From: an uncultured Bacteroidia bacterium
Lineage (GTDB): Bacteria; Bacteroidota; Bacteroidia; NS11-12g; UBA9320
NCBI GenBank assembly: GCA_905478335.1
Contig: CAJQIC010000032.1
Span: forward strand, 1-39,819
Length of the DNA: 39,819 nucleotides
Reading direction: 5' to 3'
In this document: in pieces, positions 1 through 39,819 of the stretch
How positions within the stretch are numbered: position 1 is the first letter of the stretch
How the letters are laid out: each line of letters begins with the position of its first letter
The notes under the pieces: generated by a model
Database searches by the model: none
What the model was told of the DNA's origin: nothing
The model's input: the letters and a program-made list of their open reading frames with translations, nothing else
Position numbers and translations under genes: made by a program

Positions 1-98
1 TCAACTATCAACTATCAACTATCAACTATCAACTATCAATTTCGATGTTAATTGTTAATCGTACATCATTAATTATATATTGTTAATTATTAGTCGCC
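1..98. repeat. degenerate 7-bp tandem repeat array, truncated by window edge
   Basis: Positions 1-35 are five perfect copies of the heptad TCAACTA. From 36 the 7-bp period continues with diverged units such as TCAATTT, AATTGTT, CATCATT, AATTATA, TATTGTT and AATTATT up to about 98. The array ends about 20 bp before the DUF4290 start codon, and its left end lies outside the window. The heptad TCAACTA is a rotation of TATCAAC, the word found in the repeats beside the four-helix-bundle gene at 19617. Confidence 0.8.
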
Positions 99-119
99 CT
101 TCCTTCTTAACTTCGCAAT

Positions 120-785
120 ATGGAACATAACATGGCGTATAATACGCAAGCAGAACCGATGGCTATTTCAGAATACGGCCGTTCAGTTCAAGAAATGGTC
201 AAACACATTTGTACAATTCCAGACCGAATAAAACGCAACGAGATGGCTGAAACAATGATTCAAGTGATGATAAACTTGAATCCAGGTGTTAAAGAGCTAG
301 AAGATTACGAACATAAATTGTGGGATCACTTGTTCATCATATCAGATTTTGAACTTGATGTAGATGGTCCGTTTGAAAAGCCGAGTAGAGAATCGGTTGA
401 GCAAAAACCAGAAAGAATTCCGTACAAAGACGAGCTGATTAAGTTCAGATTTTATGGTCGCAACCTCCAAACGATGGTTGAGGAGGCGGCAGAGATGGAA
501 GACCCAGAGATTAAAGAAGCGTTTATCAACTACATCGCTTCGTTTATGGTGAATTCTTCGAGAAATTGGAATGATGAAAACCTGGACAAAGCAACGGTTA
601 TTGAACACTTAAGAACCTTGTCGAAGGGAACGTTAAATGTTACTGAAGACGATCTTCAAATCCACATTGAAGCCAATAGAACACGTTCTAAAAACTTTAA
701 GTCTAATAGCAAGCAGCGCGGACACAAAAACCGTGGAAACAACCAAAACAGAAACAGAAATAGAAATCAAAAACGTAGGTATTAA
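120..785 (+). CDS. DUF4290 family protein
   Basis: A 221-residue soluble protein with no signal peptide or membrane segment. I recognise it as the DUF4290 family, which is confined largely to Bacteroidota and commonly sits directly upstream of murA, as here. Its biochemical role is unknown to me. The body (about 20-180) is acidic and probably helical. The last 35 residues are strongly basic and rich in Arg, Asn and Lys, which suggests a disordered nucleic-acid-binding or ribosome-associated tail; that is inference. The stop codon shares one base with the murA start, so the two genes are probably translationally coupled. The ATG start follows a TAACTTCG box (108-115) that resembles the Bacteroidota -7 element. 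Confidence 0.85.
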   Translation: MEHNMAYNTQAEPMAISEYGRSVQEMVKHICTIPDRIKRNEMAETMIQVMINLNPGVKELEDYEHKLWDHLFIISDFELDVDGPFEKPSRESVEQKPERIPYKDELIKFRFYGRNLQTMVEEAAEMEDPEIKEAFINYIASFMVNSSRNWNDENLDKATVIEHLRTLSKGTLNVTEDDLQIHIEANRTRSKNFKSNSKQRGHKNRGNNQNRNRNRNQKRRY

Positions 786-2092
786 TGGGAACGTTTAAAA
801 TTACTGGAGGCCATAAACTAAAAGGCGAGATAATACCTCAGGGTGCTAAAAATGAAGCACTTCAGGTGCTTTCAGCAGTGTTGTTGACCCCGGAAGAAGT
901 AGTAATCGAAAACATTCCGGCTATTCGAGATGTCAACAAACTCATTGACTTGTTAAAAGGCCTCGGTGTGACGGTAAAACAGCTGAACGATCAAGATTAT
1001 TCCTTTACCTCTGACAACATTGATTTAGATTACCTTGATTCTGTTGATTTTAGAAACAAAGCGAAAAGCATCCGAGGTTCTGTAATGATTATTGGGCCAT
1101 TATTGGCAAGATTTGGCAAAGGCTATATTCCTAGTCCTGGCGGAGATAAAATCGGAAGACGTAGACTGGATACACACTTTATCGGTTTTGAAAACCTCGG
1201 GGCAGATTTTGAGTTCTTACGCGACGAGAATTTTTATAAAATAAGTACCGACAAGCTCGTTGGTGCTGACATGCTTTTACATGAAGCATCGGTTACAGGA
1301 ACGGCTAACATCGTTATGGCCGCCACAATGGCAGAAGGTGTTACCACGATTTACAATGCAGCATGCGAGCCATATGTTCAGCAGTTATGTAAGATGCTAA
1401 ATTCAATGGGGGCCAAAATCTCAGGAGTTGGTTCAAATTTACTGACCATTGAAGGTGTACAATCCCTTGGTGGTTGTACGCATCGGTTACTCCCTGACAT
1501 GATTGAAGTGGGTAGCTTTATTGCTTTAGCAACGATTACCAATTCGGATATTACCATCAAGGATGTTAACATTAATGAGCTTGGTATTATTCCTGAAACG
1601 TTTAAACGTTTGGGGGTTAATTTCGATGTAATTGGTGATGATATTCGCGTGTACGACAATGAAAATTATACGATTGATAGTTTTATTGATGGGTCGATGA
1701 TGACCATTGCTGATGCACCATGGCCAGGGTTGACACCTGACTTGTTGAGTGTAATTCTAGTGATGTGTACCCAAGCGAACGGCAATGTATTAATCCATCA
1801 AAAGATGTTTGAAAGTAGATTGTTTTTTGTTGATAGTTTGATAGACATGGGCGCGCAAATCATATTATGTGACCCGCACCGTGCAACGGTTATGGGGCTG
1901 AACAAAAGACTAAATCTAAAGGGAATTCAGATGACATCGCCTGATATTAGAGCCGGTGTGTCTTTGTTAATTGCTGCGATGAGTGCAGATGGAGTTAGCA
2001 CTATTCACAACATCGAGCAAATAGATAGAGGCTATCAAAACATCGAAGGCAGACTTAATGCCATAGGTGCATCTATAGAGCGTATAGCCTAA
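785..2092 (+). CDS. murA: UDP-N-acetylglucosamine 1-carboxyvinyltransferase MurA
   Basis: A cytoplasmic enzyme that transfers enolpyruvate from PEP to UDP-GlcNAc, the first committed step of peptidoglycan synthesis. At 435 residues it has the normal family length and the EPSP-synthase-like double fold. The substrate-binding Lys22-Asn23 pair is present. In the flexible catalytic loop (PSPGGDKIGRRR, about 117-127) the position that is the fosfomycin-reactive cysteine in E. coli (Cys115) is Asp121. Asp at this site is a known natural variant that keeps activity and prevents alkylation by fosfomycin. The gene overlaps DUF4290 upstream and the thioredoxin gene downstream by one base each, indicating a single operon. 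Confidence 0.97.
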   Translation: MGTFKITGGHKLKGEIIPQGAKNEALQVLSAVLLTPEEVVIENIPAIRDVNKLIDLLKGLGVTVKQLNDQDYSFTSDNIDLDYLDSVDFRNKAKSIRGSVMIIGPLLARFGKGYIPSPGGDKIGRRRLDTHFIGFENLGADFEFLRDENFYKISTDKLVGADMLLHEASVTGTANIVMAATMAEGVTTIYNAACEPYVQQLCKMLNSMGAKISGVGSNLLTIEGVQSLGGCTHRLLPDMIEVGSFIALATITNSDITIKDVNINELGIIPETFKRLGVNFDVIGDDIRVYDNENYTIDSFIDGSMMTIADAPWPGLTPDLLSVILVMCTQANGNVLIHQKMFESRLFFVDSLIDMGAQIILCDPHRATVMGLNKRLNLKGIQMTSPDIRAGVSLLIAAMSADGVSTIHNIEQIDRGYQNIEGRLNAIGASIERIA

Positions 2093-2562
2093 TGCGGTGG
2101 TTACGCTTTTTTATAGGGCTAACCGTATTATCTAGTTTTTCTTTCACCAAAAACGACAATAGCTTCGACTACAATTCGTTTAGGCAGTATTATCAGTTAA
2201 CGGATTCTGTATCGCATGCAGTGCTAGACAACAAACTTGTCTTGATTGAATTTTGGGCGTCATGGTGTCAACCCTGTCGAGTAAAAAATGGTGAACTTAA
2301 TGCACTCTACGCCAAGTATAAAAAGCAAAATTTTGAGATCGTTAGCGTGGCGTTGGATACGGATTCTTTGCGATGGAGAAAGGCAATTCGCAACGATTAC
2401 TTGGCTTGGCCAACGCATGTAAGAGATACGTCTAAATGGAATAGTGCATTTCTGAAAAAAGCGAAGATTTACTATTTGCCTAACAATGTACTGGTTGATC
2501 AACATGGTCAAGTCTTAGGCCGCGAAGTCAGTACGCAGGAACTTGAAAAGTTTTTAAATTAG
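2092..2562 (+). CDS. thioredoxin-like protein, TlpA/DsbE type, exported
   Basis: A 156-residue protein with a short hydrophobic N-terminus (about 4-17) that looks like a signal peptide or anchor, then a thioredoxin fold. The redox motif WCQPC places the cysteines at 59 and 62, and a cis-Pro segment (YYLPNN, about 138) fits a thioredoxin active site. It probably acts outside the cytoplasm as a thiol-disulfide reductase; its partner is unknown. Its ATG overlaps the murA stop by one base. The 3' end overlaps the convergent acetyltransferase gene by four bases through interlocked stop codons. Confidence 0.85.
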   Translation: MRWLRFFIGLTVLSSFSFTKNDNSFDYNSFRQYYQLTDSVSHAVLDNKLVLIEFWASWCQPCRVKNGELNALYAKYKKQNFEIVSVALDTDSLRWRKAIRNDYLAWPTHVRDTSKWNSAFLKKAKIYYLPNNVLVDQHGQVLGREVSTQELEKFLN

Positions 2563-3137
2563 TGCGGTTTGAAGCTTGATTTGAAAACGGTATAGACCGC
2601 CATATCTTGGTATGCCTTGTTAAAATAGATACGATCCTTAAACAGCGCTTCCTGCTCAAATCCCAATTGTTTTAAAAGAAAAATAGCACCCCTGTTGTTT
2701 GGATTCACTTTGGCCTCAATGCTATGCAGTTTAAGTTGGTCAAACCCAAATTGGACTATGGCATTAGTTGCTTCCAATGCCAAGTGTTTGCCCCAATAAT
2801 TGGCTGCCATTTCTCCACCAATTTCAGCACGCAGATTTGGATAATCAATGCTGTTAAAACCACATGTGCCAATTATGGAGTTCTGGTTTCGCAAAACGCC
2901 GGCCCAACCGATGCCAAGTTGGTTGTCAAAAGCTTCAGTGGTCTTTTTTACTAAGGTAACGGCACTGTCTGACGAAAACATAGAGTCACGGGCTATAAAA
3001 CGGTTGACTGCAGCATTTGATCTCATGCCAAATATGGATTCGGCGTCAGTCAATGCAATCGAGCGCAGTGTTAATCGGCGCGTTTCCATGACCGGAAATT
3101 CTTCAAAAACAGACGTATTGACTTTATCAAGTGACAT
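2559..3137 (-). CDS. GNAT family N-acetyltransferase (RimJ/RimL-like)
   Basis: A 192-residue cytoplasmic protein of the GCN5-related acetyltransferase fold, RimJ/RimL subgroup (Acetyltransf_3). The N-terminal METRRLTLR segment (about 17-25) is the usual beta-1 signature of that group. GWAGVLR and IIGTCGF are the central strands, and NRGAIFLLKQLGFEQE near the C-terminus is the typical helix-strand end of the acetyl-CoA site. Substrates in this group include ribosomal protein N-termini and small amines, and the substrate here cannot be told. It is a single gene on the minus strand, convergent with the murA operon and divergent from grpE. Confidence 0.85.
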   Translation of the reverse strand: MSLDKVNTSVFEEFPVMETRRLTLRSIALTDAESIFGMRSNAAVNRFIARDSMFSSDSAVTLVKKTTEAFDNQLGIGWAGVLRNQNSIIGTCGFNSIDYPNLRAEIGGEMAANYWGKHLALEATNAIVQFGFDQLKLHSIEAKVNPNNRGAIFLLKQLGFEQEALFKDRIYFNKAYQDMAVYTVFKSSFKPH

Positions 3138-3245
3138 AGATGGTCAGATGCAGTCAAAGAGACTGACACCGTCGATACAAGATTAATGAATTTCTCTCGT
3201 TTTTGTGTGTCATTATGGCACGGTTCAACGGTTTGTGAGGTACTA

Positions 3246-3278
3246 TGGCACATTACCTGCATTGGCAGACTTATTGCT
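3246..3278 (+). promoter_or_regulatory. two tandem sigma-54-like promoter elements upstream of grpE-dnaJ
   Basis: The first element is TGGCAC, 5 bp, CTGCA (3246-3261), with GG at 3247-3248 and GC at 3259-3260. The second is TTGGCA, 6 bp, TTGCT (3262-3278), with GG at 3264-3265 and GC at 3276-3277. Both have the diagnostic GG-N10-GC spacing, and the second matches the consensus TGGCACGN4TTGCW well. A start site about 12 bp beyond the GC would leave a leader of roughly 20 bases before the grpE ATG. A second TATGGCAC word occurs upstream near 3215. Assignment is by motif only. Confidence 0.5.
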
Positions 3279-3307
3279 AACTGAAACCTGATTAATCATT
3301 TTAAAAA

Positions 3308-3844
3308 ATGGCTAAGAAAAAGAAAGAAGAAAAAGTAAAGGACGAAGCGGTTGTTGATCAAGTTGATAATCAAGTTGAAGAAGGACAATCCGAATCAAAG
3401 GAAACAAGCTGGGAAGAAAAAGCTGCAGAACTTAATGACAAGTATCTCAGACTTTATTCTGAGTTTGACAACTTCCGACGCAGAACGCAAAAGGAACGTG
3501 CTGAACTCATAAAATCTGCAGGAAAAGATATTTTGTCTGACCTGTTAGCCGTTGTAGATGATTTTGATAGAACAATGGACGCCATGGATAAAACGGAGGA
3601 TGTGAAAGCATTTACCGAAGGTGTTAAACTTGTGCAGTCCAAATTCTTGAATGTGTTGACCAAGCAAGGTATGACCCATTTTGAAACCAAGGGCGAAACA
3701 TTTGATCCTGAAGTTCACGAAGCAATCACAAAAATCCCTGCTCCATCAGATGACATGAAGGGCAAGGTAGTTGACGTGATTGAAAAAGGATATATGCTAA
3801 ACGATAAAGTACTCCGATACGCCAAGGTAGTGGTAGGGGAATAA
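3308..3844 (+). CDS. grpE: nucleotide exchange factor GrpE
   Basis: A 178-residue cytoplasmic co-chaperone that releases ADP from DnaK. The first 35 residues are highly charged (Lys/Glu-rich). They are followed by the long dimerising helix with the family motif [16 protein letters not shown] (about 50-65), then the beta-wing domain with the conserved FDPEVHEAI segment (about 135-143) and a C-terminal [13 protein letters not shown] motif. Length and motifs are normal. It is followed by dnaJ after 4 bases, and dnaK is not in the window. The motif-based sigma-54-like elements just upstream suggest regulated expression. Confidence 0.97.
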
Positions 3845-3848
3845 TATT

Positions 3849-4982
3849 ATGGCAAAGAGAGACTTTTACGAAATATTAGGTGTGTCTAAATCGGCCACGG
3901 ATGCGGAGATGAAAAAAGCATACCGTAAACTGGCTATTAAATATCACCCGGATAAAAATCCAGACAATAAAGAAGCAGAAGAGAAGTTTAAAGAGGCGGC
4001 AGAGGCTTATGAAATATTAAGCAACCCAGATAAACGCGCTCGTTACGATCGGTTCGGACACCAAGGTGTTGGAGGTGCTGGCGGTGGCGGTGGATTTGGT
4101 GGTGGAATGTCGATGGACGACATTTTTAGCCAATTCGGTGACATCTTTGGTGGCAACGGCGGTGGTGGCGGCAGCCCTTTCGAAAGCTTTTTTGGCGGCG
4201 GAAGAAGTAGAAGCAGACAGGCTATCGGATCCAACATCCGTATAAAGTTAAAACTCAGTCTTGAGGAAATAACCAATGGTGTAGAGAAGAAAATCAAATA
4301 CACCAAAAAAGTGGTTGCTCCAGGAGTGAAATTCGATACGTGTAAAACATGTAATGGTCGTGGGCAAGTAACGCAAGTTACCAATACCTTCCTCGGTCAG
4401 ATGCAGAGCACGACAACATGTCCAGCGTGTGGTGGCAGTGGGAAAACGATTGGAACAAGACCGGCAGGTGCTGACAGCCAGGGGCTTAAGGCAGAGGAGG
4501 TTACAACAACTTTAAACATTCCAGCAGGAGTTGAAGACGGCATGCAATTGTCTGTTAACGGAAAAGGTAATGAGATGCCAGGAGGAATACCTGGAGACTT
4601 AATCGTTCTGATAGAGGAGAAAGACCACGACGATCTTAAGCGTGAGGGCAACAACATAATTTATAATTTGTATGTGAGTTTCCCTACAGCAGCTCTTGGT
4701 GGTGAAGTGGAAGTGCCAACCGTGTCAGGTCGTGTGCGTATTAAGGTAGAGCCAGGAACGCAAGCTGGCAAGATTCTTAGACTACGCAATAAAGGAGTGC
4801 CCGATATTAATGGGCGTGGACGCGGTGACCAATTGATACAAATAAACGTGTGGACACCAACTAAGCTAAGTTCAGACGAAAAAAATACCTTGAAGCAACT
4901 TGATGCTTCCGATAATTTCAAACCCGACCCGTCAAAGGCGGAGAAGGGTTTCTTTGATCGAATGCGTGAATATTTCAACTAA
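3849..4982 (+). CDS. dnaJ: molecular chaperone DnaJ with a two-motif zinc-finger region
   Basis: A 377-residue cytoplasmic Hsp40 that delivers clients to DnaK and stimulates its ATPase. The J domain (1-70) has HPD at 33-35. A Gly/Phe-rich linker follows (about 71-120), then the client-binding barrels. The cysteine-rich region has only two CxxCxGxG motifs, with cysteines at 165/168 and 191/194, where canonical DnaJ has four. This probably leaves one zinc site. I believe the reduced form is common in Bacteroidota DnaJ, but I cannot run the alignment. It follows grpE by 4 bases and precedes a thioredoxin gene by 8 bases, so one transcript is likely. Confidence 0.97.
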
Positions 4983-4990
4983 TCTCGGTT

Positions 4991-5539
4991 TTGGGATTTG
5001 CTCGTAAACATTGGTCTAACATTTTATTCAGTATCCTGATTGTTTTGTTGCTTGTACCTCAAACAGGCACACCAATTAAGGTATTTGTTCAAAAACTCAT
5101 TGCAACGAGTCCACCCGTAAAATCTCAAGAGAATAGGGTTAAGATTAAATCTTATGACTGGGCTTTGGAAGATAGCCAAGGTCAACGCGTAGATTTTAAC
5201 ACGTATAAAGGACAAAAGATTGTAATCAATTTTTGGGCGACATGGTGCCCGCCATGTATTGCAGAAATGCCCAGTTTTCAATTGTTATACAACGACTACA
5301 AAGACAAGGCGGTTTTTCTTTTTATAACATCTGATGACTTGAATACGGTGTCAAGTTTTATGACTCAGCGTAACTTGGATTTACCAGTTTACAAAGAGCT
5401 TACCCGCAGATTACCAGAATTGGAAGGAAACAGTTTGCCAACCACCATGGTCATCAACGAAAATCAAGAAATTCTCGTTAACAAAGTAGGCGCCGCAGAT
5501 TGGAATGCGGATGAAGTACGTGCATTGTTGAACGATTAA
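4991..5539 (+). CDS. TlpA family thiol-disulfide oxidoreductase, membrane-anchored
   Basis: A 182-residue protein with an N-terminal hydrophobic segment (about 10-24) and then a TlpA/ResA-like thioredoxin domain. WCPPC gives redox cysteines at 86 and 89, and the cis-Pro lies in LPTTMVI (about 153). It likely faces the periplasm and reduces or isomerises disulfides, as in cytochrome c maturation; the partner is unknown. The best start is TTG at 4991, because no in-frame ATG exists before the active site and the anchor sequence begins immediately after it. The 8-bp gap to dnaJ suggests co-transcription. It is convergent with the sulfur-module gene dsrE. Confidence 0.85.
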   Translation: MGFARKHWSNILFSILIVLLLVPQTGTPIKVFVQKLIATSPPVKSQENRVKIKSYDWALEDSQGQRVDFNTYKGQKIVINFWATWCPPCIAEMPSFQLLYNDYKDKAVFLFITSDDLNTVSSFMTQRNLDLPVYKELTRRLPELEGNSLPTTMVINENQEILVNKVGAADWNADEVRALLND

Positions 5540-5562
5540 ATGTATGGCAACAAAAGCTGTAG

Positions 5563-6048
5563 TTAAATAAACAAGAGGTGGGTGCCATCACCTTGAGCAC
5601 GTTCGTAAAAATCACCAACAGTAAGTACTCCATCGATATCGTCGATTAAGTCGCTTTCTTTAACCTTGAACATGTCCATTGCGAGTTTACAACCCCATAA
5701 TTTGGACCCTGAAGCCGTTAGCATTTCTAAAAACTCATCAACCGGAGGGATGTCCAATTTTTCCATTTCAGATTTCATCATTTTTGTAGCCAACGCTTCC
5801 ATGCCTGGTAGACCGCCCAACAAAGTTGGCATGTGCATAGCTGGGTTGCCAACTGTTGCTACATGTAGGTGCTTCAGTTTCTCTTTCTGAATGGCTTCGA
5901 GACCAAAGAATGTGAAGAATATTTCTGATTCTATACCTTCCATTCTCGCGCCATTGGCTAAGATGAAACAAGCGTAAACATTTTCTAAGGTGGCCTTAGA
6001 AAGTATTAACATCATTTTTTTTACGGGTTTATTTTCAGCGTTACTCAT
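5563..6048 (-). CDS. DsrE/DsrF/DrsH-like family protein
   Basis: A 161-residue soluble protein of the DsrE/DrsH-like family (peroxiredoxin-like fold). The N-terminal KKMMLILSKATLENVYACF strand-helix (about 10-28) is the nucleotide-fold-like start. A conserved cysteine lies in the WGCKLAMDMF motif (Cys120). In related proteins such as TusD/DsrE this residue carries persulfide sulfur, so a role as a sulfur carrier or transferase is likely. It is the last gene of a run sqr-tusE-dsrE on the minus strand, 46 bases after the TusE/DsrC gene. Its neighbours suggest it passes sulfane sulfur within the module; its direct partner is not proven. Confidence 0.85.
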   Translation of the reverse strand: MSNAENKPVKKMMLILSKATLENVYACFILANGARMEGIESEIFFTFFGLEAIQKEKLKHLHVATVGNPAMHMPTLLGGLPGMEALATKMMKSEMEKLDIPPVDEFLEMLTASGSKLWGCKLAMDMFKVKESDLIDDIDGVLTVGDFYERAQGDGTHLLFI

Positions 6049-6094
6049 AGGGATATATTGTTTAATGGTATCAATTGTATGGGTTTACCTGTAG

Positions 6095-6406
6095 TTATAT
6101 ACAACTAACGGGTTTTGGAATGCCAGCAATTTTACTTGCGGTTTTTAGAGGGCCTTTGGGAAACAATTGGTAAAATTCTTTAATATTCACTATGCCGCTT
6201 TTCCCAACCTTACGAATTGTAATGGCTACTTCTTTCCGGCATTGATCTTGCAAATAGTCAATAACTTCCCAGTGTTTATTAGTCATGTCTATTCCCTCTT
6301 CCTTGGCTATTTCAACGGCAACTTCTTTGTTCCATTGCGCTAAATCTGTAAGGTAACCTTGGTCGTTACAGCGTATGCAAAAGCCTGCTAATGTTTTTTC
6401 GTTCAT
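6095..6406 (-). CDS. TusE/DsrC/DsvC family sulfur-relay protein
   Basis: A 103-residue protein with the DsrC/TusE fold. It ends in PKPVSCI, so the penultimate residue (Cys102) is the conserved sulfur-carrying cysteine on the swinging C-terminal arm. The second cysteine that defines true DsrC, about ten residues earlier, is absent; the position lies in KTASKIAG. By the usual classification this is TusE-like, a persulfide carrier, rather than a DsrC acting with dissimilatory sulfite reductase, and no dsrAB is present here. It lies between sqr (22 bases upstream) and dsrE (46 bases downstream). A link to sulfide-derived sulfur is inferred from these neighbours, because TusE elsewhere serves tRNA thiolation. 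Confidence 0.9.
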   Translation of the reverse strand: MNEKTLAGFCIRCNDQGYLTDLAQWNKEVAVEIAKEEGIDMTNKHWEVIDYLQDQCRKEVAITIRKVGKSGIVNIKEFYQLFPKGPLKTASKIAGIPKPVSCI

Positions 6407-6428
6407 GTCTGAATTGTATTGATCTAAT

Positions 6429-7673
6429 TTATTCGCTCGTATTAATCTCTTTTCCCGCTATTTTCATCCGGCTAGAAACAAAGGGTATCGGTTTGCCAGT
6501 TATCAGTATATTCCAATAAATCCATTTAAATGCGCGTTTACCTAAATGATTTATTCGGGATTCTTTTAATAATCTTAATGGACCAATTCCTGGAATAGGG
6601 AAGGTGCCTTTAACCGGTTCTTGGTCGTAGTTGAAGTCAATCAACAAGGCTTTGCCGTTACCTGTTTCGATGAAACAGTTGGAGTGGCCATCGAACGACT
6701 CTTTCAAAGGTTTGCCAGCGATGAATAATTGAATATTCTCAGTTAATGTATCTGACTGAAAATGCGCAACAGATCCAGCTTTTGACGCAGGGAGGTCTGT
6801 AGCGTCGCCGATTACAAAAATGTTTTCCTTCACCTTTGATTGTAAGGTGAATTTGTTTGTTGGAACATAATTGAGTTCGTCTCCGAAACCAGAGCGAAGC
6901 GTCATTTCATCACCCATATTTGTGGGAACTGTCACCAATAAATCGTATTCGACTTCCTGTCCGCCGTAATCAATAATCTTGTTGTTGTCGGTGTCTACTT
7001 TCTCGATATTGAAATCTGGGACTATTTTGATATTTTTTTGCTCGAGCAGGTAGCTAAGTTCTTTTGTCGCCACGGGTTTGGTGAAGGCTCCAGACATGGG
7101 CGTAACGTATGTTATCTCCACCTTGTCTCGCATCTTTTTATCGGCAAAGAAACTGTCGCATAAAAAGGCAAATTCTAGCGGTGCAACGGGGCATTTTATC
7201 GGCATTTCACTGATGTGAACGACCAACTTTCCACCTTCCCAATGTTTTAACTTGTCTCGTAAGTTTTTAGCACCCTCGAAAGTGTAAAAGTCGAAAATGG
7301 TTTTGTGCCAACTAGGTCCTTGCATTCCTTCAATTTCTTCTGGGGCGATATTGCAACCTGTTGCGATTACTAAAATGTCGTAAAATATATTTTCCCCGTT
7401 TTGCAAAAGGACCATATTTTTCTCTTTTTCAATTCGATCAATTTTTTGCTGAATCAGGTTGACCCCTTTCGGTATAAAGTCTTTGATGTCCCGTTTGAGT
7501 TGCTTGGGTGTATATAGGTCAAATGGTAAAAAAAGAAACCCTGGCTGGTAATAGTGTGTATCTTCAAAGTCAACAATACTGATATTCCATTGGCCTTGGG
7601 GTAGCGCCTTTCGCAGAGCGTTTGACATCATAGTCCCTGAAGTTCCGGCACCTAGAATTAATAAATTCTTCAT
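6429..7673 (-). CDS. sqr: sulfide:quinone oxidoreductase-like FAD flavoprotein
   Basis: A 414-residue pyridine-nucleotide-disulfide reductase-fold protein. The FAD site GAGTSG is at 8-13, an ATG motif is at 105, and a second FAD-binding IGDATDLPASKAG segment lies at 288-300. The cysteine in MPIKCPVAPLEF (Cys161) and the late cysteine in HSNCFIE (Cys333) fit the two core redox cysteines of sulfide:quinone oxidoreductase. Cys107 and Cys172 are further candidates. The enzyme oxidises sulfide to bound polysulfide and passes electrons to membrane quinone; the C-terminal region (about 365-400) has the hydrophobic and basic character expected for monotopic membrane binding. The closely spaced tusE and dsrE genes downstream strengthen the call. 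The exact SQR type is uncertain. Confidence 0.85.
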   Translation of the reverse strand: MKNLLILGAGTSGTMMSNALRKALPQGQWNISIVDFEDTHYYQPGFLFLPFDLYTPKQLKRDIKDFIPKGVNLIQQKIDRIEKEKNMVLLQNGENIFYDILVIATGCNIAPEEIEGMQGPSWHKTIFDFYTFEGAKNLRDKLKHWEGGKLVVHISEMPIKCPVAPLEFAFLCDSFFADKKMRDKVEITYVTPMSGAFTKPVATKELSYLLEQKNIKIVPDFNIEKVDTDNNKIIDYGGQEVEYDLLVTVPTNMGDEMTLRSGFGDELNYVPTNKFTLQSKVKENIFVIGDATDLPASKAGSVAHFQSDTLTENIQLFIAGKPLKESFDGHSNCFIETGNGKALLIDFNYDQEPVKGTFPIPGIGPLRLLKESRINHLGKRAFKWIYWNILITGKPIPFVSSRMKIAGKEINTSE

Positions 7674-7699
7674 GTTTTTTACATCGTAATCTAGAAGGG

Positions 7700-7714
7700 G
7701 TAATGTTGCATTAC
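7700..7714. promoter_or_regulatory. perfect dyad GTAATG-TTG-CATTAC upstream of sqr, possible operator
   Basis: A 6-bp perfect inverted repeat with a 3-base spacer lies 27 bp upstream of the sqr start codon. It is flanked by GGG on one side and GTACCC on the other. A weak Bacteroidota-type promoter reads toward sqr just upstream of it: a TAACATTG box at 7734-7741 and TTG at 7765-7767 on the minus strand. The dyad would therefore lie in the leader, where a repressor could block transcription. The protein that binds it, if any, is unknown. Confidence 0.35.
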
Positions 7715-7831
7715 GTACCCGCTAGCCTATGTACAATGTTAACCACGGTTTGCAGTTAGTGCACCAACAGGGGTTGTGAGTTTTGATAGTTTTACAACTG
7801 TTTTTACTCAGCTATTGACGAGAAGAATGCC

Positions 7832-8821
7832 TTAGTTTGCATTTTTTACAATCCTAAACCCAAAATGATTGTTTCCTCTGTTTTCAAAATCAGATGCCCT
7901 GGCATAAGATAAAAGCGTTGCGGAATGATAGTTCCACGAACCACCTCTTCTTACTCTTTTTGAATCGGCTCCTGGCGAAGTGTTAACGGGGTCAGTTGCG
8001 TCATCTGTATAAAAAGAGGCAATGTAGTAATCTTGACACCATTCCCAAACATTACCGCCCATGTCGTAAAGTTTAAACGGATTTGACGGGTAAGATCCCG
8101 TAGCTACCGAATGACCATCTGGATCATATACACCTGGAGCATCACCATTGTAATTGGCTTTTGAAGCAGACAAAGTGCCATCGTCTGTAGGATATTGCAA
8201 TTGCTGACCACCGCGTGCAGCATATTCCCATTGCGCTTCTGTTGGTAAGTCTAGATTGTAGTATTGAACAAATGCATTTGCACCGTACCATTTTACCCAG
8301 TTTACAGGCCAATCACTTTTGGTGTTGTCTAAAAGGTTAAAGCTGCCATTAGCATACGCAATCCAGCTCTTGTTGTTGATTGCCTCAGGTTCTCCACCGC
8401 TGGTACAACCGCCAGTTTCGCCCAATTGAATATAGATTTCTCCAGCATTAGGAGCGGAACCAATGCCTTTAACAACTTTTTCCATTCTTGAACCACAAGG
8501 GTCTGCAACGTTTTCTTCAACAACTTCGACCCAACCATCTTTAATGGCGTCATTTAGAAAGTCGATATATTGTTGATTCGTAATTTCTTTTTCTGACATC
8601 ATAAAAGCCGAGATGGAAACGGATACCTCGGGGGCATCGTTTGCCATGGTGCTTCCACCCATGGTGAACGTGCCTGCTGCAATATCGACTAGTGTAATAC
8701 TTGTCGGCAGGCTGTTATCTGTTGTTGTCGTATTCGAAGTTGGTGTTTCGGTATCATCTGTACAAGAAGTGAACACCGAAGAAAAGCAAAGACAAACTAA
8801 TATGAGGCTGTATTTAGGCAT
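7832..8821 (-). CDS. SUMF1/FGE-sulfatase-domain lipoprotein lacking the catalytic cysteine
   Basis: A 329-residue protein with a lipoprotein signal ending in FTSC (Cys at about 19), an Asp/Thr/Ser-rich linker, and a formylglycine-generating-enzyme-like domain (about 45-327). Family motifs are clear: TFTMGG, LPTEAQWEYAARGG, GNVWEWCQDY, RVRRGGSWN and a terminal FGFRIV. At the position of the catalytic cysteine pair after RGGSW the sequence reads NYHSATLLSYAR, so sulfatase activation is unlikely. It may be a binding or structural protein, like the GldJ/GldK proteins that share this fold. It lies within the sulfur-gene block on the same strand, with 158 bases to sqr and 113 bases to the YeiH gene, so any functional link is only positional. 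Confidence 0.85.
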   Translation of the reverse strand: MPKYSLILVCLCFSSVFTSCTDDTETPTSNTTTTDNSLPTSITLVDIAAGTFTMGGSTMANDAPEVSVSISAFMMSEKEITNQQYIDFLNDAIKDGWVEVVEENVADPCGSRMEKVVKGIGSAPNAGEIYIQLGETGGCTSGGEPEAINNKSWIAYANGSFNLLDNTKSDWPVNWVKWYGANAFVQYYNLDLPTEAQWEYAARGGQQLQYPTDDGTLSASKANYNGDAPGVYDPDGHSVATGSYPSNPFKLYDMGGNVWEWCQDYYIASFYTDDATDPVNTSPGADSKRVRRGGSWNYHSATLLSYARASDFENRGNNHFGFRIVKNAN

Positions 8822-8934
8822 GGACTATATGAATGTGTTTTTTTGAATGCCACTAAAATAGTCAATAAGGCCTAACACTTTTTATGGTGTCCAATTAATT
8901 CAAAAAAGGTTGGTATGCTTGGTCAAAGACCGGC

Positions 8935-9912
8935 TTAAAACAAAATGACCATAAGGCCGGCAATTACGATAAGCTCGAAGGCGAAGATTATGCCTCCAAA
9001 TATCAGCCCTTTTTTGCCCGCACTCATCAACGATTTAAGACCAACTTTTAACCCTATAGCGGCCATTGCTATAGCCAATAAGAAGTTACTGACTTGCTTA
9101 ATTATTGACAACAAAGTTTCTGGCAAAGGGACAAATGAAAATACCAACGAGATGACTAAAAATGCTATTAAGTACCAAGGAAGTGGAGCTGTTGATGCCT
9201 TACTGTCTTCATTTTTTGGAAGGCTTGCCCCAAAAAGCAATAAGGCTGGAGTTAGTAAAGCCACACGACCAAGTTTTATAGTAACAGCCATTTCGCCAAT
9301 TGAATCGCTGAGGGAAAACCCAGCGCCAGCGACATTGCCAACAGCGTGTAGTGAGGCGCCAATAAGTACGCTGTTTTGCACATCAGAGAGCCATGCTGAA
9401 GTAATAAATGGTATGGCAATCATACCAATTAGTCCATAGAGGTTTACTACTGCAAGTGCCAACCCAATGTCCGTTTTGTTTTTTACAATTTTTGGTGCCA
9501 ATGCGGCGATCGCGGCTGAACCGCATATGGCCGTACCAAAACCGATTAACCAGCCTGTTGTGCCCGGACATTTCAACTTTTTGGCAAGATATTTCGTAAA
9601 TATCAAAACCAAGGTCATGCTTACGGCTACAACTACTGCTGATTGCCATCCAAGTTTAGCTAGGCTGCCATAGTTAATACCAAAAGCCATCAAGGCTATT
9701 GATATTTCAAGTATCAGGCTGCTACTAAACTTTATACCAGGGCTAAATGAATCAGGTAATTTGATGGCGTTACCGAACACAACACCCAAAACGAGTGCCA
9801 TTAACACGGCGTTAAAACCGATGGCATTTGCCAGAACGTATGCGAACACAGTGATGCCAGTTGACATCAATAATCCACGATAGTTCTTTTGTATAAAGGT
9901 TTTGAGGGGCAC
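8935..9912 (-). CDS. YeiH family membrane transporter (putative sulfate exporter)
   Basis: A 325-residue integral membrane protein with about ten hydrophobic segments. It belongs to the YeiH / conserved hypothetical 698 family, recognisable from the GTAICGSAAIAALAP motif (about 126-140), the paired ASLHAVGNVAGAGF motif (about 187-200) and the late GLKVGLKSL segment. Members are annotated as putative sulfate exporters, and some are linked to taurine or sulfonate breakdown; substrates are mostly untested. Its start overlaps the stop of the upstream rhodanese gene by one base, a strong sign of coupled translation. This supports a role in moving sulfite, sulfate or another oxidised sulfur product. 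Confidence 0.88.
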   Translation of the reverse strand: MPLKTFIQKNYRGLLMSTGITVFAYVLANAIGFNAVLMALVLGVVFGNAIKLPDSFSPGIKFSSSLILEISIALMAFGINYGSLAKLGWQSAVVVAVSMTLVLIFTKYLAKKLKCPGTTGWLIGFGTAICGSAAIAALAPKIVKNKTDIGLALAVVNLYGLIGMIAIPFITSAWLSDVQNSVLIGASLHAVGNVAGAGFSLSDSIGEMAVTIKLGRVALLTPALLLFGASLPKNEDSKASTAPLPWYLIAFLVISLVFSFVPLPETLLSIIKQVSNFLLAIAMAAIGLKVGLKSLMSAGKKGLIFGGIIFAFELIVIAGLMVILF

Positions 9913-10310
9913 TATTTGGCTACTTCACCTGAGTAGCTTGAAATTCCACCAGATAGATTGAAAACTTTTGTGAAACCATTATCAATCATAAACTGCGCTG
10001 CCTTACCGCTTCGTCCGCCACTTCGGCAATATATCACGTAGGTTTTTGTTGAATCCAAACTTTTAATTTTCGTTTGAAAATCATCGTCATAGAAATTGAT
10101 GAAATGGCTAGCACCAGAGATGTAGCCTTCTGCAACTTCTTCAGGAGTTCTTACGTCAACAAGAACCACGTCCTTTTCTTTCAATTTGTCTGATAGATTA
10201 GCTTGCTCAAGGGTCTGAACAACTGGATTGGACGTGTCGCTATGCTGGTTGGTTGATTCACAAGCAGTCATAGATGTAAAGGCGGTAATAATGAATAAGA
10301 TTGTCTTCAT
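9912..10310 (-). CDS. rhodanese-like lipoprotein
   Basis: A 132-residue protein with a lipoprotein-type signal ending in MTAC (Cys17), so the domain is expected to be anchored outside the cytoplasm. A single rhodanese domain (about 33-130) carries the active-site loop CRSGGRS with catalytic Cys95, plus the conserved VDVRTPEEVAEGYISGA segment (about 51-68). Rhodaneses move sulfane sulfur between thiols, cyanide or sulfite, and the six-residue loop fits this class. It is the first gene of the sulfur block and overlaps the YeiH transporter gene by one base. A TAACTTCG box on the minus strand (10328-10335) could be its -7 promoter element. Confidence 0.9.
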   Translation of the reverse strand: MKTILFIITAFTSMTACESTNQHSDTSNPVVQTLEQANLSDKLKEKDVVLVDVRTPEEVAEGYISGASHFINFYDDDFQTKIKSLDSTKTYVIYCRSGGRSGKAAQFMIDNGFTKVFNLSGGISSYSGEVAK

Positions 10311-10400
10311 GAGTTTTAAATTCTACACGAAGTTAAATCCAAAATTCATTAGAATGCTATTGATACTTTTTATGAAAGTATTGGTGAAGCAGATAGTCGT

Positions 10401-11318
10401 TTAATTCTGAGTCTTCAGAATTCCCTCTTCGTATTGACTCCGATTTGAGGGGTCCATTTTACTCAGTAATTCAATCACCTTGGTTTTAACAGATGGAGAG
10501 GCTTGGTTGAATACCTGAATTAATTCTTCGGTTTTTGAATTGAAGAATAGTTTAAGAAGGTAAGCATTAGGAAGTGCGTCAAAAACCAATTTTAAATCTT
10601 TAACACATTGGTATATTTCATTTCTGGCCGACTCCATGTCTGTCGACATTACATCAAGTCCTTTAATATGGTAACGGTAAAGTGCCGATCGCAGTGGCTT
10701 AAATCGCGGGTCAAGAATATTGTCAATCAAAAAGTACTTATTTCGACTTCCGTTTCCTGCATTTGACTGCCATCCTCCGGCTTGCCCAGTACCAATGTTG
10801 GCAACGTCTCTAATGTTTAAAGCCTTTGCAAAGTAGGGGTCACCGCCATTTAACTGATAGGTGTCAAAGTCAAGACCGACAATGATGTTGGCATAAAACC
10901 CTAGCAGGCTTGTTAAATTAGAGGTATACGCATTTTCTTGAAACTCTAAGGATTGAAATTGCGCGTATTTGAAAACAACCGCGTTATCTAGATAACTAAA
11001 AACTTTGGTGTTGTACGACGAATTATAAACTGTGCGACTGCTTTGGATGTTAATGTTGGCTTGAATTTGGTCGATTTCGAATTTAGTAATTTCAAAAACG
11101 ATGTTGCAATTGATTTTTTCGTTTGGCGCAACCGTTCCGGCAATCCATTTTCGATTATTCATAAATTGAATTATCGAATTTTTTAGGTCATCAAATATCT
11201 GCTTATTGGTTACTTGTACCTGGGTTGTAATAACATCAACGGTGCAATTCAAGTCCTGCGCAAAGGTTGAAACACTTGTCAAAAGGAGTGTCAATATAAC
11301 GATACACGTCTTTTTCAT
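10401..11318 (-). CDS. porD: DUF4835 family protein, probable T9SS protein PorD
   Basis: A 305-residue protein with a signal peptide (about 1-20, ending FAQ) and the DUF4835 domain, recognisable from DLNCTVDVITTQVQ at the mature N-terminus, FMNNRKW (about 53-59) and the central GLDFDTYQLNGGDPYF segment (about 150-165). The family is restricted to Bacteroidota, typically follows coaBC, and is often named type IX secretion protein PorD. That assignment is from memory of family naming and its molecular role is not defined. It is predicted to be periplasmic or outer-membrane associated. It starts 3 bases after coaBC ends and closes the operon; recN, which often follows in relatives, is absent. 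Confidence 0.8.
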   Translation of the reverse strand: MKKTCIVILTLLLTSVSTFAQDLNCTVDVITTQVQVTNKQIFDDLKNSIIQFMNNRKWIAGTVAPNEKINCNIVFEITKFEIDQIQANINIQSSRTVYNSSYNTKVFSYLDNAVVFKYAQFQSLEFQENAYTSNLTSLLGFYANIIVGLDFDTYQLNGGDPYFAKALNIRDVANIGTGQAGGWQSNAGNGSRNKYFLIDNILDPRFKPLRSALYRYHIKGLDVMSTDMESARNEIYQCVKDLKLVFDALPNAYLLKLFFNSKTEELIQVFNQASPSVKTKVIELLSKMDPSNRSQYEEGILKTQN

Positions 11319-11321
11319 GGA

Positions 11322-12524
11322 CTATTTGATGATGGTTATTAGCTTGTTCACGATGTCTTTAGCCACTTGCTTTTTACTCTTTAAGTCAAATGTACATATT
11401 TCACCAGTTTTGTCTATGGTTGTGATTTTGTTGGTATCGTGCCCAAACCCCGCACCTTTATCTTCTAATGTGTTAAGAACAATCAAATCTAAGTTTTTCC
11501 TTTTTAGTTTACCTGAAGCATTATCAACGGCGTCATTGGTTTCCAGTGCAAATCCAATTAAGATCTGATTTTTTGATTTTAATTGACCTAGTTCTGCAAG
11601 GGTATCCGGAGTTTTAACGAGTTCTAAGGCTAAGGTATTGGAAGACTTCTTAATCTTTTTGTCAGTTTTTGTTAACGGGGTGAAGTCTGCCACTGCGGCT
11701 GATAATATCCCAGCATCACAGCTAGGAAATTCTTTGACACACGCATCCCGCATTTCTTGTGCCGTTTGAATCCGCAATACGTTTATGTTCTTATGAAAGT
11801 CGAATTGATGAGCAGTAGGGCCTAGCACTAAAGTTACATGTGCACCTCGCTTAGCGAGTTCATTGGCGATGGAAACGCCCATTTTGCCTGTACTTCTGTT
11901 TCCAATAAATCGAACGGGGTCGATTGGCTCATGGGTTGGCCCCGCGTTAACTAAGATTTTTTTTTTTTCGAAGTCGTTAGATGCGCTAAGAAAATCAGTC
12001 AGATAGTTGTGGATAATTTCAGGTTCAGCCATCCGTCCAGGTCCTACAAGTCCGCTTGCCAATTCTCCAGACTCGAATGGAATAATGGAAACACCATCGG
12101 TAGTTAATGTTTTTAAATTCCGCTCTAAACTAGGGTGATTTGCCATGTCCAAATCCATAGCTGGAGCAACAATGACTGGGTTTTTTGAAGAAAAATATGT
12201 GGCAAGTAAGAGGTTGTCACATATGCCATTGGCCATTTTAGCAATGGTATTACTGGTTGCTGGAGCTATAAGGTAGATGTCGGCCCAAACAGCCAATTCT
12301 ACATGGTTTGACCACTCTCCAGACTCCGTGTCAAAAAAATCCGTATAAACAGGATTTTTGGATAATGTAGAAAGTGTAAGTGGGCCAATAAAAGCTTTTG
12401 CTGATTCCGTCATAATCACTTTGACGTTGGCACCAGATTTAATCAAATGTCTGATAATGTAGGCAGCCTTATAGGCCGCAATACCACCGCAAACACCAAG
12501 AAGAATATTCTTCTTATTCAGCAT
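11322..12524 (-). CDS. coaBC: bifunctional phosphopantothenoylcysteine decarboxylase / phosphopantothenate-cysteine ligase
   Basis: A 400-residue cytoplasmic enzyme performing two consecutive steps of CoA synthesis. The N-terminal flavin decarboxylase half (CoaC, about 1-185) has the start motif ILLGVCGGIAAYKA, the catalytic His74 in NHVELA and the PAMDLDM loop (about 121-127). The C-terminal ligase half (CoaB, about 190-400) has NAGPTHEPIDPVRFIGNRS, the AAVADF motif and KKIKKSS. In the decarboxylase flap, where E. coli has ACG with catalytic Cys158, this protein reads ASG with Ser157 just before GPGRM. The Cys reduces the aminoenethiol intermediate in characterised homologues. The gene overlaps rpoZ by 11 bases and is followed 3 bases later by porD. 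Confidence 0.96.
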   Translation of the reverse strand: MLNKKNILLGVCGGIAAYKAAYIIRHLIKSGANVKVIMTESAKAFIGPLTLSTLSKNPVYTDFFDTESGEWSNHVELAVWADIYLIAPATSNTIAKMANGICDNLLLATYFSSKNPVIVAPAMDLDMANHPSLERNLKTLTTDGVSIIPFESGELASGLVGPGRMAEPEIIHNYLTDFLSASNDFEKKKILVNAGPTHEPIDPVRFIGNRSTGKMGVSIANELAKRGAHVTLVLGPTAHQFDFHKNINVLRIQTAQEMRDACVKEFPSCDAGILSAAVADFTPLTKTDKKIKKSSNTLALELVKTPDTLAELGQLKSKNQILIGFALETNDAVDNASGKLKRKNLDLIVLNTLEDKGAGFGHDTNKITTIDKTGEICTFDLKSKKQVAKDIVNKLITIIK

Positions 12525-12837
12525 TATCGGCTGGGTTTCTGAAATAAACCTGACCGTTCAGAAATTCTTCGGTAGCCATCAATGTTGGCTTTGGTAAAGA
12601 CTCATAGTACTTAGAGATTTCAATTTGCTCTCTGTTCTCAAAGATTTCTTCTAAGTTGTCAGTGTCAGAAGCAAACTCGTCCAATTTGGCGTTGAGTTCC
12701 TCCTTCAATTGACCAGAAAGTTGATTTGCTCTTTTGGCAATAATTACCACTGATTCGTAAAGATTTCCTGTTGGAGTGTCTAGCTCACGGGTGTCTCTTG
12801 AAATCGTTGAACTTGGTGCGTCAATGTGCTTATTCAT
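12514..12837 (-). CDS. rpoZ: RNA polymerase omega subunit (RpoZ/Rpb6-like)
   Basis: A 107-residue protein of the Bacteroidota-type omega family. Characteristic segments are SRDTRELDTPTGNLYESVVIIAKRANQL (about 13-40) and ENREQIEISKYYESLPKPTL. Omega stabilises the beta-prime subunit of RNA polymerase and helps assembly. I chose the ATG at 12837: an upstream in-frame ATG at 12876 would overlap bamD by 29 bases and add 13 basic residues not expected in the family, while the chosen start leaves a 10-base gap. The 3' end overlaps coaBC by 11 bases. The gene is second in the operon bamD-rpoZ-coaBC-porD. Confidence 0.93.
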   Translation of the reverse strand: MNKHIDAPSSTISRDTRELDTPTGNLYESVVIIAKRANQLSGQLKEELNAKLDEFASDTDNLEEIFENREQIEISKYYESLPKPTLMATEEFLNGQVYFRNPADNAE

Positions 12838-12847
12838 ATCTCTATGT

Positions 12848-13654
12848 TTAGTTAGATGTCGTTTTAAGTAAGGCAATAAGTTCAGCGCTATCCGCTTTCA
12901 TTTGCTTTACGTCTTTGACATATTTGTTATTGGTATAATTCGTTAAAAATTCGTCTGCTTCTTCTAATGCTGTTTCGTAGCGACTAGATTGTTCTGTCTT
13001 TACACTCTGTTTCGCATATAAAAATGCGGATCGAACAATGTAAAAATCAACCTTGTCTTTTTCCGGGATATCCGGAAAATCAATAATCGCATTTTTAAAC
13101 GAAGTATAAGCAGAAAGGTAAGACTCCATGTTAAAATACAGCATCGCTGTGCTGTACGCTTTTTCGTGTAGTCTAGAGCGAAGCTGATCAATAAGCTCGT
13201 TACCCGTTGCTACAGAGGCACTTTGCGGATATCGATTGATAAAAAGTTGAATTGCCTCTATCGCTTTTTTTGTATTCGTTTGGTCGAGCTCGGCGACCAA
13301 TGTTTGCTCAAATTCACATCGAGCAATCATAAAAGCAGCTTGTTCGTGATACTTGCTTTGCGGGTATCTTTCAGCAAAATTTTGAAAATGATAACCTGCT
13401 AAAGAGTAATCATTCATTCCGAAATGTGTAAAGGAAAATAGGAAATACACTTCCTCGGCATCAGTGCCTCTTGGAAACTTTCCAATAAGTTGCTCAAGCA
13501 TAATCTGAGCGCGAGCATAATCCCCCTTGTTGTAATATTTGCGAGATGTTTCTAATTTCTGGTCGAGCGTACCTTTCTTCAATACCTTTTGATATTCACA
13601 ACCTGTGGTTAGGCCAAGGCACAATAACGTTATCAGAATTAGACGAAAGCTCAT
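12848..13654 (-). CDS. bamD: outer membrane assembly lipoprotein BamD
   Basis: A 268-residue lipoprotein of the BAM complex that inserts beta-barrel proteins into the outer membrane. The signal ends in a lipobox (LTTGC), followed by EYQKVLKKGT, which is typical of Bacteroidota BamD. It consists of helical TPR-like hairpins: YYNKGDYARAQIMLEQLI, YFLFSFTHFGMNDYSLAGYHF, FAERYPQSKY and RYPQS. I prefer the ATG at 13654 over TTG at 13669 because the TTG lies inside the -7 box of the promoter (13667-13674). It is the first gene of the operon and is 10 bases from rpoZ. Confidence 0.94.
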   Translation of the reverse strand: MSFRLILITLLCLGLTTGCEYQKVLKKGTLDQKLETSRKYYNKGDYARAQIMLEQLIGKFPRGTDAEEVYFLFSFTHFGMNDYSLAGYHFQNFAERYPQSKYHEQAAFMIARCEFEQTLVAELDQTNTKKAIEAIQLFINRYPQSASVATGNELIDQLRSRLHEKAYSTAMLYFNMESYLSAYTSFKNAIIDFPDIPEKDKVDFYIVRSAFLYAKQSVKTEQSSRYETALEEADEFLTNYTNNKYVKDVKQMKADSAELIALLKTTSN

Positions 13655-13666
13655 TTTAAAAGTTGG

Positions 13667-13697
13667 CAAAGATAAATTATATAATCAGGTATTACAA
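13667..13697 (-). promoter_or_regulatory. Bacteroidota-type promoter for the bamD operon
   Basis: On the minus strand, TTG at 13697-13695 is followed after 20 bp by TATCTTTG at 13674-13667. This is an exact match to the primary-sigma consensus of Bacteroidota (TTG, 17-23 bp, TAnnTTTG). A start about 6-7 bases downstream would give a very short leader before the ATG at 13654. Confidence 0.65.
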
Positions 13698-13725
13698 TTA
13701 TTTAAACGGTAATGCAGCCCTTTTG

Positions 13726-13754
13726 TTACATGCCTTTAGGCCTGAAGCCTGTAA
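13726..13754. other. imperfect dyad in the bamD / aminotransferase intergenic region
   Basis: The outer arms TTACA and TGTAA (13726-13730 and 13750-13754) enclose TGCC and GCC half-sites around AGGCCT. This is an imperfect symmetry in the 255-base gap between two divergent transcripts. Apart from the two promoters and this dyad I see no gene, RNA or repeat in the gap. Confidence 0.25.
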
Positions 13755-13879
13755 TTATTCTCTGGTGCGGAATAAAGTTTAGTCAACAATCAAACAATTC
13801 CCCGTATCTAGGGCATTACAGTCCAACTAAAAAATAAAAAACTTATCTGCAGTGAAGGCGTCAGTTTACCCCTTTTTCG

Positions 13880-13887
13880 TACTTTTG
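13880..13887 (+). promoter_or_regulatory. -7 promoter element for the alpha-oxoamine synthase gene
   Basis: TACTTTTG is an exact match to TAnnTTTG, 22 bases upstream of the ATG at 13910. No TTG -33 box is present at the expected distance, so the assignment rests on the -7 box alone. Confidence 0.45.
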
Positions 13888-13909
13888 CGCAAATATTTAC
13901 TGATAATAA

Positions 13910-15160
13910 ATGGATCTTTTTGAGAAACTATCTTCCAACATGGGGCCTTTGGCGCTTCACGCGGATGAAGCTAAGGGATATTACACGTTCCCAAAGCTAG
14001 AAGGTGAGATCGCACCACGAATGATGTTTAATGGTGAAGAACGCCTAATATGGAGTTTGAATAACTATCTTGGGTTAGCTAACCATCCTGAAGTACGTAA
14101 GGCAGATGCTGATGCAACCGCGGCATACGGATTGGCCTATCCAATGGGTGCTCGTATGATGTCGGGTAATTCGACAAATCACGAATTGTTAGAGGAAGAA
14201 TTGAGCAAATTTGTTCAAAAGGAAGATACCATGTTGCTAAACTTTGGCTATCAAGGTGTTTTGTCCATTATCGACGCAGTGGTTGATCGACACGATGTCA
14301 TTGTATATGATGCTGAATCACATGCATGTATTATCGACGGCGTTCGCTTACATCAAGGAAAACGCTTTGTGTATGCACACAACGACATGGAAAACCTTGA
14401 AAAGCAGTTGGGTCGTGCGACTAAACTGGCAGAGAAAACAGGTGGAGCGATATTGGTCATTACAGAAGGTGTTTTTGGAATGTCTGGAAATCAAGGAGAC
14501 TTGAAAGGCGTTATTGAACTTAAGAAAAAGTATAACTTTAGATTGCTTGTTGACGATGCTCACGGATTCGGAACCTTAGGAAAAACAGGCGCTGGAGCTG
14601 GTGAAGAACAAGGCGTTCAACAAGATATTGATTTATACTTCTCAACGTTTGCAAAGTCTATGGCGAGCATAGGAGCATTTGTAAGCGGAGACAAAAAAAT
14701 AATTGAATATTTGAGATACAATACCAGATCTCAAATTTTTGCAAAGTCTGTTCCAATGCCATTGGTAATTGGCGCTTTGAAACGTCTTGAATTGTTGCAA
14801 ACACAACCTGAAATCAAGGCAAACTTGTGGAAAGTTGTTGACGCACTGCAAGGTGGTTTGCGCAAAGAAGGGTTCAACATAGGTACAACAAAATCTTGTG
14901 TTACTCCTGTTATTCTAAATGGTACAGTGGAGGAAGCTTTGCATTTAATCCATGACTTGAGAGAGAACTACGGAATTTTCTGTTCAATTGTGGTTTATCC
15001 GGTTGTTCCTAAAGGAATTATCATGTTGAGATTAATACCAACAGCAGCACATTCGCTTGACGACGTGGAAATGACTATTAAGGCATTTGGCGCAATTAAA
15101 GAAAAACTAGCCAATGGCGAATATCAAAAAAATGAAGTTGCTGACCTTTCATTAGGATAG
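13910..15160 (+). CDS. PLP-dependent alpha-oxoamine synthase (serine palmitoyltransferase / cysteate acyltransferase type)
   Basis: A 416-residue cytoplasmic fold-type I PLP enzyme of the family containing KBL, BioF and serine palmitoyltransferase. Visible features are NNYLGLANHP (51-60), the stacking His138 in ESHAC, DDAHGFG with Asp215-His218, and the Schiff-base Lys249 in FSTFAKSMASIG. Such enzymes condense an amino acid with an acyl-CoA or acyl-ACP and release CO2. In Bacteroidota the likely products are the sphingoid base (from serine) or the capnoid base of sulfonolipids (from cysteate); biotin synthesis by BioF is less likely because no bio genes are adjacent. The substrate cannot be told from sequence alone. 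It is monocistronic, with a strong terminator after it. Confidence 0.8.
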   Translation: MDLFEKLSSNMGPLALHADEAKGYYTFPKLEGEIAPRMMFNGEERLIWSLNNYLGLANHPEVRKADADATAAYGLAYPMGARMMSGNSTNHELLEEELSKFVQKEDTMLLNFGYQGVLSIIDAVVDRHDVIVYDAESHACIIDGVRLHQGKRFVYAHNDMENLEKQLGRATKLAEKTGGAILVITEGVFGMSGNQGDLKGVIELKKKYNFRLLVDDAHGFGTLGKTGAGAGEEQGVQQDIDLYFSTFAKSMASIGAFVSGDKKIIEYLRYNTRSQIFAKSVPMPLVIGALKRLELLQTQPEIKANLWKVVDALQGGLRKEGFNIGTTKSCVTPVILNGTVEEALHLIHDLRENYGIFCSIVVYPVVPKGIIMLRLIPTAAHSLDDVEMTIKAFGAIKEKLANGEYQKNEVADLSLG

Positions 15161-15180
15161 CAAACGAATACGATAAATGA

Positions 15181-15217
15181 AAAGGCCTTGAATGATCACA
15201 TTCAGGGCCTTTTTTTT
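15181..15217 (+). terminator. rho-independent terminator after the alpha-oxoamine synthase gene
   Basis: A 14-bp stem (15181-15194 with 15199-15212, containing one G-T pair) encloses the 4-base loop ATCA and runs into a tract of eight T (15210-15217). It lies 20 bases after the stop codon. Confidence 0.9.
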
Positions 15218-15223
15218 ATAAAA

Positions 15224-16066
15224 ATGTTTGACGTGTTTTTGTATACGCCTGCTCAACAGCGCGGGATAGTTGTCCTAATAATTCTTTTGGTGCTTGCGCT
15301 ATGCATGCGGTTTTGGCCTTGGCAGAACCATACGGAAATAGACTTCCATTTAACAGCCATAGACACAGCAAGGGACGTGCAATTTGTGGTGCAAAAAGTC
15401 AAACAGAACCAAGGTCGTCGTTGGGATCTGGAAACCTTCGATATCAATTACGCAAAGGCTAGAGATTTGCGACGCATGGGATTCCCCAATAAATTTATTC
15501 AAGAATGGTTTGCCGAAAAGCAAGACGTTGGGTTTGTAAAAAGTGTGGAACAGTTTCAGAAGATGAAGTTGTTGTCTGCTGCCGAATATGACCTAGTTGT
15601 CCCGTTTCTTGACTTTACGCGTTATGCAGCTAGGTCCAAACAAACCGCACAACCAAGACATATAGCTCCTGTTACTATTGACGTTAACCTCGCAGATTCA
15701 ATTTCGTTAAAGAAACTTCCAGGGATTGGCAAAACCCTGTCAAAACGTATTGTTAAATACCGCAGTGCATTAGGAGGTTTCGTTAACATAGAGCAGCTAA
15801 AAGAGGTCTATGGAATCTCTGATTCACTATTCGAAATGCTTTTGCCACAAATGCATTTTACTCCGCAGCATAAATTACTCCAAGTGAACACCGCAAACGT
15901 TGCTGAATTGAAATCTCACCCCTATATCAAATATCGCCAGGCGAATTCAATTGTTTCCTATCGCACGATGCATGGTCCGTTTACAGATCTTGGTGATTTC
16001 CAAAGGATACACAACCTCGATTCCAATTGGATTAAGAAAGTAGAACCGTATGTGAGTTTTGACTAA
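15224..16066 (+). CDS. membrane-anchored helix-hairpin-helix (ComEA-like) protein
   Basis: A 280-residue protein with one N-terminal transmembrane segment (about 13-31, VVLIILLVLALCMRFW). A middle region is followed by two ComEA-type helix-hairpin-helix units: about 160-215 (VNLADSISLKKLPGIGKTLSKRIV) and about 222-278 (VNTANVAELKSHPYIKYRQAN). These motifs bind DNA backbone without sequence specificity, and ComEA-like proteins take part in DNA uptake. The role here is not established. The ATG at 15224 is preferred because the longer reading frame begins at a TTG inside the preceding terminator stem. The 3' end interlocks with the gldB stop over four bases. Confidence 0.83.
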   Translation: MFDVFLYTPAQQRGIVVLIILLVLALCMRFWPWQNHTEIDFHLTAIDTARDVQFVVQKVKQNQGRRWDLETFDINYAKARDLRRMGFPNKFIQEWFAEKQDVGFVKSVEQFQKMKLLSAAEYDLVVPFLDFTRYAARSKQTAQPRHIAPVTIDVNLADSISLKKLPGIGKTLSKRIVKYRSALGGFVNIEQLKEVYGISDSLFEMLLPQMHFTPQHKLLQVNTANVAELKSHPYIKYRQANSIVSYRTMHGPFTDLGDFQRIHNLDSNWIKKVEPYVSFD

Positions 16067-17106
16067 GGTTTGTATCCCGATTCTCTCAGTATTTTGTCGT
16101 TGTCAAAGTCTTGCAGTAATTGCTCCAAAGACACGTCAGGATGTTTATCCATATATTGTCTAACAATCTGCCAACCAGCCCAAACGGCAATTTTTGCTGG
16201 GGCATCCTGAGGTACATTTATCCCTTTAGAAAAAGGTGCTTCAACCAATACACCTGAGTAATCTCTATAGTTTGTGCTGTATAAAAGATCCTGGTTTACT
16301 AAATGCGTCCAAATTTGAGGTTCGTTCGTCAAACACCATTCAATTTTACCCAAGTCATAACCAATTTTTAAAGAATCGGCAGTTTCTGGCAAAAGTCGAT
16401 CTAACGCATGCAGAATTTTTCCTTGATAGATCATTTCATCCAACAGCCTATTTTGTTTAGAGGCATCTTGAAATTCTGTTTCAACCCAACCACGCATGAC
16501 GTTGGGTAAGATGTAGTCTTTCCGAAATCGCTTGATGATGAATTGAGGAAATTGCATCAATGGCGTTTGGTATGGAGAAAAGTCGGCACCTAGATACATG
16601 TCTAAGCATATACCTATAGCGTGTTGACTTGAAATTACTTGGCTGCGGAAAGGGGTAACAACCGAATATACTTTTGGGATTTGTTTCTTGGGGAAGTAGT
16701 GATGGAAATAGGAGAAGGCATCAGACAGGTCAGATTCAATATCTGACAAATCCGGGTAAGTGGAATCAACCGATTCATAAAGATGAACCATGTCTGGAAA
16801 GGTGACAAACTCTATCAGTCCTTGGGCGCTAGCTTCCACTGGAACAAAACCGTCTCGCGTTTCGTATGCCATTATTCCTCGTTTGAAATCTCGCATGAAA
16901 ACGGAATCTATTTGGTCAAGGTCGATATAATCTTGGGTGCTGCGAATGGCAAAAATGTCGTCTTCCAAACGGGTGATTGTGATTTCAACTTCGGAATCAC
17001 TGACGTCAACGGCGTACTTGTTGGATTCTTTGCATCCTGAAAGTCCAATTACCAGAATCATAATTGTGGATTGGATTAACCAGAATATTCTCGTTTTTTT
17101 TACCAT
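16063..17106 (-). CDS. gldB: gliding motility lipoprotein GldB
   Basis: A 347-residue lipoprotein essential for gliding and T9SS function in Flavobacterium. The signal ends at GLSGC (Cys about 25). The mature protein has the GldB-family segments EITITRLEDDIF, the SSQHAIGICLDMYLGADF motif in the middle and KRFRKDYILPNVMRGWVE, followed by WLTNEP-like and AKIAVWAGWQIVRQYM elements near the end. I chose ATG 17106 because the upstream in-frame start adds 20 residues before the signal peptide and overlaps the promoter. It is divergent from an outer-membrane barrel gene and near nadE, an arrangement I recall from Flavobacterium. The usual companion gldC is not beside it here. Confidence 0.88.
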   Translation of the reverse strand: MVKKTRIFWLIQSTIMILVIGLSGCKESNKYAVDVSDSEVEITITRLEDDIFAIRSTQDYIDLDQIDSVFMRDFKRGIMAYETRDGFVPVEASAQGLIEFVTFPDMVHLYESVDSTYPDLSDIESDLSDAFSYFHHYFPKKQIPKVYSVVTPFRSQVISSQHAIGICLDMYLGADFSPYQTPLMQFPQFIIKRFRKDYILPNVMRGWVETEFQDASKQNRLLDEMIYQGKILHALDRLLPETADSLKIGYDLGKIEWCLTNEPQIWTHLVNQDLLYSTNYRDYSGVLVEAPFSKGINVPQDAPAKIAVWAGWQIVRQYMDKHPDVSLEQLLQDFDNDKILRESGYKP

Positions 17107-17128
17107 TTTTGTCGTAACATTAGAATTG

Positions 17129-17157
17129 CAAAAGTATGAAGATGAAAACAATAGCAA
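17129..17157 (-). promoter_or_regulatory. Bacteroidota-type promoter for gldB
   Basis: On the minus strand, TTG at 17157-17155 is followed after 18 bp by TACTTTTG at 17136-17129, an exact -7 match. It overlaps the first codons of the divergent barrel gene, so expression of the two genes may be mutually constrained. Confidence 0.55.
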
Positions 17158-17864
17158 CAACCGCATTATTGGTATTCTTTTTGGGCGTTTCTTATAATGC
17201 TAACGCACAAGATCAACGTTTTCGCATAGGGATGAAATTTTCAGGAAACTTGTCTTGGATTACACCGGTAACCAAAAACATCGAACGTGTCGGAACGAGT
17301 GCTGGTTATAGTTATGGTTTAATGGGTGACTATAGTTTTCAGCAATACTATTCCATCAGTGCTGAATTACTTCTGACTGAATTGGCAGGAACTATTGTCC
17401 ATACAGATCGATTGGCCTATACCGATTCGATGGGTACAACCAGTCATAGCGATGTGCAGTACGACTATCGCATGTCTTACGTACAGGTACCATTGTCAAT
17501 AAAATTCAAAACAAAGCAATATGGTTATTGGACCTATTGGGCACAATTTGGTGCATCGCCGTCATTTTTGACAAGCGCAAAAGCGGATATAACAGGTAAA
17601 ACGGTTCCTTTTGATGACCCAACCGACATTCGCGTGAACAAATCAGAAAACGATGATTTTCACTACGACAACTTCGATGATAAAGTATTTTTATTGCGCA
17701 TGCCGCTGATGATGGGCGCTGGCGTAGAATATGCTTTGGCAGGTAATACAGCACTTTACGTAGGTTTGCGATGGGACAACGATTTCATTGATATGTTTGT
17801 GGCCGACAACGCCAAGACTGGTAGAAACAAATTTGCTAGTCTAGATATTGGGGTCTTCTTTTAG
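17136..17864 (+). CDS. outer membrane beta-barrel protein (PorT-like porin family)
   Basis: A 242-residue protein with a signal peptide (about 1-24, ending ANAQ), then alternating amphipathic strands and a C-terminal SLDIGVFF, the aromatic end typical of outer-membrane barrels. It resembles the outer-membrane beta-barrel family (PF13568, often labelled PorT family). An eight-stranded barrel is probable from the length. Function is unknown; small barrels of this group accompany T9SS and gliding genes, and gldB is divergent 29 bases away. It precedes nadE by 15 bases and may be co-transcribed with it. Confidence 0.8.
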   Translation: MKMKTIATTALLVFFLGVSYNANAQDQRFRIGMKFSGNLSWITPVTKNIERVGTSAGYSYGLMGDYSFQQYYSISAELLLTELAGTIVHTDRLAYTDSMGTTSHSDVQYDYRMSYVQVPLSIKFKTKQYGYWTYWAQFGASPSFLTSAKADITGKTVPFDDPTDIRVNKSENDDFHYDNFDDKVFLLRMPLMMGAGVEYALAGNTALYVGLRWDNDFIDMFVADNAKTGRNKFASLDIGVFF

Positions 17865-17879
17865 ACGCTAAAAAACTAC

Positions 17880-19517
17880 ATGAAAATTGTACTCTCTCAG
17901 CTCAACTATACGATTGGCGATCTTAAGGGAAACGTCAGCCAAATGGTTGAACATGTTCATCGTGCGAAACAAGATGGCGCGGATTTAATCGTTTTTTGCG
18001 AACTAAGTATTTGCGGCTACATCCCAAAGGATATGCTCAATTACGAAAGTTTTATCACAAGGTGTTATGAGGCTTTAGATGATTTGAAAAGCCATGCTAA
18101 CGACATTGCAATTGTTGTTGGAATGCCAACTCGGTCGGGCCTGGTTAAAGGTAAAAGCCTGTATAATTCGGCAGTAGTGTTGGCAGATGGAGAGGTGCTG
18201 CAAGAGGTGCATAAAACGCTTCTTCCTACATACGATGTCTTCGACGAATACAGATATTTTGAGCCAAATACCAACTTCAAGTTGGTTGAATATAAAGGAG
18301 TCAAAATAGCCATAACCATATGTGAAGATTTATGGAACTTAAACGAACCATATCTGTACGCAACCACACCAATGGATGAGTTGATAGGTTTACAACCAGA
18401 CATTATGATCAACATCTCTGGTTCTCCATACAGCTATAATCATGTAGAAGAACGAAAGAACAGGATGGTAGCCAACGCCAAGCAGTATAATCTGCCCTTG
18501 GTGTATGTAAATCAGATTGGGGCCCACACCGACATATTGTTCGATGGAGGTTCAATGTTTATCAATCAAACGGGTGAAATAGCCGAAGAGCTACATTATT
18601 TCCAGGAGGATTATAGATGCGTGGAATGGTCAAAGGATGAAATCTATCCAGACAATAGTCACGATTACAAAGACGAGGACATTGAATTAATTCATGATGC
18701 CTTAGTGATGGGAATTAGAGATTACTTTGGGAAAATGGGCTTTAAAAAGGCGCTGCTCGGTTCTTCAGGTGGGATAGATTCGGCGGTAATTCATGCATTA
18801 GCTGCAGAGGCGTTAGGGCCAGAAAATGTGTTGGCTGTTTTATTACCTTCTAAATACTCGTCTACTGGTTCTGTTGTGGACGCAGAAGCATTGGCGCAGA
18901 ATTTAAACAGCCCGTATAAGGTCATTTCTATTGAAGAAATGGTTAACGTAGTTGAAAACACTTTGAGCCCACATTTTGAGGGTTATGACGTGGACGTCAC
19001 CGAGGAAAACATCCAGGCAAGAAGCCGAGGGTTATTGTTAATGGCCTTAAGCAACAAGTACGGAAGTATGGTGCTTAATACCAGTAATAAAAGTGAAACT
19101 GCCGTTGGGTATGCTACGCTTTATGGTGATATGTGTGGAGGCTTATCTGCAATTGGCGACTTGTACAAAATGCAGGTCTACGAGATGGCTAGATACATAA
19201 ACAGAGACAAGGAAATTATTCCAAACGAAATCATAAACAAGGCACCATCGGCTGAATTACGACACGATCAGAAAGACAGCGATTCGTTGCCACCCTATCC
19301 AGTGCTTGATAAAATTTTAATGTTATACATTGAAAAGCAAAAAGGCTGGACGGAGATTGTTGATTTGGGGTACGACGAGGAACTGGTGCGCAAGGTGATT
19401 AAACTTGTTGACCGAAATGAATACAAACGTTTTCAAGCAGCGCCGATTCTGCGCATTTCTAACCTAGCATTTGGCATTGGACGACAGATGCCATTGGTTG
19501 GAAAGTTCTATAATTAG
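17880..19517 (+). CDS. nadE: glutamine-dependent NAD+ synthetase
   Basis: A 545-residue cytoplasmic enzyme that amidates nicotinate adenine dinucleotide in the last step of NAD synthesis. The N-terminal nitrilase-type glutaminase domain (about 1-255) has the complete catalytic triad Glu41, Lys112 and Cys148 (in TICEDLW). The C-terminal synthetase domain (about 265-545) has the ATP-pyrophosphatase loop SGGIDS at 296-301 and the NTSNKSE motif. Length and domain order match the bacterial two-domain form of about 545 residues. It lies downstream of the barrel gene and upstream of a repeat-flanked four-helix-bundle gene. Confidence 0.97.
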   Translation: MKIVLSQLNYTIGDLKGNVSQMVEHVHRAKQDGADLIVFCELSICGYIPKDMLNYESFITRCYEALDDLKSHANDIAIVVGMPTRSGLVKGKSLYNSAVVLADGEVLQEVHKTLLPTYDVFDEYRYFEPNTNFKLVEYKGVKIAITICEDLWNLNEPYLYATTPMDELIGLQPDIMINISGSPYSYNHVEERKNRMVANAKQYNLPLVYVNQIGAHTDILFDGGSMFINQTGEIAEELHYFQEDYRCVEWSKDEIYPDNSHDYKDEDIELIHDALVMGIRDYFGKMGFKKALLGSSGGIDSAVIHALAAEALGPENVLAVLLPSKYSSTGSVVDAEALAQNLNSPYKVISIEEMVNVVENTLSPHFEGYDVDVTEENIQARSRGLLLMALSNKYGSMVLNTSNKSETAVGYATLYGDMCGGLSAIGDLYKMQVYEMARYINRDKEIIPNEIINKAPSAELRHDQKDSDSLPPYPVLDKILMLYIEKQKGWTEIVDLGYDEELVRKVIKLVDRNEYKRFQAAPILRISNLAFGIGRQMPLVGKFYN

Positions 19518-19569
19518 GCTATCGATTTTTAATTGTCCATGTAGGACGTTCGGAGGTTTCGCAAGGCAA

Positions 19570-19604
19570 GTTGATAGTTGAGAGCTGATAATTGTTAGCT
19601 GCTC
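19570..19604. repeat. degenerate heptad array, left flank of four-helix-bundle gene 1
   Basis: Five consecutive 7-bp units, GTTGATA, GTTGAGA, GCTGATA, ATTGTTA and GCTGCTC, end just before the start codon. The first 21 bases (19570-19590) are the reverse complement of 19983-20003 at 18 of 21 positions. Confidence 0.7.
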
Positions 19605-19616
19605 AACGTGTACATT

Positions 19617-19973
19617 ATGAAACCTAAAGGTCCTACAGAAGTGAAAAGTTTAGAGTTCGCTATTGATATAGTTGAGCTTTACAAAAGGCTAAACCGAAAC
19701 AGAGAGTGGGTTTTGTCTAAACAAACTCTGCGCTCGGGTACTGCAATTGGTCCATTGATAAAGGAATCGGAGCACTCTGAAAGCAAAAAAGACTTTGTCC
19801 ATAAACTGTCTATTGCCCTCAAAGAGGCAAATGAGACAAATTATTGGTTAGAACTTTTATGGAAGACAGATTATATTTCAAAACGAGAATTTATAAAACA
19901 TATAGAAAAAGTAGATGAGCTAAAACGTCTACTGATATCTACTATAAAAACAACGAAAGAAAGATATTTGTAG
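19617..19973 (+). CDS. four helix bundle protein (S23/IVP family), copy 1
   Basis: A 118-residue all-helical protein of the four helix bundle family first described from 23S rRNA intervening sequences (TIGR02436/PF05635). Features are SLEFAIDIVELYKRL, the central LRSGTAIGPLIKESEHSESKKDFVHKLSIALKEANETNYWLELL and a C-terminal helix. The function is unknown; members form pentamers with a basic surface and may bind nucleic acid. It is not inside an rRNA gene here, standing alone between nadE and an aldose epimerase. ATG 19617 is used, with GTG 19608 as an alternative. Inverted 7-bp repeat arrays lie on both sides (19570-19604 and 19981-20011), suggesting a repeat-bounded unit. Confidence 0.9.
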   Translation: MKPKGPTEVKSLEFAIDIVELYKRLNRNREWVLSKQTLRSGTAIGPLIKESEHSESKKDFVHKLSIALKEANETNYWLELLWKTDYISKREFIKHIEKVDELKRLLISTIKTTKERYL

Positions 19974-19980
19974 ATAATCT

Positions 19981-20011
19981 GCTATCAATTCTCATCTATC
20001 AACTTTCAACT
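19981..20011. repeat. degenerate heptad array, right flank of four-helix-bundle gene 1
   Basis: The 7-bp units GCTATCA, ATTCTCA, TCTATCA and ACTTTCA, plus a partial unit, follow the stop codon by about 8 bases and end at the epimerase start. They are inverted relative to the left-flank array. Confidence 0.7.
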
Positions 20012-20017
20012 AAAAAA

Positions 20018-20863
20018 ATGATAATCAAAAACGAAATACTCCAAGTAGAAATAGCTACAAAAGGGGCAGAAATACAAAGCATAAAAAGCAGGGAAACGGA
20101 AAAAGAATATTTGTGGCAAGGTGATCCCAAGTTTTGGGCACGTCGTGCTCCTTTGTTGTTTCCGGTGGTGGGGCAGTTGAAAGGCGATTCGTATAAGGTA
20201 GGAGAAGAGGCGTTTACCTTAGGAAAACACGGTTTTGCTAGAGATTCTGAGTTTGATGTTGTGAAATGGAATCCTGCCGAACTGATATTGTCTTTAAAAT
20301 CGTCCCCTGAAACATTCGTATCGTATCCCTTTCATTTTGATTTTAGGGTAGGGTATAGGCTAGAAGGGAATTCACTTATTCAGTCATTTGAAGTAATCAA
20401 TACAGACAACCAAACCATACCCTTTAGTTTTGGTGCTCACCCTGCATTTAACGCCGACCCAATTGAGGCACATCACATCGCATTTGAGCAAAATGAAGTA
20501 CAAGAGTCTGTGATTATTGAAGACGGTATTCGGGTTGAAAAGACCAAGCCAGTTTTTGATAACAACAACATCCAGCTTACAGAAACAATATTTGATGAGG
20601 ATGCTTTAATATTTAGCAAACTAAACAGCACATCGGTGGTGTTAAAAAACAAAGAAGGGGAATCGCTGGTCAAAGTGTCCTTCGATGGATTTCCATTTTT
20701 AGGTATATGGGCGAAACCTAAAGCCAGCTATGTGTGCATCGAGCCTTGGTGCGGCATTGCAGATCATATAGAACACAATGGAAATATTTTCGAAAAAGAG
20801 GGCATTATGGTTTTGGAGCCAGGCAACTCATCTGTTAAAAGTATAAAAATGATTTTTGGCTAA
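20018..20863 (+). CDS. aldose 1-epimerase family protein (LacX-like)
   Basis: A 281-residue cytoplasmic beta-sandwich protein of the aldose-1-epimerase superfamily, LacX-type subgroup. Motifs seen are LWQGDPKFWARRAPLLFPVVGQL (about 32-54), GKHGFARDSEF (about 68-78), FGAHPAFN (about 138-145, the His expected to act as catalytic acid) and VCIEPWCG (about 240-247, the Glu expected to act as base). The family interconverts alpha and beta anomers of hexoses, and the sugar used here is not known. It starts right after the repeat flank of the four-helix-bundle gene. Its TAA stop is the first three bases of a perfect heptad array shared with the convergent fahA gene. Confidence 0.88.
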   Translation: MIIKNEILQVEIATKGAEIQSIKSRETEKEYLWQGDPKFWARRAPLLFPVVGQLKGDSYKVGEEAFTLGKHGFARDSEFDVVKWNPAELILSLKSSPETFVSYPFHFDFRVGYRLEGNSLIQSFEVINTDNQTIPFSFGAHPAFNADPIEAHHIAFEQNEVQESVIIEDGIRVEKTKPVFDNNNIQLTETIFDEDALIFSKLNSTSVVLKNKEGESLVKVSFDGFPFLGIWAKPKASYVCIEPWCGIADHIEHNGNIFEKEGIMVLEPGNSSVKSIKMIFG

Positions 20864-20895
20864 TCGCTAATCGCTAATCGCTAATCGCTAATCGC
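20861..20895. repeat. perfect (TAATCGC)5 tandem array between convergent genes
   Basis: Five exact 7-bp copies fill the gap between the epimerase and fumarylacetoacetase genes. The first TAA is the epimerase stop codon, and the last base (20895) is the first base of CTA, the fumarylacetoacetase stop read on the minus strand. There is no separate terminator. Confidence 0.95.
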
Positions 20896-22124
20896 TACTT
20901 TATAATCTTTCCGATACTCTCACCGAAACCAACACGTTTTTGACCATTGTCGCAAAATGCGCGCATGGTTATGGTATCACCATCTTGAATAAACTTTCGG
21001 GTGTCGCCATTGTTTAACGGAATATCTTTTTTACCACCCCAGCATAATTCTAACATGGAGCCGTAGCTGTTCTCGTCTTTGCCACTAATCGTCCCACTTG
21101 CCATCATGTCTCCAACATTAACGTTACAGCCATTTACGGTATGATGTGCCAACTGTTGGGCCATATTCCAGTACATGTATTTGAAGTTACTATGGCAAAT
21201 AGTAGTGGCTTCAGTACCTTCTGGGCTTAAGTCAACTTCAAGGTTGATGTCGAAGTTCTTGTCGCCTTCATATTTTAAATACGGTAGGACTTCTGGTTCT
21301 TGTTTAACGCTTGCGCATCTGAAAGGCTCAAGGGCTTCCATAGTAACAATCCATGGCGACATGGTTGATGCGAAATTTTTTGCAAGGAAAGGACCTAAAG
21401 GTATATACTCCCACTTCTGAATGTCACGGGCACTCCAATCGTTAAAAACGGTCATTCCAAATATGTGGTCTTCAGCTTCTGCTACTGAGATGGTAGAGCC
21501 AAGCGCTGTTTGACTTCCAACAACGAAGGCCATTTCAAGTTCAAAATCAACACGCTTACTTGGGCCAAATACTGGCTCCGTAGCTTCTGGTGGTAAGGTT
21601 TGCCCATTGGGTCTTTTAATTTCTGTACCACTGACTACAATACTACTTGCTCGACCGTGATAACCCACAGGAATATGTCGCCAGTTAGGGAGCAAAGCGT
21701 TTGCAGGGTCACGGAACATTTTTCCAACATTTGTTGCGTGTTCTATGCTGCTATAAAAATCTGTGTAATCGCCAATATGCAGTGGGAGCTCCATAGTAGC
21801 AGTTAATCTATCAACTAGACATTTCTCTTTATTTGCGTGCAGCGATGACGAAGTGTCTGTCAAAGCGTTTTGAATAAACGAACGCAACGCACTCCAATTA
21901 GATTTGCCAGTAGAAATAAAGGGGTTCAACAAATCATTTTGGAAAACGGCAACGTCAAATGGCAGACCTTCTAAGACACCTAATTCTGATGCGCGACGAA
22001 GATCAATAATGTGGTCGCCAATGGCTATACATGGCGAGGAAACACCATCACGGTTAAAAACACCAAATGGTAAATTGTGAATTGAAAAGTCGAGTAAATC
22101 AGATACGTTTAACCAGTTTTGCAT
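20895..22124 (-). CDS. fahA: fumarylacetoacetase
   Basis: A 409-residue cytoplasmic hydrolase that splits fumarylacetoacetate into fumarate and acetoacetate, the last step of tyrosine catabolism through homogentisate. An N-terminal SH3-like domain (about 1-115) is followed by the catalytic FAH domain. Recognisable segments are DYTDFYSSIEHATNVG (with the catalytic His of the family), LPNWRHIPVGYHGRASS, VDFELEMAFVVG, NDWSARDIQKWEYIPLGPFLAKNF and MASGTISG. Length is normal (about 410-420). No other tyrosine-degradation gene is present in the window. It is divergent from pyrD across 64 bases, and a TAATTTCG box at 22150-22143 on the minus strand could be its -7 element. Confidence 0.97.
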   Translation of the reverse strand: MQNWLNVSDLLDFSIHNLPFGVFNRDGVSSPCIAIGDHIIDLRRASELGVLEGLPFDVAVFQNDLLNPFISTGKSNWSALRSFIQNALTDTSSSLHANKEKCLVDRLTATMELPLHIGDYTDFYSSIEHATNVGKMFRDPANALLPNWRHIPVGYHGRASSIVVSGTEIKRPNGQTLPPEATEPVFGPSKRVDFELEMAFVVGSQTALGSTISVAEAEDHIFGMTVFNDWSARDIQKWEYIPLGPFLAKNFASTMSPWIVTMEALEPFRCASVKQEPEVLPYLKYEGDKNFDINLEVDLSPEGTEATTICHSNFKYMYWNMAQQLAHHTVNGCNVNVGDMMASGTISGKDENSYGSMLELCWGGKKDIPLNNGDTRKFIQDGDTITMRAFCDNGQKRVGFGESIGKIIK

Positions 22125-22172
22125 TTCATTTTTTTGAGGCTTCGAAATTAATCAATATCCAGTATCCGAACC

Positions 22173-22180
22173 TATATTCG
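22173..22180 (+). promoter_or_regulatory. possible -7 promoter element for pyrD
   Basis: TATATTCG, a TAnnTTYG variant, lies 8 bases before the pyrD ATG. A mirrored box, TAATTTCG, on the minus strand at 22150-22143 lies upstream of fahA in the same 64-base divergent gap. No -33 TTG is evident for either. Confidence 0.3.
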
Positions 22181-22188
22181 CCGACGAA

Positions 22189-23238
22189 ATGTACGCCTTA
22201 CTCAAGAAATTATTATTTACGTTAGATGCTGAACGAGCACACCATTTGACCACAACACTCTTGCGCATGTCGCGTAAGTTTGGTGTGTTAAGACTTTTGA
22301 AACCGTTAATCGTTGGCGAAGTGTTTAACGAGACCACGACTGTAAATGGCTTAAAGTTTTCAAATAAATTAGGTCTTGCAGCTGGATTTGATAAAAACGC
22401 GGAGTACCTGCATGAGATGGACATTTTAGGATTCGGATCTGTTGAAATAGGAACCGTAACGCCTGTTGGTCAAGAAGGAAACCCTAAGCCTAGGTTGTTT
22501 CGCTTGCCTGAGGATACTGCGCTGATCAATCGCATGGGTTTCAATAACCAAGGTGTCGACGCAGCTGCCTATCTGATTGAGGCCTTCAGACGCACAAAGC
22601 CAAGAAGCAAACTCATTATCGGAGGCAATATTGGTAAAAACAAGGTTACGCCAAACGAGCAGGCACATGAAGATTATCGAATTTGTTTTGAAAAGCTGTA
22701 TGGATGGGTTGATTACTTTGTTGTGAACGTCAGCTCGCCAAACACACCAAATTTAAGGGAGCTTCAAGACAAAGACGCGCTAAGAGAGATTTTTCGAACG
22801 CTTAGAAACGTAGAGGGAGAATTGATAAAACGTTATGAGGTGACAAGGCCTTTGTTTGTGAAAATATCACCTGACAACTCATTCGAACAAATTGATGATA
22901 TTTTGTCTCTGGTTGAGGAGTATAACTTAGCTGGAATTGTCGCAACAAATACTACAATTTCACGAAGTGATCTAAGCACTTCAGCTGATGTTGTTACTTC
23001 GATAGGCGCAGGAGGGTTAAGTGGAAAGCCAGTTCAAAGTCGCTCTGATGAAGTTGTGGCGTACATCCGTTCTAAAAACTCAGATATAAGCATCATTGGG
23101 GTTGGGGGAATTCAAACAGGAGCTGATGCCGTCCAGAAAATAAACGCTGGCGCCGACTTAGTGCAAGTGTATTCTTGTTTCATCTATGAAGGCCCGAAAA
23201 TGATATCACGAATTACTCGTCGATTAGCCGGTGGCTAA
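22189..23238 (+). CDS. pyrD: quinone-dependent dihydroorotate dehydrogenase (class 2)
   Basis: A 349-residue FMN enzyme oxidising dihydroorotate to orotate in pyrimidine synthesis and passing electrons to membrane quinone. The N-terminal amphipathic helices (about 1-35, ALLKKLLFTLDAERAHHLTTTLL) are the class 2 membrane-association and quinone site. In the barrel, GLAAGFDKNAE, FNNQG, NIGKNK and VNVSSPNTPNLR are visible; the serine in the last motif is the class 2 catalytic base. FMN-binding VGGI and YEGP segments follow. Length is normal. Its TAA stop is the start of a heptad array preceding the second four-helix-bundle gene. Confidence 0.97.
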   Translation: MYALLKKLLFTLDAERAHHLTTTLLRMSRKFGVLRLLKPLIVGEVFNETTTVNGLKFSNKLGLAAGFDKNAEYLHEMDILGFGSVEIGTVTPVGQEGNPKPRLFRLPEDTALINRMGFNNQGVDAAAYLIEAFRRTKPRSKLIIGGNIGKNKVTPNEQAHEDYRICFEKLYGWVDYFVVNVSSPNTPNLRELQDKDALREIFRTLRNVEGELIKRYEVTRPLFVKISPDNSFEQIDDILSLVEEYNLAGIVATNTTISRSDLSTSADVVTSIGAGGLSGKPVQSRSDEVVAYIRSKNSDISIIGVGGIQTGADAVQKINAGADLVQVYSCFIYEGPKMISRITRRLAGG

Positions 23239-23263
23239 TCGAAATGTAAAATGTAGAATGGCA
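23236..23263. repeat. degenerate heptad array, left flank of four-helix-bundle gene 2
   Basis: The units TAATCGA, AATGTAA, AATGTAG and AATGGCA begin at the pyrD stop codon. The 16 bases 23239-23254 are the exact reverse complement of 23842-23857 beyond the gene. Confidence 0.75.
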
Positions 23264-23458
23264 GGTCACTCGGAAGTTATGAGTATTCATTTGTATGGCA
23301 GTTCAGTTTCGCCGAGTGAAATGAAAAATGTCAAATTCTGAATGTAGAAGGGTTTTTGTTTTTGTGATGAAGCTTAGGATGCATGAAAAGCGACAATAGG
23401 AGGTTTTAATACAAAACTAATTGTCTAGATGTAGTGCTTTTGTCAAGTTCGCATTTCA
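23264..23458. other. 195-base leader of four-helix-bundle gene 2 with an 8-bp inverted repeat
   Basis: TCACTCGG (23266-23273) and CCGAGTGA (23312-23319) form a perfect 8-bp inverted repeat around 38 bases. A degenerate copy of the AAATGTA-type word follows near 23320-23343. No open reading frame of note or RNA gene was recognised. Confidence 0.45.
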
Positions 23459-23842
23459 ATGAATATGATGACACGGCAATATGACTTAGAGGAGCGCTTA
23501 ATATCTTTTTCTCTGGACGTAATTGAAGTTTCGAAGACAATTATTACAACGAACGCAGGTTATAATTTGTCGAATCAATTAGTTCGAAGCAGCTCATCGC
23601 CAGCCTTAAATTATGGAGAAGCTCAGGCTGCAGAATCACGTAAAGACTTTATTCATAAACTCAGAATTGTTCTGAAAGAACTACGTGAAACCAAAGTCAA
23701 TCTCACATTGTTGCTGAGGGCTGAACTTGTTAATAACGAATTACTATGTCAAAAGGCAAAAAAGGAATGTATCCAATTGATAGCTATAATCACCACGAGT
23801 ATTTCGACAACTCAAAAAGGATTACAAACCTTCGACATTTAA
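23459..23842 (+). CDS. four helix bundle protein (S23/IVP family), copy 2
   Basis: A 127-residue helical protein of the same S23/IVP family as the copy at 19617, but clearly diverged from it. Shared landmarks are an N-terminal LISFSLDVIEVSKTI helix, LVRSSSSPALNYGEAQAAESRKDFIHKLRIVLKELRET (compare SESKKDFVHKLSIALKEANET in copy 1) and a final basic helix. Function is unknown. The TAA stop lies inside the right heptad array, so the array supplies the last two codons and the stop. It lies between pyrD and a convergent MCE gene. The unit is bounded by a 16-bp perfect inverted repeat (23239-23254 and 23842-23857). Confidence 0.9.
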   Translation: MNMMTRQYDLEERLISFSLDVIEVSKTIITTNAGYNLSNQLVRSSSSPALNYGEAQAAESRKDFIHKLRIVLKELRETKVNLTLLLRAELVNNELLCQKAKKECIQLIAIITTSISTTQKGLQTFDI

Positions 23843-23860
23843 CATTTTACATTTCGAAGG
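23829..23860. repeat. right-flank heptad array and hairpin of four-helix-bundle gene 2
   Basis: The heptads ACATTTA, ACATTTT and ACATTTC (23835-23855) are enclosed by CCTTCG (23829-23834) and CGAAGG (23855-23860), giving an imperfect hairpin around the stop codon. It could end transcription from either side. The 9-mer ACCTTCGAC at 23828-23836 recurs at 23932-23940, next to the MCE gene stop. Confidence 0.65.
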
Positions 23861-23942
23861 TCAGTTGCTGCAATTGAATTCAGCAGGGTGTTGTCAAATT
23901 GGTGAAGTGTATATATGTAAAGAATTTGAGGACCTTCGACTA

Positions 23943-24932
23943 TTATTTTCCATCCGGCAAATCAATTCCTTCTTTAACTTCTTTTTGAGCATCGCCTTTT
24001 TTGCGCTGCTTTTCAGTGATTCCTGTGTAGCGACGTGGATACATGATGATGTCATTAACCAGTGAGTCTAGGTCATGCGTGGTTTTGTTTAACTGAATCC
24101 ATAGCGCATCGTCTGTGGCCATTTTGCCCAACGTTCCTTTTCCGGCTTGAATGGAAGACAAGGTGTTTCTAAGCTCGGCTATTGTTGCGTTTAATTCTGT
24201 AGTTAAACTTTTTAAGTCAAGCTCGGCAATTTCCTTGGTGGTTTCGTCTAAGCTTGATACGATGTCATTAATCTTTGGTGTGCTCGATTTAAGGTCCTTC
24301 GTCATACCTTCAATGTTGCCCAATATGCTCGCAATTTGCTCGTCTTTTCCGTCGAGTAGCGCATTCATTTTTACAGCAGTTGTTTTGAACGAAGCCAAAG
24401 CTTCACTCAAATCCTGCAATGTTGAGTTTAAGCTAACATCGGATATGGCGGCGTCAACATTACCCAATACGTTGTTTATACTTTCAGACAATGGCGTTAA
24501 TACACTCGTTAAGGCCTGAGCCATACCTGCGTCCTTTTTCGAAATCAAGGTGTCTCCAGTGGCAGCTAAAGTGGGTAAAGCTAACGTGTCATGAGGAATC
24601 ATGATTTCAATGGCTTTACTTCCAAGCAAATCGTTATTTGTAATCTTCAGGGTGGTGTTGCGCGGTATTTCAAGTTCTTTGGGAACCTGAACACTGACAA
24701 TAACTTGCCTTGAAGCGTAGTCCATTTCAACTGAAGTTACTGTGCCTACAGAAACTCCATGAAAAACAACGGGATTAGATCTGAATAGACCATCTACTTT
24801 GTCATAAACGGCGTAATACGTGTTATTCTTTGAAAAAAGTGATTCTCCTTTCAGAAAATTGAACCCGAGTATTAACACGGTTATGGCAAATGCTGCAATT
24901 AGTCCGACTTTGGTTTCGTTGGAAACTTTCAT
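23943..24932 (-). CDS. MCE/MlaD family protein
   Basis: A 329-residue protein with one N-terminal transmembrane helix (about 8-25) and an MCE domain (about 37-118; FRSNPVVFHGVSVGTV, ITNNDLLGSKAIEI). A long helical region with repeated polar heptads (about 130-290) follows, as in substrate-binding subunits of lipid transport systems such as MlaD. It probably forms a periplasmic ring binding phospholipid for transport between membranes. The cognate ATPase and permease (MlaF/MlaE-type) are not adjacent; an amidase gene lies 88 bases upstream on the same strand. A TATCTTTG box on the minus strand (24967-24960) suggests its own promoter. Confidence 0.9.
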   Translation of the reverse strand: MKVSNETKVGLIAAFAITVLILGFNFLKGESLFSKNNTYYAVYDKVDGLFRSNPVVFHGVSVGTVTSVEMDYASRQVIVSVQVPKELEIPRNTTLKITNNDLLGSKAIEIMIPHDTLALPTLAATGDTLISKKDAGMAQALTSVLTPLSESINNVLGNVDAAISDVSLNSTLQDLSEALASFKTTAVKMNALLDGKDEQIASILGNIEGMTKDLKSSTPKINDIVSSLDETTKEIAELDLKSLTTELNATIAELRNTLSSIQAGKGTLGKMATDDALWIQLNKTTHDLDSLVNDIIMYPRRYTGITEKQRKKGDAQKEVKEGIDLPDGK

Positions 24933-24959
24933 GTAATGCTATTCTTTCGACTTAGTGGC

Positions 24960-24967
24960 CAAAGATA
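24960..24967 (-). promoter_or_regulatory. -7 promoter element for the MCE gene
   Basis: TATCTTTG on the minus strand, the same box as at bamD, lies 27 bases upstream of the ATG at 24932. No well-spaced TTG was found. Confidence 0.4.
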
Positions 24968-25020
24968 GGAAATCACCTCAATCAGTGAATCATTTGAAGA
25001 TAAATGACAAAAAATGTGGG

Positions 25021-25812
25021 TTACTTTTCTAACTTAGTTTTGTATTCAACGACAGATTCGTAGATGGAGTGTGCAATTTTATTTTGACCAGCGTCAGAAA
25101 CCAGGTATTGTTTTTCGTCTGGATTGGTCAAAAATCCAGTTTCAACCAATATACTAGGCATAGCAGTTTTCCATAAAACGACAAATCCAGCTTCTTTTAC
25201 ACCTAAGTTTTTGCGAATCTGTTTTTTTTCGACTGTTTTTTGAAACGTTGAGGCCAATGTTAAACTTTGCGTACGATAAGCGTTTTGGTAGAGGCTCAAA
25301 ATGATATGTCCCTCGTCAGAATCAGGATCAAAACCGCCGTACTCTGCATTGTCTTTATAGTCTTCCTCTAATACGATTGAGCTATTTTCTCTTTTACTGA
25401 CTTCAAGGTTTCCTTTGCTTTTGCTCAATCCCATTACGTATGTTTCTGTGCCATGAAGCGCAGACTGTGCATGAGCGTTGCAATGAACAGAGATGAATAG
25501 GTCAGCGTTGTTATGGTTGGCAATAGCGGCGCGCTGCCATAAAGGGACAAATTTGTCTGTGGTTCGGGTGTAAATGACATTTGTGCCTGGCATGCTGTCT
25601 GTGATTTTATTTCCCAACTTTTTGGCAATCTTCAGGCAAATATCTTTTTCATAAATATCCTTGCCATAAGAGATGCATCCAGGGTCATGTCCACCGTGGC
25701 CAGCGTCAATCACAATAGTGTTCAACGATAATTTTTGAAGGTTTAGCGGATGTGAAGTTCCCACGACCATTAAAACCAGCAAAGAAGTCGATAATGCGAT
25801 GTGCTTTAGCAT
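25021..25812 (-). CDS. N-acetylmuramoyl-L-alanine amidase (Amidase_3)
   Basis: A 263-residue exported zinc amidase that cleaves the bond between MurNAc and the peptide stem. A hydrophobic N-terminus (about 5-20) serves as signal. The Amidase_3 domain runs from about 31 with VIDAGHGGHDPG (zinc His), through ISVHCNAHA (second His), to VETGFLTNPDE with the catalytic Glu near 228. There is no SPOR or LysM domain, so targeting is by other means. In Bacteroidota an amidase of this kind is often divergent from an LptD-like gene and followed by an MCE gene, exactly as here. Confidence 0.93.
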   Translation of the reverse strand: MLKHIALSTSLLVLMVVGTSHPLNLQKLSLNTIVIDAGHGGHDPGCISYGKDIYEKDICLKIAKKLGNKITDSMPGTNVIYTRTTDKFVPLWQRAAIANHNNADLFISVHCNAHAQSALHGTETYVMGLSKSKGNLEVSKRENSSIVLEEDYKDNAEYGGFDPDSDEGHIILSLYQNAYRTQSLTLASTFQKTVEKKQIRKNLGVKEAGFVVLWKTAMPSILVETGFLTNPDEKQYLVSDAGQNKIAHSIYESVVEYKTKLEK

Positions 25813-25834
25813 AATTCGTTTAATCAGCAGGGTG

Positions 25835-25863
25835 CAAAGTTATTAATTCTTTATCCACAACAA
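25835..25863 (-). promoter_or_regulatory. Bacteroidota-type promoter for the amidase gene
   Basis: On the minus strand, TTG at 25863-25861 is followed after 18 bp by TAACTTTG at 25842-25835, an exact -7 match lying 22 bases upstream of the ATG at 25812. Confidence 0.55.
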
Positions 25864-25893
25864 ATATTGTGTGATATGAAGTTTGGAAATACG

Positions 25894-25901
25894 TAGTTTT
25901 G
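25894..25901 (+). promoter_or_regulatory. -7 promoter element for the lptD-like gene
   Basis: TAGTTTTG is an exact TAnnTTTG match. A TTG 24 bases upstream (25867-25869) is slightly far. The box overlaps an upstream in-frame TTG codon and so argues for translation starting at ATG 25917 or 25941. Confidence 0.45.
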
Positions 25902-25916
25902 AGCCCTTCATTGATT

Positions 25917-28493
25917 ATGACCAAATTTAACGGTAGGTATATGATATTCAGGCGGATAGCTTCCTTAGTTATCCCTTTGTTTGGCGTACTTGTATGCTTT
26001 ACTGCACATTGTTATGCGCAGGCGCCTGATAGCTTAAAGCAGTCTGATTCAATCGTGGTTGGTTTAAAACCCGGAAAAGATGGTATCAAATCTCCGGTAA
26101 TGGTAGAAGCATTGGATTCGGTCATTACGTCTATCAAAGAGAAAAAAATGTACATGTACAAAAACGCTATAGTGACGTTTGATGACATGAAACTGGAGGC
26201 TGATTTTATCGAGGTAGATTTTAATACAAACGAAATTCATGCCAAAGGCCTGCCTGATTCAACAGGAACAGTTGTAGGCAAACCAATTTTTACTACCGAT
26301 GGCAAACCCTTTAATGCCGAAGAAATGTGGTACAACTTCAAAACCAAGAAGGGTATTTCTACAGGAGTTGTGACTACGCAAGAAGGTGGTCTAATCAGAG
26401 GAGGTAAAATTCTGAAGGATTCCAGCGACAATATGTTTATCAAGGATGCGACCTATACCACTTGTAATGCAGAACATCCCCACTTCTGGATATCTGCCAA
26501 TAAGTTTAAGGTTATACCAGAGAAGCAAGTTATTAGTGGTCCTGCAAACTTGGTAATAGCAGGAATCAATACACCAATTGTGCTGCCTTTTGGGTTTTTT
26601 CCCATCCAGAAGAAAAGAGCGAAGGGTCTTGTAGTTGGAAGTTTTGATCAACAAGACAGATGGGGGTATGGATTACGTGATTTTGGTTTTTATACGCCTA
26701 TAAACGAGAAGCTAGACTTACTGCTGTCGGGGGATATTTACTTGCGCGGTAGTTTTGGATTCTCTGTAAAATCGAATTACAAGAGGATTTATAAGTACAA
26801 CGGTTATGCCCTTGTGAAGTACAACAAATTCATTGAGGGTGAGAAAGAAACGTCGGAATATTCTGAAGTAAATAACTGGAGAATAGAATGGATATATAGA
26901 CAAGACCAGCGGGCCAAACCAGGACGGAATTTTTCTGCGGACGTGAAGTATATCACGCGTAATCAGCAGAAATACGCTTCTACAGATGTAAATGAAATTA
27001 TAGCGACAACAGCGAATTCAAGTGTGGCCTATTCAAAAAGCTTTGCCAATAGGATGGTGTTCCTTACCACAAATGGGCGAATCTCTCAAAACCTTTCGAC
27101 CGGTGATTTGGATATTGAATTACCCGAAATGAATGTGAACGTTCAGCGTATGCAGCCGTTCAAAAACATGTCGGGCCCTAAAGACAAATACAAGGTGCTT
27201 CGAAACTTCGGATTTAACTACACCACTGCGTTTAGGAATAATGTGAGCGTGAATCAGGACTCTATTTTTAATAAGGCAGGCAGACGAACCCTCGAATTGA
27301 ACCCTACGTTTCTTGAAAGTATTCGAAACGGTGTGAGACACACCGCAAGTTTTAATACCAGTTTTAACGTCTTGAAGTATTTCAACGTATCACCTAACGC
27401 ATCGATTACTGATTTTTGGTACTTTAAAACGACAGAAAAACTTTGGGAAAATGACACCCTCCTTGAGCAAGATGTCCGAGGCTTTTCTAGAGCAGCCGCT
27501 TATAACGCCGGATTTAATGTCAATACGGTTATATATGGCACCAAGACATTTAAGGGTAGAGTAAAGGCAATTCGTCACATTATTCGACCTACCATTGGGA
27601 TGAGTTGGACGCCAAACTATCAGGAGAGCAACGGTAGCGGCTTCCGATTTGTACAGACAGATACTTCTGGAACAATCTCCCCGTACTCTATTTATGAGAA
27701 TGGTATTTACAGTGGACCCAGCGGAACAGGAAACGGATCGATCGACTTTGCCATTAACAACAACTTAGAAATGAAAGTGGCGACACCAAAAGACACGTCA
27801 AATGGTGGAGTCAAAAAGGTTAAACTCATTGAGAGTTTTAATTTTAGTACCCGATATAATTTGGTAGCTGATTCCTTAAACCTGAGTCAAATTAACATTA
27901 CGGCATTTACCACATTGTTCAACAAAATCAGGGTTAATTTTTCTACACGATTAGATCCGTATCAGTATGCGTACGATTCGAGCAGAAACGGATATACCTC
28001 AATCAACAAATTCTCCATCGAAGACGGCAATATTGGGGAGCTGCGTTCTGGCTCGCTTCAACTTTCTACAAGTCTGAACCCGGCAGCCTTAAACCGAAGA
28101 AGTAATGCAGACGAAGGAGAGTTCGTATCTGGCATGGATTACTTTATGGACTTCAGTATCCCATGGGATTTAAGCTTAAACTTTAGTAGTTCGTTTAATC
28201 GTAGTATCGGAAGTACAGAAAGTACCAAGGACCAAACATTAATGTTTAACGGAAACGTTAAACTCACGGAATACTGGAAGATTGGCTTTCGGTCCGGATA
28301 CAATTTTGCGACGGGTCAACCCAGTATAACGAGTATTGATTTTGCGCGTGACTTGCATTGTTGGGTGTTTAACTTCCACTGGATTCCTGTAGGGACCTTC
28401 CGACAGTTCAACTTTGAACTTAAGGTGAAAGCTGCGATGTTAAAAGACCTGAAAATAAAGCGCCGAGATACTTGGCAGAACGCTGACTTCTAG
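25917..28493 (+). CDS. lptD: LptD-like LPS assembly outer membrane protein
   Basis: An 858-residue outer-membrane protein. A signal sequence (about 9-35, ending CYAQ) is followed by an OstA-like jellyroll part with repeated short beta motifs (KNAIVTFDDMKLEADFIEVDF, MWYNFKTKKGISTG; about 60-240). A large C-terminal beta-barrel rich in Tyr/Phe/Asn strands forms the rest. It probably places lipopolysaccharide in the outer leaflet together with LptE. The Bacteroidota LptD family is diverged from the proteobacterial form, so the call rests on domain order and context. The start is set downstream of a -7 box at 25894. The stop interlocks with the PBP1A stop over four bases. Confidence 0.88.
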   Translation: MTKFNGRYMIFRRIASLVIPLFGVLVCFTAHCYAQAPDSLKQSDSIVVGLKPGKDGIKSPVMVEALDSVITSIKEKKMYMYKNAIVTFDDMKLEADFIEVDFNTNEIHAKGLPDSTGTVVGKPIFTTDGKPFNAEEMWYNFKTKKGISTGVVTTQEGGLIRGGKILKDSSDNMFIKDATYTTCNAEHPHFWISANKFKVIPEKQVISGPANLVIAGINTPIVLPFGFFPIQKKRAKGLVVGSFDQQDRWGYGLRDFGFYTPINEKLDLLLSGDIYLRGSFGFSVKSNYKRIYKYNGYALVKYNKFIEGEKETSEYSEVNNWRIEWIYRQDQRAKPGRNFSADVKYITRNQQKYASTDVNEIIATTANSSVAYSKSFANRMVFLTTNGRISQNLSTGDLDIELPEMNVNVQRMQPFKNMSGPKDKYKVLRNFGFNYTTAFRNNVSVNQDSIFNKAGRRTLELNPTFLESIRNGVRHTASFNTSFNVLKYFNVSPNASITDFWYFKTTEKLWENDTLLEQDVRGFSRAAAYNAGFNVNTVIYGTKTFKGRVKAIRHIIRPTIGMSWTPNYQESNGSGFRFVQTDTSGTISPYSIYENGIYSGPSGTGNGSIDFAINNNLEMKVATPKDTSNGGVKKVKLIESFNFSTRYNLVADSLNLSQINITAFTTLFNKIRVNFSTRLDPYQYAYDSSRNGYTSINKFSIEDGNIGELRSGSLQLSTSLNPAALNRRSNADEGEFVSGMDYFMDFSIPWDLSLNFSSSFNRSIGSTESTKDQTLMFNGNVKLTEYWKIGFRSGYNFATGQPSITSIDFARDLHCWVFNFHWIPVGTFRQFNFELKVKAAMLKDLKIKRRDTWQNADF

Positions 28494-30742
28494 CGTTGAA
28501 ATGGATCTATTTCGTCACTACCAGCAGTCGTGTTTGTAGGCTGTTTGAATTCAGCACAGTTTGTCTCAATGGTAAACTCGATGTCCGGCTTTTTAAAGTC
28601 GTCGTTGCTTAGCTTAAGGTTTTTGTCTTTGTTAACAGACTTCATAAACAAACCAAAAATGGGTAAAGCCATATTTGCACCTTGACCATAAGTTGTAGAC
28701 CTAAAATGCACCGTTCTGTCTTCTGCTCCGACCCAACAACCCCCAACCAATTCTGGCGCAATGCCCATAAACCAACCATCAGAGTTGTTCTGTGTTGTAC
28801 CTGTTTTACCACCAACCGGAAAGCCAATACCATATCTGGTTCTTAGTCTTGTAGCTGTGCCGCCTTCAGGCACTTTTTGAAGCATTTTGCACATTACATA
28901 TGCGGTTTGCTTGTTCATCGCTTCTTCGGTTTTAGGAATAAACTCGGCCAGTACATTGCCATGTTTGTCTTCAATTCTAGTGATGAAAAGTGGTTCAGTC
29001 CAAACACCTCCGTTAGCGATGGCGCCATAGGCACCAACCATTTCGTAAACACTTATATCCATTGTTCCAAGACAGATGGAAGGATACGGCATGAATTTTT
29101 TTGTATCGATGCCCAGTTTATCACTAAAGTCTTTCACTTTGAGTGGAGAATTTGGCTCCATGCGTTTCATTACGCGGGCTGTCATTGTGTTGTGCGAGTG
29201 CTTCAGGCCTTCATAAATGCGAAGCGGGTCTGCCTTAGGCTTTGAAGAATTTTTAGGCGTCCACGTGTTGCCGTCTTCGCCTTCGAAAGTGACCGGGCCA
29301 CTTGAAATCAATTCACAAGGTTGTATGATTTGGTCTTCGATTGCACGTGCATAAACGATGGGTTTAAAGGTAGATCCTACCTGTCGAGTAGCGCGTTTAT
29401 TAACATGATCGTACTGGAAATGACTGAAGTTAATTCCGCCAACCCATGCCTTAATATTGCCGGTTTTGGGATCCATAGCCATAAAGCCAGCATGTAAAAT
29501 TTGCTTGTAATACTTTAATGAGTCTATCGGCGACATAACCGTATCAATTGTGCCATTCCAAGAGAATACGCGCATGGGTACGGGTTTGTTCATTTTGGCT
29601 GTGATTTCAGCTTCAGATAACCCATCTTTTTTGGCTTGTTTGTATTGCCAAGTGCGCTTAACATGTTTTGGTATGTAGTTCTTGTCTTCACGCCAATTTA
29701 CTTCTGGATCACACCAAGGTTTTAGCTTAGTCCGTTTAACCTCTCTATACAGTTGGTTTTGCAAGGTTTCCATGTGCGACTCGACAGCAGCTTCGGCGTA
29801 TTCCTGCATTTTGCTGTCAATAGTGGTGTATACTTTTAAACCGTCGCGGTAAATATTAAATCCATTTTCTTTACACCATTTCTTCATGTACTGATGTACT
29901 TGTTGTCTGAAATAAGTGGCCATACCACGGTTGTGGGATGAAAAATTATAGTCAAGAACCAGTTCTAGATTTTTAAGGCTATCACACGTGTTTTCATTGA
30001 TGTACGCATACTTCTCCATTTGGTTGAGGACCACATTTCTTACCAGTTTGGCACTCTCAGGATTTCGGTACGGGTTGTATTTTGATGGAGCACGTAACAT
30101 GCCAACCAATACCGCGGCCTCCTCCGGATTAAGGGAAACGACGGGTTTGTTGAAGAATGTTTTTGAAGCAGATTTAATGCCAGAACTATTTCCCCACCGC
30201 ACCGTATTGAAGTACATGGTAATGATTTCGTGTTTGGCATACTGACGTTCCAGTTTGACGGCAATAATCCACTCCTTAAACTTTTTTAGTATCCGATTAA
30301 CACTTCTGTCCGTCTCGACCCCATGAAACAGATTTTTAGCAAGTTGTTGTGTAATTGTACTGCCACCACCGTCGCGTCCTAATCGTACAACGGCTCTAAT
30401 CAATGCTTTGGCGTCAATACCACTGTGTTTGTAAAATCGCGCATCTTCCGTAGCTACCAACGCTTCAACCATGTATGGAGGAATATCGTTGTATTCGATG
30501 TTGGTTCGATTTTCTAATCGGTAGAGTTTGCCAAGTAGCTCCTCGTCTTCAGAATATATTTCAGTGGCAAGCGTAGTGTTTGGGTTAGCTACCTCGTTTA
30601 CATCCGGCATATAACCCCACCAGCCCCAACTTACCGTGAACATGAACAGGATAAATAAGCCTAAGCCTAGAAAATAGTAACGCCACAAAAATCGTGACCA
30701 GTTACGTTTCGTTTTTTTTCTAGATTTCTTTTTAGCAACCAT
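28490..30742 (-). CDS. class A penicillin-binding protein (PBP1A-like transglycosylase/transpeptidase)
   Basis: A 750-residue bifunctional peptidoglycan synthase. The cytoplasmic tail is highly basic (residues 1-17), followed by a transmembrane helix (about 24-44). The GT51 glycosyltransferase domain has EDARFYKHSGID and GGGSTITQQLAKNLF. The transpeptidase domain has the SxxK serine in GSTFKPIVYA, the SxN motif in SHNTMTARV and KTGTT near the C-terminus. All catalytic motifs are intact. It follows the sprE/porW-like gene with no intervening base, indicating one operon, and is convergent with lptD with interlocked stop codons. Confidence 0.95.
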   Translation of the reverse strand: MVAKKKSRKKTKRNWSRFLWRYYFLGLGLFILFMFTVSWGWWGYMPDVNEVANPNTTLATEIYSEDEELLGKLYRLENRTNIEYNDIPPYMVEALVATEDARFYKHSGIDAKALIRAVVRLGRDGGGSTITQQLAKNLFHGVETDRSVNRILKKFKEWIIAVKLERQYAKHEIITMYFNTVRWGNSSGIKSASKTFFNKPVVSLNPEEAAVLVGMLRAPSKYNPYRNPESAKLVRNVVLNQMEKYAYINENTCDSLKNLELVLDYNFSSHNRGMATYFRQQVHQYMKKWCKENGFNIYRDGLKVYTTIDSKMQEYAEAAVESHMETLQNQLYREVKRTKLKPWCDPEVNWREDKNYIPKHVKRTWQYKQAKKDGLSEAEITAKMNKPVPMRVFSWNGTIDTVMSPIDSLKYYKQILHAGFMAMDPKTGNIKAWVGGINFSHFQYDHVNKRATRQVGSTFKPIVYARAIEDQIIQPCELISSGPVTFEGEDGNTWTPKNSSKPKADPLRIYEGLKHSHNTMTARVMKRMEPNSPLKVKDFSDKLGIDTKKFMPYPSICLGTMDISVYEMVGAYGAIANGGVWTEPLFITRIEDKHGNVLAEFIPKTEEAMNKQTAYVMCKMLQKVPEGGTATRLRTRYGIGFPVGGKTGTTQNNSDGWFMGIAPELVGGCWVGAEDRTVHFRSTTYGQGANMALPIFGLFMKSVNKDKNLKLSNDDFKKPDIEFTIETNCAEFKQPTNTTAGSDEIDPFQR

Positions 30743-33352
30743 CTATTGAATATAGTTTCTTACGAAAAACAAGGCATATGCATCTGCGTCGGTATCCACT
30801 AGCAAAGTACGGAAATTACTTTGAGAGATTATATACAGGTCATATGCGCGTATACCTAAAGACTTGAAAAACTTGTCGTTTTTAATGAATTCAACATAAT
30901 ACGCCTCCGCAGTTTCTTTGTCCTCAAAGCTTTGGGCAGCAATGACATTTTTGTCGCCGACTAAATACGTATTGGTTCGAATATTTTCCGAACTATGCTT
31001 TTCACGATTATAGTCGCTAAATCCAGCCAGTATCTCTGATTTAGATCCACCGTCATAGATAACAATGAAGTAATGCTCTTCGCCAGGGGCGAATTTGTAT
31101 TTCTTAGATTCCGCTTCGTTTGCATCTTCACTACCTTGCTCTTTTAAGTACTGAATTGTGTAACTCGCTTGATTTGCCAATCGCGTGCCAGGATACAATT
31201 CAACGATACGTTGTAGCTCAGTTACATAGGCTTCTTTCCCCTTTGTTTTGCCAATGATGAGCGCTTGTAAATAATCAAACTTCGCCTGTAAGCTGTTTCC
31301 AGCATATTTTTCGCTTGCTTCTGTTTTGACAGCTAGCGCTTCATCATATTTGCCCTGTGTATAGGCTTCGTACGCTTTCTCGTATAACTGAGAAACTTCG
31401 TTTGTTCCTCCAAGTTGCTCGGCAAGCTCCCTGTTGTTCAAAACAAGATTGAACGGGTTTTTGGGGTACTTTTTATCCAATAATTTGGAATAATTTTCAG
31501 CCTCAGGTGTATTGCCCAACTCCGTTTCTATCTTATTTAAGATGAAATACGTTTCTGGTTCATTTACACCATCTGGAAACCGTTCCAACGACTGCAATAA
31601 GTACGATTTTGATTTAACAAACTCTTTAAGGTCTTCATAATAAATCTTACCTGTGTTGAACAGTGCCATTTCAATTTTATCGTACGCAGCTGACTTTGCT
31701 TCTTTTGATAATGGAATATTACGATAGTATTTCTTTTTGTCTTCTGATACCTTACTGATGACGTCTTGCGCGTCTGGGTCTTGGTCCGGATCATACACTT
31801 CATCTGGGTCACCATCCTCTGAGGTGTCGTCGTTATCCGTGTCGTCAACTTTGTTCAGGCTAGCTTGCATGCTCAAATATCTCCAAAGATCCGTTTTTGG
31901 TCTTGCTCCCCATTGCCGTTTAAAATCGTTAGAACCTCGTGCTACTGCAGATTTGTTATAAAAGTACCAAGTGCCACCCACAACTGCTGCTGTGTTTACC
32001 TTGTTGGGCTGTCCGAATGGGTCAAAGTCGTCGATTAGCGGTTGGTTCTGCTCTGCTCTTTCTTTGGCTAGGGCAGCTTCACGTTTGTCATTGGCTACTT
32101 GGTCTGCGATTTTTTTGTCTAATTCACTTTTGGGAAGACTGGCTAACTTTAGTAAACTGTCTTGTGTATAAACCGTGACTAGGTTTTCAATTAAATCAGT
32201 GAGTACAATTTGTTTTGCCTTAATGTATTCATAGTCTGGCCGCGTGTTCGACATAAACATGGCCGTACTATCAAAATACTTTTGCGATTTTTCGTAGTTC
32301 TTGCGCTCAAAGTAAATGGTTGCCAAGGCTAAATAGCTATTGGCTTTTTGGTCTTTATTTTTAACACTAGTGGCAGCAGACAATTCATAGTTGCGAATGG
32401 CCTCGTCAATATTTTTCGCTTGGATTTCAAGGTTCGCTAACTCATAATATATCTGATCGTAATAGTCGATATTCTTGTCGTCCGCCAACATTTTTTTAAG
32501 ATATTTTCTTGGCGTTTTGAGCGAAGAGCTTTCGTTACTTAACCCTATTGTTTTGATAAGACCTAAGTTCGATTGAAAAGCAAGAACATAAGGCGGGTTC
32601 AGTTTTATTGTTTTGATAAAATGGCTTTTCGACTTTTCTATCTCTTTCGTTTTTAAGTAAAGCTGAGCGAGTATAAAGTTATATCGAGATTTCTCATCTC
32701 TTTTGTATGTGAGTTTTAAGCCTTCTTCTAACGCACCAATCGCCTGAAGGTATTTTTCTTCTTGGATATAAATTTCGGCAGCAATTACTGCAAAATCTTT
32801 TTGGAGTCGAGCAGGGAATTGGCCTTCTTTTTGGATAACGCTCATGATGGCTTCAGCATCGTAGTACTTTTCTTGAGCGATGTAAGACATTAAAATGCCA
32901 AGCTTGGCATCATATTTTTTTTCTCCGTTCGGAAATTGGTTCGCAACGTACTGGTATGTTTCGATTGCAGTAAACAACTCGTTTTGATACAAATACGATT
33001 GACCAATGAGATACCAGGCTTCATCAACCCATTTGCTTTTTGGATGCTTTTTGATGACGCCAGAGCATTTTTTGTACACCTCTTCAAGGTTAGGTTTTTG
33101 TGCGGTTCTTTGGGCTGCGGTTCCGTAAGGGAAAACGCTAATGATTTGCGTAAAATCGTCGACATGCTGAGCCTTTAAAGATTCTTTAGCCTCATTGAGC
33201 TGCACTTTCGCCAGATACAATCCGTTGAAACGGGCGTTCATATTGTGCCAATTCTTTTTCAGCCAACTTTCTTTTACCTGACCAAATGCTGTGATTTGCA
33301 GAAGTAAAAGCAAGGATAAACTCAGAACTTTTTTAGGTGTAAATACCGTCAC
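30743..33352 (-). CDS. sprE: TPR protein, SprE/PorW-like type IX secretion component
   Basis: An 869-residue exported protein built of tetratricopeptide repeats. The region after the signal (NWHNMNARFNGLYLAKVQLNEAKESL) and the repeat WVDEAWYLIGQSYLYQNELFTAIETYQYVANQFP match what I know of SprE/PorW, a periplasmic T9SS and gliding protein. The C-terminal part (about 755-869, EEHYFIVIYDGG to the end) also fits that family. Characterised members are lipoproteins. Here the N-terminus ends in TAFGQ with no cysteine, so it looks like a signal-peptidase-I substrate. The start is GTG; no in-frame ATG precedes the signal and a stop codon lies just upstream. An acidic Asp-rich stretch occurs near 500-530. 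Confidence 0.8.
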   Translation of the reverse strand: MTVFTPKKVLSLSLLLLLQITAFGQVKESWLKKNWHNMNARFNGLYLAKVQLNEAKESLKAQHVDDFTQIISVFPYGTAAQRTAQKPNLEEVYKKCSGVIKKHPKSKWVDEAWYLIGQSYLYQNELFTAIETYQYVANQFPNGEKKYDAKLGILMSYIAQEKYYDAEAIMSVIQKEGQFPARLQKDFAVIAAEIYIQEEKYLQAIGALEEGLKLTYKRDEKSRYNFILAQLYLKTKEIEKSKSHFIKTIKLNPPYVLAFQSNLGLIKTIGLSNESSSLKTPRKYLKKMLADDKNIDYYDQIYYELANLEIQAKNIDEAIRNYELSAATSVKNKDQKANSYLALATIYFERKNYEKSQKYFDSTAMFMSNTRPDYEYIKAKQIVLTDLIENLVTVYTQDSLLKLASLPKSELDKKIADQVANDKREAALAKERAEQNQPLIDDFDPFGQPNKVNTAAVVGGTWYFYNKSAVARGSNDFKRQWGARPKTDLWRYLSMQASLNKVDDTDNDDTSEDGDPDEVYDPDQDPDAQDVISKVSEDKKKYYRNIPLSKEAKSAAYDKIEMALFNTGKIYYEDLKEFVKSKSYLLQSLERFPDGVNEPETYFILNKIETELGNTPEAENYSKLLDKKYPKNPFNLVLNNRELAEQLGGTNEVSQLYEKAYEAYTQGKYDEALAVKTEASEKYAGNSLQAKFDYLQALIIGKTKGKEAYVTELQRIVELYPGTRLANQASYTIQYLKEQGSEDANEAESKKYKFAPGEEHYFIVIYDGGSKSEILAGFSDYNREKHSSENIRTNTYLVGDKNVIAAQSFEDKETAEAYYVEFIKNDKFFKSLGIRAYDLYIISQSNFRTLLVDTDADAYALFFVRNYIQ

Positions 33353-33379
33353 GATTCAAATAAATATTGGTATTAGTTA

Positions 33380-33387
33380 TAACTTTG
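33380..33387 (+). promoter_or_regulatory. -7 promoter element for the M23 peptidase gene
   Basis: TAACTTTG, an exact TAnnTTTG match, lies 58 bases upstream of the ATG at 33446. The nearest TTG (33367-33369) is too close to serve as a standard -33 box. Confidence 0.35.
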
Positions 33388-33445
33388 AATCTGCAATAAT
33401 ATTTTATAACTGGGTATTTTTAGTCAAGGAGTTCCCACAATTGAA

Positions 33446-34306
33446 ATGAAAGTATCTCGAATAAAGGAATTTTTAACCAAAAAACTGCGTAACCGATACC
33501 GGTTAATTATCCGTAACGACCGCAATTTGGAGGAACGTATTTCGATGGTATTGACACCACTTAACGTTGTGTTGTTGCTCAGTGGTTTGCTTGTGGTTTT
33601 TACAGCAATTTCCATCTTTTTATTACCAATGACGCCGCTTCGATACATCATGCCAGGTGGCGGAGAAATAAACCCACGTGATTTTCGCGTGATGAAGCAT
33701 CGGCTAGATTCCATCGAAAGGGCCATGGAGCTGAGAGACCAGCGCGATTCAAACTTGTATCGAATATTAATAGGTGTTGATTCTGCGACCTCATTCTTTG
33801 ACTCGAAACCAAAACCAATTCAGCAACAAACTGGCTGGTCATTTTTTCCGACTGCGTCTGCGCATGTCGGTCATTCAGCAGAAGGCCTATCAGAGGCGAG
33901 TCCAACTTCAGAAAAGGATAAAACGCCATTAAAACGCGTTTATTCGTTTTATGCTCCTTTGAAAGGCGTAATTACAGATACCTTTAACCAAAGAAACAAA
34001 CACACAGCAATCGATATTGCTTCATACCCGAATGCCGCTGTAAAAGCAACACTCGACGGTACTGTCGTACTCAGTTCTTGGACACCCGAAACCGGACACG
34101 TTATGGTTGTGCAGCATACCGACAACTTTATTTCTGTGTATAAGCACAACGCTGTATTGCTTAAAAAGCAAGGTAATCGGGTTAGGGTAGGAGAAGTCAT
34201 AGCCTTAATGGGTAACTCGGGCGAGTTAACTTCAGGCCCTCATTTGCACTTTGAATTGTGGCATAATGGGTTGGCTGTAGATCCAGCAGACTATATTAAG
34301 TTTTAG
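33446..34306 (+). CDS. M23 family metallopeptidase, membrane-anchored
   Basis: A 286-residue protein with a basic cytoplasmic N-terminus, one transmembrane helix (about 40-60), a linker, and a C-terminal peptidase_M23/LytM domain (about 165-286). The zinc site appears complete: His186 and Asp190 (HTAID) and the HxH motif at 266-268 (GPHLHFE). It likely cleaves peptide crosslinks in periplasmic peptidoglycan. A bactofilin gene follows after 18 bases. Bactofilins commonly position M23 enzymes in other bacteria, so the two probably act together on cell shape or local wall growth. Confidence 0.93.
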   Translation: MKVSRIKEFLTKKLRNRYRLIIRNDRNLEERISMVLTPLNVVLLLSGLLVVFTAISIFLLPMTPLRYIMPGGGEINPRDFRVMKHRLDSIERAMELRDQRDSNLYRILIGVDSATSFFDSKPKPIQQQTGWSFFPTASAHVGHSAEGLSEASPTSEKDKTPLKRVYSFYAPLKGVITDTFNQRNKHTAIDIASYPNAAVKATLDGTVVLSSWTPETGHVMVVQHTDNFISVYKHNAVLLKKQGNRVRVGEVIALMGNSGELTSGPHLHFELWHNGLAVDPADYIKF

Positions 34307-34324
34307 AATCATCATATTTGTACT

Positions 34325-34732
34325 ATGTTATCAAATAAAAAGAAAGATACAACATCAGCACCAAACGGGTCAATAAATGTAATTGGATCTGATACAGTAA
34401 TTGAAGGGAACATCACTTCTAATGGAGATGTGCGCATTGACGGGACCTTGGTTGGTTCAGTGAAAACATCATCTAAACTGGTGTTGGGTATTTCAGGTAA
34501 AATTGAAGGGGATGCCAATGCCAAGTCAGCTGATATAAGTGGAAAAGTTGCCGGTAACGTAAATATTTCTGAAATTCTATATCTCAAATCCACTTCAAGA
34601 ATTGTTGGAGATATTCATACAAATAAGCTTGTGGTAGAATCGGGTGGCGAATTCAACGGTAAATGTGAGATGGGTAAATCTGCCATACCTATTGATGCAT
34701 CAAAGCAAACTAAAGGCGCAGTTGGACAGTAA
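34325..34732 (+). CDS. bactofilin family cytoskeletal protein
   Basis: A 135-residue cytoplasmic protein with a single bactofilin (DUF583) domain (about 15-115). It is a right-handed beta-helix recognisable from its repeating turns: GSDTVIEGNITSNGDVRIDGTLVGSV, KIEGDANAKSADISGKVAGNV, SRIVGDIHTNKLVVESGGEFNGKCEMG. The tails are short and polar, as expected. Bactofilins polymerise into non-polar filaments at the membrane without nucleotide. It is 18 bases from the M23 peptidase gene upstream, and its 3' end overlaps the atpZ gene in another frame. Confidence 0.95.
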   Translation: MLSNKKKDTTSAPNGSINVIGSDTVIEGNITSNGDVRIDGTLVGSVKTSSKLVLGISGKIEGDANAKSADISGKVAGNVNISEILYLKSTSRIVGDIHTNKLVVESGGEFNGKCEMGKSAIPIDASKQTKGAVGQ

Positions 34733-34931
34733 ACCGCGCAATAGGGGTTATGTCAAGTATTCAGCCTTGGCATTTCAAATAGTCGCAACCATTTTAATCC
34801 TTGTTTACCTAGGAGGCAAATTAGATGACTATGTAAAGAATGTTACACCTTGGTTTACGTTGCTGGGAGCAGTTTTGGGTGTAGTTGGGTCAATGGTATA
34901 CTTAATCGTTCGGGTGACTAAATCTAAATAG
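34695..34931 (+). CDS. atpZ: AtpZ/AtpI-type small membrane protein
   Basis: A 78-residue protein with two transmembrane segments (about 25-42 and 52-72) joined by a short loop (GGKLDDYVKNVTPWF). This is the ATPase_gene1 (AtpZ) pattern of a protein encoded ahead of F0F1 ATP synthase genes and thought to aid ion uptake or assembly. The start is uncertain: ATG 34695 overlaps the bactofilin gene by 38 bases, TTG 34722 by 11 bases (69 residues), and ATG 34644 would be longer than the family norm. The strongly conserved part begins at KYSALAFQ. Confidence 0.75.
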   Translation: MHQSKLKAQLDSKPRNRGYVKYSALAFQIVATILILVYLGGKLDDYVKNVTPWFTLLGAVLGVVGSMVYLIVRVTKSK

Positions 34932-34961
34932 TCACATTTCTTAATATTTTGAACCGTTTTA

Positions 34962-34992
34962 TTGGCATATCCATGCAATAAGTACACCTTTG
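34962..34992 (+). promoter_or_regulatory. possible promoter for the ATP synthase operon
   Basis: TTG (34962-34964), 20 bp, then CACCTTTG (34985-34992) matches the Bacteroidota pattern except for the first base of the -7 box. It lies between atpZ and the AtpI-like gene. Confidence 0.3.
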
Positions 34993-35010
34993 CGGCTGAA
35001 TTTGTAGTCA

Positions 35011-35382
35011 GTGAAATCATATCTTTCTAAATTAATCATAATGGCAGCGGTTGTAGCAGGTTTGATGCTACTAATCCACGGTGCATTTGGGGTTGCCGTT
35101 TCGGTGTGGAGCTGGATGGCGTTAGGTTTCTTTTTTGGGTTAAATCTATTGACTCATTTTCTTTCGATAAGCATGCTAAAATCAAGTCAAAAATCTTTCT
35201 TAACATTTATGTATGGAAGCATTGGGTTGAGATTTATTTTTAGCATTTTTTTCGTCGTTATATATCTGATTGTCAATGAGGTAAGAGACAAAATTGTGAT
35301 AGTGAATTTTCTATTTTTATATTTATTATTCACAACTTTTGAATTATATCATTTAGTGACTAAATTGCGCACCGAAAAATAA
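35011..35382 (+). CDS. small hydrophobic membrane protein in the AtpI position
   Basis: A 123-residue protein with about four transmembrane segments and a short polar C-terminus (TKLRTEK). Sequence similarity to a named family is not clear to me, but size, topology and position directly before atpB fit AtpI/ATP synthase subunit I, which supports assembly of the c-ring in some bacteria. The start is GTG at 35011; ATG 35041 would remove ten residues and still leave the first helix. Its stop codon overlaps the Shine-Dalgarno-like AAGGAG of atpB, so the two are probably translated in series. Confidence 0.7.
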   Translation: MKSYLSKLIIMAAVVAGLMLLIHGAFGVAVSVWSWMALGFFFGLNLLTHFLSISMLKSSQKSFLTFMYGSIGLRFIFSIFFVVIYLIVNEVRDKIVIVNFLFLYLLFTTFELYHLVTKLRTEK

Positions 35383-35392
35383 GGAGCTATTG

Positions 35393-36565
35393 ATGTTTCA
35401 AACCACTGAAAATAAGGAGTTTACCAAAGTGTTTGGATTAAGAAAAATCTTATTGTTTGGCCTGTTTTTCTGTTTTGTGACTGCTTTTGCAAGTACAGAA
35501 CATGAAGAAGCCCATGACGATCATGCGGAGAAAGAAGAATTCAATGCTGGTGAAATGATTATGCACCACATTGCTGACGCGCACGAAATTCATTTCCTGA
35601 CTTTAAACGCAGGTAAAGAAAACGAAAAGCACGTTACTGTTAACCTTCCAGTTATTCTTATTGGAGATGGTGCTGTTAAGGTATTTAGTTCTAAACATCT
35701 TTACCATGGCGAAGCGTTGCATCTTGAAGAAGGTCACGGATTTGCTTATGGAAACTATGTGATGGTTGATGAGGTGATTTACAACAAAGAAGAAGGTGGT
35801 GATCACGGCATTGTTAGAGACGAAGCTGGAGCGATAATCAATAGTAAGCCTTTAGATATGTCTATCACCAAGACGGTGGTTGGGTTATTACTATCTGTAA
35901 TTATCCTGTTGTGGATTTTCATAGCAGTAGGAAAAGCATACAAGAAAAGAGGTCATACGCAAGCGCCAAAAGGATTGCAAGCGTTGATAGAGCCTTTAGT
36001 TGAATTTGCTCATGAGCAAATCATTATTCCTTCAGTTGGGAGTAGAGAAAAGGCTGCTAAGTTTACACCGTTCTTGTTGTCTGTATTCTTCTTTATCTGG
36101 ATTGCAAACCTATTGGGACTTATGAGTTTCTTAGGTGGTTATAACGTAATGGGGTCAATGAGTGTAACGTTAGTACTCGCATTTTTTGTCTTTGTTATTA
36201 CCAACATCAATGGAAACAAGCATTATTGGAAGCACATTTTTGCTCCAGAAGGAGTGCCGTTTGCCATTAAGTTGATTTTGGTGCCAATTGAAGCATTACA
36301 AATTTTTATTAAACCTTTGGTCTTGATGGTACGTTTAACGGCGAACATCACTGCTGGACACATTATCATATTAGCCTTTACAGCGTTGATCTTTATTTTC
36401 GGTCAAACAAGTGCAGTTGCTGGTTATGGTGTTGGTGCAGGGTCATTGATTTTTATGGTATTTATGTTCTTTATTGAACTGTTAGTTGCCTTCTTGCAAG
36501 CTTACGTATTTACATTATTGTCGGCATTGTACTTTGGTTCAGCGGTTGAAGACGGACATCATTAA
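35393..36565 (+). CDS. atpB: F0F1 ATP synthase subunit a
   Basis: A 390-residue membrane subunit that forms the proton half-channels against the c-ring. The C-terminal part (about 160-385) is the usual a-subunit with the essential Arg314 in LMVRLTANITAGH and a final FLQAYVFTLLSALYF helix. The first 155 residues are an extra exported segment: a signal-like helix (about 17-33), then a stretch rich in His, Asp and Glu (about 36-66). I recall such extensions in Bacteroidota a-subunits. ATG 35393 is chosen over TTG 35390 because AAGGAG (35381-35386) sits six bases upstream; this kind of ribosome site is uncommon in the phylum. Confidence 0.96.
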   Translation: MFQTTENKEFTKVFGLRKILLFGLFFCFVTAFASTEHEEAHDDHAEKEEFNAGEMIMHHIADAHEIHFLTLNAGKENEKHVTVNLPVILIGDGAVKVFSSKHLYHGEALHLEEGHGFAYGNYVMVDEVIYNKEEGGDHGIVRDEAGAIINSKPLDMSITKTVVGLLLSVIILLWIFIAVGKAYKKRGHTQAPKGLQALIEPLVEFAHEQIIIPSVGSREKAAKFTPFLLSVFFFIWIANLLGLMSFLGGYNVMGSMSVTLVLAFFVFVITNINGNKHYWKHIFAPEGVPFAIKLILVPIEALQIFIKPLVLMVRLTANITAGHIIILAFTALIFIFGQTSAVAGYGVGAGSLIFMVFMFFIELLVAFLQAYVFTLLSALYFGSAVEDGHH

Positions 36566-36584
36566 CAAGCAAATTTTTATTTAA

Positions 36585-36857
<273 letters not shown>

Positions 36858-36879
36858 GTTAAACTAGAAAAATATTATA

Positions 36880-36910
36880 CTGGGGCCGATAGTCGGCTCC
36901 AGGTTTTTTT
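36880..36910 (+). terminator. terminator-like hairpin between atpE and atpF
   Basis: A 10-bp stem (36880-36889 with 36893-36902, one mismatch) and the 3-base loop TAG are followed by seven T at 36904-36910. It lies 22 bases after the atpE stop and 31 bases before the atpF start, inside an operon that clearly continues. It may end part of the transcription so that more c subunit is made, or protect the 3' end of an atpE message. Confidence 0.7.
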
Positions 36911-36941
36911 CTTGTTTTCAACGAATTAAAATTAAGCATTT

Positions 36942-37445
36942 ATGATTCTTCTAAATTTATTAGCAGCTCCTTTGGGTCTTATTATTTGGACCTCTATTGC
37001 CTTCATTATTGTGTTGGTGTTGTTAAAGAAATTGGCTTGGAAGCCAATTTTAAACACCTTGCAAGAAAGAAATGATTTTATTGACAAGTCATTGAAGTCG
37101 GCAGAAGAAGCAAAGGCACAAATGGGTCAGCTAAAATCAGACAACGAGAAATTGTTGGCTGAAGCACGTGTTGAGCGCGAAAAAATGCTCAAAGAAGCAC
37201 GTGAAACTAAAGAAAGCATTATTGCTGATGCGAAGAAAACAGCTGCATCTGAGGGCGAAAGAATTATCAATAGCGCTCGAGAAGAGATCGAAAAAGAAAA
37301 GGCTAAAGCCATGTCTGATATTAAGACTCAGGTTGCCGCTTTATCTATCGATATCGCAGAAAAGGTACTTCGGTCAGAACTGTCTAACAAAGACAAGCAA
37401 GCTGAAATTGTTGAAGAACACTTGAAACAATCTCAATTATCTTAA
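36942..37445 (+). CDS. atpF: F0F1 ATP synthase subunit b
   Basis: A 167-residue peripheral-stalk subunit. It has one N-terminal transmembrane helix (about 5-28, APLGLIIWTSIAFIIVLVLL), the conserved LAWKPILNTLQERNDFID segment, and a long charged helix (about 50-150) that forms the right-handed coiled coil. Length is normal for a b subunit. It is separated from atpE by 84 bases holding a terminator-like hairpin and from atpH by one base. Confidence 0.96.
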   Translation: MILLNLLAAPLGLIIWTSIAFIIVLVLLKKLAWKPILNTLQERNDFIDKSLKSAEEAKAQMGQLKSDNEKLLAEARVEREKMLKEARETKESIIADAKKTAASEGERIINSAREEIEKEKAKAMSDIKTQVAALSIDIAEKVLRSELSNKDKQAEIVEEHLKQSQLS

Positions 37446-37446
37446 T

Positions 37447-37983
37447 ATGTCTAGTAGAGTAGCAACACGATACGCAAAATCCCTCATTGAGTTGGCACAA
37501 ACGCAGTCAGTTGACAGCGCGGTGTACGACGAAATGTTGGCCTTTAGCGGGTTGGCTTCGGAAAGTAAGGACTTACGCGACTTACTATCCAATCCTGTTG
37601 TTTCTGGTCAAGACAAAGCCCAAGTGTTAGACAAGGTTTTTGAAGGTGCTTCGGCATTAACAAAAAGCTTTGTATCGCTAGTGGTAAGTCGCAAGAGAGA
37701 ATCGGAACTTGCTAACATAGCGAAAGTGTACATCCAGATGTATGACCAAAACAAAGGTGTAATAAAGGTGTCGGTTAAATCGGCAATTGCACTTGACGAG
37801 AAGTCATTAGAGGATGTTAAGCGATATTTAAAAAGCTTGGTAAAAGAAGACGAACTTCAAATTGACAATACCGTTGATGCATCTGTCATTGGTGGCATGG
37901 TAATTCAATTTGATGATAAGCTACTTGACTTAAGCATCGCGAAAGAATTAAAAGAAATTAGAAAGCAATTAATTTATAATTAA
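37447..37983 (+). CDS. atpH: F0F1 ATP synthase subunit delta
   Basis: A 178-residue subunit linking the peripheral stalk to the top of the alpha3beta3 head. The N-terminal helical domain begins SRVATRYAKSLIELA and contains DLLSNPVVSGQDKAQVLDKVF. The C-terminal domain ends with DASVIGGMVIQFDDKLLDLSIAKELKEIRKQL, the family signature. It starts one base after the atpF stop and ends six bases before atpA. Confidence 0.96.
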   Translation: MSSRVATRYAKSLIELAQTQSVDSAVYDEMLAFSGLASESKDLRDLLSNPVVSGQDKAQVLDKVFEGASALTKSFVSLVVSRKRESELANIAKVYIQMYDQNKGVIKVSVKSAIALDEKSLEDVKRYLKSLVKEDELQIDNTVDASVIGGMVIQFDDKLLDLSIAKELKEIRKQLIYN

Positions 37984-37989
37984 TAGGTT

Positions 37990-39570
37990 ATGGCTCAGAT
38001 CAGACCAGATGAAGTTTCATCGATCATTAAAGAACAATTATCAAATGTTCAAACTGCTGCACAATTAGAAGAAATTGGCACAGTATTACAAGTTGGTGAC
38101 GGTATTGCCCGTATCCATGGTTTAACAAACGTTAGATCTGGAGAGTTAATTGAATTTGACAATGGTATCAATGCAATTGTATTGAACCTTGAAGAAGACA
38201 ACGTTGGAGCGGTACTACTTGGTTCATCATCAGAAATTAAAGAAGGTGACACGGTAAAACGAACAAACCGAATTGCTTCCATTAATGTGGGAGAAGGTAT
38301 GTTGGGTCGTGTTGTTGATACACTTGGTAAGCCACTTGATGGTAAAGGTGATATCGCGGGTGAAGTATATGAGATGCCATTAGAGCGTAAAGCGCCAGGT
38401 GTTATCTATAGAGAGCCTGTAACAGAACCACTTCAAACTGGAATTAAAGCGATTGATGCGATGATTCCTATTGGAAGAGGACAACGTGAGTTGATTATTG
38501 GTGATAGACAAACTGGTAAAACAGCAGTGGCTATTGATACCATTATCAACCAAAAAGAATTTTACGACAAAGGAGAGCCAGTTTACTGTATTTACGTAGC
38601 GTGTGGACAGAAGTCTTCAACCGTAAAACAAGTAGTAAAAGCGCTTGAAGAAAAAGGAGCAATGGCTTACACAACTGTTGTTTCAGCAAGTGCTGCGGAT
38701 CCTGCACCAATGCAATTCTACGCGCCAATGGCGGGTGCTGCGATTGGTGAGTTCTTTAGAGATACAGGACGTCCAGCGTTAATTATATATGACGATTTGT
38801 CAAAGCAGGCGGTTGCATACCGTGAGGTATCTTTGCTTCTTAAACGTCCTCCGGGTCGTGAGGCATATCCTGGTGATGTATTCTACTTGCACTCAAGATT
38901 ACTTGAAAGAGCGGCGAAAGTGAACAGTTCAGATGAGATTGCATCTCAAATGAATGATTTACCTGAAAACCTAAAGCCATTAGTAAAAGGTGGTGGATCG
39001 TTAACGGCGCTTCCTATTATTGAAACACAAGCGGGTGATGTATCAGCGTATATTCCAACCAACGTAATTTCGATTACAGATGGTCAGATTTTCCTAGAAA
39101 GTGATTTGTTTAACTCTGGTGTGCGTCCAGCAATTAACGTAGGTATCTCGGTATCGCGTGTTGGGGGTTCTGCTCAGATTAAATCAATGAAGAAAACTTC
39201 AGGTACATTGAAACTTGATCAAGCACAATATCGTGAGCTTGAAGCGTTTGCTAAATTTGGTTCTGACTTAGATGCTGCAACAAAAGCGGTACTTGACAAA
39301 GGATCTAGAAACGTGGAAGTGTTAAAGCAAGGACAATATTCACCATTGTCTGCTGGTCAACAAGTAGCGATTATTTATCTTGGAACTAAAGGTTTGTTGA
39401 AGGACGTACCAGTGAAGAAGGTAAGAGCTTTTGAAAGCGAATACCTAGAGACACTGCAAAAGAAAAGTCCTGATACGTTAAGTCAACTAAATGCTGGTAA
39501 ACTTAGTGATGAGATTACTGGAGCACTAGAAACAATTGGTGCTGAAGTTGCTAAAAACTACGCTGAATAA
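37990..39570 (+). CDS. atpA: F0F1 ATP synthase subunit alpha
   Basis: A 526-residue head subunit that carries the non-catalytic nucleotide sites. The Walker A loop GDRQTGKT is at 171-178, the Walker B region is [12 protein letters not shown], and the arginine finger is in the conserved [11 protein letters not shown] segment. The N-terminal beta-barrel begins near residue 28. Length is slightly above the usual 500-515. It is in the run atpB-E-F-H-A-G; the beta and epsilon genes are not in the window, in line with the split arrangement usual in Bacteroidota. Confidence 0.98.
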
Positions 39571-39587
39571 TTTAAAACGATCGTATT

Positions 39588-39819
39588 ATGCCTAACTTAA
39601 AAGAGGTCAGAAATAGAATATCGTCAACTCAATCGACGCAGCAAATTACCAAAGCCATGAAATTGGTTTCGGCAACCAAACTGCGTAAAGCACAAACGGC
39701 TATCACTAAAATGAGACCGTATGCTGAAAAGCTGAACGAGATCTTGATGAATCTTGGAGATAGTGCTAAAGATGATGACAACCTAAAAAGTTATTTCCAG
39801 TATCGGGAACCTAAAAAAG
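39588..39819 (+). CDS. atpG: F0F1 ATP synthase subunit gamma, 5' part only
   Basis: The ATG at 39588 opens a frame that stays open to the window end (77 complete codons). The translation begins MPNLKEVRNRISSTQSTQQITKAM and continues with KLVSATKLRKAQ, the signature N-terminal helix of the rotating gamma subunit. The gap after atpA is 17 bases. The gene is cut by the window edge, not broken. Confidence 0.96.
   Translation, partial: MPNLKEVRNRISSTQSTQQITKAMKLVSATKLRKAQTAITKMRPYAEKLNEILMNLGDSAKDDDNLKSYFQYREPKK

Follow-up and report, generated by a model that had tools for sequence, protein, structure and literature searches.

What is a small gene of the S23/IVP family, bracketed by short and mutually inverted 7-bp repeats, doing between two protein-coding genes of a Bacteroidia genome, and how did it come to be there? 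The locus lies in the window, by which we mean the whole stretch of 39,819 nucleotides analysed here, which is contig C32 of a 2.78 Mb draft genome (G000). It is best read as a mobile element with the architecture of an rRNA intervening sequence (IVS), located between genes; taken as a whole, our explanation, by which the locus (element 1) is a small mobile element resident at this site, composed of an S23/IVP gene and inverted terminal arrays and proposed to be driven by S23, is probably correct. The features of the window that enter the argument are:

1..39, + strand: lone perfect array of heptads (TCAACTA x5.6) at the end of the contig, belonging to the element 1 unit family
17880..19517, + strand: nadE-like gene, left side of the element 1 junction
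19570..19599, + strand: element 1, left arm, made of four degenerate 7-bp units, G-rich/C-poor strand inward
19608..19973, + strand: S23/IVP four-helix-bundle gene (PF05635/TIGR02436; 121-aa ORF)
19981..20011, + strand: element 1, right arm (the left arm in reverse complement)
20018..20863, + strand: aldose-epimerase-like gene, right side of the element 1 junction
20859..20897, + strand: lone perfect heptad array, GCTAATC x5.6, with no S23 gene or inverted partner within 1.2 kb
23239..23260, + strand: element 2, left arm, with units of AAATGTA type
23459..23842, + strand: second S23/IVP gene (PF05635/TIGR02436)
23836..23857, + strand: element 2, right arm; overlaps the second S23 gene around its stop codon

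The arms of element 1 consist of the units GTTGATA, GTTGAGA, GCTGATA and ATTGTTA on the left (19570-19597) and GCTATCA, ATTCTCA, TCTATCA and ACTTTCA on the right (19981-20008), and an inverted-repeat search pairs 19568-19590 with 19983-20005, 23 nt of which 20 (87%) are complementary. Local alignment of the left arm with the reverse complement of the right scores 21, above every one of 2000 shuffles of the two flanks (mean 11.0, maximum 20), which confirms the inverted arrays of 7-bp period that the original prediction had placed around the S23 gene. The gene, which likely starts at ATG 19617 and not at GTG 19608, encodes a member of the S23/IVP family (PF05635, 90.4 bits against a cut-off of 33.8; TIGR02436, 96.4 bits against 24), whose solved relatives 2gsc and 2rld, the latter matched with an E-value of 4e-32, have five chains each. 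Matches to this family are the only Pfam/NCBIfam ones in element 1, with none to a transposase. The window contains no rRNA, and element 1 is not inside a 16S or 23S gene; the termini around its S23 ORF are complementary, as in an IVS. In element 2 the arms are 91% complementary, the right one belonging to a palindrome, ACCTTCGA...TCGAAGGT, at 23828-23861. As to the lone arrays, that of GCTAATC units overlaps the epimerase stop codon, and that of TCAACTA units terminates the contig, so that heptad arrays may break assemblies.

Whether arms of this kind belong to S23 genes or are scattered at large can be judged within the same genome. A PF05635 search finds five S23 genes in G000, and all five have inverted paired arms (scores 18-21), whereas none of 294 control genes, drawn from sampled stretches amounting to 373 kb, reaches the threshold score of 18, at which gapped arms can be missed (control maximum 17; Fisher 5e-11). 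The repeat units vary by locus (GTTGATA, GTTGGCT, AAATGTA, GAATAGA and the 8-bp GGATTGAT), with both sides of one locus in agreement. The original prediction was to fail if other S23 genes of the genome lacked flanking heptads or if such arrays were equally common beside unrelated genes; there is no armless S23 gene in G000, and paired arms are absent from the controls, although single S23-free arrays do exist. The existence of such arrays, and a survey that ranks heptamers first in frequency among repeats of 5-11 nt in most genomes (PMC4679880), are what could be said for heptad arrays being independent slippage repeats near which S23 genes merely land. This account, already disfavoured, is very improbable: the arms are paired, inverted, matched per locus and polarised, they accompany S23 genes and not controls, and empty sites (see below) lack arms and gene together. 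In 1.13 Mb from seven S23-positive genomes there are 18 S23-free arrays, and in 0.74 Mb from six S23-free genomes there are none; all 18 come from three genomes, which makes a link with S23 presence only suggestive. Elsewhere in the genome of the window, gene-less inverted heptad pairs occur in L103 (13419-13559), L104 (4184-4654) and L096 (4960-5012), and are probably element remains. In a relative (locus L089 of G005), an S23 gene has a perfect 29-bp inverted repeat lacking heptad period, AGTGTAAGGGCGAAGGGTAAGTGAACAGG, located 120-91 bp before the ORF and 86-115 bp after it.

The association extends far beyond this genome. A scan of 84,980 species yielded 80 S23 loci from about 20 phyla, among them Cyanobacteria, Bacteroidota, Acidobacteriota, Planctomycetota, Chloroflexota and candidate-phyla bacteria, and also from a Methanophagales archaeon. 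The threshold is reached at 62 of the 80 loci and by 25 of 480 mismatched pairs; under an alternative start rule the figures are 59 of 80 against 9 of 320 matched intervals (Fisher 1e-42), matched intervals having been used as the control because neighbouring genes, which share the arms, are unsuitable. Across 170 loci, self-similarity of the flanks is in excess at lags of 7, 14 and 21, and hardly at any other. At 120 of 122 loci both arms have their G-rich, C-poor strand running inward, a constant polarity that was not expected beforehand. On cyanobacterial plasmids, the heptads on either side of S23 genes are of the STRR type and nearly always inverted. A minority of loci (L026, L032, L035, L180) are exceptions, with direct or weak arms. 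Three cyanobacteria carry S23 elements within CRISPR-Cas operons, as cas6|S23|cas4 (L035, with direct and not inverted arms, and L040) and as cas10|S23|cmr3 (L038). The spread over many phyla, the fixed arm polarity and the features shared with rRNA IVSs go beyond the original prediction.

The history of the unit can be followed in relatives of G000: S23 genes are present in 43 of 58 genomes (G000 included), with copies ranging from 0 to 11 even inside one genus. At the nadE junction, the same S23 ortholog occurs in G000, G001 and G004, a gene-less inverted-heptad scar in G002, and no element in G003, G007, G009 and G011. Among about 50 genomes, most have an sdhA|sdhB junction of 1-47 bp; it measures 544-648 bp where it holds an S23 gene (G000, G004, G038, G039), and is occupied by gene-less heptad-armed scars of about 90-110 bp in G044, G015 and G017; since two unlike S23 types with different arms are found there, it probably received two insertions. 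Orthologs persist at fixed sites across a genus, so that most copies here are old. Stationary S23 orthologs evolve under purifying selection (pN 0.06-0.19, pS 0.35-1.0), which implies that the protein matters after insertion, to the element or to the host. Concerted evolution of the two arms was considered and rejected, cross-locus scores being about equal to own scores and the arms of close orthologs simply conserved.

The ends of the insertion are defined by cyanobacterial copies, the case for the window copy resting on junction comparison and architecture. In Trichormus variabilis plasmid C and Scytonema NIES-4073, the S23-bearing sites read AAAAAGTAAT-[element]-GTAATTAAC, with heptad arms at the ends and a 5-bp duplication, GTAAT, while 98%-identical Nostoc and Tolypothrix plasmids are empty and read AAAAAGTAATTAACAAATA; a truncated copy of the element occupies the same site in Nostoc C052. 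Plasmid pNsp_a of Nostoc ATCC 53789 has a 5-bp duplication, TTCTA, relative to two homologous empty regions. Clean 5-bp target duplications are found at these two sites only, both cyanobacterial, several other filled/empty pairs being too diverged or having extra replaced bases. In Picosynechococcus PCC 7003 an S23 gene separates cas10 from cmr3; PCC 7002 lacks it. At three unrelated sites (L041, L043, L047), homology is essentially confined to 1442-1857, that is, to arms and gene, the few remaining short matches being heptad arrays, and it follows that the arms travel with the gene. These filled/empty comparisons show a discrete unit and so bear out the repeat-bounded cassette that was originally proposed. 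Two further observations concern other loci: at an otherwise clean insertion (L048, 1900-1936), about 35 bp of unexplained sequence separate the right arm from the next gene, and on an Aulosira plasmid (L277, ~486-720) there is a gene-less insertion of about 230 bp with inverted heptad arms of TTTTAGA/TTTTGGA type, missing from the close relative L275 and resembling a MITE-like derivative.

What moves the unit is a separate matter. No transposition has been observed, S23 has no recognised catalytic domain and G000 has no RVT_1 gene; these points count against the mobile-element reading, as do the small number of clean duplications, the loci with direct or weak arms, the age of most copies here and the S23-free arrays. 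A possible, if doubtful, alternative makes it a non-autonomous passenger, its arms serving in trans as ends for some unrelated transposase or for the replication and repair enzymes of the host, and S23 being cargo with some other benefit. The lack of a catalytic domain would fit, as would the gene-less heptad-armed insertions (the Aulosira insertion and the scars) and the continuing purifying selection on S23 at fixed sites; but a common partner enzyme is not seen, and the one gene that such arms are seen to enclose, across many phyla, is S23, in loci that were, admittedly, chosen by S23.

A second alternative, which we consider unlikely, places the function in RNA: the arms would form a double-stranded stem, cut by RNase III, that insulates or processes operon transcripts, with S23 as an RNA-binding partner and copies that seldom move. 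It draws on the excision of S23-bearing rRNA IVSs by RNase III at the heptamer stem (PMC4990558), on the predicted fold of the window transcript, in which the arms are paired (z -4.2), and on the orientation of S23, which at 57 of 70 loci agrees with that of both neighbours. The existence of empty sites and of target duplications, however, denotes DNA insertion, and selection for an RNA stem was rejected, G:U-compatible changes between arms being in no excess over A:C ones (190 vs 216, p 0.21); without a G:U bias in arm pairing, the constraint may act at the DNA level.

In the mobile-element reading that we prefer, several parts are observed, partly in cyanobacterial relatives and not in the window copy: the association, the unit with its ends, its insertion at sites that are empty in relatives, the 5-bp duplication in two cases, the decay of the unit, the polarity of its arms and the purifying selection under which the S23 protein evolves. 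An element with terminal arrays of short tandem units, mostly of 7 bp, inserts between genes as a unit, mostly in the direction of its neighbours and with a target duplication of about 5 bp, and later decay leaves gene-less arm pairs. The mechanism we propose would run as follows. The S23 pentamer may bind the arms by their period and polarity, and not by any single sequence, and bridge the two ends, after which host enzymes would copy or move the unit; given variable end sequences and neither a recognised transposase nor RVT_1, such recognition appears, from sequence, to be the simplest idea that fits. Once transcribed, the arms could fold into a stem cut by RNase III, as in rRNA IVSs, which would explain tolerance within operons and rRNA.

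The armed S23 unit, found in some 20 other phyla, suggests a form of jumping DNA that is widespread but has been overlooked, and from which bacterial heptad repeats may derive. It joins three loose ends, namely the role of the S23/IVP family, the origin of rRNA IVSs, and the heptamers of cyanobacteria, Xanthomonas and Bacteroidota, of which one survey states that a role is still to be found and another that there is no evident means of transfer (PMC4692102, PMC4679880). No literature linking S23 genes outside rRNA to heptad arrays was found, subscription papers and bioRxiv lying outside the search, and the link appears unreported in the literature searched. Should S23 itself drive the movement, this would be an unusual kind of mobile DNA, having no recognised nuclease and ends set by period, not sequence. 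Tentatively, and with rather less confidence than in the explanation of the locus itself, one might go further and treat S23 elements as a class of mobile DNA in their own right, spread over many bacterial phyla and some archaea, whose mover would be a pentameric protein without enzymatic activity, reading 7-bp periodicity and polarity instead of a fixed end sequence; rRNA IVSs and many genomic heptad repeats would then be special cases and remains of it. We would not yet wager on this.

Among known systems, the 23S rRNA IVSs of Coxiella, Leptospira and Azospirillum are like the window copies in having an S23 gene between inverted termini, and differ in that the window copies sit between protein genes, where the stem is predicted. 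In Coxiella, GACAGAT heptamers lie upstream of S23 and the RNase III site is at the first repeat; Warrier et al. also mention an earlier suggestion of a function for the ORF in mobility (PMC4990558). Our own set contains one such case, and no further rRNA-located S23 gene among the retrieved loci: in Azospirillum lipoferum plasmid AZO_p2 (L045), a 23S rRNA gene (283-3330) harbours an S23 IVS, absent from the listed annotation, with 7-bp periodic arms TCAGAGGACGGATGACAGAGGACGGAGGACAGAAAG. Published heptamer repeats, such as GGGAATC and GGGGA(C/T)T of Xanthomonas and Nostoc (PMC4692102) and TAACTGA of Beggiatoaceae, Cyanobacteria and Bacteroidetes (PMC4679880), share with S23 arms the 7-bp period and intergenic location, and the frequent convergent inverted pairs of GGGAATC in Xanthomonas, which number 70-75 (PMC4692102), have the layout of S23 arms, but they were described without an S23 gene and without an identified mobile carrier. 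REP/RAYT systems (REPtrons) likewise combine a gene between inverted short repeats with gene-less copies; RAYT, however, is a Y1 transposase and REPs carry a conserved palindrome, whereas the units of S23 elements differ between families and we know of no catalysis by S23. The accessory protein Avd of diversity-generating retroelements (DGRs) has a pentameric four-helix-bundle fold related to that of S23, and G000 differs from a DGR in having no reverse transcriptase (RVT_1), so that this candidate for a partner in trans was rejected. Finally, the cyanobacterial insertion unit is bounded by inverted repeats, as in a DNA transposon, from which S23 elements differ in that their terminal units vary among loci and are common only to close relatives.
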